A program made the translations under genes and the position numbers. 64,000 bases of DNA, taken from positions 496,001 to 560,000 of the forward strand of contig NZ_FQXQ01000003.1 of the NCBI RefSeq assembly GCF_900130035.1, written 5' to 3'. Positions within the stretch are counted from its first letter, which is position 1; each line of letters starts with the position of its first letter. A model generated the notes under the pieces. The model did not search any database and was not told the origin of the DNA. It saw nothing but the letters and a program-made list of their open reading frames with translations. This DNA comes from Wenyingzhuangia marina (GTDB lineage Bacteria > Bacteroidota > Bacteroidia > Flavobacteriales > Flavobacteriaceae). Of the stretch, positions 1 to 64,000 are shown in pieces.

Positions 1-602
1 GTAATATCAAAAGATTTAGTGAAATTTTCAGTATTTAAATCAATAGATTTAGAAGTGTGATCTGTATAGTTGTATAAATTAAGACTAGTTTCCTGATCCT
101 TTAAGTCTAAAGAAATCTCTACCGTTTTTTCATCGGTAAAAACCAATTGAATTTTATTTCCTTGAACTTGATAGCTTTTAGGATTATTTATTTTAATTAC
201 AAAAGGAGTGTATCCATAAACATCCTTATATCTTGTTTCTAAAAGTATCTTTTCTTTTTTTAAGTAATTAATGTAAAACTGTAATTCAGAAACAACTTTT
301 TCGTTATGGGTTCTAGATTTAAAATCTGCTTTTACAGATTCTACCATATTACTTGCTCCACCCCAATTAAAAGAAATATTGGTGCTGCTAGATAGCATTG
401 GGTTCGATTTTTCATCAATAGTAATTAAACTATTAATTTTGTAAGTATCTGTACCCATCATATTTTTGTACTTAGCAAATGCTAATGATATCACAACAGA
501 TAAAACAAACAGTTTCCAATAACTAAAAACTTTAAGTAAATAACTTTTGATATCAATGGATCCAAATTCCTTGGTAAGATCTTTTATGTTCTTTGTAGAC
601 AT
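1..602 (-). CDS. Wzc/GumC-like polysaccharide chain-length determinant (N-terminal part, cut by window edge)
   Basis: The frame is open from an ATG at 602 (MSTKNIKDLTKEF) to the left edge, so about 200 N-terminal residues are visible. A transmembrane segment lies at about residues 29-45 (WKLFVLSVVISLAF), followed by a predicted periplasmic region. This is the layout of the Wzz domain at the start of Wzc/GumC co-polymerases, which set capsule or exopolysaccharide chain length and often end in a tyrosine autokinase domain. That domain would lie outside the window, so kinase activity cannot be judged. The gene starts 9 bp after the Wza-like lipoprotein gene, so the two are almost certainly co-transcribed as an export pair. 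The family call rests on this context plus the membrane topology. Confidence 0.8.
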   Translation of the reverse strand, partial: MSTKNIKDLTKEFGSIDIKSYLLKVFSYWKLFVLSVVISLAFAKYKNMMGTDTYKINSLITIDEKSNPMLSSSTNISFNWGGASNMVESVKADFKSRTHNEKVVSELQFYINYLKKEKILLETRYKDVYGYTPFVIKINNPKSYQVQGNKIQLVFTDEKTVEISLDLKDQETSLNLYNYTDHTSKSIDLNTENFTKSFDI

Positions 603-611
603 TAACTTGTT

Positions 612-1391
612 TTATAATGAATTAATGAATAAAAATGTAGTTACTGCCACTGTAAATGTAGACAAAATAGTATTGAATACACTTAAACCAGTAGTCCCCA
701 CGCCAATAGGTTTTTGTTTAATAGGTTTAACATTGATAATATCATTGTTTTTAATTAAAAAAACTTCAGAATTAAAAGTGTTGATATCAGTAAGATCAAT
801 TTCATATTTTTTTAATCCACCTTCTTCTTGTCTAATAACTTCTACATTGGTTCTGTTCCCGTATTCTGTAATGTCTCCAGAATTTGCTATGGCATCAATA
901 ATATTGGCTTCGTATTGCATTAAATAATTGGTTCCAGGTTTTCCTATTTGTCCTAGAATAGTATATTTAATTCCAGCATATTTTACTTCAACAAAAAAAC
1001 TATTTGTGTTTTGAATATATTTAGCCAATTCTTTTTCAATATTAACTCTAATTTCATCAATTGAGAATCCAAGAACATTCATTTCTCCAATATAGGGAAG
1101 TCTTATGTTTCCATGCGAATCTATTCTATAACCAGATAAATAAGGATTTATATTAATCCCTCCATTAGTTTGTTGTCCGCTATTGGCTAAAGAATTAAAA
1201 AAAGCTGTTAATTCTTGATTCTCAGAAGATACTTTAATAATAAGGATATCATTTACTTGAGTTTTAAAAGTTTTGTGTTGCAAGTTGTAAATTTCATCAG
1301 AAGTACTTCCTTGTAAATAGGTTGTTCTTTTGTTACTAACACAAGAAATTAAAAAACTTAAAGATAAAAAGGCAATAAGGAGTTTTTTCAT
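612..1391 (-). CDS. Wza-like polysaccharide biosynthesis/export lipoprotein
   Basis: 259 aa. The N-terminus is a lipoprotein signal with the lipobox LISC (Cys17), so the protein is probably anchored in the outer membrane. A Poly_export domain covers about residues 40-130 (YLSGYRIDSHGNIRLPYIG), followed by an SLBB-type domain (YTILGQIGKPGTNYLM) and a hydrophobic C-terminal segment at about 237-256. Bacteroidota Wza homologues commonly have this single-SLBB, C-terminal-helix form. The family forms the outer-membrane pore for capsule or exopolysaccharide export together with Wzc. The partner gene begins 9 bp downstream. The polysaccharide exported cannot be told from here. Confidence 0.9.
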   Translation of the reverse strand: MKKLLIAFLSLSFLISCVSNKRTTYLQGSTSDEIYNLQHKTFKTQVNDILIIKVSSENQELTAFFNSLANSGQQTNGGININPYLSGYRIDSHGNIRLPYIGEMNVLGFSIDEIRVNIEKELAKYIQNTNSFFVEVKYAGIKYTILGQIGKPGTNYLMQYEANIIDAIANSGDITEYGNRTNVEVIRQEEGGLKKYEIDLTDINTFNSEVFLIKNNDIINVKPIKQKPIGVGTTGLSVFNTILSTFTVAVTTFLFINSL

Positions 1392-1488
1392 TTAACTAAA
1401 ATAATGGCTCTAACCACAAATATAAAACTATAAATTTGAGTATCTAATTTTAATTTGCTTTACTTTTACGCCTGTTTTATTGCGATAT

Positions 1489-2256
1489 ATGATTAAAAAA
1501 TACATAAAATTTTTATTAAAAGCAACCAATCAACATGGAGTACATTCTCCTTTTATTTATAGTTTGGTTACTCAGTGCATTTACAAAAAATCTTCTTTTT
1601 CAATTTTAAATGAATTTGAGTACTATAAAAAAGTACTTGAAAATAACCATACAGAAATCACTATAACCGATTTTGGTGCTGGTTCTAAGGTTTTTAAAGA
1701 CAATAAAAGAAAAGTATCCGATTTGGTTAGCAAGGTAAGTGTTTCAAAAAAATATGCATTGTTATTAAATAGACTTGTTCATCATCTAAATATAAATTAT
1801 GCACTAGAACTTGGTACTTCTGTAGGTTTGGGAACGGCTTCTTTATGTTTTAATAATATAAATATTAAGGTTGATACTATTGAAGGTTGTGATAAAATTT
1901 TAGAGATAGCTCAAAAACAATTCAAAAATTACAAACTTCAAGATCAAATTACTACTTATTGTGGTGACTTTTCAGATGTGTTACCCTTGTTATCGGTTAA
2001 AAAATACGATTTAATTTACTTTGATGGAAATCATCAAAAAGAAGCGACTTTAAAATATTTTGAAGAATGTTTAAAAACTAAACATAACGATTCTGTTTTT
2101 ATTTTTGATGATATTTATTGGTCCGATGAAATGGAAGAAGCTTGGAAAGAAATTAAAAATCATCCTGAAGTAAAAGTTACGGTAGATTTATTTAAATGGG
2201 GATTGGTTTTTTTTAGAAAAGAACAAGAAAAAGAACATTTTAAAATTAGATTTTAA
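1489..2256 (+). CDS. class I SAM-dependent methyltransferase
   Basis: Start taken at the ATG at 1489 (MIKKYIKFLLK). An in-frame TTG at 1480 would add only three residues. The product is about 255 aa. Motif I of the Rossmann methyltransferase fold is seen as LELGTSVGLGTASL, followed by a motif resembling the O-methyltransferase/Methyltransf_24 group (DLIYFDGNHQKEATLKYF). The conserved acidic FDGNH stretch is where catechol-type O-methyltransferases bind metal, but the substrate is unknown. It sits 2 bp before the cobalamin adenosyltransferase gene, so the two probably share a transcript. Nothing in the context fixes the substrate. Confidence 0.82.
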   Translation: MIKKYIKFLLKATNQHGVHSPFIYSLVTQCIYKKSSFSILNEFEYYKKVLENNHTEITITDFGAGSKVFKDNKRKVSDLVSKVSVSKKYALLLNRLVHHLNINYALELGTSVGLGTASLCFNNINIKVDTIEGCDKILEIAQKQFKNYKLQDQITTYCGDFSDVLPLLSVKKYDLIYFDGNHQKEATLKYFEECLKTKHNDSVFIFDDIYWSDEMEEAWKEIKNHPEVKVTVDLFKWGLVFFRKEQEKEHFKIRF

Positions 2257-2258
2257 TA

Positions 2259-2834
2259 ATGAAGATTTATACAAAAACTGGTGATGCAGGAGAAACCTCT
2301 TTATTTGGAGGAAAAAGAGTTTCCAAAGCACATATTAGAATTGATGCTTACGGAACGGTAGATGAGTTAAATTCATATATTGGATTGTTAAGAGATCAAG
2401 AAATTGACCAACATCACAAAACTTTTTTGATCAATATTCAGCAAGAATTATTTGTGGTTGGAGCTTTTTTAGCGACTCCAGAAGAGAGCGAAACACTAAA
2501 AAATGGTAAAAGTAGGTTGAAATTAGATGTTTTTGGTAAAAATGAGGTAGCAATTTTAGAAAAAGAAATAGACGCTTTAGATAGCCAATTAGAACCTATG
2601 ACACATTTTATTTTACCAGGAGGAAATAGTATGGTGTCACATTGTCACATAGCTCGCACAATATGTCGTAGAGCAGAGCGTGCCTGTGTTTTGTTACAAG
2701 CAGAGGAGACTGTCAATTTAGGTGTACTTCAATATTTAAATAGACTATCAGACTATTTATTTGTGTTGGCACGAATGTTGTCCAAACAGTTACAGGTGGT
2801 TGAAACCAAGTGGATTCCATCAAAAAATAAATAA
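2259..2834 (+). CDS. cob(I)yrinic acid a,c-diamide adenosyltransferase, PduO type
   Basis: 191 aa, the usual length of the single-domain PduO/MMAB family. The N-terminus carries the ATP-binding signature YTKTGDAGETSLFGG. The central VDELNSYIGLLRD and the later RTICRRAERACV and LNRLSDYLFVLAR helices are the conserved corrinoid and trimer-interface motifs. The enzyme transfers the adenosyl group of ATP to Co(I) corrinoid to make adenosylcobalamin, needed by enzymes such as methylmalonyl-CoA mutase. It acts in the cytoplasm. It follows the methyltransferase gene by 2 bp. All key residues are present. Confidence 0.95.
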   Translation: MKIYTKTGDAGETSLFGGKRVSKAHIRIDAYGTVDELNSYIGLLRDQEIDQHHKTFLINIQQELFVVGAFLATPEESETLKNGKSRLKLDVFGKNEVAILEKEIDALDSQLEPMTHFILPGGNSMVSHCHIARTICRRAERACVLLQAEETVNLGVLQYLNRLSDYLFVLARMLSKQLQVVETKWIPSKNK

Positions 2835-2857
2835 GTTCTTTAAAAGACTAAAAAAAA

Positions 2858-2888
2858 CTTGACTTTTTTAATTAAAAAATTATTTTTG
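2858..2888 (+). promoter_or_regulatory. Bacteroidota-type promoter of the DUF2795 gene
   Basis: A -33-like CTTG at 2858-2861 is followed by 19 nt and a perfect -7 box TATTTTTG (TAnnTTTG) at 2881-2888, which lies 23 nt before the ATG at 2912. This matches the known Bacteroidota sigma-ABfr consensus. Confidence 0.65.
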
Positions 2889-2911
2889 CAATAATTATAA
2901 TTTGATAAAAA

Positions 2912-3133
2912 ATGTATTGGACTTTAGAATTAGCTAATTATTTAGCAGATGCACCTTGGCCAGCTTCAAAAGATGAATTGATAGATTTTGCAATTAGAAC
3001 AGGAGCTCCATTAGAAGTTGTAGAAAATTTACAAAGTTTAGAGGATGAAGGTGAAATCTACGATGATATTGTAGAAATTTGGCCAGATTATCCTACTGAA
3101 GAAGATTATCTTTGGAACGAGGAAGAATATTAA
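2912..3133 (+). CDS. DUF2795 domain-containing small acidic protein
   Basis: 73 aa, strongly acidic towards the C-terminus. The sequence MYWTLELANYLADAPWPASK continues into a short helical domain of the DUF2795 type (DELIDFAIRTGAPLEVVENL), and the tail is rich in Asp, Glu, Tyr and Trp. Such proteins are widely conserved in Flavobacteriia, often upstream of secA as here, but I know of no established function. It has its own promoter just upstream and a terminator between it and secA, so it is probably a separate, highly expressed unit. Confidence 0.85.
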   Translation: MYWTLELANYLADAPWPASKDELIDFAIRTGAPLEVVENLQSLEDEGEIYDDIVEIWPDYPTEEDYLWNEEEY

Positions 3134-3156
3134 AAATATTTGAATATTAAATAAAG

Positions 3157-3188
3157 AAAAAGTCTCATTAGAGGCTTTTTTTTTATTT
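3157..3188 (+). terminator. Rho-independent terminator after the DUF2795 gene
   Basis: A short stem AAGTCTC / GAGGCTT (one G-T wobble) around ATTA is followed by a run of T residues. It lies between the DUF2795 stop and the secA start. Confidence 0.65.
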
Positions 3189-3211
3189 ATTTTTGAAACA
3201 TAAAACAATAA

Positions 3212-6200
3212 ATGATGGGCATATTAGACTCAGTGTTAAAAGTATTTGTTGGAGACAAGCAACAAAAAGATTTAAAATTATTACAACCAATTGTTAGCGA
3301 GGTAAGAGCTTTTGAAGAAGCTTTTAAAAAATTAACTATTGATGAATTAAGGGCAAAAACAGTTGAGTTTAAAGATTTAATAGCAAAAGAGACAAAATCT
3401 ATAGAAGAAGAAATAACTGCTTTAGAAGAAAAAGCAAAATCGGCTGCTATTGATGAAAAAGAAGCTATTTATAATCAAATAGATGTTTTACAAGATCAGG
3501 CTTACGAAGCTTCTGAAAAAGTATTAAATCAAATTCAAGCCGAAGCTTTTGCGGTAATAAAAGAAACAGCAAGAAGATTTACAGAAAATTCTCAGATAGA
3601 AGTTACTGCAAATGCATATGATAGAGAATTATCAGCAAATAATGCATATGTAGAATTGGTTGGAGAGGATAAAGCTATCTGGTATAACTCTTGGGATGCT
3701 TCTGGTACACAAGTTACTTGGAACATGGTTCATTACGATGTTCAGTTAATTGGTGGTTCTGTATTACATCAAGGTAAAATTGCTGAGATGATGACAGGAG
3801 AAGGTAAAACATTGGTTGCAACTTTACCTATATATTTAAATGCCTTATCAGGAAAAGGAGTACACGTTGTAACGGTAAATGATTACTTAGCAAAACGTGA
3901 TAGTGCATGGATGGCACCTTTATTTCAATTCCACGGATTAACGATTGATTGTATTGATAATCACAGATCTAATTCCCCAGAAAGAAGAGCAGCATACAAT
4001 GCAGATATCACTTACGGAACCAATAATGAATTTGGTTTTGATTATTTACGTGATAACATGGCTAGTACCATGGAAGATTTGGTACAACGTAAACCAAATT
4101 ATGCTATTGTAGATGAGGTAGATTCAGTTTTAATTGATGATGCTCGTACGCCATTAATTGTTTCGGGTCAAGTTCAAGATGGAGACAGACATGAATTTAA
4201 TGAGTTAAAGCCTAAGGTTGCTGATATTGTTAAATTACAAAGTCAATATTTGGTTGGAGTTTTGGCAAATGCTAAAAAATTAATCAAAGAAGGAGATACC
4301 AAAGAAGGTGCTTTTCAATTATTAAGAGTGTACAGAGGTTTGCCTAAAAACAAAGCATTGATTAAATTCTTATCTCAAGAAGGAATTAAGCAGTTGTTAC
4401 AAAAAACGGAGAATCACTACATGGCAGATAACAACAAAGAAATGCCTGCTGTAGATAAAGAATTATACTTTGTTATTGAAGAAAAAAACAATTCTATTGA
4501 ATTAACAGAAAAAGGAATTGCTACCTTATCTGGAGAAGATGGAGGAGACTTTTTTGTATTACCAGATATTGGGGTAAAAATTGGAGAACTTGAAAAACAA
4601 GAATTATCCGATGAAGAAAAAATAGCTCAAAAAGAAGAATTATACAGAGATTTTAGCATCAAGAGTGAAAGAATTCACACATTAAACCAGTTGTTAAAAG
4701 CTTATACTTTGTTCGAAAAAGATACAGAATATGTAGTCATGGACAACAAAGTGAAAATTGTTGATGAGCAAACAGGACGTATCATGGAAGGTCGTCGTTA
4801 CTCTGATGGTTTACACCAAGCTATTGAGGCAAAAGAAGACGTGAAGATTGAAGCGGCCTCTCAAACCTATGCAACTGTAACTTTACAGAATTACTTTAGA
4901 ATGTATCGCAAACTGTCTGGTATGACAGGTACTGCCATTACAGAAGCAGGAGAATTTTGGCAAATTTATGAATTAGACGTGGTTGTAGTTCCAACCAACA
5001 AACCAATTGCTAGACAAGATAAAGAAGATTTGATTTACAAAACGCAGCGTGAAAAATACAATGCGGTTATAGAAGATATTGTAAAATTAGTTGCTGCCGG
5101 AAGACCTGTTTTGGTTGGTACTACTTCTGTAGAAATTTCTGAGTTATTAGGTAGAATGTTATCTATCAGAAAAATTAAGCACAATGTATTAAATGCAAAA
5201 TTGCATAAAAAAGAAGCAGATATTGTTGCAGAAGCAGGGAAACCTGGAATTGTAACCATTGCAACCAACATGGCTGGTCGTGGTACGGATATTAAATTGT
5301 CTGACGAAGTAAAAGCAGCCGGAGGTTTGGCAATTATAGGTACAGAGCGTCATGATTCTCGTCGTGTAGACCGTCAGTTACGTGGTCGTGCAGGTCGTCA
5401 AGGAGATGTTGGTTCTTCTCAATTCTATGTATCTTTAGAAGATAACTTAATGCGTTTGTTTGGTTCTGATAGAATTGCCAAAATGATGGATAGAATGGGC
5501 TTAGAAGAAGGAGAAGTTATTCAACACTCTATGATTACCAAGTCTATTGAAAGAGCTCAGAAAAAAGTGGAAGAAAACAACTTTGGTATTCGTAAACGTT
5601 TGTTAGAGTATGATGATATTATGAATTCTCAACGTGAGGTGGTTTACAAACGTAGACGTCATGCTTTAGATGGAAAACGTTTACAAGTAGACATTGCCAA
5701 CATGATTTATGATGCTTGTGCTACCATTGTTGATGATAATAAATTAACCAACGATTTTAAGAATTTTGAGTTTGAGTTGATTTTAAATACTTCTATGAGT
5801 TCTCCTTTTACTCAAGAAGAATTTGAGAACACACAACCACAGGAATTGTCAGATAAGTTATATGATATAGTGATGAAACACTATATGGATAAAATGGCTA
5901 GAAATGCCAATTCAGCTTATCCAATTATTAAAAATGTATTTGAAAACGAGGGAGATAGATACGAGCGTATTGTAGTTCCTTTTAGCGATGGTACAAAAAC
6001 GTTAAGAGTGGTTACTGATTTGAAAAAATCATATGAATCTCAAGGAGCTGAGCTAATTTCTGATTTTGAGAAAAACATCACCTTAGCTATTATTGATGAC
6101 GAATGGAAAGATCATTTACGTAAAATGGATGATTTAAAACAATCGGTACAAAATGCATCATACGAGCAAAAAGATCCTTTGTTAATTTATAAGTTTGAAG

Positions 6201-6571
6201 CTTTTGAATTGTTTAAAAAGATGTTAGACAAAATAAACAAAGAAGTATTGTCTTTCTTGTTTAAAGGAGAGTTACCAGAGAGCAATCAACAAATTTCTGA
6301 AGCAAAAGAACAAAGAGTACAGCAAAATGTTCAAATTTCTAAACAAGAAGTTTTAAACTCATCTGAGGCAGCAAACAGACAAGCGATTCAAAATTCTCAA
6401 TCACCAGAGCAGGCTAGACCTGAAACGATGGTGAGAGAACAACCAAAAATTGGTAGAAATGATAAAGTAGTGATTCAAAATGTGCAAACTGGTGAGAAAA
6501 AAGAAACCAAGTTTAAACAAGCCATTCCTTTATTAGAAACTGGTAAATGGGTACTTACGGGCTTGGCATAA
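3212..6571 (+). CDS. secA: preprotein translocase ATPase SecA
   Basis: 1119 aa, the long Bacteroidota form. SecA motor motifs are all present: Walker A (MTGEGKT), [24 protein letters not shown], the helicase-like [12 protein letters not shown] and the [10 protein letters not shown] arginine-finger motif. An insertion of roughly 120 residues follows the DEVDSV region in the first nucleotide-binding fold, as is common in this phylum. The C-terminus ends at [19 protein letters not shown] and lacks the zinc-binding SecB-interaction tail of proteobacterial SecA. The protein drives post-translational export through SecYEG at the inner membrane. Two adjacent ATG codons (3212 and 3215) could start it. 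A strong terminator follows. Confidence 0.98.
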
Positions 6572-6592
6572 GTCAAATTTTGTAAATAAGAT

Positions 6593-6626
6593 AAAAAACC
6601 TGTAGATAAATTTCTACAGGTTTTTT
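6593..6626. terminator. bidirectional terminator between secA and the HAEPLYID gene
   Basis: A perfect 14-bp stem AAAAAACCTGTAGA / TCTACAGGTTTTTT with a 6-nt loop. A-rich and T-rich flanks allow it to work on both strands, serving secA and the convergent gene ending at 6642. Confidence 0.9.
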
Positions 6627-6641
6627 GTTTATAATTATATA

Positions 6642-7495
6642 TTAATGAATAGGTTTTTGTTTGGGTTCCCAAATGAGTCTTACAAAAGAGCTTAATCTTT
6701 CATTTTCTTTCTTAATAGGAATTCCCGCTACAATACCAATCATTAAATTATCAACAATTCCTAAGCGCATTTGTGGTCTTATGGTCATATCAAAATCATG
6801 GTTGTGAACTACTTTATTAAATTCAACTCCTATAAAGTTTTTAGTATTTGGAATCATATAGTGAAAACTAGAGTTGATTTTATAGTTCGTATGAAACTCA
6901 TTGGACTCAAAATCTTGTTCAATCATAGGTCCGGTATATATCAAAGAGTGAAAATCTTGTCCCCATCTTTTTGCAATTACAAAAAAAGGATTGTATACAT
7001 TTCCTTTTATAAAGGGCTTTCCAAAATTTTTAAAGTCAGATAATTCAAACTCATTAATATAACCGATAGCCATAGAAGTAGCTATTGATTTATTAACGAA
7101 GAAAGACCACTGCGTAGCAATTTTTATACTGTTTAATTGGTTTGATGGAGTATTAGCATTTTGATTGTTCGTTGGGGAGTATAGGGTAAATGGAAGTTCA
7201 ACTTCAAAACCTAATCTGTCAATAGGTGCCCATTCATACTCTACCAAAGCTTCATATGAATCAAAATTTAGATTATCAGTCATTCCTAGACCTAAATTCC
7301 ATTCTCTTTCTCCTTTTCTAGCTCCCAAATCACGTATTAAGTCAACGTATAAAGGTTCGGCGTGTAATACTTTGTCTGGTTTTTTAGAATCGTCTACTTT
7401 GTTTTTTGAATGTTATTAAGATTGCTGTTTTGAGCGGTTACATAGGTGGATTGTGCTAATAAGATTGTTAGCGTAATTCCTTTTTTGAAATTCAT
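6642..7495 (-). pseudogene. HAEPLYID-family outer-membrane protein, interrupted by one frameshift
   Basis: The true start is the ATG at 7495, giving a signal peptide (MNFKKGITLTILLAQSTYVTA) in one frame. That frame stops at TAG (about 7399-7401) just after a run of six A at about 7402-7407 (T on the plus strand). The rest of the gene continues in another frame as KVLHAEPLYVDLIRD and on to the stop at 6642. The motif HAEPLYVD identifies the HAEPLYID family of Bacteroidota. The body is rich in alternating aromatic/polar strands, consistent with an outer-membrane beta barrel. One extra A in the homopolymer would restore a single frame of about 285 aa. Either the strain is mutant or the assembly has a homopolymer error. 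Function of the family is unknown to me. Confidence 0.78.
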
Positions 7496-7566
7496 TTTTT
7501 TGATTTTTTTGCATGATAAATAATCCCATCATTAAATATGATAGGAACTTTTTTTTGTAAAAAAAA

Positions 7567-7953
7567 TCAAAATTTGGGTGGAGGATTTTTTAATTCAAGA
7601 TAGGCACTTGTTAGAAAAGACTTATCATCTATAAATTTTTGTCTGCATAAATTAAAAAATGACTTTTCTAGAGAAGTTGCATTATTAGTGTATACAATAA
7701 AATCTATTTTTAGACTACTTTTCGTTGTATAGTTTTCGGTATCATTATCATCATATTCCTCTATAGCATCTTCATAACCTAGTACTTTTTCAAGAACAAT
7801 TTCAATAATGCTTTCTTGGTCGTTAAATGATAAATCTTCAGGAATATAATTGGGATTAGGGTCAGTAGTATCAATACTAATATTAAGCATATAGAGACCT
7901 GTAAAGCCACATATGAATTTTAGAAATTTGTTATTTCTTAATTTACCAATCAC
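7567..7953 (-). CDS. conserved hypothetical protein, probable partner of the HAEPLYID protein
   Basis: 128 aa. The N-terminus has a hydrophobic stretch (FLKFICGFTGLYMLNISI) that could be a signal anchor. It is followed by the motif DTTDPNPNYIPEDLSFNDQ, an acidic region around residues 60-72 (EDAIEEYDDNDTENY), and a C-terminus ending in NPPPKF. I do not recognise an enzymatic domain. It lies about 70 bp upstream of the HAEPLYID gene in the same direction, so the two probably form a unit. Proteins of this shape next to HAEPLYID genes are familiar to me from other Flavobacteriia, but that is recollection only. Confidence 0.7.
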   Translation of the reverse strand: MIGKLRNNKFLKFICGFTGLYMLNISIDTTDPNPNYIPEDLSFNDQESIIEIVLEKVLGYEDAIEEYDDNDTENYTTKSSLKIDFIVYTNNATSLEKSFFNLCRQKFIDDKSFLTSAYLELKNPPPKF

Positions 7954-8078
7954 GAATTAAAACTAAGGAATTTTAAATGTTTGATGATGAATTTTTGTGT
8001 ATAATTTAAATTCATTTGAACAAACAAACAACGATTGTACCGTTTTGAAAAAAAAAATGTCTTTTTTAAGTATTTAAA

Positions 8079-8276
8079 TTAATCTCTTGTGCTTAAAAGA
8101 TCCAAAGCTTCTTCTTGCCATTTTTTTTCTAATTCTTTATAATCAGATAAATTAACATCAAATTTATCTGATAAAATTTTAAGTATTAACTGATTATCCA
8201 CATAGTTCATCACTTGTAAAGTAATCATACTTTGTTTTGCATCTATCATTTTTCCCTCTAAATCTTCTAATTTCAT
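8079..8276 (-). CDS. small helical hypothetical protein
   Basis: 65 aa, predicted all-helical and hydrophilic (MKLEDLEGKMIDAKQSM to KKWQEEALDLLSTRD), with no signal peptide, cysteines or known motif. Amphipathic heptad-like leucines suggest a small coiled-coil protein. It stands alone between the 128-aa protein gene and the divergent trmL. Codon use resembles its neighbours and no longer ORF overlaps it, which supports a real gene. No function can be assigned. Confidence 0.5.
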   Translation of the reverse strand: MKLEDLEGKMIDAKQSMITLQVMNYVDNQLILKILSDKFDVNLSDYKELEKKWQEEALDLLSTRD

Positions 8277-8375
8277 TTTGAACTTCTTTTTAATATTTGT
8301 TTCAAGTCATTAATATATAAAAATAATACGTACTTAATAGTTCAATCTATTGATTATATCAATCATAAAAATGTT

Positions 8376-8383
8376 TAGTTTTG
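8376..8383 (+). promoter_or_regulatory. -7 box upstream of trmL
   Basis: TAGTTTTG fits TAnnTTTG and lies 22 nt before the TTG start at 8406. An upstream TTG at 8350-8352 is spaced 23 nt away, slightly longer than usual. Confidence 0.45.
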
Positions 8384-8405
8384 CGACTTCTAAAAAGAGA
8401 ATCCA

Positions 8406-8873
8406 TTGAGTAAAAATACTTCTTTAAATATTGTATTGGTACATCCACAAATACCTAATAATACTGGAAATATTGGAAGACTTTGTGTGGGGTGTAATGC
8501 AAAATTACATTTGGTTAAGCCTTTAGGTTTTGAAATTACAGATACAAGAGTAAAAAGAGCAGGCTTAGATTATTGGAAAGATTTAGATATTACTATTCAT
8601 GAATCTTTTGACGATTTATTAGGGTTGATAAAAGATCAAGAACGAATGTTTTTGTTATCTGCAAGAGCGGATAAATCTATTTATCAAACCAAATTTAAAG
8701 AAGGAGATTGGTTATTATTTGGAAAAGAAGCGGAAGGTTTATCAGCCAAAATTCAAGAAAAATATACAAATCAACTAAGAACTATTCCATTTCCTGGACC
8801 TATTAGAAGTTTTAATCTAGGAAATGCTGTAGCGATGGTAATAGGGGAGTGCTTAAGGCAATTTGATTTATAG
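8406..8873 (+). CDS. trmL: tRNA (cytidine(34)-2'-O)-methyltransferase TrmL
   Basis: 155 aa, the usual TrmL length. It is a SPOUT/SpoU-type fold with the N-terminal PQIPNNTGNIGRLC motif, the central LFGKEAEGLS motif and the C-terminal IPFPGPIRSFNLGNAVAMV motif that forms the trefoil knot binding SAM. TrmL methylates the 2'-OH of the wobble nucleotide in leucine tRNAs. The start is a TTG at 8406 (MSKNTSLNIVLVHPQ). No ATG lies near the conserved N-terminus, so TTG is needed. It is a single-gene unit. Confidence 0.93.
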   Translation: MSKNTSLNIVLVHPQIPNNTGNIGRLCVGCNAKLHLVKPLGFEITDTRVKRAGLDYWKDLDITIHESFDDLLGLIKDQERMFLLSARADKSIYQTKFKEGDWLLFGKEAEGLSAKIQEKYTNQLRTIPFPGPIRSFNLGNAVAMVIGECLRQFDL

Positions 8874-8875
8874 TT

Positions 8876-9238
8876 TTATTTAAGAAAAACAAAAATCACA
8901 GCTATAATTGCAGGAAGTGCTTGTGTTATAAATATATTTTTACTGGCAGAAATGGCTCCATAAACACCCGCAACTATTACACAGCCTAAAAAGAAAATAC
9001 TAATATTGGTAGACCATTCAGTGTAGCCAATAAATAAAGACCAAATGAGTCCTGCAGCTAAAAAACCATTGTACAACCCTTGATTGGCTGCCAATCCTTT
9101 GGTTGGAGTAAATAGATTTTCGGGTAAGGTTTTAAAAGTTTTTTTTCCAATGGTTTCCCAAGCAAACATTTCAAAATACATAATGTATATATGTTCTATA
9201 GCGACTAAAAGAATTAATATTTTTGAAACAATTTCCAT
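8876..9238 (-). CDS. DUF1304 family membrane protein
   Basis: 120 aa, about four membrane segments. The N-terminal pattern VAIEHIYIMYFEMFAW is the hallmark of the DUF1304 family, and NQGLYNGFLAAGLIW is its second conserved block. The family is widespread in bacteria but has no established function that I know of. Its stop lies 2 bp from the stop of the convergent trmL, with no obvious terminator between them. Confidence 0.88.
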   Translation of the reverse strand: MEIVSKILILLVAIEHIYIMYFEMFAWETIGKKTFKTLPENLFTPTKGLAANQGLYNGFLAAGLIWSLFIGYTEWSTNISIFFLGCVIVAGVYGAISASKNIFITQALPAIIAVIFVFLK

Positions 9239-9258
9239 GTAAAGCTAGTTTTTAGATT

Positions 9259-10251
9259 TTAAAGATAAGCATATTTAGATAAAATCAAATCTATTATTTC
9301 TTCTGTTTCATCAGCATATTCAACAGGAATATGTTGTTCTTTAGAAATCCATTCATGTACTATTTGTATATGTTTATCTTTTAATTTTTTAATTACTGGA
9401 ATTCCTAATTCTAATAATGCACAAGCATTACATTGCTGTTCGTATTGATTTTTCATGGGAACAACGAGTAACTTTTTTTTTAGGTATAAAGCTTCTGCAG
9501 GTGTTTCAAAACCAGCTCCACAAATCATTCCTGTGCAAATTTCAAAACTTTTGATAAATGATTTGTTGTCTATAGGTTCTATGGTTACATTTCCATTTTT
9601 ATAAGTGTTTTGGGTATGTTTAGAGAAAACTTGCCAATTGATATCTGTGAATTGATGAAAGAATTTTATGAGTTTTTTATCACCATAAGCAGGTAAATAA
9701 ACGGTATAATGATCTCCATGAACAGGATTTAAATCTCTAATTTCTTTACGAATCACAGGTGTGAAAATATGCGAATTGTATTTTTTAAAATGAAACCCAT
9801 AATAAGTATCAGTAGGAGCGTAGCGCTTTAAAATTCGTTCTCCTATAAAATCTTTTTTCTTAGGTTTTGGACTTTCTTTGGCTTTAACCGCAGCTTGGTG
9901 ACTCATAGAAACACAAGGAACATTATTTAATTTAGCAGCCCAAGCAGATAAGGGTTCAAAATCATTAATCACCAAATCATATTGTTTGATATTGATTTTG
10001 CTCATTTCTTTTCTAAACTTGTTAAAGTCTGAGTTTTTTACTGTTTTCCATAAATCAACACCACCTTTTTTTCCAAAAATAAAACTCATTCCTTGTAGTT
10101 GATATTTAATATCAAAAGGAAGTTTTACATCTGCCTGAACCCCACTTACCAAAATATCTAAATCCACCTTTTTTTGTAAAATGGGTACAATATCTCTGGC
10201 TCTACTTAAGTGTCCGTTACCAGTTCCTTGTATGGCGTATAAAACTTTCAT
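9259..10251 (-). CDS. glycosyltransferase of the MurG/GT28-like fold
   Basis: 330 aa. The N-terminus (YAIQGTGNGHLSRARDI) is the glycine-rich motif of GT-B glycosyltransferases acting on nucleotide sugars, and the C-terminal half has the acceptor motif ICGAGFETPAEAL with the donor-binding KKLLVVPMKNQYEQQCNA. It fits the glycosyltransferase family 1/28-like group frequent in Bacteroidota. Its start overlaps the stop of the LpxH-like gene by one base (TAATG), so the two are translationally coupled. A role in a cell-envelope glycolipid is plausible from the partner gene, but the substrate is unknown. Confidence 0.8.
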   Translation of the reverse strand: MKVLYAIQGTGNGHLSRARDIVPILQKKVDLDILVSGVQADVKLPFDIKYQLQGMSFIFGKKGGVDLWKTVKNSDFNKFRKEMSKINIKQYDLVINDFEPLSAWAAKLNNVPCVSMSHQAAVKAKESPKPKKKDFIGERILKRYAPTDTYYGFHFKKYNSHIFTPVIRKEIRDLNPVHGDHYTVYLPAYGDKKLIKFFHQFTDINWQVFSKHTQNTYKNGNVTIEPIDNKSFIKSFEICTGMICGAGFETPAEALYLKKKLLVVPMKNQYEQQCNACALLELGIPVIKKLKDKHIQIVHEWISKEQHIPVEYADETEEIIDLILSKYAYL

Positions 10252-11150
10252 TAAGGTTGTAGTTTTTTATCAATCACATTCATTTCTTTCATCAATTGCT
10301 GAAACAAATCTTTGTTTTTTAAATCTGCTTTTCCCAAATCATTTTCATGATCGTGGTCAGTTGGATTTAATTTTTTAGCAATTTCATCTTCTTGATAGTG
10401 ATATATTTTCCACTTTTTATTGTGATATTCTAAAGCAGTTAAATTTTCTATCCAATCTCCTGAATTTAAATATTCTACAGATTGATTTTTATCGTTTACA
10501 ATAGTTCTGTGTTGTGGTTGGTGTATATGTCCGCAAATCACATAATCATATTCATTTAAAAAAGCGATATCAGCAGCAGTCTCTTCAAAATTATTAATGT
10601 GTTTTACAGCTGATTTTACACTGTTTTTAATCTTTTTAGAAAAAGAAATTCTGCCTCTTCCAAGTATTTTTTCACTAACCCAATTCACTAAGGTGTTAAT
10701 CATAATTAACAAATCATAACCCACACCACCTAGTTTTGCTAGCCATTTAGAATGTTGCATGGTTACATCAAAAACATCACCATGAAAAAACCACGCTTTT
10801 TTGCCATCCAACTCTAAAACAAGTTTGTTGACTAATTGAAAATTACCAATTTGAAAACCCACAAATTTTCTAAGCATTTCATCATGATTTCCTGTGATAT
10901 AATACACTTCAGTCCCTTTGGTTACCAAAGAGGTAATGTATTTAATCACTTTCATATGAGGTTTAGGAAAATAACTTTTTTTAAACTGCCATATATCTAT
11001 AATATCTCCGTTAAGAATTAAAGTTTTAGGCTCAATAGTTTTTAAATAGTTCAATAATTCTTTTGCTCTAGATCCGTAAGTACCCAAGTGAATATCCGAA
11101 ACAACGACTACATCTACTTTTCTTTTGTGTTTCTTTTTTATTGTAGGCAT
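10251..11150 (-). CDS. UDP-2,3-diacylglucosamine diphosphatase-like metallophosphoesterase
   Basis: 299 aa calcineurin-like phosphoesterase. The five metal-binding blocks are visible in order: SDIHLG, GDIIDIW, TGNHDE, HGDVFD and CGHIHQPQ. This pattern matches the LpxH/UDP-diacylglucosamine pyrophosphatase family that makes lipid X during lipid A synthesis, but longer homologues like this one may act on related envelope substrates. The basic N-terminal MPTIKKKHKRK suggests peripheral membrane contact. It is the first gene of a two-gene operon with the glycosyltransferase that follows. Confidence 0.82.
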   Translation of the reverse strand: MPTIKKKHKRKVDVVVVSDIHLGTYGSRAKELLNYLKTIEPKTLILNGDIIDIWQFKKSYFPKPHMKVIKYITSLVTKGTEVYYITGNHDEMLRKFVGFQIGNFQLVNKLVLELDGKKAWFFHGDVFDVTMQHSKWLAKLGGVGYDLLIMINTLVNWVSEKILGRGRISFSKKIKNSVKSAVKHINNFEETAADIAFLNEYDYVICGHIHQPQHRTIVNDKNQSVEYLNSGDWIENLTALEYHNKKWKIYHYQEDEIAKKLNPTDHDHENDLGKADLKNKDLFQQLMKEMNVIDKKLQP

Positions 11151-11384
11151 AAAATGAGAATAATTAATTAGGCAAACCTATCTCATCATTGTTAAAGCTA
11201 ACTTAATTAAAAGTTAAATAATTGGTTTGATGTGTTTTTACTTTGAAAACGGCATTTTTTTTACAGAAATAACTGATTGCCATTCTATTAATTTTGCCTA
11301 TTTTATGTAAAGAATTGACAAGTCTTTTTTAAAAATGATCTGTGTTAATTTTTTATATTTGATGAACTTAGAAAACTCAAGCTT

Positions 11385-13376
11385 TTGAATAATTATAGAA
11401 GTATCACTAAAGAAGAAATTGACCAACTTATTCAACAAAGATGTCAGTCTGATGAGTGGGATAAACTTTATATAAAACCAACAACTGATCTTTCAAAAAT
11501 TACATCAGTTACTTTTTCTGGAGAGAACTACCTTGGTAGTATTGAAGGAAGTAGAACATTTTATGGAGGTATTGTAAAGCAAAACAGTATTAAAAATGTT
11601 CATTTACACAATTGTAGAATTGGAGACAATGCTTTTATCAACAACGTTAAAAGTTATATAGCCAATTATCATATTGGGGATAATGTATTGATAGACAATG
11701 TTGATATTATTGCTGTTGATGGGGCTTGTAGCTTTGGAAATGGTGTTACTGTAGATGTTATTAATGAAGGAGGAGGAAGAGATATTCTTATTTTTAATCA
11801 ACTTTCTGCACAGATAGCTTATTTATTGGCGTTATACAGACACAAAACTGTGTTGGTTGATGAATTAAAACGCATGATAGAGGAATACACAAAATCTATT
11901 ACTTCTACTGTTGGATATATAGGAAATGATGTTAAAATTTTAAATGCCAACACCATTAAAGGAGTTTGTATTGGTGATGGAGCTTATATCAATTCAGCCT
12001 CAAAATTAATTAACGGAAGCATTAATTCTACTAGCGAATCTCAAGTTTATGTAGGAACAGGGGTGATGGCAACCAATTTTATTATTTCTAGTGATTCAAA
12101 GGTTGATAATTCTTCTGTGTTAACCAATTGTTTTATTGGTCAAGGTTGTTTAATAGATAAGCATTACTCTATAGAACATTCTATATTTTTTGCCAATTGC
12201 CAAGGTTTTAATGGAGAAGCTTGTTCTATTTTTGCAGGACCTTACACAGTTACACATCATAAATCTACCTTGTTAATTGCGGGATTATTTTCTTTTATGA
12301 ATGCCGGTAGCGGATCTAACCAAAGCAATCACATGTATAAGTTAGGGCCCATTCATCAAGGAATTATGGAGCGTGGAGCTAAAACTACGAGTGATTCTTA
12401 TGTATTATGGCCATCAAAAATAGGTCCTTTTACATTGGTCATGGGAAGACATTACCAGCATGTAGATTCTTCAGACTTTCCGTTTTCGTATTTAATAGAA
12501 GACAAAAATAAATCATATTTAATTCCAGGAGCAAACTTAAAAAGTGTAGGTACGGTTAGAGATGCTCAAAAATGGCCAAAACGAGATAATAGACATCAAA
12601 AAAACAGAATGGATATTATCAATTTTAACTTGTTGAGTCCCTATACCATTCATAAAGTATCAGAAGGATTAAAATATTTAAATACTATTTTAGAGCTTTC
12701 TGGAGATAAATTAGAGGAATATAACTATAAAGATATGGTTGTAAAAAAATCTAGTTTACACAATGGAATAAAAATGTACAATATTGTGATTAATAAATTT
12801 TTAGGAAACTCTATTATAAGTAGGGTAGAAGATAAAAATATTAAAACAATAGATGAATTAAGAAAAATATTAAAGCCTACATCAAGTATAGGAAAAGGAA
12901 AGTGGATTGATGTCAGTGGTTTATTATGTCCCATATCTGCTTTAAATCTTTTTGTAGACAAAGTGGAAAAATTAGAAGTAAAAACAATTGAGGATGTTAT
13001 TGATGAATTAAATCAAATCAACAATCATTATTATGAGTATGAGTGGAACTGGGCTGTTGAATTGATTGAAAGTTTTTATAAAATTAAAATTGAAGAAATT
13101 ACTCAGGAAGATTTTATAAATATTGTAAACGATTGGAGAAAATCGGTAGTAGATTTGGACAAAATGTTATACAAAGATGCTAGTAAAGAGTTTGATTTAC
13201 ATTCTTATGTAGGTTTTGGAGCAGATGGTGATGAAAAAGAAAAATTAGCAGATTTTAAGAGCGTTCGTGGAGCCTTTGAAAGTAACTCAACCGTGTTAGA
13301 AATATTAAGTCATATCGACAGAAAAGAAAAGTTAGGAGCTAAAATAATTGCTCAAATCAAAGAGATTAAAGGATAA
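11385..13376 (+). CDS. DUF4954 family protein with left-handed beta-helix (hexapeptide) repeats
   Basis: 663 aa. About residues 45-380 show hexapeptide-like repeats (IGDNAFINNV, YHIGDNVLIDNVD, CIGDGAYINSA, CFIGQGCLIDKH) typical of nucleotide-sugar acyl/uridylyltransferases. The remainder is helical, rich in Lys and Glu. The start is TTG at 11385 (MNNYRSITKEEID). No in-frame ATG lies in a better place, and an upstream ATG at 11362 is out of frame and soon stops. The gene ends 3 bp before glmS. This tight coupling suggests a role in UDP-GlcNAc supply or sensing, but that is inference. No catalytic residues can be named. Confidence 0.88.
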   Translation: MNNYRSITKEEIDQLIQQRCQSDEWDKLYIKPTTDLSKITSVTFSGENYLGSIEGSRTFYGGIVKQNSIKNVHLHNCRIGDNAFINNVKSYIANYHIGDNVLIDNVDIIAVDGACSFGNGVTVDVINEGGGRDILIFNQLSAQIAYLLALYRHKTVLVDELKRMIEEYTKSITSTVGYIGNDVKILNANTIKGVCIGDGAYINSASKLINGSINSTSESQVYVGTGVMATNFIISSDSKVDNSSVLTNCFIGQGCLIDKHYSIEHSIFFANCQGFNGEACSIFAGPYTVTHHKSTLLIAGLFSFMNAGSGSNQSNHMYKLGPIHQGIMERGAKTTSDSYVLWPSKIGPFTLVMGRHYQHVDSSDFPFSYLIEDKNKSYLIPGANLKSVGTVRDAQKWPKRDNRHQKNRMDIINFNLLSPYTIHKVSEGLKYLNTILELSGDKLEEYNYKDMVVKKSSLHNGIKMYNIVINKFLGNSIISRVEDKNIKTIDELRKILKPTSSIGKGKWIDVSGLLCPISALNLFVDKVEKLEVKTIEDVIDELNQINNHYYEYEWNWAVELIESFYKIKIEEITQEDFINIVNDWRKSVVDLDKMLYKDASKEFDLHSYVGFGADGDEKEKLADFKSVRGAFESNSTVLEILSHIDRKEKLGAKIIAQIKEIKG

Positions 13377-13379
13377 ATT

Positions 13380-15224
13380 ATGTGTGGAATCGTAGGGTAT
13401 ATTGGAAAGAAACAAGCTTCTAATATTTTAATTGAAGGGTTAAAAAAATTAGAATATAGAGGTTACGATAGTGCAGGAATTGCGGTGTTAGACAATGATA
13501 TTTTGGTTTACAAACAACCAGGGAAAGTAGTGAATCTTGAAGAAAGCATTGATGAAAAAGTAGTGGGTAAAACCATTGGGATTGCACATACTCGTTGGGC
13601 TACACACGGTGAACCTACCGTAGAAAATGCACATCCTCATAAATCAAACAACCAAGAAATTGTATTGGTTCACAACGGAATTATAGAAAATTATAAATTC
13701 TTAAAGGATGAACTTTTAGATCATGGTTTTACTTTTTTAGGTCAAACGGACACGGAGGTGTTGGTGAATTATATTCAATATATTCAAGACAAAGATCAAT
13801 CAACCATTGATGTTGCCGTAAGGAAAGCCTTGCAAAATGTGAATGGTGCATACGCTTTGGCTATTATTGATAAAAAAGAACCTAACAAAATGGTGGTGAC
13901 TCGTAAAGGAAGTCCACTTGCTATTGGGTTAACAGGAACTAACGATGAATTTTACGTAGCTTCTGATGCTATTCCAATTATCGAGCATACACAATCTTTG
14001 GTGTATTTAAATGATAATGATGTGGTTGTGTTAGAAAGAGGTCAGCAAATGAAAGTGACTGATATTTATGGGGTTGAAAAGCAATACAAAGTAAAAACCC
14101 TTGATTTAAATCTAGATAAGGTTAGTAAAGGAGATTATGAGCATTATATGCTTAAAGAAATTTTTGAGCAACCTTCTACCATTAAAAACACTTTGTTTAG
14201 TCACTTAAATACAGAGAACTCAAACATTCATTTTGAGAATTTAGATGAGTTAAAAGAAAAATTAGTCAAAGCAAGTAGAATTATTATTGTTTCTTGTGGT
14301 ACTTCTTGGCATGCAGGAATTGTAGGAGAATATATTATTGAAGAATTGGCAAGAATTCCTGTAGAGGTAGAATATGCTTCTGAATTTAGATATAGAAACC
14401 CTATCATTACCAAAGATGATATTGTGATGGCTATTTCTCAGTCCGGGGAGACAGCGGATACTTTAGCAGCTTTACGTTATTCCAAGGCACAAGGAGCTAC
14501 AACTTTTTGTGTTTGTAATGTGTTTAATTCTTCTATGGCTAGAGAGTGTGATTTTACTGCTTATACTTATGCGGGAGCAGAAATAGGGGTTGCTAGTACT
14601 AAAGCCTTTACTGCTCAAGTAGCTGTGGTTTCTTTATTGGCAATTCAGTTAGGATTGGAAAGAAATGAAATTACTCAAGAAAGAGCAAACAGTTTAGTAG
14701 AAGAGATTAAAACGCTTCCTTCTGTGGTAAATCATATTTTTAATATTGATGATCATATCAAAAGTGTTGCTAAAAATTACATCAAAACGACGAGTTTCTT
14801 GTTTTTAGGAAGAGGAATCAATTTTCCTATTGCTTTAGAAGGAGCCTTAAAATTAAAAGAAATCTCATACATTCACGCTGAAGGATATCCAGCTGCAGAA
14901 ATGAAGCACGGACCTATTGCCATGATTGAAGAATCTTTGCCAACGGTAATTATAGCAACTAATAATGAATATTACGATAAATTAGTATCGAATGCACAAG
15001 AGGTAAAAGCTCGTAAGGGACCAATTATTGCGGTGGTAAATGAAGATGATAGTGAAATGATTCACACTGCTGATTTTGTATTTAAAGTACCTAGAGTGTC
15101 AGATATGCTACAGCCAATTGTTGCCGTTCTTCCGCTGCAATTGTTTTCTTATCACGTAGCTGTTTTAAAAGGATGTAATGTAGATCAACCAAGAAACCTA
15201 GCGAAATCTGTAACGGTTGAATAA
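13380..15224 (+). CDS. glmS: glutamine--fructose-6-phosphate aminotransferase (isomerizing)
   Basis: 614 aa, full length. The N-terminal glutaminase begins MCGIVGYIG with Cys2 as the nucleophile after Met removal. The ARWATHG-type block is seen as HTRWATHGEP. Two SIS domains follow (SCGTSWHAG and ISQSGETADTLAAL), and the C-terminus ends RNLAKSVTVE. It makes glucosamine-6-phosphate for peptidoglycan and lipopolysaccharide. It is co-transcribed with the DUF4954 gene (3-bp gap) and followed by a strong terminator. No glmS ribozyme-like leader is expected or seen, because the upstream gene abuts it. Confidence 0.98.
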   Translation: MCGIVGYIGKKQASNILIEGLKKLEYRGYDSAGIAVLDNDILVYKQPGKVVNLEESIDEKVVGKTIGIAHTRWATHGEPTVENAHPHKSNNQEIVLVHNGIIENYKFLKDELLDHGFTFLGQTDTEVLVNYIQYIQDKDQSTIDVAVRKALQNVNGAYALAIIDKKEPNKMVVTRKGSPLAIGLTGTNDEFYVASDAIPIIEHTQSLVYLNDNDVVVLERGQQMKVTDIYGVEKQYKVKTLDLNLDKVSKGDYEHYMLKEIFEQPSTIKNTLFSHLNTENSNIHFENLDELKEKLVKASRIIIVSCGTSWHAGIVGEYIIEELARIPVEVEYASEFRYRNPIITKDDIVMAISQSGETADTLAALRYSKAQGATTFCVCNVFNSSMARECDFTAYTYAGAEIGVASTKAFTAQVAVVSLLAIQLGLERNEITQERANSLVEEIKTLPSVVNHIFNIDDHIKSVAKNYIKTTSFLFLGRGINFPIALEGALKLKEISYIHAEGYPAAEMKHGPIAMIEESLPTVIIATNNEYYDKLVSNAQEVKARKGPIIAVVNEDDSEMIHTADFVFKVPRVSDMLQPIVAVLPLQLFSYHVAVLKGCNVDQPRNLAKSVTVE

Positions 15225-15242
15225 ATTACTAAATTATCAAAT

Positions 15243-15276
15243 AAAAAAGGCTATCTAAATTTAGATAGCCTTTTTT
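15243..15276. terminator. palindromic terminator after glmS
   Basis: A self-complementary hairpin built on GGCTATCTAAA / TTTAGATAGCC, flanked by A-run and T-run. It is bidirectional and also serves the convergent acyltransferase gene ending at 15294. Confidence 0.92.
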
Positions 15277-15293
15277 ATTTGATGCTAAAGATA

Positions 15294-16349
15294 TTACCAA
15301 CCAATGAAATATTTTGAGTTTTTTCCCAATACTTTTTTTATAATGTTAGCTGATAAAATAGAGCTTAAGAATGTTGTAAGAAATAATAGAAGAACAATCA
15401 AGTAATATTTATTTACTTCTAATGAGAAAAAAAATAATCTACCATATATCTCTATAAATATTGAATGAATAAAAAATATTGGAAAACTGACTGCTGCAAT
15501 ATGTTTTAGGAATTTTAGATTTTTGTTTTCAATTTTTTTGCAAAAAGCAATCAAAAAGAAAATTAAACTGATTTTCTGAATGATCATTAAATCAAAACCA
15601 CTCAAAATCCACGGGTAAAGTTTATGTAAATTTCCAATTTGTCCAAAATAACCCATTACATAGGAAGAAAATAGGCATGTAAAGAATAGTATGTAGATGT
15701 TTTTAGAAAAAAAAGTATCTGTGATGTTTTTGTGTTGACTGTATAAAATTCCTAATAAATAGAAGGGAGTGAAGTATAAAAAAGAATGTATTGGGTTAAA
15801 ATTATGTAAAGGTCTATGTATAATTGAAGCTATTATAAATAATAAAACAGTTATGGAAATTTGTAGTTTTTTATTTATAGTTATAAATTTTATAAAAATA
15901 TTTGAAAATAAAAAGATAATAAAGATAAAAGGAATGTACCAATAACATGGGGTATATTTAATAGAGCCAATAAATAATGATAATATATAATTGTAAAACA
16001 AGCTTCCTGTTTTAAGTCGATCAAAATTTGATAAAGGAAAATTTATTGTTTGATTAATGTATAAATAAGTTATTAAGATTAGAGAACTTATGATTACATA
16101 TGGGACCCCTATGTTGATAAATTTTTTAATAATAAATTTTTTATATGAAAATGATTTGTAAAAAATACGATGAAAGAAAAAACCAGAGATGAATACAAAT
16201 AAAGCAGTTCCTCCAGTTATTGTGTTTGTAATTGTATACTCATATGGGGCTTTAATATCCCAATTCATGTAACAATGACCTAAAACAATTAATAAAATTG
16301 AAATAGCTCTAAAGTAATCAAATTGAACTATTCTTGTTTTTGATGACAT
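15294..16349 (-). CDS. acyltransferase family 3 membrane protein
   Basis: 351 aa with about ten membrane segments. The N-terminal FDYFRAISILLIVLGHCYMNW holds the conserved His of the Acyltransferase_3/OafA family, which transfers O-acetyl or similar groups to exported sugars. Ile, Phe and Lys are unusually frequent and AT content is high even for this window. Its 5' end overlaps the 3' end of miaA by 32 bp in another frame, so it seems to have been added behind the miaA operon. The substrate is unknown; surface polysaccharide or lipid is the usual target. Confidence 0.85.
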   Translation of the reverse strand: MSSKTRIVQFDYFRAISILLIVLGHCYMNWDIKAPYEYTITNTITGGTALFVFISGFFFHRIFYKSFSYKKFIIKKFINIGVPYVIISSLILITYLYINQTINFPLSNFDRLKTGSLFYNYILSLFIGSIKYTPCYWYIPFIFIIFLFSNIFIKFITINKKLQISITVLLFIIASIIHRPLHNFNPIHSFLYFTPFYLLGILYSQHKNITDTFFSKNIYILFFTCLFSSYVMGYFGQIGNLHKLYPWILSGFDLMIIQKISLIFFLIAFCKKIENKNLKFLKHIAAVSFPIFFIHSIFIEIYGRLFFFSLEVNKYYLIVLLLFLTTFLSSILSANIIKKVLGKNSKYFIGW

Positions 16350-17238
16350 TTTTAATTGATTTAATTATATTGTTTGTGTTTGCCATATAATCAAACCAAA
16401 GCGTTTCTTCATCTTTTTTAAACCAGGTAAGTTGTCTTTTAGCAAAACGCCTTGAATTTTTTTTGATTTCAGAAACAGCGAAGTCAAAGTCTATAGTTCC
16501 GTCTAAATATAAGAATAATTCTCTATAACCAACCGTCTGTAAGGCGTTTAGATGTTTTAAGTTATAAAGAGATTCAACTTCTTTTAAAAGACCTTTTTCT
16601 AACATAATATCTACCCTACGGTTAATTCTATCATAAATAACATGTCTATCAGCGGTCAATCCAACTTTAATAGGAGTAAAGTTTCGAGGAGCTTTAGGTT
16701 TATTTTTAAAAGAACTATATGTTTGTCCACTTCCTATACAAACTTCTAACGCCCGAATAATTCTGTGTGGATTCTCAATCGCTATTTCATTGTAGGTTTC
16801 TGGATCTAATTCTTTTAATTGATTTTGTAAACTAGCTAAACCTTCTGTTTCTAATCTTGTATTTAATTCATCTCTAACAGAAGCATCAATGGTGGGGAAG
16901 TGGTCTAATCCGTTAATCACAGCATCTAAATACAAGCCACTACCGCCAACCATAATTACAATATTATTTATGGTAAAAAGCTCCTCTAATTTTTGCAATG
17001 CTTCACGTTCAAAATGACCAACGCTATATGCTTCATGTATGCTTTTGTTCTGAATAAAATGATGTGTTGCAGCAGCCAATTCCTCAGGTTCTGGAACAGC
17101 AGTTCCAATAGTCATTTCTTTAAAAAACTGTCTGGAATCACAAGAAATAATTTCAGCTTTAAAATGTTGAGCCAATTTAATACTCAACGCTGTTTTTCCA
17201 ATAGCAGTAGGGCCTACAACGGTAATTAAATAATTCAT
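16318..17238 (-). CDS. miaA: tRNA dimethylallyltransferase
   Basis: 306 aa, the family length. The P-loop is VVGPTAIGKTALSI. The substrate-binding SCDSRQFFKEMTIGT and the motif IENPHRIIRALEV are present, as is the C-terminal KRQLTWFKKDEETLWFD. MiaA adds the dimethylallyl group of DMAPP to A37 of tRNAs reading UNN codons. It follows the ion-channel gene by 4 bp and overlaps the acyltransferase gene by 32 bp, so it lies inside a four-gene minus-strand run. Confidence 0.97.
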   Translation of the reverse strand: MNYLITVVGPTAIGKTALSIKLAQHFKAEIISCDSRQFFKEMTIGTAVPEPEELAAATHHFIQNKSIHEAYSVGHFEREALQKLEELFTINNIVIMVGGSGLYLDAVINGLDHFPTIDASVRDELNTRLETEGLASLQNQLKELDPETYNEIAIENPHRIIRALEVCIGSGQTYSSFKNKPKAPRNFTPIKVGLTADRHVIYDRINRRVDIMLEKGLLKEVESLYNLKHLNALQTVGYRELFLYLDGTIDFDFAVSEIKKNSRRFAKRQLTWFKKDEETLWFDYMANTNNIIKSIKNVIKNKNSSI

Positions 17239-17242
17239 TTAT

Positions 17243-18061
17243 TTATAGTCTTTCTCCACATTGATGACAATATTTTGCATTATCACCATGATTACTTTCA
17301 TTGCAATTATTACAAACTTGTGTGTTTATTTTGTGGTTTTTAAAGTTGGTATATTCAGAGGATACAATTCCTGTAGGAACCGCAATAATTCCATATCCCA
17401 TAATCATTACAATGGCTGCAAAAAACTGTCCTAAAGCAGTTACAGGAGCAATATCTCCATAACCAACAGTAGTCATGGTTACCACAATCCAATAAATACT
17501 TCTAGGAATACTGGTAAAGCCACTATCTGCATTTCCTTCAATTAAATACATAATAGTTCCAAGTACAATAGATAATACCACAACAGCAAAAACAAAAACA
17601 CCAATTTTAGCTCTACTGGCTTTAATAGCTTTTAGTAAATCGTTAGAAGCTCCTATATATCTGGCAAGTTTTAAAATGGTAAAAACTCTTAGTAAACGTA
17701 AAGATCTTAGTACTAACAACGCTTCTGTATTTCCTATAAACAATCCTAAATACTTGGGTAAAGTTGCTGCTAAATCAATTAAGCCATAAGTACTAAATAT
17801 ATATTTTAAAGGTGATTTTACAGTAGAAACTCTTAAAATATATTCAATGGTAAATAGAATGGTAATGACCCATTCTATGATTTGAAAATATGTTCCATAA
17901 ATAGCTTGTAAATGCTCAACACTTTCTAGCATTACGACCAAAACACTAATTAGGATTAAAAGAAGTAATATAACATCAAACAATTTACCAGCAGGAGTGT
18001 CTGCTTCGTAAATAATTTCGTGTAATTTCTTTTTCCAATTGCTATTTTCTTTGCTATTCAA
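17243..18061 (-). CDS. voltage-gated-type potassium channel with C-terminal zinc ribbon
   Basis: 272 aa, six membrane segments. The S4 helix (LRSLRLLRVFTILKLARY) carries regularly spaced Arg. The pore has the potassium selectivity filter TVGYGD. After S6, a cytoplasmic tail ends in a four-cysteine zinc ribbon (CNNCNESNHGDNAKYCHQC). Bacterial Kv-like channels usually lack this tail, so it may bind metal or sense the cytoplasm; that is inference. The start overlaps the end of the upstream exonuclease gene by 8 bp, and miaA follows by 4 bp. Confidence 0.92.
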   Translation of the reverse strand: MNSKENSNWKKKLHEIIYEADTPAGKLFDVILLLLILISVLVVMLESVEHLQAIYGTYFQIIEWVITILFTIEYILRVSTVKSPLKYIFSTYGLIDLAATLPKYLGLFIGNTEALLVLRSLRLLRVFTILKLARYIGASNDLLKAIKASRAKIGVFVFAVVVLSIVLGTIMYLIEGNADSGFTSIPRSIYWIVVTMTTVGYGDIAPVTALGQFFAAIVMIMGYGIIAVPTGIVSSEYTNFKNHKINTQVCNNCNESNHGDNAKYCHQCGERL

Positions 18062-19142
18062 AGCGAATGATTTTTTTAAATTTACCTGTATCTAAATATT
18101 TTTTAACCTGATCTCTGTTGTAAAGATTATCTTCAATAGGAGAAATTAAGTTACGTACAATATCAATATGTGTAATTTGATAAGCCAATTCCACATAACC
18201 ATATCCTTTTAATTGTCCGTTTTCTAATAAAAAGATAGATTTCTCGGCTGTTCCTCTACCGTTATCAATAAATAATGCATTACCAGAATTAAAAACAGTG
18301 GTTGGAATATTTTTTTTAGAAATCGTATTAAATCTAGGTTTGTTTTTTTCTATGGCTTGATTACTTTTAATACTAGAAATTAACAAACTTCCTGTTTCTT
18401 CAAAAGTAATGTCGTGAATCTTTTTTTGTAAAGATTTAGAACGATTGGATTTACGCATCAATAGTTGGTTGACCCCCGTTCTAATGTTTTTGTTTTTACC
18501 GATGTAAATAATATCACCGTTTTCGTTATGGATATAGAAGACTCCTGTTTTTCTTGGGGATTTGTCTAATAATTTTTGAAAGTGGTTGCTTAATTTACTT
18601 TTGGTTTTTCCTTCGGCCCTAATGTTGGTCTTAATAATGGTTTTATCTACATCTTTATTTAACAACATTTTAAAAAGCTTTACAGTTGCAAGTGCATCTC
18701 CATTGGCTCTATGTCTTTCACTCATAGGAATTCCAAGACTTTTACAAAGTTTACCAAGACTATAAGATTCTTGATCTGGAATTAATTTTCTACTCAATTC
18801 AACTGTACAAAGTGTGTCTTTTGTGTAATTATAGCCCAAACGATTGAACTCATTCCTAAGAATTCTATAATCAAAACTAGAGTTGTGAGCAACCAAAACA
18901 CAGTCTTCTGTAATTTCTATAATTTGCTTGGCTATTTCGTGAAACTTAGGAGCATTTCGTAACATTTTGTTATTAATACCTGTTAGTTGTACCACAAAAG
19001 GTTGGATAGGAATTTCGGGATTGACCAAAGTAATGAACTTATCAACTACTTTTTTTCCATCAAATTTATGAATGGCTATTTCAGTCATTCCTTCTTCATT
19101 AAATTTTCCTCCAGTAGTTTCTATATCTAGAATAGCGTACAT
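18054..19142 (-). CDS. DnaQ-type 3'-5' exonuclease with GIY-YIG endonuclease domain
   Basis: 362 aa. The N-terminal exonuclease fold (about residues 1-170) has Exo I (AILDIETTG), Exo II (VAHNSSFDYRIL) and Exo III (HRANGDALAT) blocks, with His and Asp placed as in DEDDh enzymes. A GIY-YIG domain follows at about 198-275, starting GVFYIHNENGDIIYIGKNKN. The arrangement resembles the polymerase III epsilon-like/UvrC-like (Cho-type) fusions known in bacteria, which suggests DNA repair. The C-terminal region has no clear family. It leads the four-gene minus-strand run with the channel, miaA and the acyltransferase. Confidence 0.88.
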   Translation of the reverse strand: MYAILDIETTGGKFNEEGMTEIAIHKFDGKKVVDKFITLVNPEIPIQPFVVQLTGINNKMLRNAPKFHEIAKQIIEITEDCVLVAHNSSFDYRILRNEFNRLGYNYTKDTLCTVELSRKLIPDQESYSLGKLCKSLGIPMSERHRANGDALATVKLFKMLLNKDVDKTIIKTNIRAEGKTKSKLSNHFQKLLDKSPRKTGVFYIHNENGDIIYIGKNKNIRTGVNQLLMRKSNRSKSLQKKIHDITFEETGSLLISSIKSNQAIEKNKPRFNTISKKNIPTTVFNSGNALFIDNGRGTAEKSIFLLENGQLKGYGYVELAYQITHIDIVRNLISPIEDNLYNRDQVKKYLDTGKFKKIIRFE

Positions 19143-19297
19143 TTAATCAATTAACAGTTAATATTAAGCTTTGTAAGCTTTATGTTTTGTCACAAATATA
19201 ACATATCCAAATTGATTGATGTTAGCAGAGGCATAACTATTTAAAAAGTGAGGTTGTATTGATTTTTATTAATTAGAGAATAACTTTTTTCTTTTAG

Positions 19298-19305
19298 TAC
19301 ATTTG
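19298..19305 (+). promoter_or_regulatory. -7 box of the AraC-family gene
   Basis: TACATTTG, a perfect TAnnTTTG, lies 20 nt before the GTG start at 19326. No convincing -33 partner is seen. Confidence 0.5.
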
Positions 19306-19325
19306 TAAGAATTAAATAAGATCGG

Positions 19326-20201
19326 GTGAAAATATTTAATACCATTGATGAAGTTTTAAAAGAACTTAAACTTACTAAAAAAAGCATCTCGCCTTATTTC
19401 TATATTTTTAAGTTTGAAGAAATAGATTATGTTAAAAGAGTTGAAACTTTTCCTCATTACAAGCGGTTTTTTGAGGTTTCCTTTTATGAAGAAAATAAAA
19501 ATAAAGTTCAAATAGGGCATACCAAACTTCAAGATTTAGACAATACCATCACTTTTACATCACCCATGCAATCGCTTTCTGTAAATCGTATAGAAAGACC
19601 TGTTGGCTTTGTATTGTTTTTTAATGCCAAGTTTTTTACACCAGAGAGACATCAATATAATATTCAGCAAGATTTCCCTTTTTTTAAGTTAAATACCACA
19701 CCTATTTACAAGATTAGTAAGAACGAAAAAAGTTTTATTAAAAATATTTTAGAGGCCATTTATGTAGAGAACGAAGAAAATCAAGCCCAAAGTAAAGAAA
19801 TGATTCAATCTTACCTGTTGATTTTGTTAAACTATATAACAAGAATTTTAAAAGGAGATTCTGGAAATGTGAAACTAAAACGATATGAAGAAATTACGTC
19901 TAATTTTGAAGAAATGATTTTACAAGAAGATGAAAGTTATAAAAGCATAGCTTCTTATGCCAAATTATTAGGAATTACTCCTTTGTATTTGTCCGAATGT
20001 GTGAAGAAAACAACAGGATTATCTGCTAAAAAAGTATTAACAAATTATCAAATCTTAAAAGCAAAATCTTTATTAGTACAAACTTCTATGTCTATAGATA
20101 ATATAGCTCATATTATGGGTTTTAAAGAGACCACTAATTTTATTAAATTCTTTAAAAAGGAGGAGCAAATTACTCCATTAGCATATAGAAAACTACCATA
20201 A
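19326..20201 (+). CDS. AraC-family transcriptional regulator
   Basis: 291 aa. The C-terminal ~100 residues hold two helix-turn-helix motifs of the AraC type (YKSIASYAKLLGITPLYLSE and MSIDNIAHIMGFKETTNFIK). The N-terminal half looks like a cupin-type sensing domain (RYFEVSFYEENKN region). The start is a GTG at 19326 (MKIFNTIDEVLKEL). An MFS exporter follows 86 bp downstream in the same direction, so it is the likely target. A dyad overlapping the exporter promoter begins at the stop codon (see the 20201-20225 entry). Confidence 0.9.
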   Translation: MKIFNTIDEVLKELKLTKKSISPYFYIFKFEEIDYVKRVETFPHYKRFFEVSFYEENKNKVQIGHTKLQDLDNTITFTSPMQSLSVNRIERPVGFVLFFNAKFFTPERHQYNIQQDFPFFKLNTTPIYKISKNEKSFIKNILEAIYVENEENQAQSKEMIQSYLLILLNYITRILKGDSGNVKLKRYEEITSNFEEMILQEDESYKSIASYAKLLGITPLYLSECVKKTTGLSAKKVLTNYQILKAKSLLVQTSMSIDNIAHIMGFKETTNFIKFFKKEEQITPLAYRKLP

Positions 20202-20225
20202 AAAGTATCATTATAGTATACTTTT
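20201..20225. promoter_or_regulatory. dyad between the AraC gene and the MFS gene
   Basis: Arms AAAAGTAT and ATACTTTT are separated by 9 nt. The dyad lies immediately upstream of the putative -33/-7 promoter of the exporter gene. It could be a binding site for the AraC protein, or a weak hairpin terminator; the T run after it is short. Confidence 0.4.
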
Positions 20226-20228
20226 GTA

Positions 20229-20260
20229 TTGCTCTAACATTTATAAACCTCCTAACTTTG
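20229..20260 (+). promoter_or_regulatory. promoter of the MFS exporter gene
   Basis: TTG at 20229-20231, 21 nt spacer, then TAACTTTG (TAnnTTTG) at 20253-20260, 27 nt before the ATG at 20288. Confidence 0.55.
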
Positions 20261-20287
20261 CCCTCATAAACAAAAGAAGTTTTATTT

Positions 20288-21523
20288 ATGAAAAGTTTAA
20301 GGTTAGATAAAAACAAAAATATGGGAGTGATTACAGTGTTAATCGCCTTCCTAACCGCTTTGTCATCATTGGCAATAGATTCTTTTTTATCGGGAATGCC
20401 TTTAATGGCTCAATTTTTTGGAGTAGAAATCAATACCATAGAACTAATCATTACTCTTTATTTTTTAGGATTTGCTGTGGGTAATTTTTTTGGTGGTCCA
20501 TTGTCTGATGCGTTCGGAAGAAAAAAAATTGCCTTGGCTGGAATTGGACTTTATGGATTTTCTGCTTTATCTATTCCTTTTTGCGATACCATAGAAATGG
20601 TTTTAGTGCTTAGGTTTTTTCAAGCTTTTGGTGGTGGTTTTGCTACTGTAACAGCCAATTTATTTATTAGAGATTGGTATCAAGGAAAACAAGTAGCTAG
20701 GTTAATTACCATTACGGCTATGATTATGATGTTGGTTCCTTTGTTTGCTCCTGTATTAGGAGGTTTTTTAATCAATTTACAAGGGTGGAAGTTGGTGTTT
20801 TATTTTCTGTTTGCCATGTCTGTGGTTTTGTTTATTATTTTCTATTTATTGATTCCAGAATCTAGAGAAAAAGCAAGTATTACCAATAAAATAACAGCCA
20901 AACAATTGGTTGCCAAATACAAAATACTATTGTCAGATAAAAAAGCTGTTATCTTTTTATTTGCATTGTGTTTTCCAGTATCAGGGTTATATGTATTTAT
21001 TACCAGTGCTTCTTTTATCTATTTAGAATATTTTAATGTAGAAGTAAGTGTTTTCCCTTTAATATTTGCAACAAGCATTATATTAAACGTACTAGCATCG
21101 TTTTCAAATACTTATTTGCTTAGGGTATATGAGGCTAAAAAATTATTTCAATTAGGAATTACCATTCAGTTAATTTCAGGGTTTTCATTGTTTGTAATTA
21201 CCTTATTAGATTTAGTAACTTTTTGGAATGTATTTATTTTAATAGCCTTGTTTATTGGTAGTATAGGTTTCATATTTGGAAATGGATCAGCTATTTTGTT
21301 AGATATCAAACCAGAAGTAAGTGGAGCTGCAAACGCAGCAATCGGAATTACAAGATTTATTTTAGGGTTTTTAGCCGGAACCCTAGTAGCCATTTTTCAC
21401 ACCAATGATTTAGTTCCTATTGGAATTGGAATGTTTGTTTGTTCTTTAATAGGGAATGTTATTTTTTTGGTTTTTAAATCAGTTAGTAATAAGTCAGTAT
21501 TATTTGCAAGTTCCTGTAATTAA
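20288..21523 (+). CDS. Bcr/CflA-type MFS multidrug exporter
   Basis: 411 aa, twelve predicted membrane segments. The first helix bears the Bcr/CflA pattern LSSLAIDSFLSGMPLMAQFF, and the loop after helix 2 has the MFS motif GPLSDAFGRKKIALAG. Members export drugs or small metabolites by proton antiport from the inner membrane. Behind it is a 141-bp gap before the M1 peptidase. Control by the AraC gene just upstream is likely from position only. Confidence 0.9.
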   Translation: MKSLRLDKNKNMGVITVLIAFLTALSSLAIDSFLSGMPLMAQFFGVEINTIELIITLYFLGFAVGNFFGGPLSDAFGRKKIALAGIGLYGFSALSIPFCDTIEMVLVLRFFQAFGGGFATVTANLFIRDWYQGKQVARLITITAMIMMLVPLFAPVLGGFLINLQGWKLVFYFLFAMSVVLFIIFYLLIPESREKASITNKITAKQLVAKYKILLSDKKAVIFLFALCFPVSGLYVFITSASFIYLEYFNVEVSVFPLIFATSIILNVLASFSNTYLLRVYEAKKLFQLGITIQLISGFSLFVITLLDLVTFWNVFILIALFIGSIGFIFGNGSAILLDIKPEVSGAANAAIGITRFILGFLAGTLVAIFHTNDLVPIGIGMFVCSLIGNVIFLVFKSVSNKSVLFASSCN

Positions 21524-21664
21524 CTTACATTTTTATAAAGTTTACAGCTGGCTTGGTTAAGAAATATGTTTAAAAACAGTTTTTTAACCAAGCTTTTATT
21601 TTGATAACTTAATATGAATACTGTAATTTTAATCGCTCATTGAATAAATTATATACCCACACTT

Positions 21665-23617
21665 ATGAGACAAGTTTTTAAATGGTCTGTACTAAGTCTG
21701 TTTTCTTTTCAGATGTTTACAGTTTCCGCACAAGATGTAATCCCAAATAATCAAAGTGATTTTAATCCTATCATGTATCGTCAGAGTAGTCCATACAGAT
21801 CTGCATTGGGACAACCAGGAGATCAATATTGGCAAAATCAAGCAGATTATAATATTGAAGCTACTTTAGATCCTGAAAAAAATACAATTACAGGGCATGT
21901 TACCTTAACCTATCACAACAATAGTCCGTATGATTTGAATTATATATGGATGTATGTAGAACAAAATCGTTTTACAGAAACTTCTAGAGGTACCTTAACT
22001 ACTCCTATTATGGGAAATCGTTATTCAGGTGATGTAGATGGAGGTTGTGATATTTCTAATCTTGAAGCAAGAGCTAACAAAAGAAGTAAAGTTTCTTCAA
22101 AGCACGTAATTTCTGATACTAGAATGCAAGTGTTTTTTAATGATCCTATTTCAGCTAAGAATGGTGTTGCTACGGTAAGCATGGATTTTACTTATGTAAT
22201 TCCTAAAGCAGGAATGGATAGAATGGGAAGATTAGAAACCGATAATGGAATTGTTTATTCTTTAGCACAATGGTACCCTAGAGTTGCCGTTTTTGATGAT
22301 GTGAAGGGATGGAATACTGAACCTTATTTAGGGGCAGGAGAGTTTTATGTAGATTATGGTAATTACGATTACAAAGTAACCGTTCCTTATAATTATGTTG
22401 TAGTTGGTTCAGGAGCTTTGGAAAACGATAAAGAAGTTTTGACATCAACCCAAAGAGATCGTTTTGCAAAAGCAGCTAAAAGCGATGATAGAGTTTATAT
22501 TATTACTCCAGAGGAAGTAAATGATGTTGATAAAACTCGCCCAACCAAGAAAGGAACACTTACTTGGCATTTTAAAATGGAAAACACTCGTGATGTTGCT
22601 TTTGCTACTTCTAAAGCTTTTGTTTGGGATGCTGCTAGAATCAATTTACCAAGTGGAAAAACCGCCATGGCACAATCTGTATATCCAAAAGAAGTTTCTG
22701 GAGATGATGCTTGGGGACGTTCTACAGAATATACAAAAGGATCGGTAGAAAACTATTCTAATCAATGGTTTGAGTATCCATACCCAAATGCTGTAAACGT
22801 GGCTTCAAATGTTGGTGGAATGGAATATCCAGGTTTAAGTTTTTGTAGTTCAAGAAGTAAAGGAGCAGGTTTGTGGGGAGTTACAGATCATGAATTTGGA
22901 CACAATTGGTTTCCTATGATTGTAGGATCTAATGAGCGTTTATATCCTTGGATGGACGAAGGATTCAACACTTTTATCAACTACTACAGTGCCAAAGCTT
23001 TTAACAATGAAGAATATCCAAACGATTTAATCAAAGGAAGAAAAAGTTTAAGAATTTATAATTCTAAAAACAGAGAAGGAGTAGATACATATCCTGATAT
23101 AGTAAATACTCGTAATTTGGGTAACACCGCTTATGGAAAACCAGGATTGGGATTGATTATGTTAAGAGAATATATTTTAGGTCCAGAACGTTTTGATTAT
23201 GCTTTTAAAGAGTATATCAAAAATTGGTCTTACAAACATCCACAACCGTCAGACTTTTTTAACGCAATGGAGAATGGAGCAGGAGAGAACTTAAATTGGT
23301 TTTGGAGAGGATGGTTTTATGGAACAGGTAATATTGATTTAGCGATTTCTTACGTTCAGTCTTATAAAGGAGATTATGTAATTGTTTTGGAAAACAGAGG
23401 AGATATTCCAATGCCAGTAAAGTTAAAAGTAACTTATGATGATGATACTTCTGAAATTAAAGACATTCCTGTAGAAATTTGGCAAAGAGGAGATAGTTGG
23501 AATTATTTATTAAAAACAGATAAAAAATTAAAATCTGTTGAAATTGATCCAGATAAAATTTTACCAGATGTTAATAGTTCAAATGATGTTTGGCCTAGTG
23601 ATATTTATAAAGATTAA
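21665..23617 (+). CDS. M1 family zinc metallopeptidase (secreted)
   Basis: 650 aa with a signal peptide (FSFQMFTVSAQ). The catalytic zinc site HEFGHNWFP is followed, after 18 residues, by the third ligand Glu in PWMDEGFNTF, which is the M1 HExxH-x18-E rule. The exopeptidase recognition motif appears as GGMEYPGL rather than GAMEN, as is common in this subgroup. It is likely an aminopeptidase-like enzyme in the periplasm or outside. No T9SS tail is present. It is monocistronic with a strong terminator after it. Confidence 0.92.
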   Translation: MRQVFKWSVLSLFSFQMFTVSAQDVIPNNQSDFNPIMYRQSSPYRSALGQPGDQYWQNQADYNIEATLDPEKNTITGHVTLTYHNNSPYDLNYIWMYVEQNRFTETSRGTLTTPIMGNRYSGDVDGGCDISNLEARANKRSKVSSKHVISDTRMQVFFNDPISAKNGVATVSMDFTYVIPKAGMDRMGRLETDNGIVYSLAQWYPRVAVFDDVKGWNTEPYLGAGEFYVDYGNYDYKVTVPYNYVVVGSGALENDKEVLTSTQRDRFAKAAKSDDRVYIITPEEVNDVDKTRPTKKGTLTWHFKMENTRDVAFATSKAFVWDAARINLPSGKTAMAQSVYPKEVSGDDAWGRSTEYTKGSVENYSNQWFEYPYPNAVNVASNVGGMEYPGLSFCSSRSKGAGLWGVTDHEFGHNWFPMIVGSNERLYPWMDEGFNTFINYYSAKAFNNEEYPNDLIKGRKSLRIYNSKNREGVDTYPDIVNTRNLGNTAYGKPGLGLIMLREYILGPERFDYAFKEYIKNWSYKHPQPSDFFNAMENGAGENLNWFWRGWFYGTGNIDLAISYVQSYKGDYVIVLENRGDIPMPVKLKVTYDDDTSEIKDIPVEIWQRGDSWNYLLKTDKKLKSVEIDPDKILPDVNSSNDVWPSDIYKD

Positions 23618-23620
23618 AAC

Positions 23621-23653
23621 AAAAAGTTCCAGAGAAATCTGGAACTTTTTTTA
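23621..23653. terminator. bidirectional terminator
   Basis: Stem AAAAGTTCCAGA / TCTGGAACTTTT with a GAAA loop, flanked by A and T runs. It lies between the convergent M1 peptidase gene and the YggS-family gene. Confidence 0.9.
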
Positions 23654-24313
23654 TTTGTTATAGTTTCTATTTCCGAAAATGGCACTTCCTACACGAACCA
23701 TATTACTTCCTTGTTCGATAGCCAATTCATAATCACCACTCATTCCCATAGAAATGGTGTTGAATTGTGGTTGAGTAGGTTTTAGTTCCTCATAAAAGGT
23801 TTTAAGCGATGAGAATTCTTGTTTTATTTGACTTTCATCCTCTACAAAACTAGCCATTCCCATCAATCCAACTACATTAATGTTTTGTAAACTACTATAA
23901 TCATCGGAATTTAAGATATTCAATATTTCTTCTTTTGATAACCCAAATTTAGAGTCTTCTTCAGCTATTTTTAATTGTAGTAAACAGTTGATGATTCTAT
24001 CGTTTTTTTTAGCTTGTTTGTTGATTTCTTTTAAGGTTGAAAATTTATCAACTCCATGAATTAAATCTACAAAATGAGCCATGTATTTTACCTTATTACT
24101 TTGTAAATGACCAATCATATGCCAAGAGATATCTTTGGGTAAAACATCGTATTTCTCTACCATTTCCTGAATTTTATTTTCACCAAAAATTCTTTGTCCC
24201 GCATCATAGGCTTCTTGAAGATCTGAAACAGGTTTGGTTTTGGATACGGCAACCAAAGTAACTTCTTTAGGAAGTGTTTTTTTGATATATACTAAATTTT
24301 GAGAAATACTCAT
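23651..24313 (-). CDS. YggS-family pyridoxal-phosphate homeostasis protein
   Basis: 220 aa, the family length. PLP binds the Lys of VTLVAVSKTKP. The motifs IFGENKIQEM, WHMIGHLQSNK, GLMGMAS and TISMGMSGDYELAI are typical of PLPBP/YggS proteins, which hold and buffer PLP and affect amino-acid pools. It is cytoplasmic. It is a separate unit: the serA terminator lies between it and the serC-serA genes. Confidence 0.95.
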   Translation of the reverse strand: MSISQNLVYIKKTLPKEVTLVAVSKTKPVSDLQEAYDAGQRIFGENKIQEMVEKYDVLPKDISWHMIGHLQSNKVKYMAHFVDLIHGVDKFSTLKEINKQAKKNDRIINCLLQLKIAEEDSKFGLSKEEILNILNSDDYSSLQNINVVGLMGMASFVEDESQIKQEFSSLKTFYEELKPTQPQFNTISMGMSGDYELAIEQGSNMVRVGSAIFGNRNYNK

Positions 24314-24344
24314 TCAAATAAGTTTTAAGTTGTATGTAAAAATA

Positions 24345-24378
24345 AAAAATCCCCACAAACATAAGTCTATGGGGATTG
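24345..24378 (-). terminator. terminator after serA
   Basis: On the minus strand, stem AATCCCCA / TGGGGATT with a loop of about 14 nt is followed by a T run. Confidence 0.85.
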
Positions 24379-24398
24379 AATTTATATAGTGAATTAAA

Positions 24399-25349
24399 TT
24401 ACTTCAAAATAGAAATAATTTGATCTGCTAATTCAGTACCAATACGGTCTTGTGCTTCTAAAGTTGCAGCACCAATATGTGGAGTTAATGAAATGTTAGG
24501 ATTCATTAATACTTTCATAGATGGTTTAGGCTCGCTTTCAAAAACGTCTAATCCAGCTTTTGCAATTTCTCCACTTTCTAAAGCTTCAATCAAAGCAACT
24601 TCATCAATTACTCCACCACGAGCAGCGTTGATAATAATTGCAGTGTTTTTCATCATTTTAAATTCTGGAGTACTAATTACATAACCATCTTGAGCTGGTA
24701 CGTGTAATGTAATAAAATCAGCATTCTTTAAAACTTCTTCTTTAGATACTGTGTTTACAGTAAAAGAAACTTTTTGTCCATCAAAGAACTCTAAGTCTAA
24801 ATCAACTTTGTCAAAGAAAGGGTCAAAAGCAATTACTTTCATACCTAATCCCAAAGCAATTTTAGCAGTAGCTTGACCAATACGACCGAAACCAATTACT
24901 CCTAAAGTTTGTCCTTTTAATTCAACTCCCTTAGCATAAGATTTCTTTAAAGCTCCAAATTTAGAATCACCTTCTAAAGGCATGTTTCTGTTTGCATCTT
25001 GTAAGAAACGTACCAAACCAAATAAGTGAGCAAATACTAATTCTCCAACTGAGTGAGAAGAAGATGCTGGTGTATTGATTACGTGTAATCCTTTATCTTT
25101 AGCGTATTGTACATCAATGTTGTCCATTCCAACACCACCACGACCGATGATTTTTAAAGAAGGACAAGCATCAATTAATTCTTGTCTTACTGTGGTTGCA
25201 GATCTTACTAAGATCACATCAATGTTGTTTTCGTTGATGTAGTTTTCTAATTGATCTTGAGCAACTGTGTTTAAAATTACTTCAAATCCTGCTTTTTCTA
25301 AGGCATCAACACCTGATTGTGCTAAACCGTCGTTTGCTAAAACTTTCAT
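24399..25349 (-). CDS. serA: D-3-phosphoglycerate dehydrogenase, short form
   Basis: 316 aa. The NAD-binding motif is GVIGFGRIGQATAKIA. Catalytic Arg, Glu and His are in NAARGGVIDEVALIEAL and the PHIGAATLEAQ end block. No ACT domain is present, so feedback by serine through that domain is not expected. It catalyses the first step of serine synthesis. It lies 31 bp after serC in the same direction, giving a two-gene serine operon. A generic 2-hydroxyacid dehydrogenase is the alternative, but the serC neighbour makes SerA most likely. Confidence 0.92.
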   Translation of the reverse strand: MKVLANDGLAQSGVDALEKAGFEVILNTVAQDQLENYINENNIDVILVRSATTVRQELIDACPSLKIIGRGGVGMDNIDVQYAKDKGLHVINTPASSSHSVGELVFAHLFGLVRFLQDANRNMPLEGDSKFGALKKSYAKGVELKGQTLGVIGFGRIGQATAKIALGLGMKVIAFDPFFDKVDLDLEFFDGQKVSFTVNTVSKEEVLKNADFITLHVPAQDGYVISTPEFKMMKNTAIIINAARGGVIDEVALIEALESGEIAKAGLDVFESEPKPSMKVLMNPNISLTPHIGAATLEAQDRIGTELADQIISILK

Positions 25350-25380
25350 TTAATTATTGTTTATGCTTAGGGTCTAAGCG

Positions 25381-26439
25381 TTAAAATTTCTTCATTACGT
25401 CAATTAAAGCTTGTACGCTTTCTTTAGGCATAGCGTTGTAAATAGAAGCTCTAAATCCTCCTACAGAACGGTGACCTTTTACGTTGCTAATTCCAGCTTC
25501 TGCACAAGCAGCTAAGAATTCTGCATCTTTAGATTCGTCTTTTAATAAGAATACTACATTCATTAATGAACGATCTTCTTTAGCAACACTATTTACAAAT
25601 GATGGGTTGTTATCAATTTCATTGTACAACATAGCCGCTTTTTCTTCATTGTGTTTTTCAACAGCTTTTAATCCACCTTGAGCTTTCATGTATTCTAAAT
25701 TTAACATAGAAACATAAATAGCAAAAACAGGAGGCGTATTAAACATACTTTCTCCTTTGATATGGATTTGATAATCTAACATAGAAGGAATGGTTCTACC
25801 AGTATTTCCTAATAAGTCTTTTTGAATAATAACCAAAGTAGCTCCGGCAGGACCTAAGTTCTTTTGTGCACCAGCATAAATAATTCCGAATTTAGAAACA
25901 TCTACAGGTTTAGAGAAAATATCAGAAGACATATCTGCAACCAAAGGAACTTCTGTAGTAGGGAACTCTTTAAATTGTGTTCCAAAAATAGTGTTGTTTG
26001 TAGTAATGTGAACATAATCAGCATCCGAAGGAATAGTATATCCTTTAGGTATGTAGTTATAGTTAGTGTCTTTAGAAGTAGCCACAACTTCAACCTCTCC
26101 AAACAACTTAGCTTCTTTAATAGCTTTAGAACTCCAAGCTCCAGTATCTACATAGGCAGCTTTACCACCTTCGTTTTTCATTAAATTGATGGCTGTCATT
26201 AAAAATTGCATAGAAGCTCCACCTTGTAAAAACAATACTTCGTGAGTTTCTGGCACATATAACAATTCTTTAACCAATGCTACAGCTTTGTCATAAACAG
26301 CAACAAATTCCTTGCTACGGTGAGATATTTCAATTAATGATAAACCTGTGTTGTCAAAATCTAATACAGCTTGACTAGCTTTCTCAAAAACTTCTTGAGG
26401 TAGGATTGAAGGACCTGCGCTAAAATTATGTTTTTTCAT
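25381..26439 (-). CDS. serC: 3-phosphoserine/phosphohydroxythreonine transaminase
   Basis: About 352 aa from the ATG at 26439 ([14 protein letters not shown]), which begins the conserved block. An in-frame ATG at 26466 would add a non-conserved nine-residue lead and is less likely. The PLP lysine lies in [12 protein letters not shown], and the phosphate-binding [14 protein letters not shown] closes the C-terminus. It makes phosphoserine for serine and for pyridoxine synthesis. It pairs with serA. Confidence 0.97.
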
Positions 26440-26523
26440 TATATATTTAATTTTTGGAAAGCACAAATTTATAAAATCTAGTCACTTTACCTTTACGTTT
26501 GAGTATTTATTTTTAACGTTTTT

Positions 26524-27582
26524 TTATAATGTTATTAAAAAATTAACAGTATCAACGTTATCTGCATAATTCCATAATTTTGGAAGCTGTGTTTGACCAA
26601 ATTTTACACTATCTTCAATATTTAGCTCAGAAGTGATACATTGAACTTTGTCTGAATCGTCTTTTAATTTGGTTTTAAGGCTATCAAAATCATCATAGAA
26701 TTCATAAAATAGACTGGCGATAGGAGAGGCATAACTTTTGTCTTCTTTTAACATTAAAAAACCATTTTCTTTAATGTCAAATAAACTCATTAAATAGACT
26801 GCTTTATTGTAATCGTAATTGTTAGCGTATTTGGTATAGTTAAGAATGTCTTTGTGTTTGTAAACAGCCTTAAAAAGCTTGTCAAAATCATAATTTCTTG
26901 GAATAAATATTTTAGAAACATTTCTACAACCTAAGCCGTAGTATCTAAAAATATCATCACTTAAATTTTCTAGTTGTTCATGTGTTTCATTACCATCTAA
27001 AACGGCCACAGAATTTCTACTCTTTCTAATAATGTGAGGATGTTTACCAAAGTAGTAATCAAAATAACGAGCGGTGTTGTTGCTTCCTGTAGCAATTACA
27101 GCATCATAATTTTGTAATTTTTCTTCGGTAAAATTAAATGTTCCTTTAAAGCTAGGTTCTACATATTCTAAATATTTTGCTATTAAAGGAATAAAATATT
27201 TATCGTTTGATGACAATTTAGCCAAGACCTTATTTCCTGTGATGGCTACACATAAAAAATCATGAAAACCAACCAAAGGAATGTTTCCAGCCATAATAAC
27301 CGCAATGGTTTTATCGCTGGTTGATTGAATGTTATAGTCTTGTAACCACTGTTCAATACTCTCTTTAGTCAGTGTTTTTGCCCAACTATCAAAAGCAAAT
27401 AGCACATTGTTTTGAGTAAACCAACTGTTGTATTCTTCGGCTCTTTTTATTTGAGTAGTAAATACCTCAAAAAATAAGTCATTAAAAGGGACTTCTTCTT
27501 TTTTAAGAATCCCAGTTGTTGTAAATTGCGAAAGAAATTGCCCTAAGGTAATAAATGCTTGTTTTCTCTTATCTAAACTCAT
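26524..27582 (-). CDS. acyl-CoA reductase (LuxC-like)
   Basis: 352 aa. The region AVIMAGNIPLVGFHDFLCV is the nucleotide-binding motif typical of the LuxC/acyl-CoA reductase family, and YYGLGCRNVSKIF holds the probable catalytic Cys. It would reduce an acyl-CoA to aldehyde with NAD(P)H. This family is common in Bacteroidota beside serC/serA and a divergent 4Fe-4S ferredoxin, as here, though the physiological substrate is unknown to me. Confidence 0.85.
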   Translation of the reverse strand: MSLDKRKQAFITLGQFLSQFTTTGILKKEEVPFNDLFFEVFTTQIKRAEEYNSWFTQNNVLFAFDSWAKTLTKESIEQWLQDYNIQSTSDKTIAVIMAGNIPLVGFHDFLCVAITGNKVLAKLSSNDKYFIPLIAKYLEYVEPSFKGTFNFTEEKLQNYDAVIATGSNNTARYFDYYFGKHPHIIRKSRNSVAVLDGNETHEQLENLSDDIFRYYGLGCRNVSKIFIPRNYDFDKLFKAVYKHKDILNYTKYANNYDYNKAVYLMSLFDIKENGFLMLKEDKSYASPIASLFYEFYDDFDSLKTKLKDDSDKVQCITSELNIEDSVKFGQTQLPKLWNYADNVDTVNFLITL

Positions 27583-27601
27583 TATAAGTTAGTTTGTGGG
27601 T

Positions 27602-28009
<408 letters not shown>

Positions 28010-28028
28010 GGTTAAAAACATACTTATT

Positions 28029-28064
28029 AAAAACGCCAATCATAATTTATGATTGGCGTTTTTT
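28029..28064 (+). terminator. terminator after the ferredoxin gene
   Basis: Stem AAAACGCCAATCAT / ATGATTGGCGTTTT with a short AT loop and a T run. Confidence 0.92.
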
Positions 28065-28074
28065 GTTTGATAAA

Positions 28075-28106
28075 TTGAAAGAAAAAAATATAAGATGATA
28101 TATTTG
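28075..28106 (+). promoter_or_regulatory. promoter of the SGNH hydrolase gene
   Basis: TTG at 28075-28077, 21-nt spacer, TATATTTG (TAnnTTTG) at 28099-28106, 34 nt before the ATG at 28141. Confidence 0.6.
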
Positions 28107-28140
28107 TGATATTATCAAAATCTATTGAATCCTTTACAGT

Positions 28141-28908
28141 ATGTCTACAAGATTGAATTTTTCTATGTTGTTATGTTTTATAACGACTGTTTGTACAAGT
28201 CTTTTTGCCCAAGAAAATAATACGACACCCTCAGATTTATTTCCATCCGAAAAAGTGGTGACTAGATATCATAATGATTGGACGATTAAAAACTATCAAA
28301 GTAGAATTGCTACGTTTGAAAAAGATGTTCCAGAGTTTGGAGATGTTTTTTTTATAGGAAATAGCATCACCCAACAAGGAAATGATTGGAATGAAAAGTT
28401 TGAATTAAATCACATCAAAAATAGAGGGATTGCAGGTGATGTAACCGATGGTGTGATTGCTAGACTAAATGAAATTGTGTATTACAAACCCAAAGCTGTC
28501 TTTATTTTAATTGGAATCAATGATTTGTTTAATTTACATCATGATGTAGATAATAGTCATAATTTAAAGTATGATAAAATTATTCCATCGGCTAAATATG
28601 TAGGGAAAAACATCATAAAAATCTCTAAAATTATTCATGAAAAATCACCAAATACTAAAATATTTGTGAGAACTGTGCTTCCAACCACACGTTCATTTTT
28701 AAAGGATGAAATTTTAGAAATCAATAAAATGATTAAAAAAGGAGCGCATAAAGGTTTTTATTCTGTAGTTGATTTATACAGCGTTTTTGTTGATGAATCT
28801 GGATTTATGCAAAAGGAATTAACCAAAGATGGTGTTCATTTAAATGACAAAGGGTATCAGCAATGGGTAGCGTTTGAGAAACCTATATTGTTAGAGTTTT
28901 ATAAATAA
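28141..28908 (+). CDS. secreted SGNH/GDSL-type esterase
   Basis: 255 aa. A signal peptide ends near LFAQ (about residue 24). Block I is IGNSITQQG with the catalytic Ser, block II is NRGIAGDVT (Gly), block III is IGINDLF (Asn) and block V is KDGVHLNDKGYQQW (Asp/His). Such secreted GDSL enzymes often remove acetyl or other ester groups from polysaccharides. It stands next to the secreted GH43 enzyme, convergent with it, so the two may act on a related plant- or alga-derived glycan; that link is inference. Confidence 0.9.
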   Translation: MSTRLNFSMLLCFITTVCTSLFAQENNTTPSDLFPSEKVVTRYHNDWTIKNYQSRIATFEKDVPEFGDVFFIGNSITQQGNDWNEKFELNHIKNRGIAGDVTDGVIARLNEIVYYKPKAVFILIGINDLFNLHHDVDNSHNLKYDKIIPSAKYVGKNIIKISKIIHEKSPNTKIFVRTVLPTTRSFLKDEILEINKMIKKGAHKGFYSVVDLYSVFVDESGFMQKELTKDGVHLNDKGYQQWVAFEKPILLEFYK

Positions 28909-28944
28909 AACAAGAGGTTGAATATTTATTCAACCTCTTGTTTT
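28907..28944. terminator. bidirectional terminator
   Basis: Perfect stem AAAACAAGAGGTTGAATA / TATTCAACCTCTTGTTTT. It separates the convergent SGNH and GH43 genes. Confidence 0.95.
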
Positions 28945-28950
28945 AAATTA

Positions 28951-30759
28951 TTATTTTAATATTTTCTTGTAAGTAATACCTCTAGGGCTAATTAATTTTA
29001 CATGATAGATTCCTGAATGGAATTTACTAAAATCGATGGTGTAATTTGTGGCGTTTTTTGGATTGTAAGTTTCTACTATTTTTCCAATATTATCATAAAT
29101 TTCTACCCGAATTAAAGGAGTAGTTCCTGCAATATTTAAATCTGTTTTTACAGGGTTTGGAAAAATATCAATGGTTTTAACTTTTGATATTGCAGCGCTA
29201 AGATCTTCATCAACAGCAGTTGCATACCAACGTTGACAGTCACAGTTGGTGTTTTGATAGAGTTTTACTTGTGTTTCATAGGTGTAAGCAAAAGGTATTT
29301 CTAAAATGGTATTTTGAATAGATGGATAAATGACTAATTTATTATTCACAGGAGATTTTTGTACTCTAAATTTTTGATTGATTGCTCCGGTATAGTTGTT
29401 CGTTAGCTGAAGAACATCTCCATTTTCACTTCCATCTACGGCTTCTAGATAAAAATCTTTGTTTTTAGAGTTCTGTATTACATATTCTCCTGTTCCTAAA
29501 GGAGTAAATATCCACTTTTGAGATGCTTGATTTTCATCTTTATTATGTTGCCAAAGTAAAGCTCCTTCATCAACTATATGATTCTCTACATCTAAGAATT
29601 TATTACTATTTACATTTTCTAAGGTGTAAGTTCCTTCACTTAAAAAATCAAGAGATAATGATGGCCACCCGTCACTTCCCCAATCTAATTTACCAAAACC
29701 TAAAGTAGGCCCTCCCATATTGTTGGCTTCTTCACTAGGATAATAGCCTTTAGGGTCGTAATAATGAAAGCTTACATAGTCTACTCCACCTTCAGAATAA
29801 ATACCAATATGTCCGGGACCATAATAACGATCTTCTAAACCACGAGCATCATCATGTTTAAAAAAGAGAGTACCTCCACTTGGAGTCCCATAGGTAACTA
29901 ATGGTTTTCCCTCTTTATCAACGAAAGGTCCTTTGGCACTTTCTGAACGTCCCATTATAACGTAATAGCTACTAGCAATACCGTTACAACATCCTCCCTT
30001 ATTGTAAAAGATGTAATAATACCCATCTCTATAAATCATAGTAGCTCCCTCTCCTTCGAAATAAACTCCAGTATTAGGACCTGTAAAAGAGTTGGCTATT
30101 GTTTTTCCGGGTAAATTTCCACTATAATTTTTTGGTATTCCGCTTATAGAATCAATTTCCGTAACAACCATTCCTCGTTCATTAAAAGATCCATAGGTCA
30201 TCCATATTTTATTGTCATGACCTCTAGTAAGAGCAGGGTCAATAGCATTGAGCGCTAAGCCTGGTTGGTAAGACCAAATACCCAAAAATCCAGCATCTAC
30301 CCAATTATAATCTGGGGAATCGGGGTTTAGAGATTTGGTAGAAACACAACCAATGGTTGAAGTCATTGTACCCCATTCCGAACAAGAGTAATATAAATAG
30401 TAACGACCATTCATTTTAATAATATCTGGTGCCCAAAAAGCTCCATGAAAAACAGCATCTCCATCATTATTTGTACCTCCTTTTACATAACTATTAATCC
30501 ACTCTGGAAATTCTGTTTTTGTAAATGGAGAAGGTCCATTTTGCCAAGTAATAAGATCATATGAGTACATTGCGTGAATTCCATCTCCTGTGGCAAATAT
30601 CCAATATCGATCACCATCTTTTACAATATTTGAAGGGTCATGTAGTCCTTCTGGCCAGTCTTGTGCAAATGCAGAATAAAATAAAGGAAAACAAAAAAAT
30701 ATTAGAAATATTATTTTTAACTTGAAGTTTAAGTAATTTAAAACGTATTTTTTTATCAT
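28951..30759 (-). CDS. GH43-family arabinanase-like glycoside hydrolase with ricin-type domain and T9SS sorting tail
   Basis: 602 aa. A signal peptide ends near residue 33 (SAFAQ). The five-bladed GH43 domain (about 35-370) shows the probable catalytic base Asp41 (LHDPSNI), the modulating Asp174 (NAIDPALT) and the acid Glu237 (EGEGATM). A ricin-like carbohydrate-binding segment follows at about 380-520 (QHNKDENQASQKW). The C-terminal ~75 residues (IDIFPNPVKTDLNI ... GITYKKILK) are a type A T9SS sorting domain. The enzyme is therefore predicted to be exported to the cell surface or medium. Activity on arabinan is the best guess from motif similarity; xylan or related polymers cannot be excluded. 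Confidence 0.88.
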   Translation of the reverse strand: MIKKYVLNYLNFKLKIIFLIFFCFPLFYSAFAQDWPEGLHDPSNIVKDGDRYWIFATGDGIHAMYSYDLITWQNGPSPFTKTEFPEWINSYVKGGTNNDGDAVFHGAFWAPDIIKMNGRYYLYYSCSEWGTMTSTIGCVSTKSLNPDSPDYNWVDAGFLGIWSYQPGLALNAIDPALTRGHDNKIWMTYGSFNERGMVVTEIDSISGIPKNYSGNLPGKTIANSFTGPNTGVYFEGEGATMIYRDGYYYIFYNKGGCCNGIASSYYVIMGRSESAKGPFVDKEGKPLVTYGTPSGGTLFFKHDDARGLEDRYYGPGHIGIYSEGGVDYVSFHYYDPKGYYPSEEANNMGGPTLGFGKLDWGSDGWPSLSLDFLSEGTYTLENVNSNKFLDVENHIVDEGALLWQHNKDENQASQKWIFTPLGTGEYVIQNSKNKDFYLEAVDGSENGDVLQLTNNYTGAINQKFRVQKSPVNNKLVIYPSIQNTILEIPFAYTYETQVKLYQNTNCDCQRWYATAVDEDLSAAISKVKTIDIFPNPVKTDLNIAGTTPLIRVEIYDNIGKIVETYNPKNATNYTIDFSKFHSGIYHVKLISPRGITYKKILK

Positions 30760-30904
30760 AAGTATAGTAGTTCGTGTAAAAAAACATAAAAATAGTTAAA
30801 AAACAAGAGGTTTGGTGTTTATATTATAAAAACTAATACCATGGAAGAAGACGAGTTTTTTGTTTTTTATAATTAACAGTTCTGATTTATAACTCCTGAT
30901 TTAT

Positions 30905-30980
30905 ATATGGTAAAAAGCATATATTTTTATTTATATGATAAAAAGCATATATTTGTACATATATGATAAAAAGCATATAA
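30905..30980. repeat. three tandem operator-like repeats, period exactly 28 bp
   Basis: Copies at 30905-30924, 30933-30952 and 30961-30980 share ATATGRTAAAAAGCATATA. Each contains the dyad TATATG-N8-CATATA. The spacing puts all copies on nearly the same helix geometry (28 bp is about 2.7 turns). A perfect -7 box lies in the second gap region and the SatD-like start codon comes 3 nt after the last copy. They look like binding sites for a dimeric regulator that covers the promoter. Confidence 0.8.
30948..30955 (+). promoter_or_regulatory. -7 box of the SatD/DUF3307 operon
   Basis: TATATTTG matches TAnnTTTG. It lies within the end of the second 28-bp repeat and 28 nt before the ATG at 30984, so a protein bound to the repeats would block it. 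Confidence 0.65.
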
Positions 30981-30983
30981 AAA

Positions 30984-31586
30984 ATGAAAGCAGTCATCAC
31001 AGCAGATATCATCAATTCAAGAGAGGTTTCTCCAGAAATTTGGTTAAATACTTTAAAAAGTACTTTGCTAAACATAGGGGAGGAGTATAGTGTTTGGGAA
31101 GTATTTCGTGGAGATAGTATTCAGATGATAATAGAACCTCAAAAAGCGTTAGAAGTAGCGGTTTTATTAAAGTCAGCAATCAAACAAATTCCAAATATTG
31201 ACATTAGAATAGGAATTGGTATTGGAGAAGTTACTTATCAATCAGAAAAAGTAACGACTTCTAATGGACCTGCATTTGTAAATGCTGGTGAAGCTTTTGA
31301 TGGTTTAAAGAAAAGTACCTTGTTCATAAAAACGCCATGGGGAGACTTTGATAAAACAATCAATATTATGCTAAATTTAGCGACTTTAACCATGGATTAT
31401 TGGAAACCAGCCATGGCAGAAATTGTTTATGAACAATTACAAAATCCAGAAAGTAAACAAATAGAAATTGCTCAAGCTTTAAATAAAAAACAAAGTAATG
31501 TGAGTTATAGTTTAAAAAAGGCAGGATATGAGGAAATACAAGATTGTCTTCAGTTTTACAAACAGCAAATAGGAGGGTTATGTTAG
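30984..31586 (+). CDS. SatD-like protein: degenerate nucleotidyl-cyclase-like domain plus helix-turn-helix
   Basis: 200 aa. The length, start and downstream DUF3307 neighbour match the SatD family. By eye the first ~110 residues follow class III cyclase order: ADIINS (Asp8) as the first metal block, RGDSIQ (Asp44) as the second, then IRIGIGIGEV (75-83) and GPAFVNAGEAFDGLK (95-109). In the last block the catalytic Asn seems kept (Asn100), but the Arg expected four residues on is replaced. The C-terminus (about 158-180, IEIAQALNKKQSNVSYSLKK) is a helix-turn-helix. It probably binds the three dyads upstream. Cyclase-like activity is a hypothesis only. Its stop overlaps the next start by 7 bp. 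Confidence 0.75.
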   Translation: MKAVITADIINSREVSPEIWLNTLKSTLLNIGEEYSVWEVFRGDSIQMIIEPQKALEVAVLLKSAIKQIPNIDIRIGIGIGEVTYQSEKVTTSNGPAFVNAGEAFDGLKKSTLFIKTPWGDFDKTINIMLNLATLTMDYWKPAMAEIVYEQLQNPESKQIEIAQALNKKQSNVSYSLKKAGYEEIQDCLQFYKQQIGGLC

Positions 31587-32290
31587 TACTAAAATTATTG
31601 ATAGCTCATGTATTAGGTGATTTTGTATTACAACCTAACAAATGGGTAAAACATAAGGAAAGGAAAAAATGGGCTTCCAAATATTTGTATATCCATACTG
31701 CAATTCATGCTTTGTTATTGTTGATTGTACTTGGTTTTCAAATAAAATATTTATGGAAAATTATAATAATTAGTATTTCTCATTTGGTGATAGATGGAAT
31801 TAAGTTGCTAAAACCTATTAAAAATAGTCGAATATTATTTTTTGCAGATCAAATAGCACATTTAACAGTAATTGGATTGGTTGTCAGGCAATGGAGTGAT
31901 TTAAATATAGATTTTAGTACTGTTGTTTCTGAACAAAACTTATTACTTGTATTGTCTTTGTTACTGTTAACATCGGTAACTTCTATTGTGTTAAAAGTGG
32001 TTTTTAGTGTATGGAATAAGGAGATAGAAGAAGTAAGTAAAGAAGATAGCTCATTGAAAAATGCAGGAAAATACATCGGAATTTTAGAACGTTTGTTTGT
32101 ATTTGCTTTTGTCGTGCTGAATCAATGGCAAGCAATTGGTTTTTTATTAGCTGCAAAATCGGTGTTCCGTTTTGGGGATTTAACCAAAGCCAAGGATAGA
32201 AAATTAACTGAATATATATTGGTGGGAACTTTGTTAAGTTTTGGAATCGCCATTGTGATAGGTTTGACTTATCAATATTTGAGCTTTTAA
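31580..32290 (+). CDS. DUF3307 integral membrane protein
   Basis: 236 aa from the ATG at 31580 (MLVLKLLIAHVLGDFVLQP), the conserved N-terminus of DUF3307. A start at 31544 would extend it with 12 non-conserved residues and lie deep in the upstream gene. The pattern HVLGDFVLQPNKWVKHK and HLVIDGIKL with several membrane helices is typical. His and Asp in the first and third helices could bind metal. Function is unknown. It overlaps satD-like by 7 bp, so the two are translationally coupled. Confidence 0.85.
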   Translation: MLVLKLLIAHVLGDFVLQPNKWVKHKERKKWASKYLYIHTAIHALLLLIVLGFQIKYLWKIIIISISHLVIDGIKLLKPIKNSRILFFADQIAHLTVIGLVVRQWSDLNIDFSTVVSEQNLLLVLSLLLLTSVTSIVLKVVFSVWNKEIEEVSKEDSSLKNAGKYIGILERLFVFAFVVLNQWQAIGFLLAAKSVFRFGDLTKAKDRKLTEYILVGTLLSFGIAIVIGLTYQYLSF

Positions 32291-32496
32291 TGGTTTTATT
32301 GATTATTTTTAGATTCATGGGGAAATCTGCATTCTAGCAAATAGACACTTTTAGTAAATAATTGTGAAAATATTAAAGGTTCTCCCTGTAACTATTGTTA
32401 CATCATATAGTATTTATTCTGATTAAATTTGTTATTTTAAGTTTAGTATTTTTTGAATACGAAACAAAAGAGATAGATTAATAAATTTTATTAAAC

Positions 32497-32793
32497 ATGA
32501 GCAAATTTTCAGAATTAATAAATCAAAATACTCCTGTATTAGTAGACTTTTTTGCAGAGTGGTGTGGACCTTGTAAAACGATGGGTCCAATTCTAAAAGA
32601 AGTGAAAGATAGTGTAGGTGATGACATTTTTATTATTAAAATAGATGTGGATAAGAATCAAGCTTTGGCAGCAAAATACCAAGTAAGAGGTGTACCAACA
32701 TTGGTGTTGTTTAAAAATGGAAAACAAGTTTGGAAACAATCTGGGGTACTTCAAAAAAATGAAATTATAAATGTTATTGCTACTAATAGTTAA
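32497..32793 (+). CDS. thioredoxin
   Basis: 98 aa. The active site is EWCGPCKTMGP, and the cis-Pro follows in VRGVPTLVLFKNG. No signal peptide, so it is cytoplasmic. It reduces protein disulfides. A methyltransferase gene with a GTG start follows by 11 bp and is probably co-transcribed. Which of several thioredoxins this corresponds to cannot be told. Confidence 0.95.
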   Translation: MSKFSELINQNTPVLVDFFAEWCGPCKTMGPILKEVKDSVGDDIFIIKIDVDKNQALAAKYQVRGVPTLVLFKNGKQVWKQSGVLQKNEIINVIATNS

Positions 32794-32804
32794 ACTTTAG
32801 AAAG

Positions 32805-33401
32805 GTGACAAATTTTTGGGATGAAAGATATAGTGAAGAGGATTATGCCTACGGTCTACTTCCAAATTCATATGTTAAAATACAATTAGATAAACTTCCT
32901 CCTGGAAACATTCTTTTTCCTGCTGAGGGAGAAGGTAGGAATGCCGTATATGCTGCAAAAAAAGGATGGATGGTTACTGCTTTTGACAGTAGTAAAGTTG
33001 CAAAACATAAAGCTTTAGCATTGTCAAAATTGAATCATACAACGATTGATTATGTTGTTTCTAATGCAGAGGATTTTACATCAAATATAAAATTTGAGGT
33101 ATTGGTTTTAAATTATGCCCACTTTCCTAAAGGTATTAGACGTAACATTCATAAACATCTTATTTCTTTTTTAAAACCAAAGGCTACTATTATTTTTGAA
33201 GCTTTTTCCAAGAATCAATTACAATATAGTTCTGGTGGTCCAAAAGATAAAAGTATGCTGTTTTCTATAAATGAGATTAAAAATGAATTTCCTAATATTA
33301 ATTTTAAAGAATTAAAAGAAGAAAATATTCAATTGAACGAGGGTAGATATCATCAAGGGATGGCATCTGTAGTAAGATTCACAGGAGAATTAATAAAATA
33401 A
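32805..33401 (+). CDS. class I SAM methyltransferase (TehB/thiopurine-like)
   Basis: 198 aa, GTG start at 32805 (MTNFWDERYSEEDYAYG). The N-terminal FWDERYSEEDYAYGLLPN is the signature of a group of small methyltransferases related to TehB and thiopurine S-methyltransferase. Motif I is ILFPAEGEGRNAVYAAKKGW and motif IV is FEVLVLNYAHF. The substrate is unknown; chalcogen or small thiol compounds are possible. It follows thioredoxin closely. A pseudogene lies convergent after it. Confidence 0.82.
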   Translation: MTNFWDERYSEEDYAYGLLPNSYVKIQLDKLPPGNILFPAEGEGRNAVYAAKKGWMVTAFDSSKVAKHKALALSKLNHTTIDYVVSNAEDFTSNIKFEVLVLNYAHFPKGIRRNIHKHLISFLKPKATIIFEAFSKNQLQYSSGGPKDKSMLFSINEIKNEFPNINFKELKEENIQLNEGRYHQGMASVVRFTGELIK

Positions 33402-33409
33402 ATTATTTT

Positions 33410-34408
33410 TTAGTTTCCTTTTAAACGAGTCCATAAGTCAGATAATATTTTTTTGCCATCACGGTTGTTTTTTGGAACCTCAACAAACTGAACATTTCCA
33501 TCAATATCAACATCTATTTTGTATTTAAAAACAAAGTTTTCAGATGTTGGATTGATACTTAAAAGTCCAAATCGTAAATCGTTAAAATAAAGAATTTCCT
33601 CTTTTTTAGTAATCGTATACCATCCTTCAGAAATAGCAATCATGCGTTTTACTTTTTCGTTTTTAACAAGATTTCCTAAGAGTTCATGGTTTTTAGGATA
33701 GTTTGTAAAAGTGATGGGTTGAGCATCAAAAAAAGAATAATTACCTAATAAATAAGCTTTCTCAGTTTCTACATTGGCACTCCAAAGTATGGTGTTTAAA
33801 GGAGATGGCCTTGTATCTATTTGTAAATACTCAATATTTTTACTTTCTAGTTCTGTTTTAAATTGATTGTATGCTATCCACTTAAAAAAAAGTTAAACAT
33901 TAAATAAGAAGTACTGATTATCAATCCTGTTTTATTATAGAAACTACGTTTTTTAGAGGTCCTATTTTGTCTAAAAGCAAGAATTCAAAACACCAAAAAA
34001 GGAAGTGTGTATATGGGGTCAATCACAAATATGGTTTTAAATGCGAGTCTTGTATCAAAAGGCCAAAAGAGTTGTGTTTCCCATGTGGTATGTGCATCTA
34101 AAATAGGATGTGTTACAAAGCCCCAAAAGAACAACCAAGACCAATTTTTAAAGTTTTTATAGGTTTCATAACGAGAAATGATCCAACCAAAAACAGGAGC
34201 AAAAAGTACTGAAAACAGAATAGAATGTGTAAACCCTCTATGTATAGATAGTGCGGTTACGGTATCTGTAAAATAAGAAGCAAATACATCTAAATCGGGA
34301 ATGGTTCCTGCAATGGCTCCATAAAATATGGCTTTGTTTCCAATTTTTTTTACCTAAAACAGCCTCACCAACAGCTGCTCCTAATACAATTTGAGTTAAC
34401 GAATCCAT
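33410..34408 (-). pseudogene. YdjM/DUF457-type metal-dependent hydrolase, inactivated by three lesions
   Basis: The gene starts at the ATG at 34408 (MDSLTQIVLGAAVGEAVLGK). Reading frames shift at an A8 run (34344-34351, T on the plus strand) and at a T8 run on the coding strand (A on the plus strand, 33884-33891). An in-frame TGA lies at 33985-33987, where Leu would be expected (LPFLVF*ILAFRQ). Between lesions the conserved blocks are readable: HRGFTHSILFSVLFAP, WGFVTHPILDAHTTWETQ and FVIDPIYTLPFL. The family is a membrane metal-dependent hydrolase related to YdjM. The intact C-terminal fragment 33410-33643 cannot be a gene by itself. The nonsense change makes decay more likely than pure sequencing error. 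Confidence 0.85.
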
Positions 34409-34417
34409 ATAATTGTA

Positions 34418-34798
34418 TTATATATCGTTATTTATTTCTATCCAATACTTATCTGGATCTTGAAAGTAAATTTGTTGAATTCCATCTTTTCTAACGTAGT
34501 TTTTATTCGGAGTTCCTAACCAATCAGAGTAGTCAACATGTAACGTTTTTAAGTGATTTACAAATAAACTTATATCCTCTATTGCCAAAGCAAAATGAAC
34601 GGCTTTATTGGTTGTAATGTCATCTAAACGAGGAATTAAATGAAGTTGTTTGCCTTCACCTAAGGATAACCATCTTGTTTTAGAATTAGAAGCTGTATTT
34701 TCAATTTCTTCTAGTTTTAAGACTCTTCTATAAAATTCAACAGATACATTTACATCTTTTACAGAAATGGCGACGTGATTAAATGAAAAAGGAAACAT
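34418..34798 (-). CDS. VOC-family (glyoxalase/bleomycin-resistance fold) protein
   Basis: 126 aa. The start MFPFSFNHVAISVKDVNVSV leads into a beta-alpha-beta-beta-beta module with metal-ligand candidates His8 (FNHVAISV), His67 (AVHFALAIED) and Glu121 (YWIEINNDI), the usual vicinal-oxygen-chelate pattern. Substrate unknown. It ends 9 bp before the YdjM-type pseudogene starts in the same direction, so they were probably co-transcribed. Confidence 0.85.
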   Translation of the reverse strand: MFPFSFNHVAISVKDVNVSVEFYRRVLKLEEIENTASNSKTRWLSLGEGKQLHLIPRLDDITTNKAVHFALAIEDISLFVNHLKTLHVDYSDWLGTPNKNYVRKDGIQQIYFQDPDKYWIEINNDI

Positions 34799-34941
34799 GG
34801 TCTAAAATTTTTAAGAAGTTCAAATATCGCTATTAATTTTAGGAAACTCTCTTGTTTATAAAAATTTAGAACTAAATAATGAATCAAACGATATTTTTTT
34901 GCTTGGTAACTAATGTTACTGACTACGGTTTTATTCTCGTC

Positions 34942-34949
34942 TACATTTG
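34942..34949 (+). promoter_or_regulatory. -7 box of the RND efflux operon
   Basis: TACATTTG (TAnnTTTG), 19 nt before the ATG at 34969. No clear TTTG -33 box is seen at the right distance. Confidence 0.5.
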
Positions 34950-34968
34950 CTCTATAAATTAACCATTG

Positions 34969-36276
34969 ATGAAAAAACATATGTATAGACCGTTATTACT
35001 TTTTGCATTTACAATATCTATGCAAGCACAAGAATTAATACCGATTACAAAAGTAGAAGTCTTGTCTAAAGTGTCCAAAAACAACACCAGTATTAAAATT
35101 TCTAAAGAAGATTTTAATCAAGCCAAAGCAGATTACAAACAAACAAACGCAGTGTTTTTACCCAACATTACGGCAAGTCATACTGCGATGACAACAACCA
35201 ATCCTTTGATGGCTTTTGGTTCTAAGTTAAATCAAGAAATTTTAACACAGAATGATTTTAACCCTGCTTTATTAAACGATCCTTCTAGGACTAACAACTA
35301 TGCTACTAGCATAGAATTTGAGCAACCATTAATCAATTTAGACGGGCTATACCAACGCAAAGCAGCCAAATCTAAAATGGAAGCCATGTCTTTGAAAACA
35401 GTACGAACACAAGATTATTTAGTTTTTGAAGTAGAGAAAGCCTACATGCAATTGCAATTGGCTTATAAAGCGGTTGATGTACTTAACAAAGCGGTAGAGG
35501 CCGCTAATGAAAATAAAAAAATAGCAGACAATAGTTTTAAGCAAGGCTATTTACAACGTACAGATGTGTTGAATGTAGAAGTACGAGTAACGGAAGTTAA
35601 AAACCAATTGCAAACAGCAAAAAGCAATGTGCAAAACGCATCCAATTATTTGTCTTTTTTAATGAATGATGATTCTTACGTTGTATATACACCTATGGAT
35701 GAATTAACGGTTGTTACATTTTCAGTAGTGAACAAATCGGTTTCAGAAAACAGATCGGATATTAAAGCGATGGAATTGGCTTCTAAAGCCTACGAGGATA
35801 TGAATAAGGCTGATAAAATGGCTTTTCTACCTCGTTTAAATGCATTTGGAAGTTATCAATTGTATGATCATCAAATTTTTAAAGGAGATGCCAATGGATA
35901 TTTAATTGGAGCACAGCTAAGTTGGGATATTTTTAAAGGATCTAAACGTTTTGGAAAAGCACAAAAAAGTAAAGCCGAATTCGAGAAATCTAAATTAGAA
36001 TACCAACAATATGTATTGCAAAGTAATTTAGAGTTGAACAAAACCAAACGTGCTTTTTTAGATGCTGAAAACAAGTTGATATTAACTGCTTTAGCTTTAG
36101 AGCAATCTGAAGAATCTTTACGAATTAGAACCAACAGGTTTAAACAAGGTTTAGAAAAAACATCAGATTTATTGATGGCTGAAACACAATATTTACAAAA
36201 GCAATTAGAATATTACCAAACCATTTTTGAATATAATTACACACAAGCGTATTTACAATTTTTAACTAAAAAATAA
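34969..36276 (+). CDS. TolC-family outer-membrane efflux protein
   Basis: 435 aa from the ATG at 34969 (MKKHMYRPLLLF). A TTG at 34966 in frame would only add one residue. A signal peptide ends near MQAQ. Two OEP repeats (SKEDFNQAKADYKQTNAVFLP and NENKKIADNSFKQGYLQRTDVLNVEV) are visible, rich in coiled-coil. It is the outer-membrane channel of the tripartite pump. It leads an operon: its stop overlaps the adaptor start by one base. A decayed copy of its 5' end is found at 41704-41821. Confidence 0.93.
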   Translation: MKKHMYRPLLLFAFTISMQAQELIPITKVEVLSKVSKNNTSIKISKEDFNQAKADYKQTNAVFLPNITASHTAMTTTNPLMAFGSKLNQEILTQNDFNPALLNDPSRTNNYATSIEFEQPLINLDGLYQRKAAKSKMEAMSLKTVRTQDYLVFEVEKAYMQLQLAYKAVDVLNKAVEAANENKKIADNSFKQGYLQRTDVLNVEVRVTEVKNQLQTAKSNVQNASNYLSFLMNDDSYVVYTPMDELTVVTFSVVNKSVSENRSDIKAMELASKAYEDMNKADKMAFLPRLNAFGSYQLYDHQIFKGDANGYLIGAQLSWDIFKGSKRFGKAQKSKAEFEKSKLEYQQYVLQSNLELNKTKRAFLDAENKLILTALALEQSEESLRIRTNRFKQGLEKTSDLLMAETQYLQKQLEYYQTIFEYNYTQAYLQFLTKK

Positions 36277-37361
36277 TGATTACAATGAAAAAAATATATA
36301 CAATCCTAACTCTATCGATGGCTTTATTAATAGCTAGTTGTGGTCACAAAGAAAAAGAAGTGGTCGTAGATAATTCTCCTGTGATAGCTGTAAAAGTAAA
36401 TCCAGTAAATATCCATGGGGAAAGTCCATTTTTAAGTGTAAGTGGAAAAATTCAAGCAACCAACAGTGCCGATTTAAGTACTAGAATGATGGGTTATGTG
36501 AATAAAGTACATGTAAATGTTGGCGATAAAGTAAGTAAAGGTCAATTGTTAGTTTCTATTAATAATAGTGATTTACAAGCAAAAAAAGCACAAGTAAACG
36601 CAGGTATTACAGAAGCTACAGCAGCTTATAACAATGCCGAAAAAGATTACCAACGTTATCAAAGTTTGTTTGCAGATAAAAGTGCATCGCAAAAAGAAAT
36701 GGATGATATGACGGCAAATTATAAAATGGCAAAAGCACGTTTAGAAGCTGCCAATCAAATGAAAAACGAAATTGAGGCACAATTTGCTTACAGTAATATT
36801 ACTGCTCCTTTTAGTGGAATTGTGACAGGCAAAAATATAGAAAATGGCGACATGGCAAATCCGGGAATGCCTTTAATAAGTATAGAAGCACCTAATAGTT
36901 TTGAAGTAATGGCTATGGTTCCAGAAAGTGAGATTTCTGATATTAAAAAAGGAATTGAAGTGACGGTTTTGGTAAAATCTATAAACAAAACTCTTACAGC
37001 AAAAGTGAAAGAAGTAAGTATATCTGCTAAAAATACTGGAGGGCAGTATTTGGTGAAAATAGCTTTAGATAAAACGGAAGCATCTATTTTATCTGGAATG
37101 TTTGCCACGGTACAATTTCCTGTAGAAAGGAAAGAAAATACAACGTTGATTTTAATTCCAAATGAAGCCATTGTCACCAATGGTCAATTGTCTGGAATTT
37201 ATACCGTGAGTCAGAGTAACAAAGCTATGTTACGTTGGTTGCGTTTGGGTAGAACATATGGAAATGAAACAGAAGTTTTGTCGGGTTTAAATGCTAATGA
37301 ATCCTACATTGTTTCTGCAGAAGGAAAACTTTTTAATGGATCAAAAGTTTTAATTAAATAA
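36276..37361 (+). CDS. RND efflux periplasmic adaptor lipoprotein
   Basis: 361 aa from the ATG at 36276, or 358 from the ATG at 36285 (MKKIYTILTLSMALLIASCG), which is a better signal start. The lipobox is LIASC. The biotinyl-lipoyl halves (VNVGDKVSKGQLLVSI and FSGIVTGKNIENGDMANPGM) flank a hairpin, then a membrane-proximal domain. It links TolC to the RND pump across the periplasm. The next gene, for the permease, starts 138 bp downstream behind a structured element. Confidence 0.93.
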   Translation: MITMKKIYTILTLSMALLIASCGHKEKEVVVDNSPVIAVKVNPVNIHGESPFLSVSGKIQATNSADLSTRMMGYVNKVHVNVGDKVSKGQLLVSINNSDLQAKKAQVNAGITEATAAYNNAEKDYQRYQSLFADKSASQKEMDDMTANYKMAKARLEAANQMKNEIEAQFAYSNITAPFSGIVTGKNIENGDMANPGMPLISIEAPNSFEVMAMVPESEISDIKKGIEVTVLVKSINKTLTAKVKEVSISAKNTGGQYLVKIALDKTEASILSGMFATVQFPVERKENTTLILIPNEAIVTNGQLSGIYTVSQSNKAMLRWLRLGRTYGNETEVLSGLNANESYIVSAEGKLFNGSKVLIK

Positions 37362-37370
37362 CTAAAAGTC

Positions 37371-37482
37371 GCGTTAAGGATAGAAACGGCATCCTTTTTA
37401 CGTTGATTTTGAGTGCAGTTGCTTAAGTAAATTTGTATTGAAAACAACGTAAAAAGATACAGTGTATAGCCTGTTAAAACGC
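37371..37482 (+). other. multi-stem palindromic intergenic element (candidate structured RNA)
   Basis: Four nested or adjacent pairings are visible. Outer GCGTT (37371-37375) faces AACGC (37478-37482). Hairpin AAGGAT / ATCCTT spans 37376-37396. A 12-bp perfect stem CTTTTTACGTTG / CAACGTAAAAAG pairs 37394-37405 with 37445-37456. Hairpin ACAG / CTGT spans 37459-37474. It sits between the adaptor and permease genes, ending 17 nt before the permease start. I recall similar sequences scattered in Flavobacteriaceae intergenic regions, but cannot verify this here. Confidence 0.6.
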
Positions 37483-37499
37483 CCAAAAAAGAAGATAAA

Positions 37500-40400
37500 A
37501 TGAAAGAAGGTATCGCAGGAAAAATTGCCAAAGTCTTTATGCAATCCAAGTTAACCGTGTTGTTAATGATTGTATTTATGGTGGTTGGTGTGTATAGTTC
37601 GTTTTTAATTCCGCGTGAGGAAGAACCACAAATTGATGTGCCCATGGCAGATATTTTTGTAGGATATCCTGGGGCAAGTCCTACGGAAGTGGAATCGAGA
37701 GTGATAAAACCGTTAGAACAATTAATTTCTAACATAAAAGGAGTGGAGTACGTGTATTCTACTTCTATGAAAGAGCAAGGGATGGTTATTGTTCAGTTTT
37801 ATGTTGGAGAAGATATTGAACGTAGTTTTGTGAAGTTGTACAATGAGATTAACAAACATATGGATGAAATGCCAAAAGGTGTTACGTTTCCATTGGTTAA
37901 AACACGTGCTATTGATGATGTTCCTATGTTGGGGTTAACGTTGTGGAGTAAAAATTACGACGACTATCAATTAAGCCAAATGGCTCAAGAGTTAGAATCA
38001 GAAATTAAAAAGGTGAACGATGTAGCCATGACTCATAAAATTGGAGGTAGAAATCGCCAATTACGTGTGGTCTTAGATAAAGATAAATTGGCTGCCAGTG
38101 GATTAGATTTTTTAACGGTTTCTGAAATGATTAAGGCTAATAATAGTCAATTAAGTTCAGGAAGTTTTGATAAAAATGATACTGAGTTTTTAGTGAATAC
38201 AGGTAATTTTTTAGCCTCTGTAACAGATGTAGAAAATTTAGTGGTTGGAGTACAACAAAATCAGCCTATTTATTTAAAACAAGTAGCCAAGATTATTGAT
38301 GGACCAGAAGTGCCACAAAATTATGTGAGCTTAGGTTTTGGAAAAGGAAGTGTAAAATCGTCGGATTATAAATCGGAATATCCTGCTGTGACTATTTCTG
38401 TAGCTAAAAGAAAAGGAGCAGATGCTATGAAAATTTCAGAAGTAATTCTAGACAAAGTAGCTCATTTACGTAGTACTTTAATTCCGGATGATGTACATGT
38501 AGAAGTTACAAGAAACTATGGAGAAACAGCTTCACATAAAGTATCAGAATTGTTATTACACCTTATAGGATCTATTGTTGCCGTAACCCTTGTGGTGATG
38601 TTAGCCATGGGTTGGAGAGGTGGATTGGTGGTGTTTTTGTCTGTGCCGATTACGTTTGCATTGACTTTGTTAAGCTATTATATGCTTGATTATACACTAA
38701 ACCGAATTACCCTTTTTGCGTTGGTATTTGTAACCGGTATTGTAGTTGATGATTCCATTATTATTGCCGAAAATATGCACAGGCATTTTAAAATGAAACG
38801 TTTGCCATTTAAACAAGCTGCGCTGTATGCGATTAACGAAGTTGGAAATCCAACCATTTTAGCTACGTTTACGGTTATTGCTTCGGTATTACCCATGGCT
38901 TTTGTATCTGGATTGATGGGACCTTACATGGCACCAATGCCTATTGGAGCTTCTATAGCCATGATTTTATCTTTATTTGTAGCTTTAACCATTACACCTT
39001 ATTTGGGGTTTATTTTCTTAAAAGAAAAAGAGAAAAAAGGAGTAGAGCAAAAGCCAGAAAAGGCAGTAGAAGAGACTCTTATTTATAAAATTTATAACAA
39101 GTTTGAACGTCCTTTGTTACAAAGTACATCAAAACGTTGGTTATTTTTAGGAGGAACTTTTTTACTGTTAATGGGAACCATGGTGTTGTTTTTTACCAAA
39201 TCGGTTGCTGTAAAAATGTTGCCTTTTGATAACAAGAATGAATTTCAGGTGGTGATTGATATGCCAGAAGGAACTACTTTAGAACGTACTGGAGTGGTGA
39301 CACAAGAAATATCCCAATACTTATCGGGTAGACCAGAAGTGGTGAATTATCAAAACTACGTGGGTACATCTGCACCCATTACTTTTAATGGTTTGGTTCG
39401 TCATTACGATTTACGTGGAGGAAGCAACATGGCTGATATTCAGGTGAATTTAATTGATAAAGAAGAACGTACTGCACAGAGTCATGACATTGCAAAATTA
39501 TTTAGACCCGATCTTCAAAAAATTGCATCAAAGTACAATGCAAATGTAAAGTTGGTTGAAGTTCCGCCAGGACCACCTGTAATGTCAACAATTGTTGCCG
39601 AAGTTTATGGGCCTGATTATGATGAGCAAATAAGAATTGCAAATAGTGTTAAAGAGATCTTAAAAAACACAGACGATGTCGTAGATATTGATTGGATGGT
39701 AGAAGCAGACCAAACAGAATATCAATTTGTTATCAATAAAGAAAAAGCCATGTTGTATGGTGTTGCACCACAACAAATAGCATTTACGATGAATATGGCA
39801 TTGTCTAACAGAGCCATTACAAATTTGTATGATGAAAATGCTGTGAATCAAATTGGATTGGTATTGGCTTTAGATGAAAAAGAAAAATCTACCATTTCTG
39901 ACATCTCTCAATTAAAAGTAACCTCTAAACAAGGAAATATGGTTGCTATTTCAGATCTGGTAACCATTACTAAAAATACAGCTGCAAAAAGTATTTATCA
40001 TAAAAACCAAAAACGTGTGGTGTATGTAATGGCAGATATGGCTGGGGAATTAGAAAGTCCTGCCTATGCTATTTTAGGAATGGAAGAAAAGTTAAAAGAA
40101 ATTTCATTAGCAAAAGGTTATAAGCTAAACGAAATGTATTTAGGTCAGCCCGATCTTGAAGAGGATTATACCGTAAAATGGGATGGTGAATGGCAAATTA
40201 CATTAGAAGTATTTAGAGATTTAGGAATTGCTTTTTTAGGAGCGATTATCTTGATTTATATTTTAATTGTAGGATGGTTTCAAAACTTTAAAGCTCCAAT
40301 TGTAATGATGGTTGCGATTCCATTATCGTTAATTGGGATTATTTTAGGACACTGGATTATGGGAGCCTTTTTTACAGCAACATCATTTATTGGAATGATT

Positions 40401-40694
40401 GCTTTGGCCGGAATCATGGTGAGGAACTCCGTATTGTTGATTGATTTTATCAACTTAAGAACTGCCGAAGGTGTACCCTTAAAGCAAGCTTGTATTGAAG
40501 CTGGAGCAGTACGTACTACCCCCATTTTATTAACTGCAGGAACCGTTGTTATTGGAGCATTTGTAATTCTATTTGATCCTATTTTTCAAGGTTTGGCTAT
40601 TTCGTTAATGGGAGGAACTATTGTTTCTACAGTGTTAACATTATTGGTAGTGCCATTGGTGTATTACATGATTGAGAAAAAAAACTATAAATAA
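37500..40694 (+). CDS. RND efflux permease (AcrB/MdtB superfamily)
   Basis: 1064 aa, twelve membrane segments and two large periplasmic loops. The start MKEGIAGKIAKVFMQSKLT leads to the first helix. Helix 4 carries the proton-relay pair in GIVVDDSIIIAEN. The mid-loop pattern YPGASPTEVESRVIKPLEQ is typical of the family. Substrate class (drug or metal) cannot be fixed from sequence alone; the downstream PII-like gene would fit a metal pump, but the helix-4 motif also fits drug pumps. Part of the tolC operon. Confidence 0.95.
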   Translation: MKEGIAGKIAKVFMQSKLTVLLMIVFMVVGVYSSFLIPREEEPQIDVPMADIFVGYPGASPTEVESRVIKPLEQLISNIKGVEYVYSTSMKEQGMVIVQFYVGEDIERSFVKLYNEINKHMDEMPKGVTFPLVKTRAIDDVPMLGLTLWSKNYDDYQLSQMAQELESEIKKVNDVAMTHKIGGRNRQLRVVLDKDKLAASGLDFLTVSEMIKANNSQLSSGSFDKNDTEFLVNTGNFLASVTDVENLVVGVQQNQPIYLKQVAKIIDGPEVPQNYVSLGFGKGSVKSSDYKSEYPAVTISVAKRKGADAMKISEVILDKVAHLRSTLIPDDVHVEVTRNYGETASHKVSELLLHLIGSIVAVTLVVMLAMGWRGGLVVFLSVPITFALTLLSYYMLDYTLNRITLFALVFVTGIVVDDSIIIAENMHRHFKMKRLPFKQAALYAINEVGNPTILATFTVIASVLPMAFVSGLMGPYMAPMPIGASIAMILSLFVALTITPYLGFIFLKEKEKKGVEQKPEKAVEETLIYKIYNKFERPLLQSTSKRWLFLGGTFLLLMGTMVLFFTKSVAVKMLPFDNKNEFQVVIDMPEGTTLERTGVVTQEISQYLSGRPEVVNYQNYVGTSAPITFNGLVRHYDLRGGSNMADIQVNLIDKEERTAQSHDIAKLFRPDLQKIASKYNANVKLVEVPPGPPVMSTIVAEVYGPDYDEQIRIANSVKEILKNTDDVVDIDWMVEADQTEYQFVINKEKAMLYGVAPQQIAFTMNMALSNRAITNLYDENAVNQIGLVLALDEKEKSTISDISQLKVTSKQGNMVAISDLVTITKNTAAKSIYHKNQKRVVYVMADMAGELESPAYAILGMEEKLKEISLAKGYKLNEMYLGQPDLEEDYTVKWDGEWQITLEVFRDLGIAFLGAIILIYILIVGWFQNFKAPIVMMVAIPLSLIGIILGHWIMGAFFTATSFIGMIALAGIMVRNSVLLIDFINLRTAEGVPLKQACIEAGAVRTTPILLTAGTVVIGAFVILFDPIFQGLAISLMGGTIVSTVLTLLVVPLVYYMIEKKNYK

Positions 40695-40699
40695 TAAGC

Positions 40700-40742
40700 T
40701 GTCACTTCGAGTGGTTTTTTTAGAAAATTACTCGAAGTGACA
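40700..40742. repeat. inverted repeat between the permease and PII-like genes
   Basis: Perfect 13-bp arms TGTCACTTCGAGT / ACTCGAAGTGACA around a 17-nt AT-rich loop. The CACTTCGAGTG core resembles a palindrome that is often scattered between genes in Flavobacteriaceae (recollection). It could also act as a hairpin within the operon mRNA. Confidence 0.8.
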
Positions 40743-40758
40743 ATTAAATACATAAAAA

Positions 40759-41064
40759 ATGAAATTAGTAATTGTAACAGTAGTAGAAGAGTTTCAACAA
40801 GATGTTTTGAAATTGTTTAAAAATGCAGAGATAGAAAATTTTAGTAGTTCTGATATAGATGGCTATAAAAATGGATCATCTGTTTTAATGGCCTCTAATT
40901 GGTTTTCGGCAGGAAAAGGAGGGAATGAATCTAGTATGTTCTTTTCTTTTGCAGAAGAAGACAATATTGATCATTTATTTGATTTGATCAAAGAATTTAA
41001 TTCAAACTTAGAAACCAATAACCCTATAAAAGCGGTGGTAGTACCTATTGAAAAATCTATATAA
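40759..41064 (+). CDS. PII-like small protein in the efflux operon
   Basis: 101 aa. The start MKLVIVTVVEEFQQDVLKLF and the later NESSMFFSFAEEDNIDHL and NPIKAVVVPIEK give a beta-alpha-beta-beta-alpha-beta order like PII/CutA-type ferredoxin folds. No PII T-loop signature Tyr51 region can be matched, so it is PII-like only. Such proteins have been described next to metal RND pumps, which fits the position after the permease. It probably forms trimers and senses something about pump load; that is inference. Confidence 0.6.
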   Translation: MKLVIVTVVEEFQQDVLKLFKNAEIENFSSSDIDGYKNGSSVLMASNWFSAGKGGNESSMFFSFAEEDNIDHLFDLIKEFNSNLETNNPIKAVVVPIEKSI

Positions 41065-41083
41065 ATTTAAAAAATAAATTAAA

Positions 41084-41266
41084 ATGTTAAATACATATTT
41101 TAGAGTTATTGTAGGAGTTATGGTCTTAATAAGTGTAGTCCTTACAGCATATGTAAATCCAAACTGGATGTGGTTTACAGTGTTTATTGGGGTTAATTTA
41201 ATTCAATCAGCTTTTACCAAATGGTGTTTGTTAGAAACCATTTTAAAGAAACTAGGAGTGAAGTAA
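41084..41266 (+). CDS. DUF2892 small membrane protein
   Basis: 60 aa with two membrane segments (FRVIVGVMVLISVVLTAYV and WMWFTVFIGVNLIQSAF). The tail FTKWCLLETILKKLGVK matches the DUF2892 domain, which is often linked to rhodanese or metal and sulfur genes. It follows the PII-like gene by 19 bp and is followed by a terminator, so it is the last gene of the efflux operon proper. Confidence 0.85.
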   Translation: MLNTYFRVIVGVMVLISVVLTAYVNPNWMWFTVFIGVNLIQSAFTKWCLLETILKKLGVK

Positions 41267-41288
41267 GGCTGTCTTTTGTATTATTTAT

Positions 41289-41323
41289 AAAATCTGTATC
41301 TATTTTTAGGTACAGATTTTTTT
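41289..41323 (+). terminator. terminator of the efflux operon
   Basis: Stem AAATCTGTA / TACAGATTT with a 12-nt loop and a T7 run. Confidence 0.85.
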
Positions 41324-41380
41324 GTTTGCAATGTAACCATTGTTACCAAAATGATTTATAGAAATATTTATTTTTACGCT

Positions 41381-41485
41381 ATGGACAACTCAAACACAAC
41401 CATTTATATTGTAGCAGCAATTATCCTTCTCCATTTTTTAGTAGGGTTTGGATATCTTATATATAAATTGACTAAGAAAGATTGA
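41381..41485 (+). CDS. 34-aa single-pass membrane microprotein
   Basis: Too short for standard gene finding. ATG at 41381, MDNSNTTIYIVAAI followed by a hydrophobic run LLHFLVGFGYLIY and a basic tail KLTKKD, stop at 41485. One membrane helix with a positive C-terminal end suggests a type II or III orientation. The frame ends 2 bp before the mnmE remnant's stop codon, which is convergent. The membrane segment and clean start support translation, and similar small proteins are known to me from Flavobacteriia, unverified here. Confidence 0.6.
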   Translation: MDNSNTTIYIVAAIILLHFLVGFGYLIYKLTKKD

Positions 41486-41487
41486 AT

Positions 41488-41703
41488 TTACTTTCCAATA
41501 CAAAAATTAGCAAAAATATTCCCTAATAAATAATCATTGGTTACTTCACCAGTAATCAGTCCAAAGTAATATAAGGTTCTACGAATGTCAATGGCCATTA
41601 AGTCGCTAGAAACATTGTTAATAATAGCATCATCTACTTTGTTAATTTCATTCAATACTTTTAGTAACGCATCGTAATGACGGGAATTGGTTATAATGGT
41701 ATC
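41488..41703 (-). pseudogene. mnmE: mnmE (tRNA modification GTPase) C-terminal remnant
   Basis: About 70 C-terminal residues survive, from DTIITNSRHYDALLKVL to the end GNIFANFCIGK. The terminal CIGK, with the catalytic Cys, and the block ITGEVTNDYLLG are diagnostic of MnmE. The GTPase domain and the tetrahydrofolate-binding N-terminus are missing. At about 41703 the homology stops and a decayed tolC sequence on the other strand begins. A full-length frame continues to 41805 by chance, but it codes for nonsense. A complete mnmE must be elsewhere, or this tRNA modification is lost. Confidence 0.85.
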
Positions 41704-41821
41704 ACTATTATTTTTTGCATTTGCAATGTCCGTGCAAACACAAAAATTAATACCGACAACTAAACGTAGAAGTTTTGTATAAAGTATCCAAAAACAACAT
41801 TTCACTAAGTTATACTACGAT
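41704..41821 (+). pseudogene. decayed tolC 5' fragment next to the mnmE remnant
   Basis: The DNA reads as a diverged copy of the tolC gene at 34990-35100. LLFFAFAMSVQTQKLIPTTK compares with LLLFAFTISMQAQELIPITK, after which a one-base insertion shifts the frame. Nucleotide identity is roughly 80% by eye over about 95 bp. A further short match (AAGTYATACTRCGATGA) is found at 41808-41824 and 35174-35190, implying an internal deletion of about 80 bp. It is clearly not expressed as protein. Confidence 0.8.
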
Positions 41822-41875
41822 GATAGGTGTTTACAATAAGTGGTTTTTAATAGTTGTACTATTGAAAATTTACTG

Positions 41876-42565
41876 TTAATAAGTTTTTAATTTAGAAATT
41901 ACTGTTTTCCAATTCTCAGAAAAATCAGTTTCTAGGGAATGTTTTACCTCTGTAAATGGATGCACAAATTCTAAGGTTTTGGCATGTAAAAACATGGCTT
42001 GATTTTGAAACTTCTCTTCAAACATCCTGTTGTGAAAACGATCTCCATATTTAGAATCTCCAATTAAAGGATGACTAATTTTGTTCATGTGAATTCGCAA
42101 TTGATGCAAACGTCCAGTTTTGGGTTGTAATTCTACCAAACTATATCTAGAAACATCATAAGGTCCAACTTTTATAGGAACCTCAAAAGTCTTAATACGT
42201 TTGTAATAGGTAAGTGCTTTTTTATGTACATTGGCATCTCGTCCTTTTACAGGACTATCTACTTTTCCTTCTTCAGGAATAAAACCACGAACCAACCCAA
42301 AATAAGTTTTCTGAATTTGATTATTGATAAATAAATCCTGAAAAGGCTTTACAAACTCTTTCTGTTTGGCGAATAGAATAATTCCAGAAGTTTTTCTATC
42401 TAATCTATGGATAGGATAAAATTTAGTCCCCAATTCATTATCTAACAATTGAACCAATGATTTTTCTTCAAGCTGATTATTGGCCATTACAGAATGATGT
42501 ACCAACGTATTGTTAGGTTTGTGAACTGCTAAAATATAATTGTCTTGAAAAAGAATTTGAATCAT
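41876..42565 (-). CDS. RluA-family pseudouridine synthase (TruC-like)
   Basis: 229 aa. The catalytic motif is HRLDRKTSGIILFAK with the Asp in the usual position, followed by the RTGR-type motif LQPKTGRLHQLRIHM. No S4 domain is present, and the short N-terminus (MIQILFQDNYILAVHKP) fits the TruC type, which makes pseudouridine 65 in some tRNAs. Ribosomal RNA is an alternative target. It is probably transcribed from the promoter of the upstream genes, 38 bp away. Confidence 0.88.
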   Translation of the reverse strand: MIQILFQDNYILAVHKPNNTLVHHSVMANNQLEEKSLVQLLDNELGTKFYPIHRLDRKTSGIILFAKQKEFVKPFQDLFINNQIQKTYFGLVRGFIPEEGKVDSPVKGRDANVHKKALTYYKRIKTFEVPIKVGPYDVSRYSLVELQPKTGRLHQLRIHMNKISHPLIGDSKYGDRFHNRMFEEKFQNQAMFLHAKTLEFVHPFTEVKHSLETDFSENWKTVISKLKTY

Positions 42566-42603
42566 TGGTAGAATAATAATACAGCTTGTAAATATAGCAG
42601 TAT

Positions 42604-43566
42604 TTATTTATTGCTACTGATATACTTTTCAAAGTAATAATTTGCCGCTGCTAAATCTTCAAGAGCATGGCCTACAGATTTAAATACAGTAAGTTCATCA
42701 GTATCCATTCTTCCTCCTTTTTTACCTGAAGTAAGTTCAAATAAATTAGCTTTGATTTCTTCTTCTCTTAATACTCCAGTTTTTAGAGGGATGGCTATAT
42801 CTCCACTTTCATTAAGTCCATCGTAAGTGTCTACATAAACATTTGATTTAGAGATAGTTTCATCATCAGCTTCTCTCATGTCTTTTTTATAAGCTCCAAC
42901 CAAATCTACATGTTGCCCTTTTCTTAAATGTTTTCCTAGTATAAGTGGTGTTTTAGATAAGGTTGCTGATGAGATAATATCTACATCACCTATTTTTTCT
43001 TCAATAGTTTTAATAGGAGTAATGGTAAAATCTTCATTCTCTAGTTGTTTACAAATGGCTAGTGCTTTGTTATAATTTCTTCCCCAAACAAAGACTTTTT
43101 TAAGTTTACGAACGCTTGCGTGTGCTTTGATTAAATTGATAGATAAAGCTCCCGTACCAATCATCAATAAAGAACTAGCATCTTTACGAGATAAATAGGA
43201 AGATGCTAATGCTGAGGCTGCAGCAGTACGTTTAGCTGTTAGACTTTTAGCTTCTATAATAGCTTTGATGGTTCCTTTGGTGGCATCTAAGTAAATATAA
43301 GTTCCTTGAATAGAGGGTAAATCAAATTGACTATTTTCTGGACTTACAGTAATAATTTTAACGCCAGCAGTTTCGCTAGGATTCCAAGCAGGCATTAATA
43401 ATAGGGTGGAATCACTATTCATTTTTGGATTAGGAAAATCGTGATGATGTCTCTTAGGTACCATTAATTTATTTTCAGCAAAGTTTTTTTTTATTACTTC
43501 TATAAGCTCCGTAAAAACAGTGTTTTCTTCTATAAAAAGATTGTCTATTTGTATGATAGGATCCAT
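42604..43566 (-). CDS. ornithine cyclodeaminase/mu-crystallin family protein
   Basis: 320 aa. The NAD(P)-binding motif is LMIGTGALSINLIKAHASV, and the conserved block KGTIKAIIEAKSLTAKRTAAASALAS is the family signature (with Arg and Thr near the substrate). Members can be ornithine cyclodeaminases, ketimine reductases or alanine dehydrogenases, and the sequence alone does not decide. Cytoplasmic. The patatin gene start lies 110 bp upstream. Confidence 0.88.
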   Translation of the reverse strand: MDPIIQIDNLFIEENTVFTELIEVIKKNFAENKLMVPKRHHHDFPNPKMNSDSTLLLMPAWNPSETAGVKIITVSPENSQFDLPSIQGTYIYLDATKGTIKAIIEAKSLTAKRTAAASALASSYLSRKDASSLLMIGTGALSINLIKAHASVRKLKKVFVWGRNYNKALAICKQLENEDFTITPIKTIEEKIGDVDIISSATLSKTPLILGKHLRKGQHVDLVGAYKKDMREADDETISKSNVYVDTYDGLNESGDIAIPLKTGVLREEEIKANLFELTSGKKGGRMDTDELTVFKSVGHALEDLAAANYYFEKYISSNK

Positions 43567-43675
43567 AAATTATGTGTTTTGATTTTGTAGAAAGCATGTG
43601 TTTGTATAAACACCATACAAAGGTAAGGATTTCTATGTAGAAGAGAAGATTAGATCTTACTCACTAACAATAAAA

Positions 43676-44446
43676 CTACTCCATTAACGGAGTTAAATAC
43701 CTGAAAGTTTCTTGATATCCTTTTGCAATTAAACTTTCTGTTTGTGAAGTATGATACCTATCAAAAGAACCTAAATCTGGAGTAATTAAAATATCTGCTT
43801 GTTGGGTTTGTAATCTTGCAGCGGTTTCTAAAGTAAAATGAAAACTATTCTGTAAAACCTCAATCATATTTCCAGGTTTTCCGTATAGGTGTCTGGCATT
43901 TAAATCAATAGCAATAATGGTTTCAGCTTTCATTTCTTGTAAAGGACTTACGGGAACATTTTCAGCGATGGCACCATCTACTAGCATAAGGTCATCAATA
44001 GTAATAGGATTAAAAATTCCGGGAATACAAGAGCTTGCCATCACAGCTTGGGCAACATTTCCTTTTTTTAAGACTACCTTTTCACCTGTGGCAATATTGG
44101 TTGCCATAATGGCTAGTGGAATTTTCGCATCTTCTATGTTAACGTTTCCTATATTTTGTTTCATAAAATGAGCAATTTTGTTATTACTCATCAAACCAAA
44201 TTTAGAGATGGAAAGAGAAGTAATGTCTTTCCAACTAATGTCTAAGGCAATGTCTTTTACTTTTTCACAATTGTTGTCAAATGCATAAAGTGCTGCAACC
44301 ATGGCTCCAATGCTGGTGCCACTAATCCATTTTACTTGTAAATCTAATTCTTCAATAGCTTTTAAAACACCTACATGGGCTGCTCCTAAAACGGCTCCAC
44401 CTCCTAAAGCCAATCCTACTGCATTACCTTTTTTTAGTGTTTTCAT
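43676..44446 (-). CDS. patatin-like phospholipase family protein
   Basis: 256 aa. The oxyanion hole is GGGAVLGAAHVGVL, the nucleophile Ser lies in GTSIGAM and the catalytic Asp in LVDGAIAENVP. No signal peptide. The NTE/RssA-like form hydrolyses membrane lipids or acts in signalling. It lies 11 bp after rsmD in the same direction, inside a four-gene run. Confidence 0.92.
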   Translation of the reverse strand: MKTLKKGNAVGLALGGGAVLGAAHVGVLKAIEELDLQVKWISGTSIGAMVAALYAFDNNCEKVKDIALDISWKDITSLSISKFGLMSNNKIAHFMKQNIGNVNIEDAKIPLAIMATNIATGEKVVLKKGNVAQAVMASSCIPGIFNPITIDDLMLVDGAIAENVPVSPLQEMKAETIIAIDLNARHLYGKPGNMIEVLQNSFHFTLETAARLQTQQADILITPDLGSFDRYHTSQTESLIAKGYQETFRYLTPLME

Positions 44447-44457
44447 AAATAAATGTT

Positions 44458-44994
44458 TTAGAGTTCAAAAAAACTAAACATACATCCTCCGTATCGTTTG
44501 GCTTGGGTAAAATTAGGTAAGTTGCTTAAATCTGTTTGTTGAGAATGTTCAACCACTAAAGTTCCTTTTTCGTCTAACAAATTGTTTTCCCATACCAATT
44601 CAGGAATTTTGGCAAATTGTTCATCACTAAAATCATAAGGAGGATCCGCAAAAATAACATCGTATTTTCCTGTATGTTTTTCTAAAAAAGAAAAGACATC
44701 TGCTTTAATAGTGTTGATGTTAAATTCTAACTCTTTGCTAATTTGATTAATGTAATTTATACATCCATGATGTTGATCTACAGAAGTAATCTGAGTATTT
44801 CCTCTAGACCCAAATTCAAAACTAATGTTTCCGGTACCAGAGAACAGATCTAAGACAGTGATGTCATCAATATCGTACCAATTGTTAAGAATGTTAAAAA
44901 GTCCTTCTTTGGCCATGTCTGTGGTTGGACGAACAGGTAAGTTTTTAGGTGCGGTTAATCTTCTTGATTTATATTTACCAGAGATAATTCTCAT
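44458..44994 (-). CDS. rsmD: 16S rRNA (guanine(966)-N2)-methyltransferase
   Basis: 178 aa. The N-terminal MRIISGKYKSRRL and the block VRPTTDMAKEGLFNIL are typical. Motif I is VLDLFSGTGNISFEFGSRG, and the catalytic motif is FADPPYDF. It methylates G966 of 16S rRNA in the 30S subunit. Its start overlaps the stop of the DUF3822 gene by 4 bp (ATGA type), so the two are translationally coupled. Confidence 0.95.
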   Translation of the reverse strand: MRIISGKYKSRRLTAPKNLPVRPTTDMAKEGLFNILNNWYDIDDITVLDLFSGTGNISFEFGSRGNTQITSVDQHHGCINYINQISKELEFNINTIKADVFSFLEKHTGKYDVIFADPPYDFSDEQFAKIPELVWENNLLDEKGTLVVEHSQQTDLSNLPNFTQAKRYGGCMFSFFEL

Positions 44995-45806
44995 AAGTGT
45001 AATTGTAATAGGTTATAATGTGCTTGTGGTAAGGTAACAACGTTTTTTCCTAATTTAGGATTTAAAGTAGCATAAATGCTTACATTTCTTACATAATTGT
45101 AAAGTAGCTGGTATACATCGTCTTTTTCTTTAATGGCACCATACAAGGTTAAAGCAAAGCTATTAGGATCCATTTTTAATTGTTCTGCTACAAATAAAAC
45201 ATAATACACAAAATCTTCTTTGCTTTGATAACTAAAATGATTTCCCAATAACAACTGATTATTTTCTATCACCATCAATTGAAAATTGTTTTCATAAACA
45301 TTTACAAACATCGCTTTGTGTCCAACATCGTTAGATTTTAGAATGTTTTGTAAAAAAACAGTAGAAGAGTGTAAGTAGGTAAACTCACCAAAAGAATCAA
45401 AAATAAAATTATTTACGTTTACAAAAGGGATATAAACATTGTTTATACTGAACTCGTTTAACTCATCAAAACTTACATAATCATTCTCAAATACTTTAAC
45501 GGTATTTTGTAAATAGCTATTAAGAATGTCTTCGTTAAAATAGGGTTGAGGCACAAAGGTGTTTAGTTCATTGTGATGAATTAATACAACCTCTTCGTAA
45601 GTATCATGTAAAAGCACATTGTTTTCAAAAATACGTTTCACTTCTTCTAGTATACTAGTAGGGGTGGTTATTTTGTTAGAAAACGGAATAGAGACAATAT
45701 GTTCGTAATTGTTTTCTGCGTTGTTATATACGCAAAAAGAAAATCCATCCGAACTTAATTGGATGGATAACTTTTTATAATTATGTATAAGTGTTTCCTT
45801 ACTCAT
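44991..45806 (-). CDS. DUF3822 family protein
   Basis: 271 aa. The start MSKETLIHNYKKLSIQLS and the layout match DUF3822, a Bacteroidota family with an actin-like (PilM/ASKHA) fold prediction. It has no signal peptide or membrane helix. It lies between a membrane protein gene (2 bp upstream) and rsmD, an order often kept in Flavobacteriia as far as I recall. Function unknown. Confidence 0.85.
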   Translation of the reverse strand: MSKETLIHNYKKLSIQLSSDGFSFCVYNNAENNYEHIVSIPFSNKITTPTSILEEVKRIFENNVLLHDTYEEVVLIHHNELNTFVPQPYFNEDILNSYLQNTVKVFENDYVSFDELNEFSINNVYIPFVNVNNFIFDSFGEFTYLHSSTVFLQNILKSNDVGHKAMFVNVYENNFQLMVIENNQLLLGNHFSYQSKEDFVYYVLFVAEQLKMDPNSFALTLYGAIKEKDDVYQLLYNYVRNVSIYATLNPKLGKNVVTLPQAHYNLLQLHL

Positions 45807-45808
45807 TA

Positions 45809-46537
45809 CTAGTTACTTGCCATAGCATCATATAATGGTGGCCAGTTTCCTGCTGTGCTTACTTCGTTTAAAGAACCAATAGTAATATATCCTCCAGGAA
45901 TTTCATCTCCTCCTAATGCTAATTTTTCTTGTTTTATTAATGATGGACTCATTCCTTCTAAAACCTCTGCCTTGTCAATTTCAACTTGAAATACTGAAGC
46001 TAAAACATCATTTGCTCTCAGAATAACCGCAGATTGAATTTTAAATTCTTTATCAGAATTAGGAATTTTTAACATGTTTTTATAATTACGTCCTGCAAAA
46101 ATCTTTTCTTTTACAGATTCGTAACCAATAGTGTCAGTTACTTTTTTCTCAACTTCAACCATTAAAGGAGACCAAGTAGTTCCTCTGTTTTCTTTAACAA
46201 TTTCGGTATGTGTATTGGTAATGGCAAATTGAGCAGTATCAATAAATTTGATCAAACCGTCACCATCTCCTGTAAATTTCCCAGTGATTGTATTGTAAGC
46301 ATCTTCAGCATCTGCAATTAACTTTAATTGTTTGATTACTTCAACATAACGTACTTTTTTCTCTTTGTTAAACTTGATAGGTTCCATGATCCCATCATAA
46401 ATTAAATAAGAAATGTATCCTGCAGCACCAAGTAATATGATAGAAACAATAGGAGTGAATTTAATAGGTAAATATTTTACAATAAGTATAGCTAAGGCAA
46501 CCGCTATTACTATTCCTAAAAGAATAAATAAAATCAT
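45809..46537 (-). CDS. conserved membrane-anchored protein
   Basis: 242 aa. Two N-terminal membrane segments (ILLGIVIAVALAILIVKYL and IVSIILLGAAGYISYLIY) are followed by a soluble domain with the block KKVRYVEVIKQLKLIADAED and a repeated TG motif near YNTITGKFTGDGDGLIKF. I do not recognise the domain. It shares a tight operon with DUF3822 and rsmD. The domain is likely periplasmic or cytoplasmic depending on topology, which cannot be settled here. Confidence 0.7.
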   Translation of the reverse strand: MILFILLGIVIAVALAILIVKYLPIKFTPIVSIILLGAAGYISYLIYDGIMEPIKFNKEKKVRYVEVIKQLKLIADAEDAYNTITGKFTGDGDGLIKFIDTAQFAITNTHTEIVKENRGTTWSPLMVEVEKKVTDTIGYESVKEKIFAGRNYKNMLKIPNSDKEFKIQSAVILRANDVLASVFQVEIDKAEVLEGMSPSLIKQEKLALGGDEIPGGYITIGSLNEVSTAGNWPPLYDAMASN

Positions 46538-46625
46538 TTTGTTTTTTGTATTAATTTTATAATGAACGAAGCCAAATTTACAATTTTTTTTTATTCATAA
46601 AAACTTTTACACATATTTCAATCCT

Positions 46626-46633
46626 TATATTTG
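46626..46633 (+). promoter_or_regulatory. -7 box of the helicase gene
   Basis: TATATTTG fits TAnnTTTG, 14 nt before the ATG at 46648. A clear -33 box is not seen. Confidence 0.5.
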
Positions 46634-46647
46634 TGTAAACTTTTTTC

Positions 46648-48084
46648 ATGATAAAATCTTCTACAGTTTTTTATAAGACCTTATTAAAAAAATTCCCATT
46701 TGAACCAACACCAATTCAGCAAGAACTATTACGTCAACTATCTGATTTTTCGTTTGATACAGATGATGATGCTATTTTTATTTTAAAAGGATATGCAGGT
46801 ACAGGTAAAACAACCACTATAAGTACTTATGTCAATCATCTGTGGGAAATTGGTAAAAAAGCAGTTTTATTAGCCCCTACTGGACGTGCCGCAAAGGTAA
46901 TTTCTAATTATTCTAAGAAAAAAGCACATACTATTCACAAAAAAATATACCATCCTAAGAAACAGTCTAACGGGAATGTTGCCTTTGTAAAGCAACCAAA
47001 CAAACATACCAATACTTTTTTTATTGTAGATGAATCTTCTATGATAGCAGATGGTTCTGGAGAGGTGAATTTGTTTGAGAGTAATTCTTTGTTAGATGAT
47101 TTGATGGAATATGTGTACAATGGTCTTAACTGTAAATTAATATTTATAGGAGATGTTGCACAGTTGCCACCCGTAAAATCTGAAATGAGTCCTGCATTGT
47201 CTGTAGATACTTTGTCTATTAACTATGGTAAAAATCCTTATTTATTGGAATTAGATCAGGTAATGAGACAACACGAAGATTCCGGAATTTTATGCAATGC
47301 AACAGCACTTCGCGCTCAGTTAGAAAGAGATGGCTTTTATGATTTTCAGTTTGATTTAAAATTTCCAGACATCATTCGTTTACAAGATGGATATGATATT
47401 GAAGATGCTATTGTGAACGCTTACGACAGGGCAGGAGTAGAAGATACTGCTTTTATTGTACGTTCTAACAAAAGAGCCAACCAATACAATCAACAAATTA
47501 GGACTAAAATCCGTGGTCAAGAAAGTGAAATTTCTGCTGGAGATTATGTCATGGTGGTAAAAAATAATTATTTCTGGTTAAAAGATACTACCGAAGCTGA
47601 TTTTATTGCTAATGGTGATATTTGTGAAGTGCAGCAAATTTATAATATTAAAGAATTGTACGGATTCCGTTTTGCAGAAGTAAAACTAAGATTGATAGAT
47701 TATGAAGATTTAAAACCTATTGATACGGTTATTTTGTTAGATACTCTAACTTCGGAAACCCCTTCATTAACCTATGAAGAATCAAATAGATTGTATCAAG
47801 AAGTACTACAAGATTATGCAGAGGAAAGATCTAAATACAAGCAAATGTTATCTGTAAAGAACAACCATTACTTTAATGCTTTGCAAATTAAGTTTGCTTA
47901 TGCCATGACATGCCATAAATCTCAAGGAGGACAGTGGGATACTGTTTTTATAGAACAGCCTTATTTACCTGATGGGTTGACCAAAGATAGTATGCGTTGG
48001 TTGTATACTGCTATTACTCGAGCCAAAGAAAAGGTTTATTTAATCGGATTTAAGAACGAGTATTTTGAGGAAAATGAATCGTAA
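46648..48084 (+). CDS. RecD/Dda-like superfamily 1 helicase
   Basis: 478 aa. The Walker A motif is LKGYAGTGKTTTIS, Walker B is FFIVDESSMI, motif III is FIGDVAQLPPV and motif VI lies in RWLYTAITRAKEKVYLIG. The size and motif spacing fit a Dda- or RecD2-like 5'-3' DNA helicase acting in repair or replication restart. It lacks the RecBCD context. It is monocistronic, transcribed away from the membrane protein operon. Confidence 0.92.
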   Translation: MIKSSTVFYKTLLKKFPFEPTPIQQELLRQLSDFSFDTDDDAIFILKGYAGTGKTTTISTYVNHLWEIGKKAVLLAPTGRAAKVISNYSKKKAHTIHKKIYHPKKQSNGNVAFVKQPNKHTNTFFIVDESSMIADGSGEVNLFESNSLLDDLMEYVYNGLNCKLIFIGDVAQLPPVKSEMSPALSVDTLSINYGKNPYLLELDQVMRQHEDSGILCNATALRAQLERDGFYDFQFDLKFPDIIRLQDGYDIEDAIVNAYDRAGVEDTAFIVRSNKRANQYNQQIRTKIRGQESEISAGDYVMVVKNNYFWLKDTTEADFIANGDICEVQQIYNIKELYGFRFAEVKLRLIDYEDLKPIDTVILLDTLTSETPSLTYEESNRLYQEVLQDYAEERSKYKQMLSVKNNHYFNALQIKFAYAMTCHKSQGGQWDTVFIEQPYLPDGLTKDSMRWLYTAITRAKEKVYLIGFKNEYFEENES

Positions 48085-48179
48085 ATTTTGATGCTTTTAA
48101 AGTACTTCAATATTTAACATGATTACCAGCCGTATTTCTTATTAGTTTATTAATTTAGAAACTAAATCATAACAAATAA

Positions 48180-48920
48180 ATGAAAATAGATATCAATGCA
48201 GATTTAGGAGAAGGTTTTTTGTTTGATGAAGAAATCATGCAAAATATTTCCTCATGTAATATTGCTTGTGGTGGACATACAGGTAGTGATAATTCTATGA
48301 GAGCAACCATTCGTTTGGCTGTAAAATATGGAGTAACTATTGGAGCGCATCCATCTTATCCAAATCCTGAGTTTTTCGGAAGAGAAGTCATGGATATTTC
48401 TGATGAAATGCTAAAGAAAGTTATTAGAGATCAAATTTTAACTTTGATAAGAATTGCTAGAGAAGAAGGTGCTTATGTGCGTTATGTAAAACCTCATGGA
48501 GCTTTGTATAATAAAGCTTCAGTCGATAGAGAAATGGCATTGTTGTTGGTCAATATTATTCAACAAATAGAACCAAGTGTGGCTTTAATGGGCTTGGCTG
48601 GTTCTGTGTTAGAAGAAGAAGCAAAAAAAGGACATCTAATCTTTTTAAGAGAAGGTTTTGCTGATAGAAGATATCATGATGATGGTACTTTGGTGTCTAG
48701 AAAAAATCCGTTAGGAGTGATTCGTTCTAAAGAACAAGTATGGGAACAGGTAGAAAGTATGATTTTGAATAAAAAAATCATCAGTTTAGAAGAAAATGAA
48801 ATATCACTAAACATACACAGTCTCTGTTTTCATGGAGATACTCCCGAAGCAGTTGAATTGCTTTCTTATGTTAATCAACAATTAGAAAAACATAAAATAG
48901 AAGTCAAAAATGTCATTTAA
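48180..48920 (+). CDS. pxpA: 5-oxoprolinase subunit PxpA (LamB/YcsF)
   Basis: 246 aa. The family start MKIDINADLGEGF and the motifs ISSCNIACGGHTGS, TIGAHPSYPNPEFFGRE and VKPHGALYNKA are all present. With PxpB and PxpC it splits 5-oxoproline (pyroglutamate) to glutamate using ATP. The end overlaps pxpB by 11 bp. The three genes form a complete operon. Transcription starts upstream; no promoter box was recognised with confidence. Confidence 0.95.
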   Translation: MKIDINADLGEGFLFDEEIMQNISSCNIACGGHTGSDNSMRATIRLAVKYGVTIGAHPSYPNPEFFGREVMDISDEMLKKVIRDQILTLIRIAREEGAYVRYVKPHGALYNKASVDREMALLLVNIIQQIEPSVALMGLAGSVLEEEAKKGHLIFLREGFADRRYHDDGTLVSRKNPLGVIRSKEQVWEQVESMILNKKIISLEENEISLNIHSLCFHGDTPEAVELLSYVNQQLEKHKIEVKNVI

Positions 48921-49581
48921 AGTTGTTCCATATGGTGAAAGTGCTTTTTTAATTCAGTTTGCAGATGAAATTTCTGTTGAAACTCATTTAAAAGTAAAAG
49001 CTTGTTACCAACAACTTAAAAAGATGCATATTCATGGAGTTCATTCTTTAATTCCGGCATACAATTCTATTACGGTCATGTTTCATTCTGAAAAAATAGA
49101 AAGCAGTACTTTAAAAGTATTTTTAGAAAATACTCCTTATAAAATTACTGAAGAAGAACTAACCAAAAATATTATTGAAATTCCAGTGTGTTACGAAGCC
49201 CCTTATAGCTTAGACATGGAATATATTTCTGGAAAATTAAACTTAAGTCCCCAAGAAGTTATAGATCTACATACAGCGCAACCTTATCTAGTTTATATGA
49301 TTGGGTTTGCTCCAGGATTTATGTATTTAGGAGGTTTGGATAAGCGTTTGCACACACCTAGAAAACAAACTCCAAGAGTTCAAATTCCAGCAGGAGCTGT
49401 TGGTTTGGCAGATCAACAAACAGGAGTTTATCCTTTGGTGACCCCAGGAGGTTGGCAAATTATAGGACAAACACCAATATCATTGTTTTCTAAAGAAAAA
49501 CCATCATTGGTGGCTATGGGAGATTACGTACAGTTTGTGCCTATTTCTGTAGCTGAATTTGAAAAAATGAAAAAGGCATGA
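48910..49581 (+). CDS. pxpB: 5-oxoprolinase subunit PxpB (KipI-like)
   Basis: 223 aa. The block IGFAPGFMYLGGLDKRL, followed by the QIPAGAVGLADQQTGVYPLVTPGGWQ region (only parts quoted), is typical of KipI/PxpB, and the N-terminus VVPYGESAFLIQFADEI matches. It is part of the ATP-dependent 5-oxoprolinase complex. The end overlaps the pxpC start by 4 bp (ATGA). Confidence 0.95.
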   Translation: MSFKVVPYGESAFLIQFADEISVETHLKVKACYQQLKKMHIHGVHSLIPAYNSITVMFHSEKIESSTLKVFLENTPYKITEEELTKNIIEIPVCYEAPYSLDMEYISGKLNLSPQEVIDLHTAQPYLVYMIGFAPGFMYLGGLDKRLHTPRKQTPRVQIPAGAVGLADQQTGVYPLVTPGGWQIIGQTPISLFSKEKPSLVAMGDYVQFVPISVAEFEKMKKA

Positions 49582-50435
49582 GTATAGAAATTTTATCTCC
49601 AGGTTTAAATACTACCATTCAGGACGGTGGTCGTTTGGGATTTCAAGACAAAGGAATTCCTGTGAGTGGTTTTATGGATGTTACATCTGCTCAATTAGCA
49701 AATACTTTGGTGACTAATGAACTCAATACTGCTGTGATTGAAATGACCTTATTAGGAATAAAATTTAAAGCAACGCAAGCCATTACCATTGCCATTACTG
49801 GAGCAGATATGCAGCCCAAATTAAATGGAAAATCAATCACTATGTACAAAGCTGTAGAAATTCCAAAAGACGGTATTGTTACTTTTAAAGGAGCATCTTC
49901 AGGAGTTTACGGATATATTGCAGTATTAGGAGGATTTAAAACACCAAGAGTATTGGGGAGTAAGTCGACTTATGTACCGGCAAAATTAGGAGGATACAAA
50001 GGAAGGATCTTACAAAAAGGAGATTTATTACCAGTTTTACACAATACTTTAAAGGCTATTAAATCTAAAGTAAAAACTCCTAATTTTTTATTAAGTGTTG
50101 AATTGTTTTGTGTGAAAGGACCAGAATGGGATTGGTTTTCTACAGAAAGTAAAACCGCCTTTCTCGATACTATTTTTACCATTGGAAAAGATAGCAATAG
50201 AATAGGAATTCGTTTAGAAGGTAATAAAATAGTACTTCCTAAAAAAGATGAGATCATTTCATCAGGAATTATTAAAGGTACAGTACAAATCACCAAAGCA
50301 GGTGATCCTATTGTAATGATGGCTGATGCACCTACTACAGGAGGTTATCTTCGTATGGTAAATCTTACCCAAAAATCTTGTGATTTACTAGCTCAAGTTC
50401 CCATAGGAGGAAAGGTACAATTTATATTAAAATAA
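49578..50435 (+). CDS. pxpC: 5-oxoprolinase subunit PxpC (KipA-like)
   Basis: 285 aa. The N-terminal GLNTTIQDGGRLGFQ and GIPVSGFMDVTSAQLAN, the block ITGADMQPKLNG and the late TGGYLRMVNLTQ are family motifs of biotin-dependent-carboxyltransferase-like/KipA proteins. It completes the PxpABC enzyme. It overlaps pxpB by 4 bp. A hairpin terminator follows. Confidence 0.95.
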   Translation: MSIEILSPGLNTTIQDGGRLGFQDKGIPVSGFMDVTSAQLANTLVTNELNTAVIEMTLLGIKFKATQAITIAITGADMQPKLNGKSITMYKAVEIPKDGIVTFKGASSGVYGYIAVLGGFKTPRVLGSKSTYVPAKLGGYKGRILQKGDLLPVLHNTLKAIKSKVKTPNFLLSVELFCVKGPEWDWFSTESKTAFLDTIFTIGKDSNRIGIRLEGNKIVLPKKDEIISSGIIKGTVQITKAGDPIVMMADAPTTGGYLRMVNLTQKSCDLLAQVPIGGKVQFILK

Positions 50436-50436
50436 A

Positions 50437-50472
50437 GTACGGGTAAACATATTAAAACATTTACCCGATACT
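50437..50472. terminator. bidirectional hairpin after pxpC
   Basis: Stem AGTA-GGGTAAA / TTTACCC-TACT with one C/A bulge pair and an AT-rich loop. It lies between pxpC and the convergent small gene ending at 50475. The T run is weak on both sides. Confidence 0.65.
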
Positions 50473-50474
50473 AT

Positions 50475-50690
50475 TTAGACAGCCACATTTGTATAATTTT
50501 GAATGTTGGTTTGGTGTAAAAATTTCATTTCAAAAACCTGTTCTTTTTCTTCTAATTTTTCATTTTCAGAAATCCACAATCTCATCAAATGATCAAATTC
50601 AGATTCAGGTAAATCTTTTCTTTTAATAATAGTGTTGTAAATGTTGTTTAGTTTTTTTCTTTGTTCGTGTAAGCTTAATTGATTTGCCAT
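50475..50690 (-). CDS. small helical hypothetical protein divergent from the WYL regulator
   Basis: 71 aa from the ATG at 50690 (MANQLSLHEQRKKLNNIYN). A longer frame from 50786 would run across the promoter region and start with an unlikely Cys- and Thr-rich lead. The protein is hydrophilic and helical with several aromatics (FDHLMRLWISENEKL). No motif recognised. It is divergent from the WYL regulator gene, which starts 101 bp away, so the regulator may control it. Confidence 0.65.
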   Translation of the reverse strand: MANQLSLHEQRKKLNNIYNTIIKRKDLPESEFDHLMRLWISENEKLEEKEQVFEMKFLHQTNIQNYTNVAV

Positions 50691-50791
50691 AATGGTATGT
50701 TTTTTTGTTTGATACAAATATGTGATCAATGTGTGTTGTGTTTGTGCACAATTGGTTATTTTTGATTTTTTACTAAAACATTCCATAAATT

Positions 50792-51802
50792 ATGGCAACC
50801 AATAAAAATGCAATCATTCGTTATCAAGCGTTAGACAAATGCTTTAGAAATACTGGGAAAAAATACAATATCAATGATTTAATAAAAGCGTGTAATCAGG
50901 CTTTGTATGATTTTAATGGAGAAACAGATGGTATTAAACGTAGACAGATTTACGATGATATCAACTTTATGAAAAGCGAACAGGGTTATGGAGTTGAATT
51001 AGAGGTAACCAAAGAAGGTAGAACTGCTTATTATAGATATGTAAATCCCGACTTTTCTATCAACAACCAACCGATGAATGAAACGGAAGCCAAGCAATTA
51101 AAAGAAGCTTTGTTAACCTTAAACAGGATTAAAGGAATGCCTCAATTTGGTTGGGTAGAAGAATTGACTTTGAAGTTAGAAAAGGATTTTGATTTTCACG
51201 AAACGCCAAGAGAAATTTTAGGTTTTGAAAACAATCCGTATCTAAAAGGTTTAGAGCATTTAAACACTTTATTTAATGCTGTTTTATATGAAAAAGTATT
51301 GCTAATAGGTTATCAAACCTTTAGAAATAATGAAGTGGAAGTATTTTCTATGCATCCACAATATTTAAAACAATATAATAATAGATGGTTTGTATTAGGA
51401 ACCCATTCAAAATATAAACCTGTAACTACTCTAGCTATTGATAGGATTGTGTCTATTAAAGAGAGTAAGGAAGAATACGAGGTTTCAACTATTGATTTTA
51501 CAGAGCGTTATGAGGATATTATTGGAATTACCAGAGGTTTAGACGATAAGTTAACCACCATTACACTAAAGGCTAATAAAAGTTTGGCTTCGTATATTTT
51601 AACGTCACCATTACATGGAAGTCAAAAAAATGGGGAATTGAATGAAGATGGATTAACGTTTACTTTAGAAGTAATTCCTAATTATGAATTAGAACAACAA
51701 ATTTTATCTTACGGAGAATCTTTAAAAGTAGTATCCCCTCCTGAGTTTGTGAATAAAATAAAAAACAGAATTAAAGATAGTTTAGATAATTACAAAAACT
51801 AA
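50792..51802 (+). CDS. WYL-domain transcriptional regulator
   Basis: 336 aa. The N-terminal part is a winged-helix-like domain (IRYQALDKCFRNTGKKYNIN). The WYL domain is at about 150-230 (YQTFRNNEVEVFSMHPQYLKQYNNRWFV), and the C-terminal WCX extension runs to the end. In other bacteria such proteins bind ligands such as nucleic acids and control DNA damage or defence genes. The nearest candidate targets are the divergent 71-aa gene and the following zinc-ribbon gene. Confidence 0.9.
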   Translation: MATNKNAIIRYQALDKCFRNTGKKYNINDLIKACNQALYDFNGETDGIKRRQIYDDINFMKSEQGYGVELEVTKEGRTAYYRYVNPDFSINNQPMNETEAKQLKEALLTLNRIKGMPQFGWVEELTLKLEKDFDFHETPREILGFENNPYLKGLEHLNTLFNAVLYEKVLLIGYQTFRNNEVEVFSMHPQYLKQYNNRWFVLGTHSKYKPVTTLAIDRIVSIKESKEEYEVSTIDFTERYEDIIGITRGLDDKLTTITLKANKSLASYILTSPLHGSQKNGELNEDGLTFTLEVIPNYELEQQILSYGESLKVVSPPEFVNKIKNRIKDSLDNYKN

Positions 51803-51825
51803 ACATTTAAAGTTATCATTATCCA

Positions 51826-52143
51826 ATGAAGCAAAAAACTTATACAAGGTGCCTAGAATGTAACACTGTAAATGAAGATAGTGATTACTGTAAAAACTGT
51901 GGAGCATTAATCAATATTGTTCTAAAACGTAGGCTAGAAAGTGAGGCTATGGAAGAGAGAAGAGTAGCTCTTGAGAATAAAATAAAGGAAGAGAGTAAAG
52001 TTTTAAAATTCTTTGAAAATGGTTTAACGCACCCATTCTTTATTATAAGATTATTCTTTAAAACATTACATTACATCTGGCTCTTTTTATCCATGGTTTT
52101 AGGTGGATTAATAGCCTCTATATTAGCTGCTGCGGCAGGTTAA
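51826..52143 (+). CDS. zinc-ribbon membrane protein
   Basis: 105 aa. The N-terminus has a four-cysteine zinc ribbon (CLECNTVNEDSDYCKNC). It continues with a basic/acidic helix and ends in a hydrophobic tail (YIWLFLSMVLGGLIASILAA), so it is likely inserted in the membrane with the ribbon in the cytoplasm. No specific function recognised. It follows the WYL gene by 23 bp and precedes a membrane protein gene by 23 bp. Confidence 0.75.
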   Translation: MKQKTYTRCLECNTVNEDSDYCKNCGALINIVLKRRLESEAMEERRVALENKIKEESKVLKFFENGLTHPFFIIRLFFKTLHYIWLFLSMVLGGLIASILAAAAG

Positions 52144-52166
52144 TGATAAAAACTTAGAATCCTAAA

Positions 52167-52550
52167 ATGAAAGTTTTCCGTTTTTTTAAACCAATGCAAT
52201 TGATATATTTTGTTTTAGTTATCATAGCTTTAACGGTTTATTCACTAAAACAGCATGGATATCAACTTCCGTTGTTCATCAATAATTTTTTAAATGATTT
52301 ACTTTGCTTACCAATTGTTTTAGGAATAATTACTCGTGTGATACAATTTCTTAAAAAAGATTCTGAATTTAAACTTCCTATTGGATTTATTATTTGCTTG
52401 GCAACTTACTATTCTATCTATTTTGAATATTATCAACCTAGAGTAAATAATCGGTATACTTCTGATTGGATTGATGTTTTATTATATTTCATAGGTGGTT
52501 TTTCTTATTTTTTCATCAGTAGATATAAAACAAATAAAAAAAGTATATAA
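52167..52550 (+). CDS. four-helix membrane protein of unknown function
   Basis: 127 aa with about four membrane segments (MQLIYFVLVIIALTVYSL, LLCLPIVLGIITRVIQFL, LPIGFIICLATYYSIYF, WIDVLLYFIGGFSYFFIS). The start ATG at 52167 follows the zinc-ribbon gene by 23 bp. No known motif was recognised. It is the last gene of that run before a 327-bp gap. Confidence 0.7.
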   Translation: MKVFRFFKPMQLIYFVLVIIALTVYSLKQHGYQLPLFINNFLNDLLCLPIVLGIITRVIQFLKKDSEFKLPIGFIICLATYYSIYFEYYQPRVNNRYTSDWIDVLLYFIGGFSYFFISRYKTNKKSI

Positions 52551-52790
52551 TAAGTTTTTGACATACTTTCCTTCATCAAATTTTAAAGTCTTGCTAAAGA
52601 GCATTAAATAAATCATGCTCTTAAAAGAAGTGTTTTTAAATATTAGTTGCTTTTAGCATAAATCTAGATTATCAACCCAAAATGTCTAAATAAAATAGAA
52701 TCATTATTTAGCTATGGTTTACAATTTAAAGACCATTGTTTTTTAGGAAAACATTTCTTGAATTTATTTATGAAAAAATACCTGTAAAGT
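52551..52790. other. intergenic region, no gene seen
   Basis: AT-rich sequence between the four-helix protein gene and the zinc-operon promoter. No ORF over 20 codons with a plausible start, no hairpin with T run and no repeat was recognised. Confidence 0.6.
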
Positions 52791-52821
52791 TTTGGTCAAT
52801 TCTAAAAGATAAATACATTTG
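52791..52821 (+). promoter_or_regulatory. consensus promoter of the zinc-type operon
   Basis: TTTG at 52791-52794, spacer of 19 nt, TACATTTG (TAnnTTTG) at 52814-52821. This is a textbook Bacteroidota promoter. Transcription should start at about 52827, so the dyad at 52827-52851 is placed right at the start site. Confidence 0.8.
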
Positions 52822-52826
52822 CAAAA

Positions 52827-52851
52827 GTAAATGCATCATTGTTGCTTTTAC
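52827..52851. promoter_or_regulatory. dyad at the transcription start of the zinc-type operon (candidate Zur operator)
   Basis: Left arm GTAAATGCA at 52827-52835 and right arm TGCTTTTAC at 52843-52851 match as an inverted repeat in 8 of 9 positions, with a 7-nt centre. Its position just after the -7 box is typical of repressor binding. A zinc-responsive regulator of the Fur family is the natural candidate from the genes downstream. It could instead form a leader hairpin. Confidence 0.55.
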
Positions 52852-52877
52852 GGGATAACTCTCCTTAAACAGGATTC

Positions 52878-53189
52878 ATGAAAAATAGCTGGTTAAAAAT
52901 TACGATAGCCCATTTGTTTCTCGCTCTTTTTATTTCTATAAAAATGGCAGGTTTGCATGCTTTTTTTCATTCTGATGAGGATAATGGTCATATAAATCAC
53001 TGTAAAGTTTGTGAGCATGTTGTTTTAGACAATTTAACTCCTAGTTTAGCAAGTTATACAGGTGATTTTGAATTTGATCTTCTAAAAAAAGAAATAACAC
53101 AAGAAGTTAAAACTGACTATAACTTTGTAGTAATTTCTGCTAGAGATACTTCTCAACTTTTTTCTAGGCCTCCGCCAGCAAAAAAATAA
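52878..53189 (+). CDS. small His/Cys-rich secreted or membrane protein
   Basis: 103 aa. An N-terminal hydrophobic stretch (ITIAHLFLALFISIKMAGL) acts as signal or anchor. Next comes a cluster of metal-binding residues, HAFFHSDEDNGHINHCKVCEH, of which His, Asp and Cys are the notable parts, then a low-complexity tail ending in RPPPAKK. The CxxC next to several His suggests zinc or copper binding. It is the first gene of the probable zinc operon, 160 bp before the TonB receptor. No named family recognised. Confidence 0.7.
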   Translation: MKNSWLKITIAHLFLALFISIKMAGLHAFFHSDEDNGHINHCKVCEHVVLDNLTPSLASYTGDFEFDLLKKEITQEVKTDYNFVVISARDTSQLFSRPPPAKK

Positions 53190-53229
53190 TTAAACCTAAG
53201 AACCTTTTTATATAACTACATGATTTTTT

Positions 53230-53249
53230 TGCCATAGTATTTAATGGCA
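53230..53249 (+). other. small dyad in the gap before the TonB receptor gene
   Basis: TGCCAT-N8-ATGGCA, a perfect 6-bp inverted repeat. It lies in the 159-bp gap between the first small gene and the receptor gene. It has no T run, so it is probably not a terminator. Confidence 0.4.
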
Positions 53250-53348
53250 TTAAAGAATCTATATAGGGAAGTTATGTATGTAGGTATCGTTATTTCTTTG
53301 TCTTCAAATTCTTGTTAGGAGACAATTATACAAATCAATCAACAAATT

Positions 53349-55736
53349 ATGTATCGTAAATTATTGAGTATGTTCCTTTTTTGGGGAATATATATTACTG
53401 CGTTTGCACAACATATTCCTCATCAAATAAAAGGAAAGGTGTTAAATGCTAGTTCTTTAAATCCTATTGAAGGAGTTACTGTTATGGGGAATGGTCTTTT
53501 TGCTGTTACTTCAGCAAGCGGAGAGTTTTATATCAATAATGTTAAAACAGATCATTGTGTATTAACTATTTCTCATGTGGGTTTTGAAATAAAACAAATA
53601 CATGTTACCAATGATGAAAATGATGAAGATGAGGAAGCGATAAAGATATTATTAAATCCTTCTAGGACCTCTTTAAAAGAAGTTCAGTTATATGCCAAAA
53701 AACAATTTCATCAACCCATAGAAATGCCTATGATATCTAAACAGGTTGATAAGGAATTTATGGAGCAAAACAGAGAAAATAGTTTAATGCAAACTTTGTC
53801 TAAAATTCCAGGAGTAACTACCATTAATATTGGATCAGGACAATCAAAACCTGTGATTAGAGGTTTAGGGTTTAATAGGGTAGTAGTGGTGCAAAACGGA
53901 GTAAAACACGAAGCACAACAATGGGGAGCTGATCATGGTTTGGAAATAGATCAGTATGCCGTAGAAAGTATAAAGCTTATTAAAGGGCCAGCTGCTATTA
54001 TGTATGGTTCTGATGCCATTGCAGGTGTAGTTGATATTCAACAACCTAGTATTCCACTAAAAAATACGTTTAAAGGAGAGGTAAATGTTTTGGGAGAAAG
54101 TAACAATGATTTGTTGGGGATTTCCACAGGAATTACAGCAAGGACTAATCAATGGTTTTACCGAACAAGATTAACGTATAGAGATTTTGCTGATTACAAA
54201 GTACCAACAAATAAAATTAGTTATGAGAACTACCTTTTTAATCTTCATGACAACAATTTAAGAAATACAGCAGGTAAAGAGGCTGATGCTAGTTTTAGTT
54301 TGGGGTACAAAAACAATAATTTTATTACTGAAACTACTTTTAGCAATGTAAATGCAAAAAACGGTTTTTTTGCGAATGCTCACGGATTGGAAGTAAGAAA
54401 TTCCGATATAGATTATGATAGTTCTAACAGAGATATCGATTTTCCATATCATAAAGTCAATCATTTTAAAATTACCAACAACACTAAAATTGCATTAGGA
54501 GATCATCAATTAGTTATTGATGTAGGGTTTCAAAACAATATAAGAGAAGAACATTCTGAACCGGTGCCACATGGTTATATGCCAAAACCTGAAAACAGCA
54601 AAGAACGCAGATTTCATAAAAATACCTATAGCTTAAATATTAAAGATGATATCCATATAAACGACCAACATCATTTGGTAGCGGGAATCAACTTAGAACA
54701 GCAACAAAACACTATTGGAGGATGGGGGTTTTTAATTCCAACCTACCAACGTTTTACAGCTGGAGCTTTTGTATATCACCAATTAAAAATCAATCAAAAG
54801 TTAGACATCATGTCTGGAATTCGTTATGATTTTGGATTGATAAATACCAAAGAACATTTTGATTGGTATAGAACTCCAGTAGAAAATAATGATGGAACTA
54901 CTTCACAAGTTTATTTACAAAGAGCTCGTAACAAAAGCCTTGATTTTAGCAATTTTAGTGGAAGTGTTGGAGTCAATTATCAGCATCACAACACTACTTA
55001 CAAAGTAAATATTGGAAAGAGTTTTAGAATGCCTTTGGCTAATGAGTTGGCTTCTGATGGAATAAATTACCATATGTATAGATATGAACGAGGGAATATC
55101 AATTTACAACCAGAGTCATCTTACCAAGCAGATGTTGAATTTAATTATGCTGGGAATAAAGTACATGTAAATGTAAGTCCGTTTGTTAATTATTTTGACA
55201 ATTATATTTATTTAAATCCAACTTCTAATTACGATAATTCTGAAAATCTACAAACGTATGAGTTTACGCAAGCCAAAGTTTTTAGATATGGAGGAGAAGT
55301 AAGTGTTGCTACTACTTTATTTAAAAAGTTAGAACTACAGGCATCGGGAGAATACGTGTATTCTAGACAAACTAGTGGAGCAAAAAAAGGATTTACCTTA
55401 CCGTTTTCTCCACCTTTATCAGGATTGTTTACAGCTACTTATTTGTTTAAAGATTTATCTTTTATAACATCACCTAAGTTGGTGGTAGATTATAAAATAA
55501 CTGCTTCTCAAGAAGAAATTGTACCTCCTGAAGAAATTACAGAAGGATTTCAAGTGATGAATATTTCTTGGTTTGCTAATCTTTATCTATTAAATAAAAC
55601 ACAGTCCGTAAAAGCAAAATTCAAAATCAACAATGTGTTTAATACCAAATATTTTAATCACACAAGTTTCTATCGTTTAATTGATGTTCCAGAACCTGGA
55701 AGAAACTTTTCAATATCATTAACAATACCATTTTAA
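53349..55736 (+). CDS. TonB-dependent outer-membrane receptor (probable zinc)
   Basis: 795 aa. A signal peptide ends near AFAQ. The N-terminal carboxypeptidase-regulatory domain spans about 25-115 (GKVLNASSLNPIEGVTV). The plug follows with RGLGFNRVVVVQNGVKHE and HGLEIDQYAVESIKLIKGP. The 22-strand-like barrel continues to the C-terminal FSISLTIPF ending in Phe, the usual outer-membrane signal. A His-rich stretch at about residue 398-420 (HSEPVPHGYMPKP) recalls the ZnuD zinc receptor loop. It lies inside the operon with the DUF4625 and CobW genes, which supports zinc uptake. Other metals or metal-chelates cannot be excluded. Confidence 0.9.
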   Translation: MYRKLLSMFLFWGIYITAFAQHIPHQIKGKVLNASSLNPIEGVTVMGNGLFAVTSASGEFYINNVKTDHCVLTISHVGFEIKQIHVTNDENDEDEEAIKILLNPSRTSLKEVQLYAKKQFHQPIEMPMISKQVDKEFMEQNRENSLMQTLSKIPGVTTINIGSGQSKPVIRGLGFNRVVVVQNGVKHEAQQWGADHGLEIDQYAVESIKLIKGPAAIMYGSDAIAGVVDIQQPSIPLKNTFKGEVNVLGESNNDLLGISTGITARTNQWFYRTRLTYRDFADYKVPTNKISYENYLFNLHDNNLRNTAGKEADASFSLGYKNNNFITETTFSNVNAKNGFFANAHGLEVRNSDIDYDSSNRDIDFPYHKVNHFKITNNTKIALGDHQLVIDVGFQNNIREEHSEPVPHGYMPKPENSKERRFHKNTYSLNIKDDIHINDQHHLVAGINLEQQQNTIGGWGFLIPTYQRFTAGAFVYHQLKINQKLDIMSGIRYDFGLINTKEHFDWYRTPVENNDGTTSQVYLQRARNKSLDFSNFSGSVGVNYQHHNTTYKVNIGKSFRMPLANELASDGINYHMYRYERGNINLQPESSYQADVEFNYAGNKVHVNVSPFVNYFDNYIYLNPTSNYDNSENLQTYEFTQAKVFRYGGEVSVATTLFKKLELQASGEYVYSRQTSGAKKGFTLPFSPPLSGLFTATYLFKDLSFITSPKLVVDYKITASQEEIVPPEEITEGFQVMNISWFANLYLLNKTQSVKAKFKINNVFNTKYFNHTSFYRLIDVPEPGRNFSISLTIPF

Positions 55737-55770
55737 ATACAATTATTAATCAATTAAAATCAAATTAAAA

Positions 55771-56550
55771 ATGAAAACAACAATGAAGAAATTAAACATT
55801 AAATTTTTAGCCATGGCTTTTTTTATGGCCTTAACCTTACAATCTTGTAGCGAAGACGACGACCCAATATTAAATGCACCTATTATTTCTGGTTTTGAAT
55901 ATGGAATTCATGGAGAAGAAGGGCATAAAGCTTATAGAGGAAAAGATTTGCATTTAGAAGCAGAAATTACTGCAGAAGCAACTGTAAAAAGTATTTCTGT
56001 ATCTATTCATTCTCACGAAGCTGAAGTAGGTGAAGGAGAAGTAGAATGGGATTTTGAACAAACTTTTACCGATGTAAAATATTTGGTAATCAACCCAACA
56101 TTTCATGAACATATAGATATTCCTGCTACAGCTCCAGCTGGAGAATATCACGTAGAATTTGTTGTAACAGATGAATTAGGAAACACTACAGAAATAGAAG
56201 GTCATGTTGATATTTTGAGTCAAGTAGCAATCAGTGACTTTGAAATGGATGAAACGGTTGTTAGAGGAAATGATATTCATGCAGAATTTATGATTGCTGC
56301 TGTTAACGGAATTCACAACATTACTGTAAATATTCATGCACATGGATTAACAGTAGGAGCTGGTGAAGAAGAATGGCATTTTGACCAAGTTTATGAAGAT
56401 GGTTTTCACGAATTAACAGAAGCTGAATTTCACAAACATATTGATGTTCCTGCAACAGCACCAGCTGGAGAATACCATGTACAAATAACTGTGAAAGATG
56501 AAGATGGAAACACTGCAGTTTATGATGGTCATATAGACGTTACAAAATAA
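55771..56550 (+). CDS. DUF4625 lipoprotein with internally duplicated His-rich domain
   Basis: 259 aa, lipobox TLQSC near residue 26. Two homologous units follow. The first, about 38-148, includes HSHEAEVGEGEVEW and HEHIDIPATAPAGEYHV. The second, about 150-259, includes HAHGLTVGAGEEEW and HKHIDVPATAPAGEYHV. Conserved His pairs at equal places in both units suggest one metal site per unit. An in-frame ATG at 55783 (MKKLNIKFLAM) is a better signal start than 55771. It probably faces the cell surface or periplasm and binds zinc for the receptor; this is inference. Confidence 0.8.
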   Translation: MKTTMKKLNIKFLAMAFFMALTLQSCSEDDDPILNAPIISGFEYGIHGEEGHKAYRGKDLHLEAEITAEATVKSISVSIHSHEAEVGEGEVEWDFEQTFTDVKYLVINPTFHEHIDIPATAPAGEYHVEFVVTDELGNTTEIEGHVDILSQVAISDFEMDETVVRGNDIHAEFMIAAVNGIHNITVNIHAHGLTVGAGEEEWHFDQVYEDGFHELTEAEFHKHIDVPATAPAGEYHVQITVKDEDGNTAVYDGHIDVTK

Positions 56551-56590
56551 TTAAACAAATGAAAGAGGTTGTTTAAAAATGTATTAGAAA

Positions 56591-56671
56591 ACGTCATTCT
56601 GAATTTATTTCAGAATCACAACATACTTTAAATAGTAGCTATGAGAAACTGAAACAAGTTCAGTTTGACGA
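56591..56671. repeat. palindromic intergenic element between the two DUF4625 genes
   Basis: Outer arms CGTCA and TGACG enclose two inner hairpins, ATTCTGAA/TTTCAGAAT and AACTGAAACA/GTTCAGTTTG-type pairing. Similar CGTCATnCTGAA...GTTCAG...GACG elements are scattered in Flavobacteriaceae (recollection). It interrupts the operon without a T run. Confidence 0.7.
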
Positions 56672-56713
56672 AGTTTTATCTTTTAAACAATCTCTTTTTA
56701 ATAAAACTAGCAA

Positions 56714-57187
56714 ATGAAGTTTTTAAAACCTTATTTTATTTTATGGTTAATGGTAGTGACTGCTTGTTCTACCGATAATGATATTGATAAAGATTTAGAC
56801 AAGCCCACTATTACTGTTAATTATGATGGTGGTTTCCCTCAAGGATGTGAACAATTACAACGAGGAAATACTTATATCATAAAAGCAAAAGTTACAGACA
56901 ATTTGGCTTTGGCCTCTTATAGTATTGATATCCACAATAATTTTGATCATCATACACATGATGATCAAGGAAAAATCTGTGACTTAGAACCTATAAAAAC
57001 CCCAGTAAACCCTTTAATTTTTAAAGAAAATTTTAAAATAGAAGGAAATTTAAAAGAACAAGAAATTGAAATAGAATTAAACCTTCCAGAAAGTATTGAT
57101 ACTGGTGATTATCACTGTGCTTTATCGGTAACTGACCAAACAGGATGGAATACTAGAACTTCTATTGATATTAAAATTGTGGAGTAA
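56714..57187 (+). CDS. second DUF4625-type lipoprotein with a His-rich cluster
   Basis: 157 aa, lipobox VTACS near residue 17. The domain is a single unit with the cluster HNNFDHHTHDDQGKICD and later the DYHCALSVTDQTGW block. It is shorter than the tandem paralogue upstream and shares its overall order, so a common ancestor is likely. The His/Asp cluster again suggests metal binding. It ends 14 bp before the CobW gene. Confidence 0.75.
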   Translation: MKFLKPYFILWLMVVTACSTDNDIDKDLDKPTITVNYDGGFPQGCEQLQRGNTYIIKAKVTDNLALASYSIDIHNNFDHHTHDDQGKICDLEPIKTPVNPLIFKENFKIEGNLKEQEIEIELNLPESIDTGDYHCALSVTDQTGWNTRTSIDIKIVE

Positions 57188-57201
57188 AAGTTTTATAAAA
57201 C

Positions 57202-58401
57202 ATGAAAAAATTACCTGTAACTGTATTGAGTGGATTTTTAGGAGCTGGAAAAACTACTTTATTAAATCATATTTTACACAACAAAAAAGGATTGAAAGTC
57301 GCTGTAATTGTAAACGATATGAGCGAAGTTAATATCGATTCTCAGTTTATAGAAAGTGAAAACACCTTGTCTAGAACCGAAGAAAAGTTGGTAGAAATGT
57401 CTAACGGATGTATTTGCTGTACCCTTAGAGAAGATTTAATGGTAGAGGTAGAAAAATTGGCAGCTCAAAATAAGTTCGATTACCTAATCATAGAAAGTAC
57501 AGGTATTAGCGAGCCCATTCCTGTAGCACAAACTTTTAGTTTTGAAAGTGAAGATGGAACCATAGACTTAAGTAGATTTAGCTATGTTGATACCATGGTG
57601 ACTGTAGTAGATGCGTTTAACTTTTTTAAAGATTTTTCTAGTTCTGATTATTTAGCAACTCGAGAATTAACAGATATTGAAGGTGATGATAGAACCATTG
57701 TAAACTTATTAACCGATCAAATAGAGTTTGCAAATGTTATTATTGTAAATAAAAAAGACATGGTTTCTGCTGATGCTTTAGAAGAGTTGTGTGCCGTTAT
57801 TAAAAAATTAAATCCCGAAGCTCAAGTAATCACCACCAATCATTCCGAAGTTGCTTTAGATAAAGTAATTAGTACAGGATTGTTTGATTATGAAAAAGCA
57901 GAAGCTTCTGCAGGTTGGATCAAAGAATTGGAAAATGAACACACTCCAGAAACCGAAGAATATGGTATTGGTTCTTTTGTGTTTAAAACTAAAAAACCAT
58001 TTCATCAAGACCGTTTTTTTAATTATTTAAACACCAATTTTCCTCCAAATATTATTAGAAGTAAAGGATTGTTTTGGATGGCATCAAGATCACATCAAGC
58101 CTTGTTATGGAGTACCGCTGGTGGTTCTGTAAAAGCTGATCATGCTGGAGTTTGGTGGGCATCTATGCCGTATAAAGAAAGAATTAATTATGCTTCTTTT
58201 AATGAAAATACAGCGCTAATAGAATCGGACTGGGATGCAGATTTTGGAGACAGAAAAATAGAATTGGTATTTATAGGTCAAAACATAAACAAAGAAAATA
58301 TGGTATTAGCATTGAATAAATGTTTGTTAACAGACCTAGAAATTATAGAATGGAAAAACGGATTGTTTCCTCAAAAAGACAATTGGCCTATTGTAAAATA
58401 A
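57202..58401 (+). CDS. CobW/ZigA-family metallochaperone GTPase
   Basis: 399 aa. The P-loop is [14 protein letters not shown] (11-19 core), then NDMSEVNID. The metal-binding motif GCICC at residues 69-73 is followed by the GTPase motif IIVNKKDMV, and the CobW C-terminal domain with [14 protein letters not shown] follows. The NDMSEVNID and CxCC pattern with this C-terminus is the ZigA/ZagA type, known to be induced in zinc shortage to deliver zinc to metalloproteins. It ends the operon that begins with the TonB receptor. No terminator is seen directly after it. Confidence 0.9.
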
Positions 58402-58449
58402 AACACATTTGGAGTTTTTTTAATTAATCATAATGAAAGTGATAATATT

Positions 58450-58557
58450 AATAAACTACCAATATAGTTATAATCGTAGAGGTCGATTTTTACGCTAGGA
58501 TTTAGTTACGGATTTGGTAAGGGAGAAGCCATGATTTACTCTGGAAGAAGAAGATAA
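58450..58557 (+). pseudogene. C-terminal remnant of an outer-membrane beta-barrel/TonB-type protein
   Basis: Two frames join across a T5 run: YQYSYNRRGRF from 58455 and TLGFSYGFGKGEAMIYSGRRR ending at the TAA at 58555-58557. The pattern NRRGRF-TLGFSYGFGKG is typical of the last strands and tail of Bacteroidota outer-membrane barrel proteins. One T is missing at the joint. The rest of the gene is gone; only about 35 codons remain. Confidence 0.65.
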
Positions 58558-58579
58558 ATACAAACATCAAATACAAAAT

Positions 58580-58614
58580 AAAATCGCTGTATTGACTTTC
58601 AATACAGCGATTTT
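58580..58614. terminator. bidirectional terminator
   Basis: Stem AAAATCGCTGTATTGA / TCAATACAGCGATTTT with a 3-nt loop, T-rich on both sides. It ends the minus-strand DUF4139 gene and blocks read-through from the zinc operon. Confidence 0.93.
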
Positions 58615-58624
58615 ATTTTATTAA

Positions 58625-60718
58625 TTAGTCAATAATCAATCTTTTGTCCTTAGGGTGTTTTACTAAATATTCAATATTTAAAGTTTTACTAGTGGTTTTA
58701 GGAATGGTTAAGTTCCACTTTAATTCTCCAGACAAGCTATTCATTTCTGCATCTGAAATATTTAAAACCTCAACTTTAATTTCATCTGTGACAGAAACTG
58801 GCACTTGATCTAACACTTGAATATTAATAGGTTGATTTTTGTTATTTTTAATATCAACTTTCCAATGTCTAGTAGTTTCTACATTTTTACTCAAGAACTT
58901 CTGACCCACATTTTCGGTTACTGGACTTCTGTTAATATCTATTTGTTTGTCAACTCCTAAAGAAATAATAATTTCTTCTTTTACAGCTTCTAAATCTAAT
59001 ACTCCTTTGCTTTTAAAAGTGTTGTCAAAAAACACATTGGTCTCTCCATCTAACAATTGATATTTTTCCCAATCCTTAATTTTAGCGGTTAAATATGCTG
59101 ATTTGTTCACTTTTGGAACTGTGTAATATTGATATTCTGCAGGAACTTGTAATGTTTTTAAGGTGATTTCTTTTACGTTTACAGTACTTTTTACTGTTTG
59201 ATTCTTTTCAATCTTAAAATTAACAGCTGTTTGGTTGATGCTTGTAACGGCATTGGCTCCATTTTTAGTGGTAATAACAACAACACCATCACTTCCTCTA
59301 CTTCCATAGACACTAGTGGCAGAAGCATCTTTTAAAACTTCAAAAGACTTTATTTCCTCTGGAGTTAAATTAGATATTTTATCCACAGAAACTCCATCAA
59401 CTATGTACAAAGGAGAAGATTCATTATCATCTTCTGTACTAGTAGTTCCTCTAATTGCTAGTCCTGGAACATGACCTGACAACATTGAAGTTAAGTTAGA
59501 ATTAGGTACTTTAACTTCTTTTGGACCAACAGAAGTAATAGAGCTCACTGTACTTGCTTTCTTCTGATTTCCATAACCAACCACCACAACTTCATCTAGA
59601 GATTCACTACTAGGGTTCAATCTAAAATTTAACGTTTCATTTGTTACGAATTTTTCTTGAGTTTCATAACCTAAATAACTTACTTGAATGATTTTGGTAT
59701 TGTTAGGTAAACTCAGAGCATACTCTCCATCAAAATCAGTCATTGTAATAATATTAGTACCTTTTGCAGAAACATTAGCTCCTGGTAATGGAGTTCCACT
59801 TTTATCTAAAACTTGACCTTTTATATAAGAAATGTTGTTAGTAGTACTTCTTCTTTGGTTAAAAGACAATTGATAAGGTGTTAATTCTGGAGCTACTCCA
59901 GAAACTGTTGGGTTGTCTGATGAAAAAGTCAAAGCCACATCATTCCAATCTACTTGTGAGTTTTGCTGTAAATTGGCTTTATAAGTAATTTCTAAAGGAT
60001 TGTTAATGTCAATTGCTTTGATGTCATAAGAAGGATACCAACTCACATTGTCTACCAAATAAGTAATTTCAAAATTTGTGTTTTCTATTTTGGTAGTTTC
60101 TACTTTTACAAAGATTTCTCCTGTGGGTAATTCTTTGTTATTACTAAGGGTATTAATTTCTCTAGTAATTTTTCTTTGCTCTTCTCGTAAATTTGTGAGT
60201 CTTTTAGCAATAGCCAATTCTTCTAATTTTAATTTTTTATACTGATTGGCATAATAAGTAGCAGTTTGGCTTAAATTGTTTACGGTTAAGGTTTGATTGG
60301 TTCCTCCAATGGTTTTGTTTTTTTGTAAAAAATCGATGTTCTGACTTACTATTTCAGACTGAGTGATCTCTAAGGTAATTTTATCAGTGATTGTTTCGCG
60401 CTTTTCTTCCAAAGCTTTTACTTGCTCAGATTTTTTAATTTCGTTGAGGTAGTTTTTTTTGTGATTTACGGCAAGAATATTAATGCTTGGAGCTGTTTTT
60501 ACTTGAATGCTTTTTACATCGATAAAAGGAGAGAGTCCATTAAAGATAAGAGTAGTAATTCCTTTTTTTAAAGAAACTTTTACATCTCTGTTAATTTGTG
60601 CCTTGTTTAAGAAAACAGTGGCTTTGTTTACTTGGCTTGCTGTTTTTTGTTCTTCTTGGGCAAAAGTAATTTGCGTTAATAGTACAAGTGCTATCAGCAC
60701 TCTATAAGTCTTTTTCAT
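58625..60718 (-). CDS. DUF4139 protein with an inserted carboxypeptidase-regulatory and TonB-plug module
   Basis: 697 aa with signal peptide (LVLLTQITFA). The N-terminal DUF4140-type part (22-130) is followed by a coiled coil (about 160-195) and then the first DUF4139 segment (215-285). At about 296-368 a carboxypeptidase-regulatory domain starts (GQVLDKSGTPLPGA), then DEVVVVGYG at 375-383 and a TonB plug to about 487 (YGSRGSDGVVVITTKNG). DUF4139 resumes at about 500 and ends at LVKHPKDKRLIID. The inserted part is what SusC receptors carry at their N-terminus, but there is no 22-strand barrel here. DUF4139 proteins are related to MuiA, of uncertain function. Confidence 0.85.
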   Translation of the reverse strand: MKKTYRVLIALVLLTQITFAQEEQKTASQVNKATVFLNKAQINRDVKVSLKKGITTLIFNGLSPFIDVKSIQVKTAPSINILAVNHKKNYLNEIKKSEQVKALEEKRETITDKITLEITQSEIVSQNIDFLQKNKTIGGTNQTLTVNNLSQTATYYANQYKKLKLEELAIAKRLTNLREEQRKITREINTLSNNKELPTGEIFVKVETTKIENTNFEITYLVDNVSWYPSYDIKAIDINNPLEITYKANLQQNSQVDWNDVALTFSSDNPTVSGVAPELTPYQLSFNQRRSTTNNISYIKGQVLDKSGTPLPGANVSAKGTNIITMTDFDGEYALSLPNNTKIIQVSYLGYETQEKFVTNETLNFRLNPSSESLDEVVVVGYGNQKKASTVSSITSVGPKEVKVPNSNLTSMLSGHVPGLAIRGTTSTEDDNESSPLYIVDGVSVDKISNLTPEEIKSFEVLKDASATSVYGSRGSDGVVVITTKNGANAVTSINQTAVNFKIEKNQTVKSTVNVKEITLKTLQVPAEYQYYTVPKVNKSAYLTAKIKDWEKYQLLDGETNVFFDNTFKSKGVLDLEAVKEEIIISLGVDKQIDINRSPVTENVGQKFLSKNVETTRHWKVDIKNNKNQPINIQVLDQVPVSVTDEIKVEVLNISDAEMNSLSGELKWNLTIPKTTSKTLNIEYLVKHPKDKRLIID

Positions 60719-60768
60719 ATAATTTTGTTTTTCTCTAAAATAGAAAAAAACATTGACAATTATTTCTT

Positions 60769-61815
60769 TTATCTATTGTCTGATTCTTCTTTGCGACCTT
60801 CAATAATCAACTCGTTGGCTTCTTGCATCAAATTAGAAGATATATTGTGAGAAGTAGGTTTTGTTTGATCTATGCAAAAATCTACATAAAGTGGTAAGTG
60901 ATCAGAATTGATAGATTCGAGTGTTTTTATTGTTCGAACTTTAATGTTATTAGAGTGATATATCAAATCCAAAGGAATTTTAAAAAAACGATATTTGGCA
61001 GGAAACGTAGAAATAAATCCTCTTCCTTTTCTAGCATCTTTTAATCCTGATATTTTAGTAAACATTTTGGTAATTCTAGACCAAGCAACACTATTAAAAT
61101 CTCCAATAACCACTGTGGGTAATGTTTGTTTTTTTACTGTTTTGGCTATAGAAAGTAATTCTCCATCTTTTTCTTTAGAGTTAGATTCTTCTGTAGGACT
61201 TGCTGGGGGTGGATGGATTCCATAAAACATAAAAGGAATTCCGTTGTTGGTTTTTATTTTTGCAGCAATGCTAGGAATGTCATCAGAAATAAAATAATTT
61301 ACCTTAAGATCTTCAATTTCTAATTTGGTATAAAAATGCATTCCATAGGTGTTTTCTAACGCTACTTTTTTATAGTTAGGATAATTATCTTCTATTTTTT
61401 CTAAAGCATGTTCCCAATCTTTATTGCTTTCAAGGGTTAACAAGATATCTGGTTGATACTTGGCTATCAAATCAATTAAAAGATGATATTCTTTGTTAAA
61501 CTGATATACATTTACTGAAATGATAGAAATAAAATCATCACAATCCGTAATTACTTTTTTGTTTCTTAAAGCAACATAAGGATATAAAATTTTGATATTA
61601 TGAGCAATAGTAATTGATAAAATTAGCTGAGCTACAATAAAATAATAAGTAGGTTCTAAGTATAAGAATCCGAATAATAAGATAAAAACTTGAAAAACGG
61701 TAAGGTGTATTTTACCAAAACTAGCAATTCTAAAAATCCAATGTTGGTGAGGAACTTTTGGTAAAAAAGTAAACACAATCATTAATATGTTTAATGTGTA
61801 ATAAACAGCTTCCAT
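60769..61815 (-). CDS. endonuclease/exonuclease/phosphatase family membrane protein
   Basis: 348 aa. The first ~75 residues hold two or three membrane segments (LNILMIVFTFLPKV, VFQVFILLFGFLYL). The catalytic domain follows with SVNVYQFN, LLTLESNKDW, VVIGDFNSVAWS and NSDHLPLYVDF, giving the expected Glu, Asp, Asn and His of the EEP fold. It may cleave phosphodiesters in lipids or nucleic acids at the membrane. It lies 25 bp downstream of the DEAD helicase gene in the same direction. Confidence 0.87.
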   Translation of the reverse strand: MEAVYYTLNILMIVFTFLPKVPHQHWIFRIASFGKIHLTVFQVFILLFGFLYLEPTYYFIVAQLILSITIAHNIKILYPYVALRNKKVITDCDDFISIISVNVYQFNKEYHLLIDLIAKYQPDILLTLESNKDWEHALEKIEDNYPNYKKVALENTYGMHFYTKLEIEDLKVNYFISDDIPSIAAKIKTNNGIPFMFYGIHPPPASPTEESNSKEKDGELLSIAKTVKKQTLPTVVIGDFNSVAWSRITKMFTKISGLKDARKGRGFISTFPAKYRFFKIPLDLIYHSNNIKVRTIKTLESINSDHLPLYVDFCIDQTKPTSHNISSNLMQEANELIIEGRKEESDNR

Positions 61816-61839
61816 TAATTATTTGGTTGTGATTTTAAA

Positions 61840-63075
61840 TTAATACCAACGTTTTTTCTTGGCTTTAGAAGCTTCAGATTTACGACCTTTTTTATACTTG
61901 CTTCCTTGTTTTTTATGTACTTCTGGTTTGGCAGCAGGATCTAATGGATAAGGATGATTTTCTTCAACAGTAATAAATTTCCCCATTAGTTGTTGAATGT
62001 CTTTTAAATAAGGTTTTTCATCGGCAGAACAAAAGGCTACAGCACGTCCTTCTTTTCCTGCGCGACCCGTACGACCAATTCTGTGCACATAACTTTCTGG
62101 AATGTTAGGCAAATCAAAATTGATTACAATATCTAAATCTGGAATATCAATTCCACGAGCAGCTACATCAGTTGCAATTAAAATATTAACATCTTTGTTT
62201 TTAAACTTATTCAATGCCTTGGTTCTAGCAGCTTGTGTTTTATCACCGTGAATGGTATCAACCTTATATTTATTTTTTAACAAGGTTTCTTCTAATTTAT
62301 CAACCCCAAACTTGGTACGTCTAAAAATGATAATATTTCCGTGTAAATTGTTTCTTAACAAGTGCAAACACAATTCTATTTTTTTAGGTTTTGGCACCAT
62401 GTATAACTCTTGATTCACTGTTTTGGCAGCAGAAGATATAGCTGAAACCGATACTTTTTCAGGCTCTGTTAATAATTCTTTGGCCAAAGCTTCAATTTTA
62501 GGAGGCATGGTGGCAGAAAATAGAAGCGTTTGTTTTTGTTTAGGACACAAACGTTCAATTTTTTTAACATCATCAATAAAGCCCATGTCTAACATCATGT
62601 CGGCTTCATCTAACACTAAAATCTGAATGTAATCTAAGTTTAAAACATCTCTTTTGTGTAAATCTAACAAACGACCAGGAGTAGCAATTAAAATATCGAC
62701 TCCTTTTTTTAGTTGATCTATTTGTGGTTCCATAGACATTCCACCGTATACAGAAGTAGTTCTTAAATTGGTGTAAGTACTGTAACTTTTAAAGTTTTCT
62801 TCTATTTGTACAGCCAATTCACGAGTAGGACTCACCACCAAAGCTTTTATTTTTTTGTCTTTTTTACTAGCATCTGTTTGCGAAAACAAACGATCTAAAA
62901 TAGGCAAGGCAAAAGCAGCAGTTTTTCCAGTTCCTGTCTGGGCACTACCAATAACATCTATTCCATCTAAAACCAAAGGAATGGTGGCTTGTTGAATAGG
63001 AGTAGGAGTGGTGTAGTTTTGCTCTGCTACCGCTTTTAAAATTTTAGCGTTTAAGTGTAAGTCTTTAAATGTCAT
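61840..63075 (-). CDS. RhlE-type DEAD-box RNA helicase
   Basis: 411 aa. All motifs are present: Q motif (PTPIQQATIPLVLDG), SAQTGTGKTAAFALP, SPTRELA, VLDEADMML, FSATMP, ATDVAARGIDIPD and HRIGRTGRAGKEG. A basic C-terminal tail (KKQGSKYKKGRKSEASKAKKK) likely binds RNA. It unwinds RNA duplexes in ribosome assembly or RNA decay. It is probably the first gene of the unit with the EEP protein. Confidence 0.95.
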   Translation of the reverse strand: MTFKDLHLNAKILKAVAEQNYTTPTPIQQATIPLVLDGIDVIGSAQTGTGKTAAFALPILDRLFSQTDASKKDKKIKALVVSPTRELAVQIEENFKSYSTYTNLRTTSVYGGMSMEPQIDQLKKGVDILIATPGRLLDLHKRDVLNLDYIQILVLDEADMMLDMGFIDDVKKIERLCPKQKQTLLFSATMPPKIEALAKELLTEPEKVSVSAISSAAKTVNQELYMVPKPKKIELCLHLLRNNLHGNIIIFRRTKFGVDKLEETLLKNKYKVDTIHGDKTQAARTKALNKFKNKDVNILIATDVAARGIDIPDLDIVINFDLPNIPESYVHRIGRTGRAGKEGRAVAFCSADEKPYLKDIQQLMGKFITVEENHPYPLDPAAKPEVHKKQGSKYKKGRKSEASKAKKKRWY

Positions 63076-63145
63076 AAATAGTGTTTACTAGTCTTGCAAA
63101 GATAGGGAAGTTGTTAGTAATATGTGTGTAAGTATTTTTATCTAA

Positions 63146-63178
63146 TTTGTTTAGAGCGTAATATTGATTGTATCTTTA
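63146..63178 (+). promoter_or_regulatory. putative promoter of the AbiH-family gene
   Basis: TTTG at 63146-63149, 21-nt spacer, TATCTTTA at 63171-63178 (one mismatch to TAnnTTTG), 21 nt before the ATG at 63200. Confidence 0.5.
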
Positions 63179-63199
63179 AGAATTGACAAAATTGCACAC

Positions 63200-64000
63200 A
63201 TGAAAAATATTTTTATTATAGGAAACGGCTTTGATTTGGCACATGGGTATGATACTGATTATGCTTCTTTTATTAGGTATTTAATCGATAATGATAAACT
63301 AATAGAAAAAATTAACACTAGAGAGGGAGAAAGAACAGTTGTAAGGAATCCTGGGGCTAGTAGAGCTACACATAATTCAACATTTACAACAAATAAAAAT
63401 GGTTTGAATGTGAAATATGAAATGTTTATTGATAATGAATTTTTAAAAGAGATTATATTTAAAACCAACATAGAGAAGTGGTGTGATATTGAAGTTTTGT
63501 ATTATGAATTATTAAAACCGTCAAAGAATCCCAAAAAACTAAATAATGAACTAAGTCAAGTTAAAAATGAATTAGAAAAATATTTATGTCAATTTAATAA
63601 AGAACAAAATGTCATCGCAGAATTCTCTTCTTTCTTTGAGAAAATAGGAAAAGGCAGAGACAATTTGGTATTGAATTTTAATTATACCAATACATTTGAA
63701 CGTCTTTATAAAAATAAAATAGATAGTATAGAAGTGTTAAATTTTCACGGTCAGTTAAATAGCAAAACAAATCCTATTATTTTTGGTTATGCACCCACAG
63801 AAGAGGAAACTAAAGTTTTAATTAATAAAAATGATAATGAGTATTTAAAAAATATCAAACGTTATTATTATAAACAAACTCAGAACGAAAATAAGCTTAA
63901 TGAGTTCTTGGAAAAATCAGATAAAAATATTGTGAATTCAGAAGAGATTAATGTTTTTGTGCTAGGTCATTCCTGTGGTGTTTCAGATAGAAAAATACTG
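63200..64000 (+). CDS. AbiH-family abortive infection protein (N-terminal 267 residues, cut by window edge)
   Basis: The frame is open from the ATG at 63200 to the right edge. The start MKNIFIIGNGFDLAHGYDT is the signature of AbiH (bacteriophage abortive infection) proteins. Further blocks are ASFIRYLIDND near 22-32, KWCDIEVLYYELL, LVLNFNYTNTFERL, EVLNFHGQLN and VFVLGHSCGVSDRKI. AbiH was first described as a lactococcal plasmid factor against phages; how it works is unknown to me. The C-terminus is outside the window. Its AT content is higher than that of the core genes on the left, consistent with an accessory gene. Confidence 0.85.
   Translation, partial: MKNIFIIGNGFDLAHGYDTDYASFIRYLIDNDKLIEKINTREGERTVVRNPGASRATHNSTFTTNKNGLNVKYEMFIDNEFLKEIIFKTNIEKWCDIEVLYYELLKPSKNPKKLNNELSQVKNELEKYLCQFNKEQNVIAEFSSFFEKIGKGRDNLVLNFNYTNTFERLYKNKIDSIEVLNFHGQLNSKTNPIIFGYAPTEEETKVLINKNDNEYLKNIKRYYYKQTQNENKLNEFLEKSDKNIVNSEEINVFVLGHSCGVSDRKIL

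Follow-up and report, generated by a model that had tools for sequence, protein, structure and literature searches.

In type II toxin-antitoxin operons the regulator is encoded first, the second gene overlaps it, and repeated palindromes stand at the promoter. A palm-type protein is paired with a membrane protein in Pycsar and in Panoptes (mCpol with 2TM-beta), and the palm enzyme of Panoptes keeps a toxic membrane protein in check (PMC12657230). The SatD family (PF16264; satD of the Streptococcus mutans sat operon) was named for secretion and acid tolerance, as cited in PMC11323703. In Streptococcus pyogenes, satD is present in 178 of 249 genomes and is reported to stand alone among accessory genes in the highest essentiality class (PMC11323703). 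The literature searched, which included few subscription journals, held no description of an operator array, a recognition code or a palm fold for this family, and no paper describing an arrangement of SatD and array such as that reported here.

We analyzed a satD locus of Wenyingzhuangia marina lying in a window of 64,000 nucleotides, the whole stretch of DNA under analysis. The gene (30984..31586, + strand) encodes 200 aa, assigned by Pfam PF16264, AlphaFold and Foldseek to a palm-like nucleotide-binding domain (about residues 1-137) and a C-terminal helix-turn-helix (HTH). It is followed by a gene for a DUF3307 membrane protein (31580..32290, + strand; 236 aa), the start of which overlaps the end of satD. 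This pair resembles type II toxin-antitoxin operons in its regulator-first overlap and in the palindrome operator at its promoter, and it differs from them in having a palm domain and no toxin-wrapping tail, as well as in its widespread single-copy distribution. Like Panoptes and Pycsar, it joins a palm-type protein to a membrane protein. Unlike them, it possesses an HTH on SatD and an operator array, its DUF3307 partner matches no solved effector fold, and neither protein has a PADLOC match.

The predicted SatD palm and its DUF3307 partner

We found that the window protein belongs to the SatD family by profile score (PF16264; 33.1 bits against a cut-off of 29, over residues 5-181), and the same profile matches 52 of 59 aligned relatives. 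A search of the window's whole genome with PF16264 gave no match, though hmmscan matches SatD, and a protein query found satD. The closest named homologues are those of W. gilva (90% identity), W. heitensis (70%) and W. aestuarii (67%); within the few kb compared, only one of four tested neighbor genes recurred close to satD in a further named Wenyingzhuangia species. Profile scans gave weak HTH matches at residues 152-179, and other members of the family match HTH models with E values down to about 1e-6. A sequence search of the PDB with the SatD family profile returned weak HTH-type matches only.

The original prediction took SatD for a degenerate class III nucleotidyl cyclase fused to an HTH, a reading that structure prediction and fold search support. 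The AlphaFold model, built with 59 homologues, has a pLDDT of 97 and a pTM of 0.92; its elements run beta-alpha-beta-beta-alpha-beta-alpha-beta and then into helices, with the HTH at about residues 159-179. Foldseek with this model retrieved the class III cyclase Ma1120, GGDEF domains, Cas10 and mCpol at probabilities of 0.94-1.00, so that a cyclase-type palm was obtained as expected. All four motifs on which the prediction was built are present: ADIINS at residues 7-12, RGDSIQ at 42-47, IRIGIGIGEV at 74-83 and GPAFVNAGEAF at 95-105. Both Asp residues assigned to metal binding are at the places named, and they persist among the 144 non-redundant SatD homologues and loci to which all conservation counts refer (Asp8 in 141, Asp44 in 142), their equivalence to the cyclase Asp residues being drawn from motif register. 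Neither of the findings that would speak against the prediction, a fold unrelated to the palm or loss of the Asp pair across homologues, was encountered. D8, D44, R75, Q47, G81 and G95 are nearly invariant. Two homologues (L081 and L112) have lost both Asp residues, and they lack a downstream DUF3307 gene and a significant upstream array; this joint loss of Asp pair, partner and array is suggestive, with two cases to date.

The remaining cyclase features fared less evenly. Residue 100 is Asn in the window protein, as predicted, and it is Asn in only 55 of the 144 homologues and thus not a feature of the family. The catalytic Arg is indeed replaced, by Ala at position 104, where C, T, A, L, G and K are the six commonest residues and Arg is not among them; the adjacent position 103 is R in 39 of 144. 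In the profile-profile comparison with class III cyclases the expected motifs align, while significance is poor (hhalign probability 4.3%, E 0.0095), and we rejected this comparison as proof of homology. SatD is therefore like a class III cyclase such as Ma1120 (PDB 4wpa; Foldseek probability 1.00, TM by target about 0.5) in its predicted fold and in the two Asp residues within matching motifs, and unlike one in its variable Asn and Arg positions, its non-significant profile similarity and its attached HTH. The class III cyclase family PF00211 has no match anywhere in the window's genome. It is most likely that the palm still binds nucleotide and metal, and class III-type cyclase chemistry is unlikely for the window protein. 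We regard the cyclase-fold reading as largely right.

The partner gene encodes a clear DUF3307 protein (PF11750; 99.6 bits against a cut-off of 23, E 1.8e-28). Its translational coupling to satD, as originally proposed, is borne out by its best start, an ATG at 31580 that overlaps the end of satD by 7 nt, an overlap type that is among the commonest satD-DUF3307 arrangements in the family. A DUF3307 gene lies downstream of satD in 140 of 144 loci, and 129 loci have it within 20 bp. The model of the protein is all-helical (pLDDT 93) and contains no beta-barrel, and a fold search against solved structures gave no match (best E 0.95). Nearly invariant His, Asp, Gln and Lys positions form a pattern which suggests that DUF3307 may be a membrane metalloenzyme. 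The near-obligate pairing fits the proposal that SatD acts with the membrane protein, while the sequence evidence speaks in the first place for autoregulation of transcription by way of an array upstream of satD.

The array upstream of satD and its recognition helix

Upstream of satD are three 20-bp inverted repeats TATATGRTAAAAAGCATATA, starting at 30904, 30932 and 30960 and spaced by exactly 28 bp; the original prediction made no mention of repeats at 30904-30979. Unit 1 (30904..30923, + strand) is the inverted repeat TATATGGTAAAAAGCATATA, with half-sites TATATG and CATATA 14 bp apart. Unit 2 (30932..30951, + strand; TATATGATAAAAAGCATATA) follows 28 bp after it, and unit 3 (30960..30979, + strand), also TATATGATAAAAAGCATATA, stops 4 bp short of the satD start codon. 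The palindrome has 3 matches in the window against 0.10 expected, and none of 100 shuffles reaches 3. An Rfam search of the satD leader returned no match, and a known RNA element there was rejected.

Homologous satD loci possess arrays at the same place with a different sequence. A free tandem-similarity scan (periods of 20-40 over the 150 bp upstream of satD in 144 loci) revealed a significant array in 118 loci, against none of 131 AT-rich control stretches taken from the same loci. The period in these 118 is always 28 (94 loci) or 29 (24 loci). When inverted 6-mers are counted without bias, the commonest offset is 14 bp, with 249 cases against 8 in controls. This count is the independent test of the alternation of half-site orientation, which occurs every 14 bp inside a palindrome and every 14 or 15 bp between palindromes when half-sites are defined by their 14-bp spacing. 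Among the 26 loci in which no significant array was found, some keep scattered half-sites, and others lie close behind a same-strand gene or fall in one divergent clade.

Arrays of this geometry, with other sequences, also accompany satD beyond Bacteroidota in Gammaproteobacterial plasmid loci, and on viral contigs. The Vibrio lentus plasmid locus carries TTAGCC..GGCTAA three times at 28 bp, a Pseudoalteromonas locus carries two units at 28 bp, and three viral-contig loci have 29-bp arrays of GGCCGG or ACAGCC units. The satD-DUF3307 pair with 28-bp arrays is found on Gammaproteobacterial plasmids at L158:3871-5375 and L157:3927-5382, the record of the Pseudoalteromonas plasmid copy being without annotation. 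On a viral contig (L159:1518-5379) the pair, with a 29-bp array, adjoins ORFs resembling phage structural genes. About 12 operator units at 29-bp spacing stand at L193:661-1040 in a genome of another class (G403), where the array adjoins a run of N and the true number of units may be larger.

Half-site sequence varies by clade. In 109 loci the half-site consists of wTAT and then a triplet that varies (TAG, AAG, CTG, ATG, CGG, TAC, CGT, TCC and others), the clade types including TTAT+ATG and those with TAG, CTG, CGG, TAC, TCC and AAG. We compared this triplet with the 200 residue columns of SatD. The highest mutual information with the triplet belongs to residues 175, 169 and 172; residues 171 and 176 are in the top six, and fourth place goes to residue 134, which is outside the HTH. 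In identity-matched pairs, the scores are 0.60 for residue 175, 0.54 for 169 and 0.39 for 171, against 0.25 for the SatD column that follows and 0.20 for the best column of DUF3307, a control that shares the history of SatD. The covarying residues 169, 171, 172, 175 and 176 belong to a stretch of specificity residues 169-179 (31488..31520, + strand), made up of the recognition helix (170-179) and the residue just before it. Glu175 pairs with C at -7 in 25 of 26 cases, Gln175 goes with A at -6, and Lys or Arg at 175 often goes with C at -5, which is G on the other strand. These associations make chemical sense.

When relatives sharing more than 60% identity are left out, the triplet is correctly predicted from five recognition-helix residues in 56% of cases, compared with 18% (maximum 28%) for five random variable residues and 32% for the whole-protein nearest neighbor, the five residues being somewhat favored since they were picked from the same data. 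At the strictest limit of 45% the advantage over the whole-protein nearest neighbor is gone (40 vs 38%). On a tree built from the palm and DUF3307 with the HTH excluded, a minimum of 46 triplet changes is required. In about 6 of 8 independent pairs a change of E175 goes along with one of C at -7, and the reverse hardly ever occurs (median p 0.03); Q175 with A, and K or R175 with C, follow the same trend, with pairs too few for significance. It is established by comparison of these loci that the predicted HTH of SatD reads the array upstream of its own gene. This autoregulatory array, with a decodable and repeatedly re-specified recognition code, is a stronger conclusion than the cyclase fold.

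Candidate promoter and probable control of the operon

A candidate -7 promoter element, TATATTTG (30948..30955, + strand), overlaps the end of unit 2 and lies between units 2 and 3. It is of the type TAnnTTTG, which we take to be the -7 promoter motif of Bacteroidota. TAnnTTTG occurs in 72 of 119 array loci compared with 130 of 686 controls, an excess that is partly built in because the ATA of the array itself contributes to the motif. Its positions cluster at +8, +36 and -20 from the last array center, all equal to 8 modulo 28, so its phase relative to the array is mostly fixed across loci. A sigma-70 promoter scan gave no more hits than shuffled sequence and was set aside.

The only palindrome array in the window's genome is the one at satD, and outside it there are only two isolated sites with one mismatch. 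Most exact palindromes in six other genomes are likewise at satD, the exceptions being a few lone sites and, in G356, one array present in duplicate. The far copy in that genome carries in addition a duplicated stretch of satD leader, with no satD; between the two copies (L192:2711-13893) lie a type I restriction-modification operon and an AbiEi/AbiEii toxin-antitoxin pair. Restriction of the array mainly to satD suggests autoregulation of one operon rather than a regulon, and the regulon reading was rejected. The locus looks like a single autoregulated satD-DUF3307 operon, with covariation of the HTH with the array, held-out prediction of the triplet, and an array at the predicted promoter. 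As bound SatD would cover both promoter and start site, repression is the expected outcome, and SatD is most likely a cooperative autorepressor of satD-DUF3307.

Alternative readings and implications

A toxin-antitoxin-like system, in which overproduced DUF3307 is harmful, SatD represses and perhaps neutralizes it, and the array serves cooperative autoregulation as in type II systems, is a rather unlikely account with several facts on its side. The two genes lie in order within 20 bp in the 129 loci counted above, overlapping, behind an autoregulatory array; the pair also travels on plasmids and viral contigs; and among the accessory genes of S. pyogenes, satD alone is reported as essential (PMC11323703). 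An essential yet lineage-dispensable regulator is what would be expected of the repressor or antitoxin of a harmful partner, and we treat this as a lead, the S. pyogenes result having come without direct involvement of DUF3307. The distribution speaks rather for a housekeeping role, since satD-DUF3307 is common among Flavobacteriaceae, with 132 of 211 good genomes containing it, and nearly always single copy, and the conserved residues of DUF3307 are enzyme-like.

Binding to the array could instead make SatD an activator that recruits polymerase from upstream of the promoter. Some loci have their strong units upstream of the promoter motif, and in some the center of the last strong palindrome precedes the motif by 35-36 bp. 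By contrast, the -7 motif of the window overlaps an array unit, as do those of the largest group of motif-bearing loci; this fits occlusion, and we consider activation improbable.

A comparably low probability attaches to SatD as an active nucleotidyl cyclase, or a cyclic-oligonucleotide synthase of the GGDEF or mCpol kind, whose product controls a DUF3307 effector in the manner of Pycsar or Panoptes while the HTH regulates. The breadth of palm matches, the nearly invariant Asp pair, the membrane partner and the restraint of a membrane toxin by the Panoptes palm enzyme (PMC12657230) agree with such a role, against which stand the variable Asn and Arg positions, a DUF3307 protein of no known effector fold, and the PADLOC result. 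The PADLOC search with SatD and DUF3307, taken up to E 10, gave no match, and Pycsar or any other catalogued defense system was rejected. With an ordinary-looking neighborhood in the window and an unmatched DUF3307 fold as well, the original comparison with Pycsar was not supported. As to Panoptes, we found a relation of fold only (mCpol 9pd0, E 8.8e-3), DUF3307 being all-helical with no beta-barrel. A role of the array in partition, replication or integration, instead of as an operator, is hardly credible, for although partition loci typically carry tandem iterons and two array copies in one genome (L192) flank an island of type I restriction-modification and AbiE genes, the array stands at the start of satD in 118 of 144 mostly chromosomal loci, carries a promoter motif and covaries with the SatD recognition helix.

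Cumulatively, we favor a reading of satD-DUF3307 as a self-contained two-gene module with the following steps: 1) SatD, as is strongly suggested, binds cooperatively along the array, covers the built-in promoter and represses its own operon; 2) the palm, with its two Asp residues and the conserved R42, K63 and R75, would bind nucleotide and metal and act as a sensor and oligomerization domain; and 3) a change in the ligand, perhaps made or consumed by DUF3307, would release SatD and so induce the pair. As a whole explanation, an HTH that reads its own array and represses the operon while the palm senses a ligand is in our judgment probable. More tentatively, and short of calling it probable, we propose that SatD may form a distinct class of one-component regulator, which joins a palm of the polymerase or cyclase type to an HTH, polymerizes on alternating half-sites at a 14-bp pitch, and controls DUF3307, a putative membrane metalloenzyme, as a module of the addiction-like or guard kind, its operator and helix having been re-specified dozens of times.

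Two widespread families of obscure role thereby gain an immediately testable function. The dozens of matched switches of operator and recognition helix on a fixed scaffold constitute a natural data set for DNA-binding codes. If the palm senses a nucleotide, a fold of the second-messenger type would be tied directly to the control of transcription, and repression of the partner gene would offer a reason for the essentiality of satD where it is present in S. pyogenes.

Follow-up and report, generated by a model that had tools for sequence, protein, structure and literature searches.

A candidate outer-membrane zinc-acquisition operon with DUF4625 lipoproteins in Wenyingzhuangia marina

Introduction

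SusCD and BtuBG each combine a Bacteroidota TonB receptor with surface lipoproteins that carry an acidic export signal, and COG0523 proteins carry a P-loop and a CxCC motif. The cited paper on Bacteroidota surface lipoproteins gives SDDDD and SDDFE as export signals. In the Zur regulons of Proteobacteria, according to the available part of the source, a single regulator of the Fur family controls TonB receptors together with a COG0523 GTPase and a GTP cyclohydrolase. The available text of the cited Zur review contains neither 'bacteroid' nor 'flavobact', the abstracts found by our literature search described no Bacteroidota system for outer-membrane zinc uptake, and DUF4625 was not named in any paper found by that search.

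Stalling leaders are known for copper, as in CruR-bfrG of Bordetella and CutF-cutO of Rhodobacter. The CutF survey, in the main text available, names copper, nickel and cobalt, and the word zinc is absent from it. The accessible part of a Caulobacter Zur study lists the DUF2946 genes CC1775 and CC2720 among downregulated genes, CC2720 having a predicted site and adjoining czrC and czrB, so there is some precedent for linking DUF2946 with zinc regulation.

Here, we describe an operon in a window of 64,000 nucleotides of the W. marina genome (contig NZ_FQXQ01000003.1, positions 496,001 to 560,000), for which zinc acquisition had been proposed from the letters alone (the sequence-only reading).

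Results

Organization of the operon

Five genes lie on the same strand at 52878-58401; an ORF check of the window found all five of the expected ORFs, and the earlier description of five genes in one direction was borne out. The features are as follows.

52791-52821, forward strand: promoter-like site of the Bacteroidota type, TTTG-N19-TACATTTG, exact match
52832-52846, no strand: Fur-type (Zur-like) operator TGCATCATTGTTGCT, a 7-1-7 palindrome with 2 mismatches to TGCAACAnTGTTGCA
52878-53189, forward strand: leader ORF, 103 aa, probable metal-sensing ribosome-stalling leader (motifs, relatives)
53190-53348, forward strand: leader-receptor gap, 159 nt, two predicted RNA hairpins (RNA folding, weak)
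53349-55736, forward strand: TonB-dependent receptor, 795 aa, ZnuD-like (Pfam, NCBIfam, PDB)
55771-56550, forward strand: lipoprotein with two DUF4625 domains, His-rich (Pfam, lipobox CSEDDD)
56714-57187, forward strand: lipoprotein with one DUF4625 domain (Pfam, invariant His)
57202-58401, forward strand: COG0523/CobW GTPase, ZigA type (Pfam, NCBIfam, motifs)
58576-58618, no strand: bidirectional intrinsic-terminator-like hairpin 3' of the last gene (sequence)

The hairpin at 58576-58618 may mark the end of the operon transcript. A repeat family between the two DUF4625 genes was dropped as a candidate, since the short pattern found there occurs only once in the window.

The TonB receptor resembles ZnuD

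The receptor matched the Pfam TonB barrel and plug models, contains 26 histidines and carries an additional carboxypeptidase-regulatory domain. Its best PDB match was ZnuD (5.5e-20), followed by OprC (2e-9). With an inferred offset of 14 between the numbering of the ZnuD paper and that of the PDB chain, the ZnuD zinc ligands Asp-99 and His-100 aligned with D195 and H196 in the receptor plug, which are Asp in 80/81 and His in 81/81 of the aligned receptors; His-499 aligned with N573, two residues before H575 (65/81), and Glu-340 fell outside the aligned parts. The best NCBIfam model was likewise ZnuD (NF038289), but its score of 149 bits is below the curated cut-off of 950, so the label "ZnuD-like" holds for the ranking and the conserved ligands and not for family membership.

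Copper is the chief rival to zinc; it would make the leader a CruR-like copper sensor, the receptor an OprC-like copper importer and the DUF4625 histidines Cu(II) ligands. The second rank of OprC, a match of the receptor to the TIGR01778 copper receptor model at 5e-24 and two Met columns (147 and 411, Met in 65 and 66 of the 81 receptors) fit copper. However, ZnuD outscored OprC by far, and the 81 receptors have conserved Asp, His and Glu columns but none for Cys. The substrate could also be manganese, iron, nickel, cobalt or a metal-carrying ligand (a metallophore or metalloprotein), and hemin and transferrin receptor models did match the receptor at about 1e-36; against this, the ZnuD model and structure gave the top scores, and ZnuD itself was once misannotated as a haem transporter, according to the accessible part of the ZnuD paper.

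The DUF4625 proteins carry invariant histidines and acidic export signals

Both lipoproteins matched DUF4625 (PF15418), scoring 191 and 139 bits where the cut-off is 27 (E = 1e-56 for the two-domain and 1.4e-40 for the one-domain protein). Both contain invariant histidines, which in the one-domain protein are H74, H80, H82 and H134, and both have a lipobox, confirming their description as two His-rich DUF4625 lipoproteins. Positions +2 to +6 after the lipobox Cys read SEDDD (two-domain) and STDND (one-domain), the former taken by eye from CSEDDD, as the lipobox pattern missed the window two-domain protein (Q at -2). At least two Asp or Glu residues follow the Cys in 58/62 two-domain-type and 42/56 one-domain-type proteins with a recognised lipobox (62 of 86 and 56 of 78 proteins, respectively), compared with 16/84 other predicted lipoproteins, a set that includes spurious ORFs. 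From these signals, the DUF4625 proteins are probably displayed on the cell surface.

Structure models of the two proteins reached pLDDT values of 88 and 90. A metal-site ancestor was sought by fold and rejected, since only generic Ig/PKD-type domains matched, the best of them including PKD, carbohydrate-binding and biofilm-protein domains. From the strand positions, we infer that the DUF4625 histidines cluster.

DUF4625 genes are linked to TonB receptors

A neighbourhood survey fetched 101 DUF4625 loci, and linkage was counted on 97 of them; L054, L055 and L131 had no DUF4625 by the strict rule, and L083 duplicated L045. The strict set was used because the loose DUF4625 profile caught unrelated lipoproteins, apparently via their signal peptides (e.g., three ORFs in L036). 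The survey is biased to close relatives, as a search with the window's one-domain DUF4625 protein supplied 80 of the 101 loci (the best 80 of 94 were kept); it left out four genomes with DUF4625 matches below the cut-off, and only identical sets were removed, with close species counted separately (e.g., four Tenacibaculum records).

A TonB receptor of the window's kind was present in 88/97 loci and lay directly upstream of DUF4625 in 72, in records from Flavobacteriaceae, Bacteroidales and Balneolaceae. As a baseline, the barrel model, which misses at least one receptor (that of L150), found 32 receptor ORFs in the window's 3.2-Mb genome. The order receptor, two-domain, one-domain DUF4625 occurred in 39/97 loci, and most of the remaining loci had DUF4625 behind the receptor in some other arrangement. 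Fur-type regulators (33/101 loci), MerC (9) and FolE (7) recurred as neighbours, their families having been tested on the members in L042, where FolE is GTP cyclohydrolase I (PF01227). DUF4625 genes were thus not found mostly away from metal genes, a distribution that would have spoken against the sequence-only reading.

The DUF4625 proteins might instead act apart from the receptor, as periplasmic or surface zinc buffers or as adhesins that merely share the regulon. Nine of the 97 loci lack a receptor. In five the contig breaks off, and L109 is a short contig, but in L040, L044 and L095 DUF4625 is flanked by genes on either side, none of them the receptor; L040 still has the operator. The PKD, carbohydrate-binding and biofilm-protein folds would suit such a separate role. 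L054 and L055, where DUF4625 is above the Pfam cut-off but outside the strict set, had no receptor nearby either, which counts against the zinc model. The receptor linkage, the recurrent gene orders and export signals of the surface-lipoprotein kind argue for partnership, and we consider the separate role rather unlikely.

The CobW GTPase matched Pfam cobW and CobW_C and carries GFLGAGKT and GCICC. ZigA (NF038288) was by far its best model (552 bits; next, MRF, 175), which upholds "ZigA-type" as a description, although the score is short of the curated cut-off of 600. It was the only ZigA-model match found in the window genome. Among the surveyed loci, ZigA occurred in 4/97, and it was rejected as a core member on that count. 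A MacB-type ABC pair lies beside ZigA in relatives; a 146-aa gene next to this pair, which we take to resemble ZrgE, was rejected as ZrgE, as it had no PDB match. Counting against the zinc model is the observation that the window genome's proteins miss the curated cut-offs for ZnuD, ZigA and AztD.

The first ORF is a probable stalling leader

The first ORF had been read as a His/Cys-rich small protein and as a component of the system. The ligands are present, H27-x3-H31 and C42-x2-C45 together with a hydrophobic N-terminus (judged by eye) and a C-terminal RPPPAKK, but the relatives resemble metal-sensing stalling leaders. C-x2-C was found in 59/62 family members, including the window protein, and a C-terminal R/K-x-P-P in 62/62 (RAPP in 39, RPPP in 18, KPPP in 3 and RGPP in 2; RPPP in the window), 2-5 residues from the end in 58. 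The spacing between the two motifs was fixed in all 59 members with C-x2-C, at 43-45 in 38 and 50-52 in 21 (51 in the window). The ORF starts the operon 159 nt before the receptor, and 54/62 family members lie within 900 nt of one; in some genomes a second such ORF separates the receptor gene from DUF4625. These features make the first ORF a probable metal-sensing ribosome-stalling leader.

A hydrophobic N-terminus and His/Cys ligands would also be expected of an ordinary periplasmic metal-binding protein. In keeping with that, folding of the leader-receptor gap was weak (z -1.96 for 251 nt, -1.51 for the gap), with one predicted hairpin pairing AGGAGA, and the 31 gaps folded (of 54) showed no conserved strong RNA structure; a conserved hairpin was rejected at a mean z of -1.19, with 8/31 below -1.5. 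In addition, no R/K-x-P-P ORF was found in 23/88 DUF4625-receptor loci, six of which start at a contig end. On the other side, R/K-x-P-P is the most conserved feature besides the four metal-ligand positions, its spacing is fixed, and such an ending occurred in only 8/477 other small ORFs, most of them leader-like themselves. An ordinary periplasmic protein is improbable, and a stalling leader is preferred.

Resemblance of this leader to CruR (CXXC, a RAPP-type end, an adjoining TonB receptor and a gap of 159 nt, compared with 162 nt in Bordetella) is further support for copper, as are matches of 15/54 family members to DUF2946 (PF11162) at E <= 1 (best 1.4e-4). The window protein matched no Pfam family by itself, nor DUF2946 at E <= 1, and 51 residues separate its two motifs, where CruR is defined by 45 (within 1-2) between C-x2-C and RAPP. 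Because both the Pfam match and the motif spacing failed, the leader is not classed as CruR, though it may work like CruR. Its characterised kin sense copper, which counts against the zinc model. Leader relatives lie directly upstream of a cut-off-passing ZigA in two genomes, which favours zinc, and there was no copper gene among the family-tested neighbours and box targets (Fur, MerC, FolE, ZigA, AztD-like, Nramp). Overall, we regard copper acquisition as quite unlikely.

A Fur-type operator may connect the operon to a predicted regulon

The match to TTTG-N19-TACATTTG, which we take to be the Bacteroidota promoter consensus, is exact, as implied by the earlier "textbook promoter", but the pattern occurs in the window about as often as expected by chance (8 times, 6.9 expected), and the consensus alone was rejected as evidence. 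The match gains weight because a palindrome lies 10 bases downstream. This operator, TGCATCATTGTTGCT, lies at 52832-52846, 31 bases 5' of the leader start; it is a Fur-type palindrome at the operon promoter (2 mismatches), as expected of a Zur regulon. It is one base off TGCATCATTGTTGCA, the box of five relatives (L080, L082, L086, L094 and L105). The palindrome TGCAACAnTGTTGCA was found with at most 2 mismatches in 29/208 upstream regions, compared with 0.4 expected from first-order shuffles of the same sequences in which it had been spotted by eye.

In the window genome, TGCAACAnTGTTGCA had 13 sites at this threshold, 10 of them inside ORFs, and the two best precede an AztD-like lipoprotein gene and a lipoprotein-receptor-Fur operon. 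Fourteen relatives had 48 box sites, compared with 3 for the reversed pattern, a control that may be rarer through composition. By manual classification, 12 sites are at DUF4625 loci, nearly all in operons used to derive the motif; this group takes in a MerC-FolE site next to the operon of L045 and the solitary DUF4625 gene in L040. Another 11 are independent targets of metal type, and MerC-like, MerC-ZigA and AztD-like genes occur among the box targets. Sixteen sites are inside genes and 9 are intergenic before genes without an evident metal link, four of these nine preceding what we take to be a CoA-transferase pair. Sites in L051, L203 (second) and L208 were flagged by the script as intragenic owing to long ORF calls, yet lie just upstream of the counted gene.

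The window genome encodes four Fur homologues. C4:414785 has 61-64% identity to three operon-linked Fur proteins; the best NCBIfam model of C4:383524 was Zur, at 36 bits against 167, and in the PDB Fur (6dk4) was narrowly ahead of Zur (4mtd). The two mismatches of the window operator, and a candidate regulator that is one among four homologues, count against the zinc model.

In five relatives, two genes come after the box-linked Fur gene, one of 622-635 aa and one that is smaller. In L191, the one tested of the five, the two encode an Nramp transporter and a regulator of the iron-dependent-repressor type, which would allow for a part played by manganese or iron; box sites before genes without an evident metal link also suit a substrate other than zinc or copper. 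ZigA, FolE and AztD-like genes among the neighbours or co-targets, however, indicate zinc, and we give such a substrate a low probability.

Discussion

We propose, with a probability of roughly 0.6, that this is an outer-membrane zinc-acquisition operon. The proposal is well supported by comparison but unproven, zinc being read from the neighbours and the predicted regulon. That the DUF4625 proteins are surface zinc-binding partners of the receptor, as suggested earlier, is partly supported: their linkage, histidines, export signals and shared operator agree with it, but zinc itself is predicted indirectly, ZigA is rare at these loci, and the first gene, read earlier as a component, has relatives resembling stalling leaders, which are best known in copper operons.

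When cell zinc falls, a Zur-type Fur-family repressor would leave 52832-52846, allowing transcription. In the nascent leader, H-x3-H/C-x2-C would serve as a metal site and the C-terminal R-P-P-P as a stall-type motif, and extracytoplasmic metal may alter stalling and hence receptor expression 159 nt downstream, as for CruR, whose anatomy the leader resembles. The two DUF4625 lipoproteins would reach the surface through their acidic signal, bind zinc via invariant histidines on Ig-like beta-sandwiches and pass it to the receptor, which would move it via the plug Asp-His site into the periplasm. ZigA, here and in a minority of relatives, would distribute zinc in the cytoplasm, judging from its family.

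More tentatively, and with the odds somewhat against it, the leader and its many Bacteroidota relatives could sense zinc themselves, stalling ribosomes at R-x-P-P unless or until extracytoplasmic zinc binds H-x3-H/C-x2-C, a second, export-linked control atop Zur. The second leader of some genomes would then give each surface component its own leader, and SusCD and BtuBG would have a metal-ion counterpart, with DUF4625 as its founding surface lipoprotein for zinc capture.

The model makes a prediction on zinc uptake through the outer membrane in members of a large phylum, gives an unnamed domain family a testable job and extends stalling leaders, known for copper, to possible zinc sensing; the operator sequence can be used for listing zinc regulons of Bacteroidota.

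Among known systems, ZnuD of Neisseria is the best PDB match of the window receptor, which has the aligned and conserved plug Asp-His, 26 histidines and a predicted zinc-type regulation, but the window receptor is far below the ZnuD cut-off and has the extra carboxypeptidase-regulatory domain. Unlike the window receptor, ZnuD has, to our knowledge, neither DUF4625 lipoproteins nor a leader alongside. The window operon resembles CruR-bfrG and CutF-cutO in a small exported-type ORF that comes first, C-x2-C, an R-x-P-P end and a long gap, and CruR also in having a TonB receptor as the next gene; it differs in H-x3-H, a spacing of 51 (its subgroup) instead of 45, no DUF2946 match and a predicted metal that is zinc, not copper. 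Proteobacterial Zur regulons, as far as the source text available describes them, combine the same gene kinds with Fur-family control, whereas the box differs and FolE here is GTP cyclohydrolase I. The AztD-like lipoprotein behind the window's operator type recalls AztD but scores 66-82 bits against a cut-off of 400, and the MacB-type pair beside ZigA recalls ZrgABCDE, as the accessible text of that paper describes for ZrgB. The system differs from SusCD and BtuBG in its predicted ligand, a metal ion, and in lipoproteins built of DUF4625 Ig-like domains.

Organization of the operon

The sequence-only reading had called five ORFs in one direction, and all five are real and lie on the plus strand, separated by gaps of 159, 34, 163 and 14 nt and followed by a two-way terminator-like hairpin 3' of the last gene. 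Pfam searches identified a TonB receptor that also carries a plug and a carboxypeptidase-regulatory domain, two DUF4625 domains in the first lipoprotein and one in the second, and a CobW GTPase as the last product. In the own genome (GCF_900130035.1), DUF4625 occurs at this single place, and the CobW gene is the one match to the ZigA model. The genome also encodes an ABC-3 permease pair, one ZIP transporter and 32 receptor ORFs by the barrel model, with at least one more receptor in L150, another stretch of it.

Downstream, the minus strand (58625-60718) encodes a 697-aa DUF4139/DUF4140 protein, an odd chimera whose DUF4139 match (residues 217-690) encloses a carboxypeptidase-regulatory domain and a TonB plug-like domain (299-479); Pfam gave no barrel match for it.

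Gene neighborhood of DUF4625

Of the 395 genomes that were sampled across the phylum, 18 had DUF4625 over the cut-off. We surveyed 101 loci: 20 stretches from the phylum-wide search, 80 from named records found with the one-domain protein of the window as query, and the window itself. A strict DUF4625 definition dropped three loci, and removal of one duplicate left 97. The gene-neighbor survey proposed in the sequence-only reading found a receptor of this type in 88 of the 97 loci. It lay immediately upstream on the same strand in 72; five loci ran off the contig, and the other 20 had a different arrangement, 16 of them still containing the receptor. On the DUF4625 strand, the genes most often ran receptor, two-domain protein, one-domain protein (39/97); second in frequency was a receptor with two shorter DUF4625 proteins (16/97).

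A ZigA-type gene was present in 4 of the 97 loci, and a Fur-family gene, MerC and FolE lay within 5 kb in 33, 9 and 7 of the 101, respectively. Winogradskyella endarachnes (L069) and a relative (L042, whose Fur, MerC, FolE and ABC pair were given family tests) cluster Fur, leader, receptor, DUF4625 genes, MerC, FolE, ZigA and a MacB-type ABC pair. Flavivirga aquimarina (L057) carries ZigA directly 3' of the one-domain gene, as in the window.

Conserved residues in the DUF4625 proteins and the receptor

H74, N76, F77, D78, H80, H82 and H134 are among the residues that do not vary across 61 one-domain proteins, in which C45 and C89 are nearly invariant; H61, H112 and H114 are invariant in 47 two-domain proteins. 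AlphaFold models of the two lipoproteins are confident (pLDDT 88.4 and 89.6) and all-beta except for the signal helix. Among solved structures, they come closest to Ig-like, PKD and carbohydrate-binding-type domains, with Z reaching 9.7 for the one-domain model; these matches carry no information on metal. H74 ends a strand, H80 and H82 lie in the following loop and H134 starts another strand, positions that would allow these residues to meet. Both lipoproteins bear acidic export signals resembling those shown to direct surface export of lipoproteins in Bacteroidetes, and are predicted to be exposed at the surface.

The best PDB match of the receptor was ZnuD (5.5e-20), followed by OprC (2e-9). 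Of the ZnuD zinc ligands, Asp-99 and His-100 align to D195 and H196 (at an inferred numbering offset of 14); across 81 receptors, the Asp is kept in 80 and the His in all. ZnuD His-499 aligns two residues from H575, which is kept in 65 of 81. H372 and H408 are also invariant, two Met columns are conserved in about 80%, and these 81 receptors have no conserved Cys column.

A predicted Fur-type box before the operon and other metal-type genes

A 7-1-7 palindrome, here called the box, is found 5' of the operons. Of 208 upstream regions, 29 contained it with at most two mismatches, where shuffles gave an expectation of 0.4. Sites and related genes are as follows.

52832-52846 of the window: candidate operator palindrome, TGCATCATTGTTGCT
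L150:5357-11633 (own genome C4:379356-385632): a further operon under probable box control, encoding a 186-aa lipoprotein, a receptor (best model ZnuD) and a Fur homologue
L036:5305-6525 (-): AztD-similar lipoprotein-like protein
L149:5453-6670 (-): AztD-similar lipoprotein-like protein
L183:3491-4723: AztD-similar lipoprotein-like protein

The three AztD-similar proteins scored 66-82 bits against a cut-off of 400; two are behind a box and one is beside a DUF4625 operon. The own genome has 13 box sites, and outside ORFs there are only the two best and that of the window. One of the best lies 57 nt before the AztD-like lipoprotein gene and the other 39 nt before the lipoprotein-receptor-Fur operon, in which ZnuD is the best NCBIfam model of the receptor; the latter box also stands 75 nt in front of a 374-aa ORF that runs the other way. 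Just past this operon, a cation-diffusion-facilitator-like gene was noted by eye.

In 14 relatives, we found 48 box sites versus 3 for the reversed pattern. Twenty-three precede genes that we read as metal-type, 12 of them in DUF4625 loci. Of the 11 independent targets, eight are MerC-like genes (one, in L184, Pfam-tested), with a ZigA-type gene next in line after two of them (553 and 549 bits; cut-off, 600); the others are another leader, an AztD-like gene and a lipoprotein-receptor pair for which ZnuD was the best model. The Fur homologue at C4:414785 is 61-64% identical to the operon-linked Fur proteins of three records, one from Polaribacter and two from Winogradskyella, and the regulator of the box may be this protein or C4:383524.

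In four related genomes (L190, L195, L200 and L206), a box lies 153-156 nt before a gene that we take to be CoA-transferase-like; we know of no link of that gene to metals.

The probable leader ORF

A leader-type ORF was found upstream in 65 of 88 DUF4625-receptor loci, 62 of the 65 having C-x2-C; by comparison, 8 of 477 other small ORFs end in R/K-x-P-P. The product of the first ORF in the window's operon is a putative leader of this type. Its family of 62, this protein included, conserves H27 (62), H31 (58), C42 (62), C45 (59) and the C-terminal R/K-x-P-P (62), and shares little else. A leader profile matched in 36 of 148 genomes, and leaders were found in 36 of 37 further stretches, with R/K-x-P-P at the end in 35, C-x2-C in 27 and H-x3-H in 19; a receptor-profile match was the first or second gene after the leader in 31 stretches. 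In two genomes of one genus, the leader is followed, at 272 and 301 nt, by a ZigA gene over the curated cut-off (608 and 605.5 versus 600), with no receptor match downstream within the stretch.

L259:5119-5451 (-): leader-type ORF just 5' of ZigA
L266:5088-5414 (-): leader-type ORF just 5' of ZigA

Seven loci (L052, L075, L120, L121, L122, L126 and L127) have a second small ORF with R-A/G-P-P between receptor and DUF4625, as if each of the two genes had its own leader. C-x2-C is present in L052 and L075 only, and in L075, L120 and L122 the R-A/G-P-P lies at least 15 residues from the end.

Leader-type ORFs before receptors in L248, L251, L254, L260 and L261 end in R-A/G-P-P and have a D-C-x-F/L-like stretch instead of C-x2-C; they possibly serve another ligand.

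Comparison with known metal systems

Our search of mainly open-access literature found no paper naming DUF4625 and none on a Bacteroidetes zinc-regulator motif, and the listed titles and opening abstracts of Bacteroidetes and Flavobacterium zinc literature (TonB receptor, surface lipoprotein, Zur regulon, zinc starvation) described no such system. The CutF survey already counts Bacteroidota leaders and TonB neighbors in general, and this kind of leader is therefore not novel in itself. The word "zinc" is absent from the main text of the CruR and CutF papers (the bare symbol Zn lay outside the word search), and ZnSO4 is mentioned there once, for a blot lane.

The analysis shows the anatomy of the system, from which metal, binding, stalling and surface location are predicted. 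Zinc is favored as the metal because of the ZnuD, ZigA, FolE, AztD-like and Fur-type associations. Copper, the rival metal, draws mainly on the kin of the leader: CruR lies upstream of a TonB receptor, senses copper via CXXC and stalls at RAPP. The leader family has the layout of CruR, and also that of CutF-like proteins, and would stall similarly. The spacing from C-x2-C to R/K-x-P-P is 43-45 in 38 members, near the 45 given for CruR, whereas it is 50-52 in the 21-member subgroup of the window's leader.
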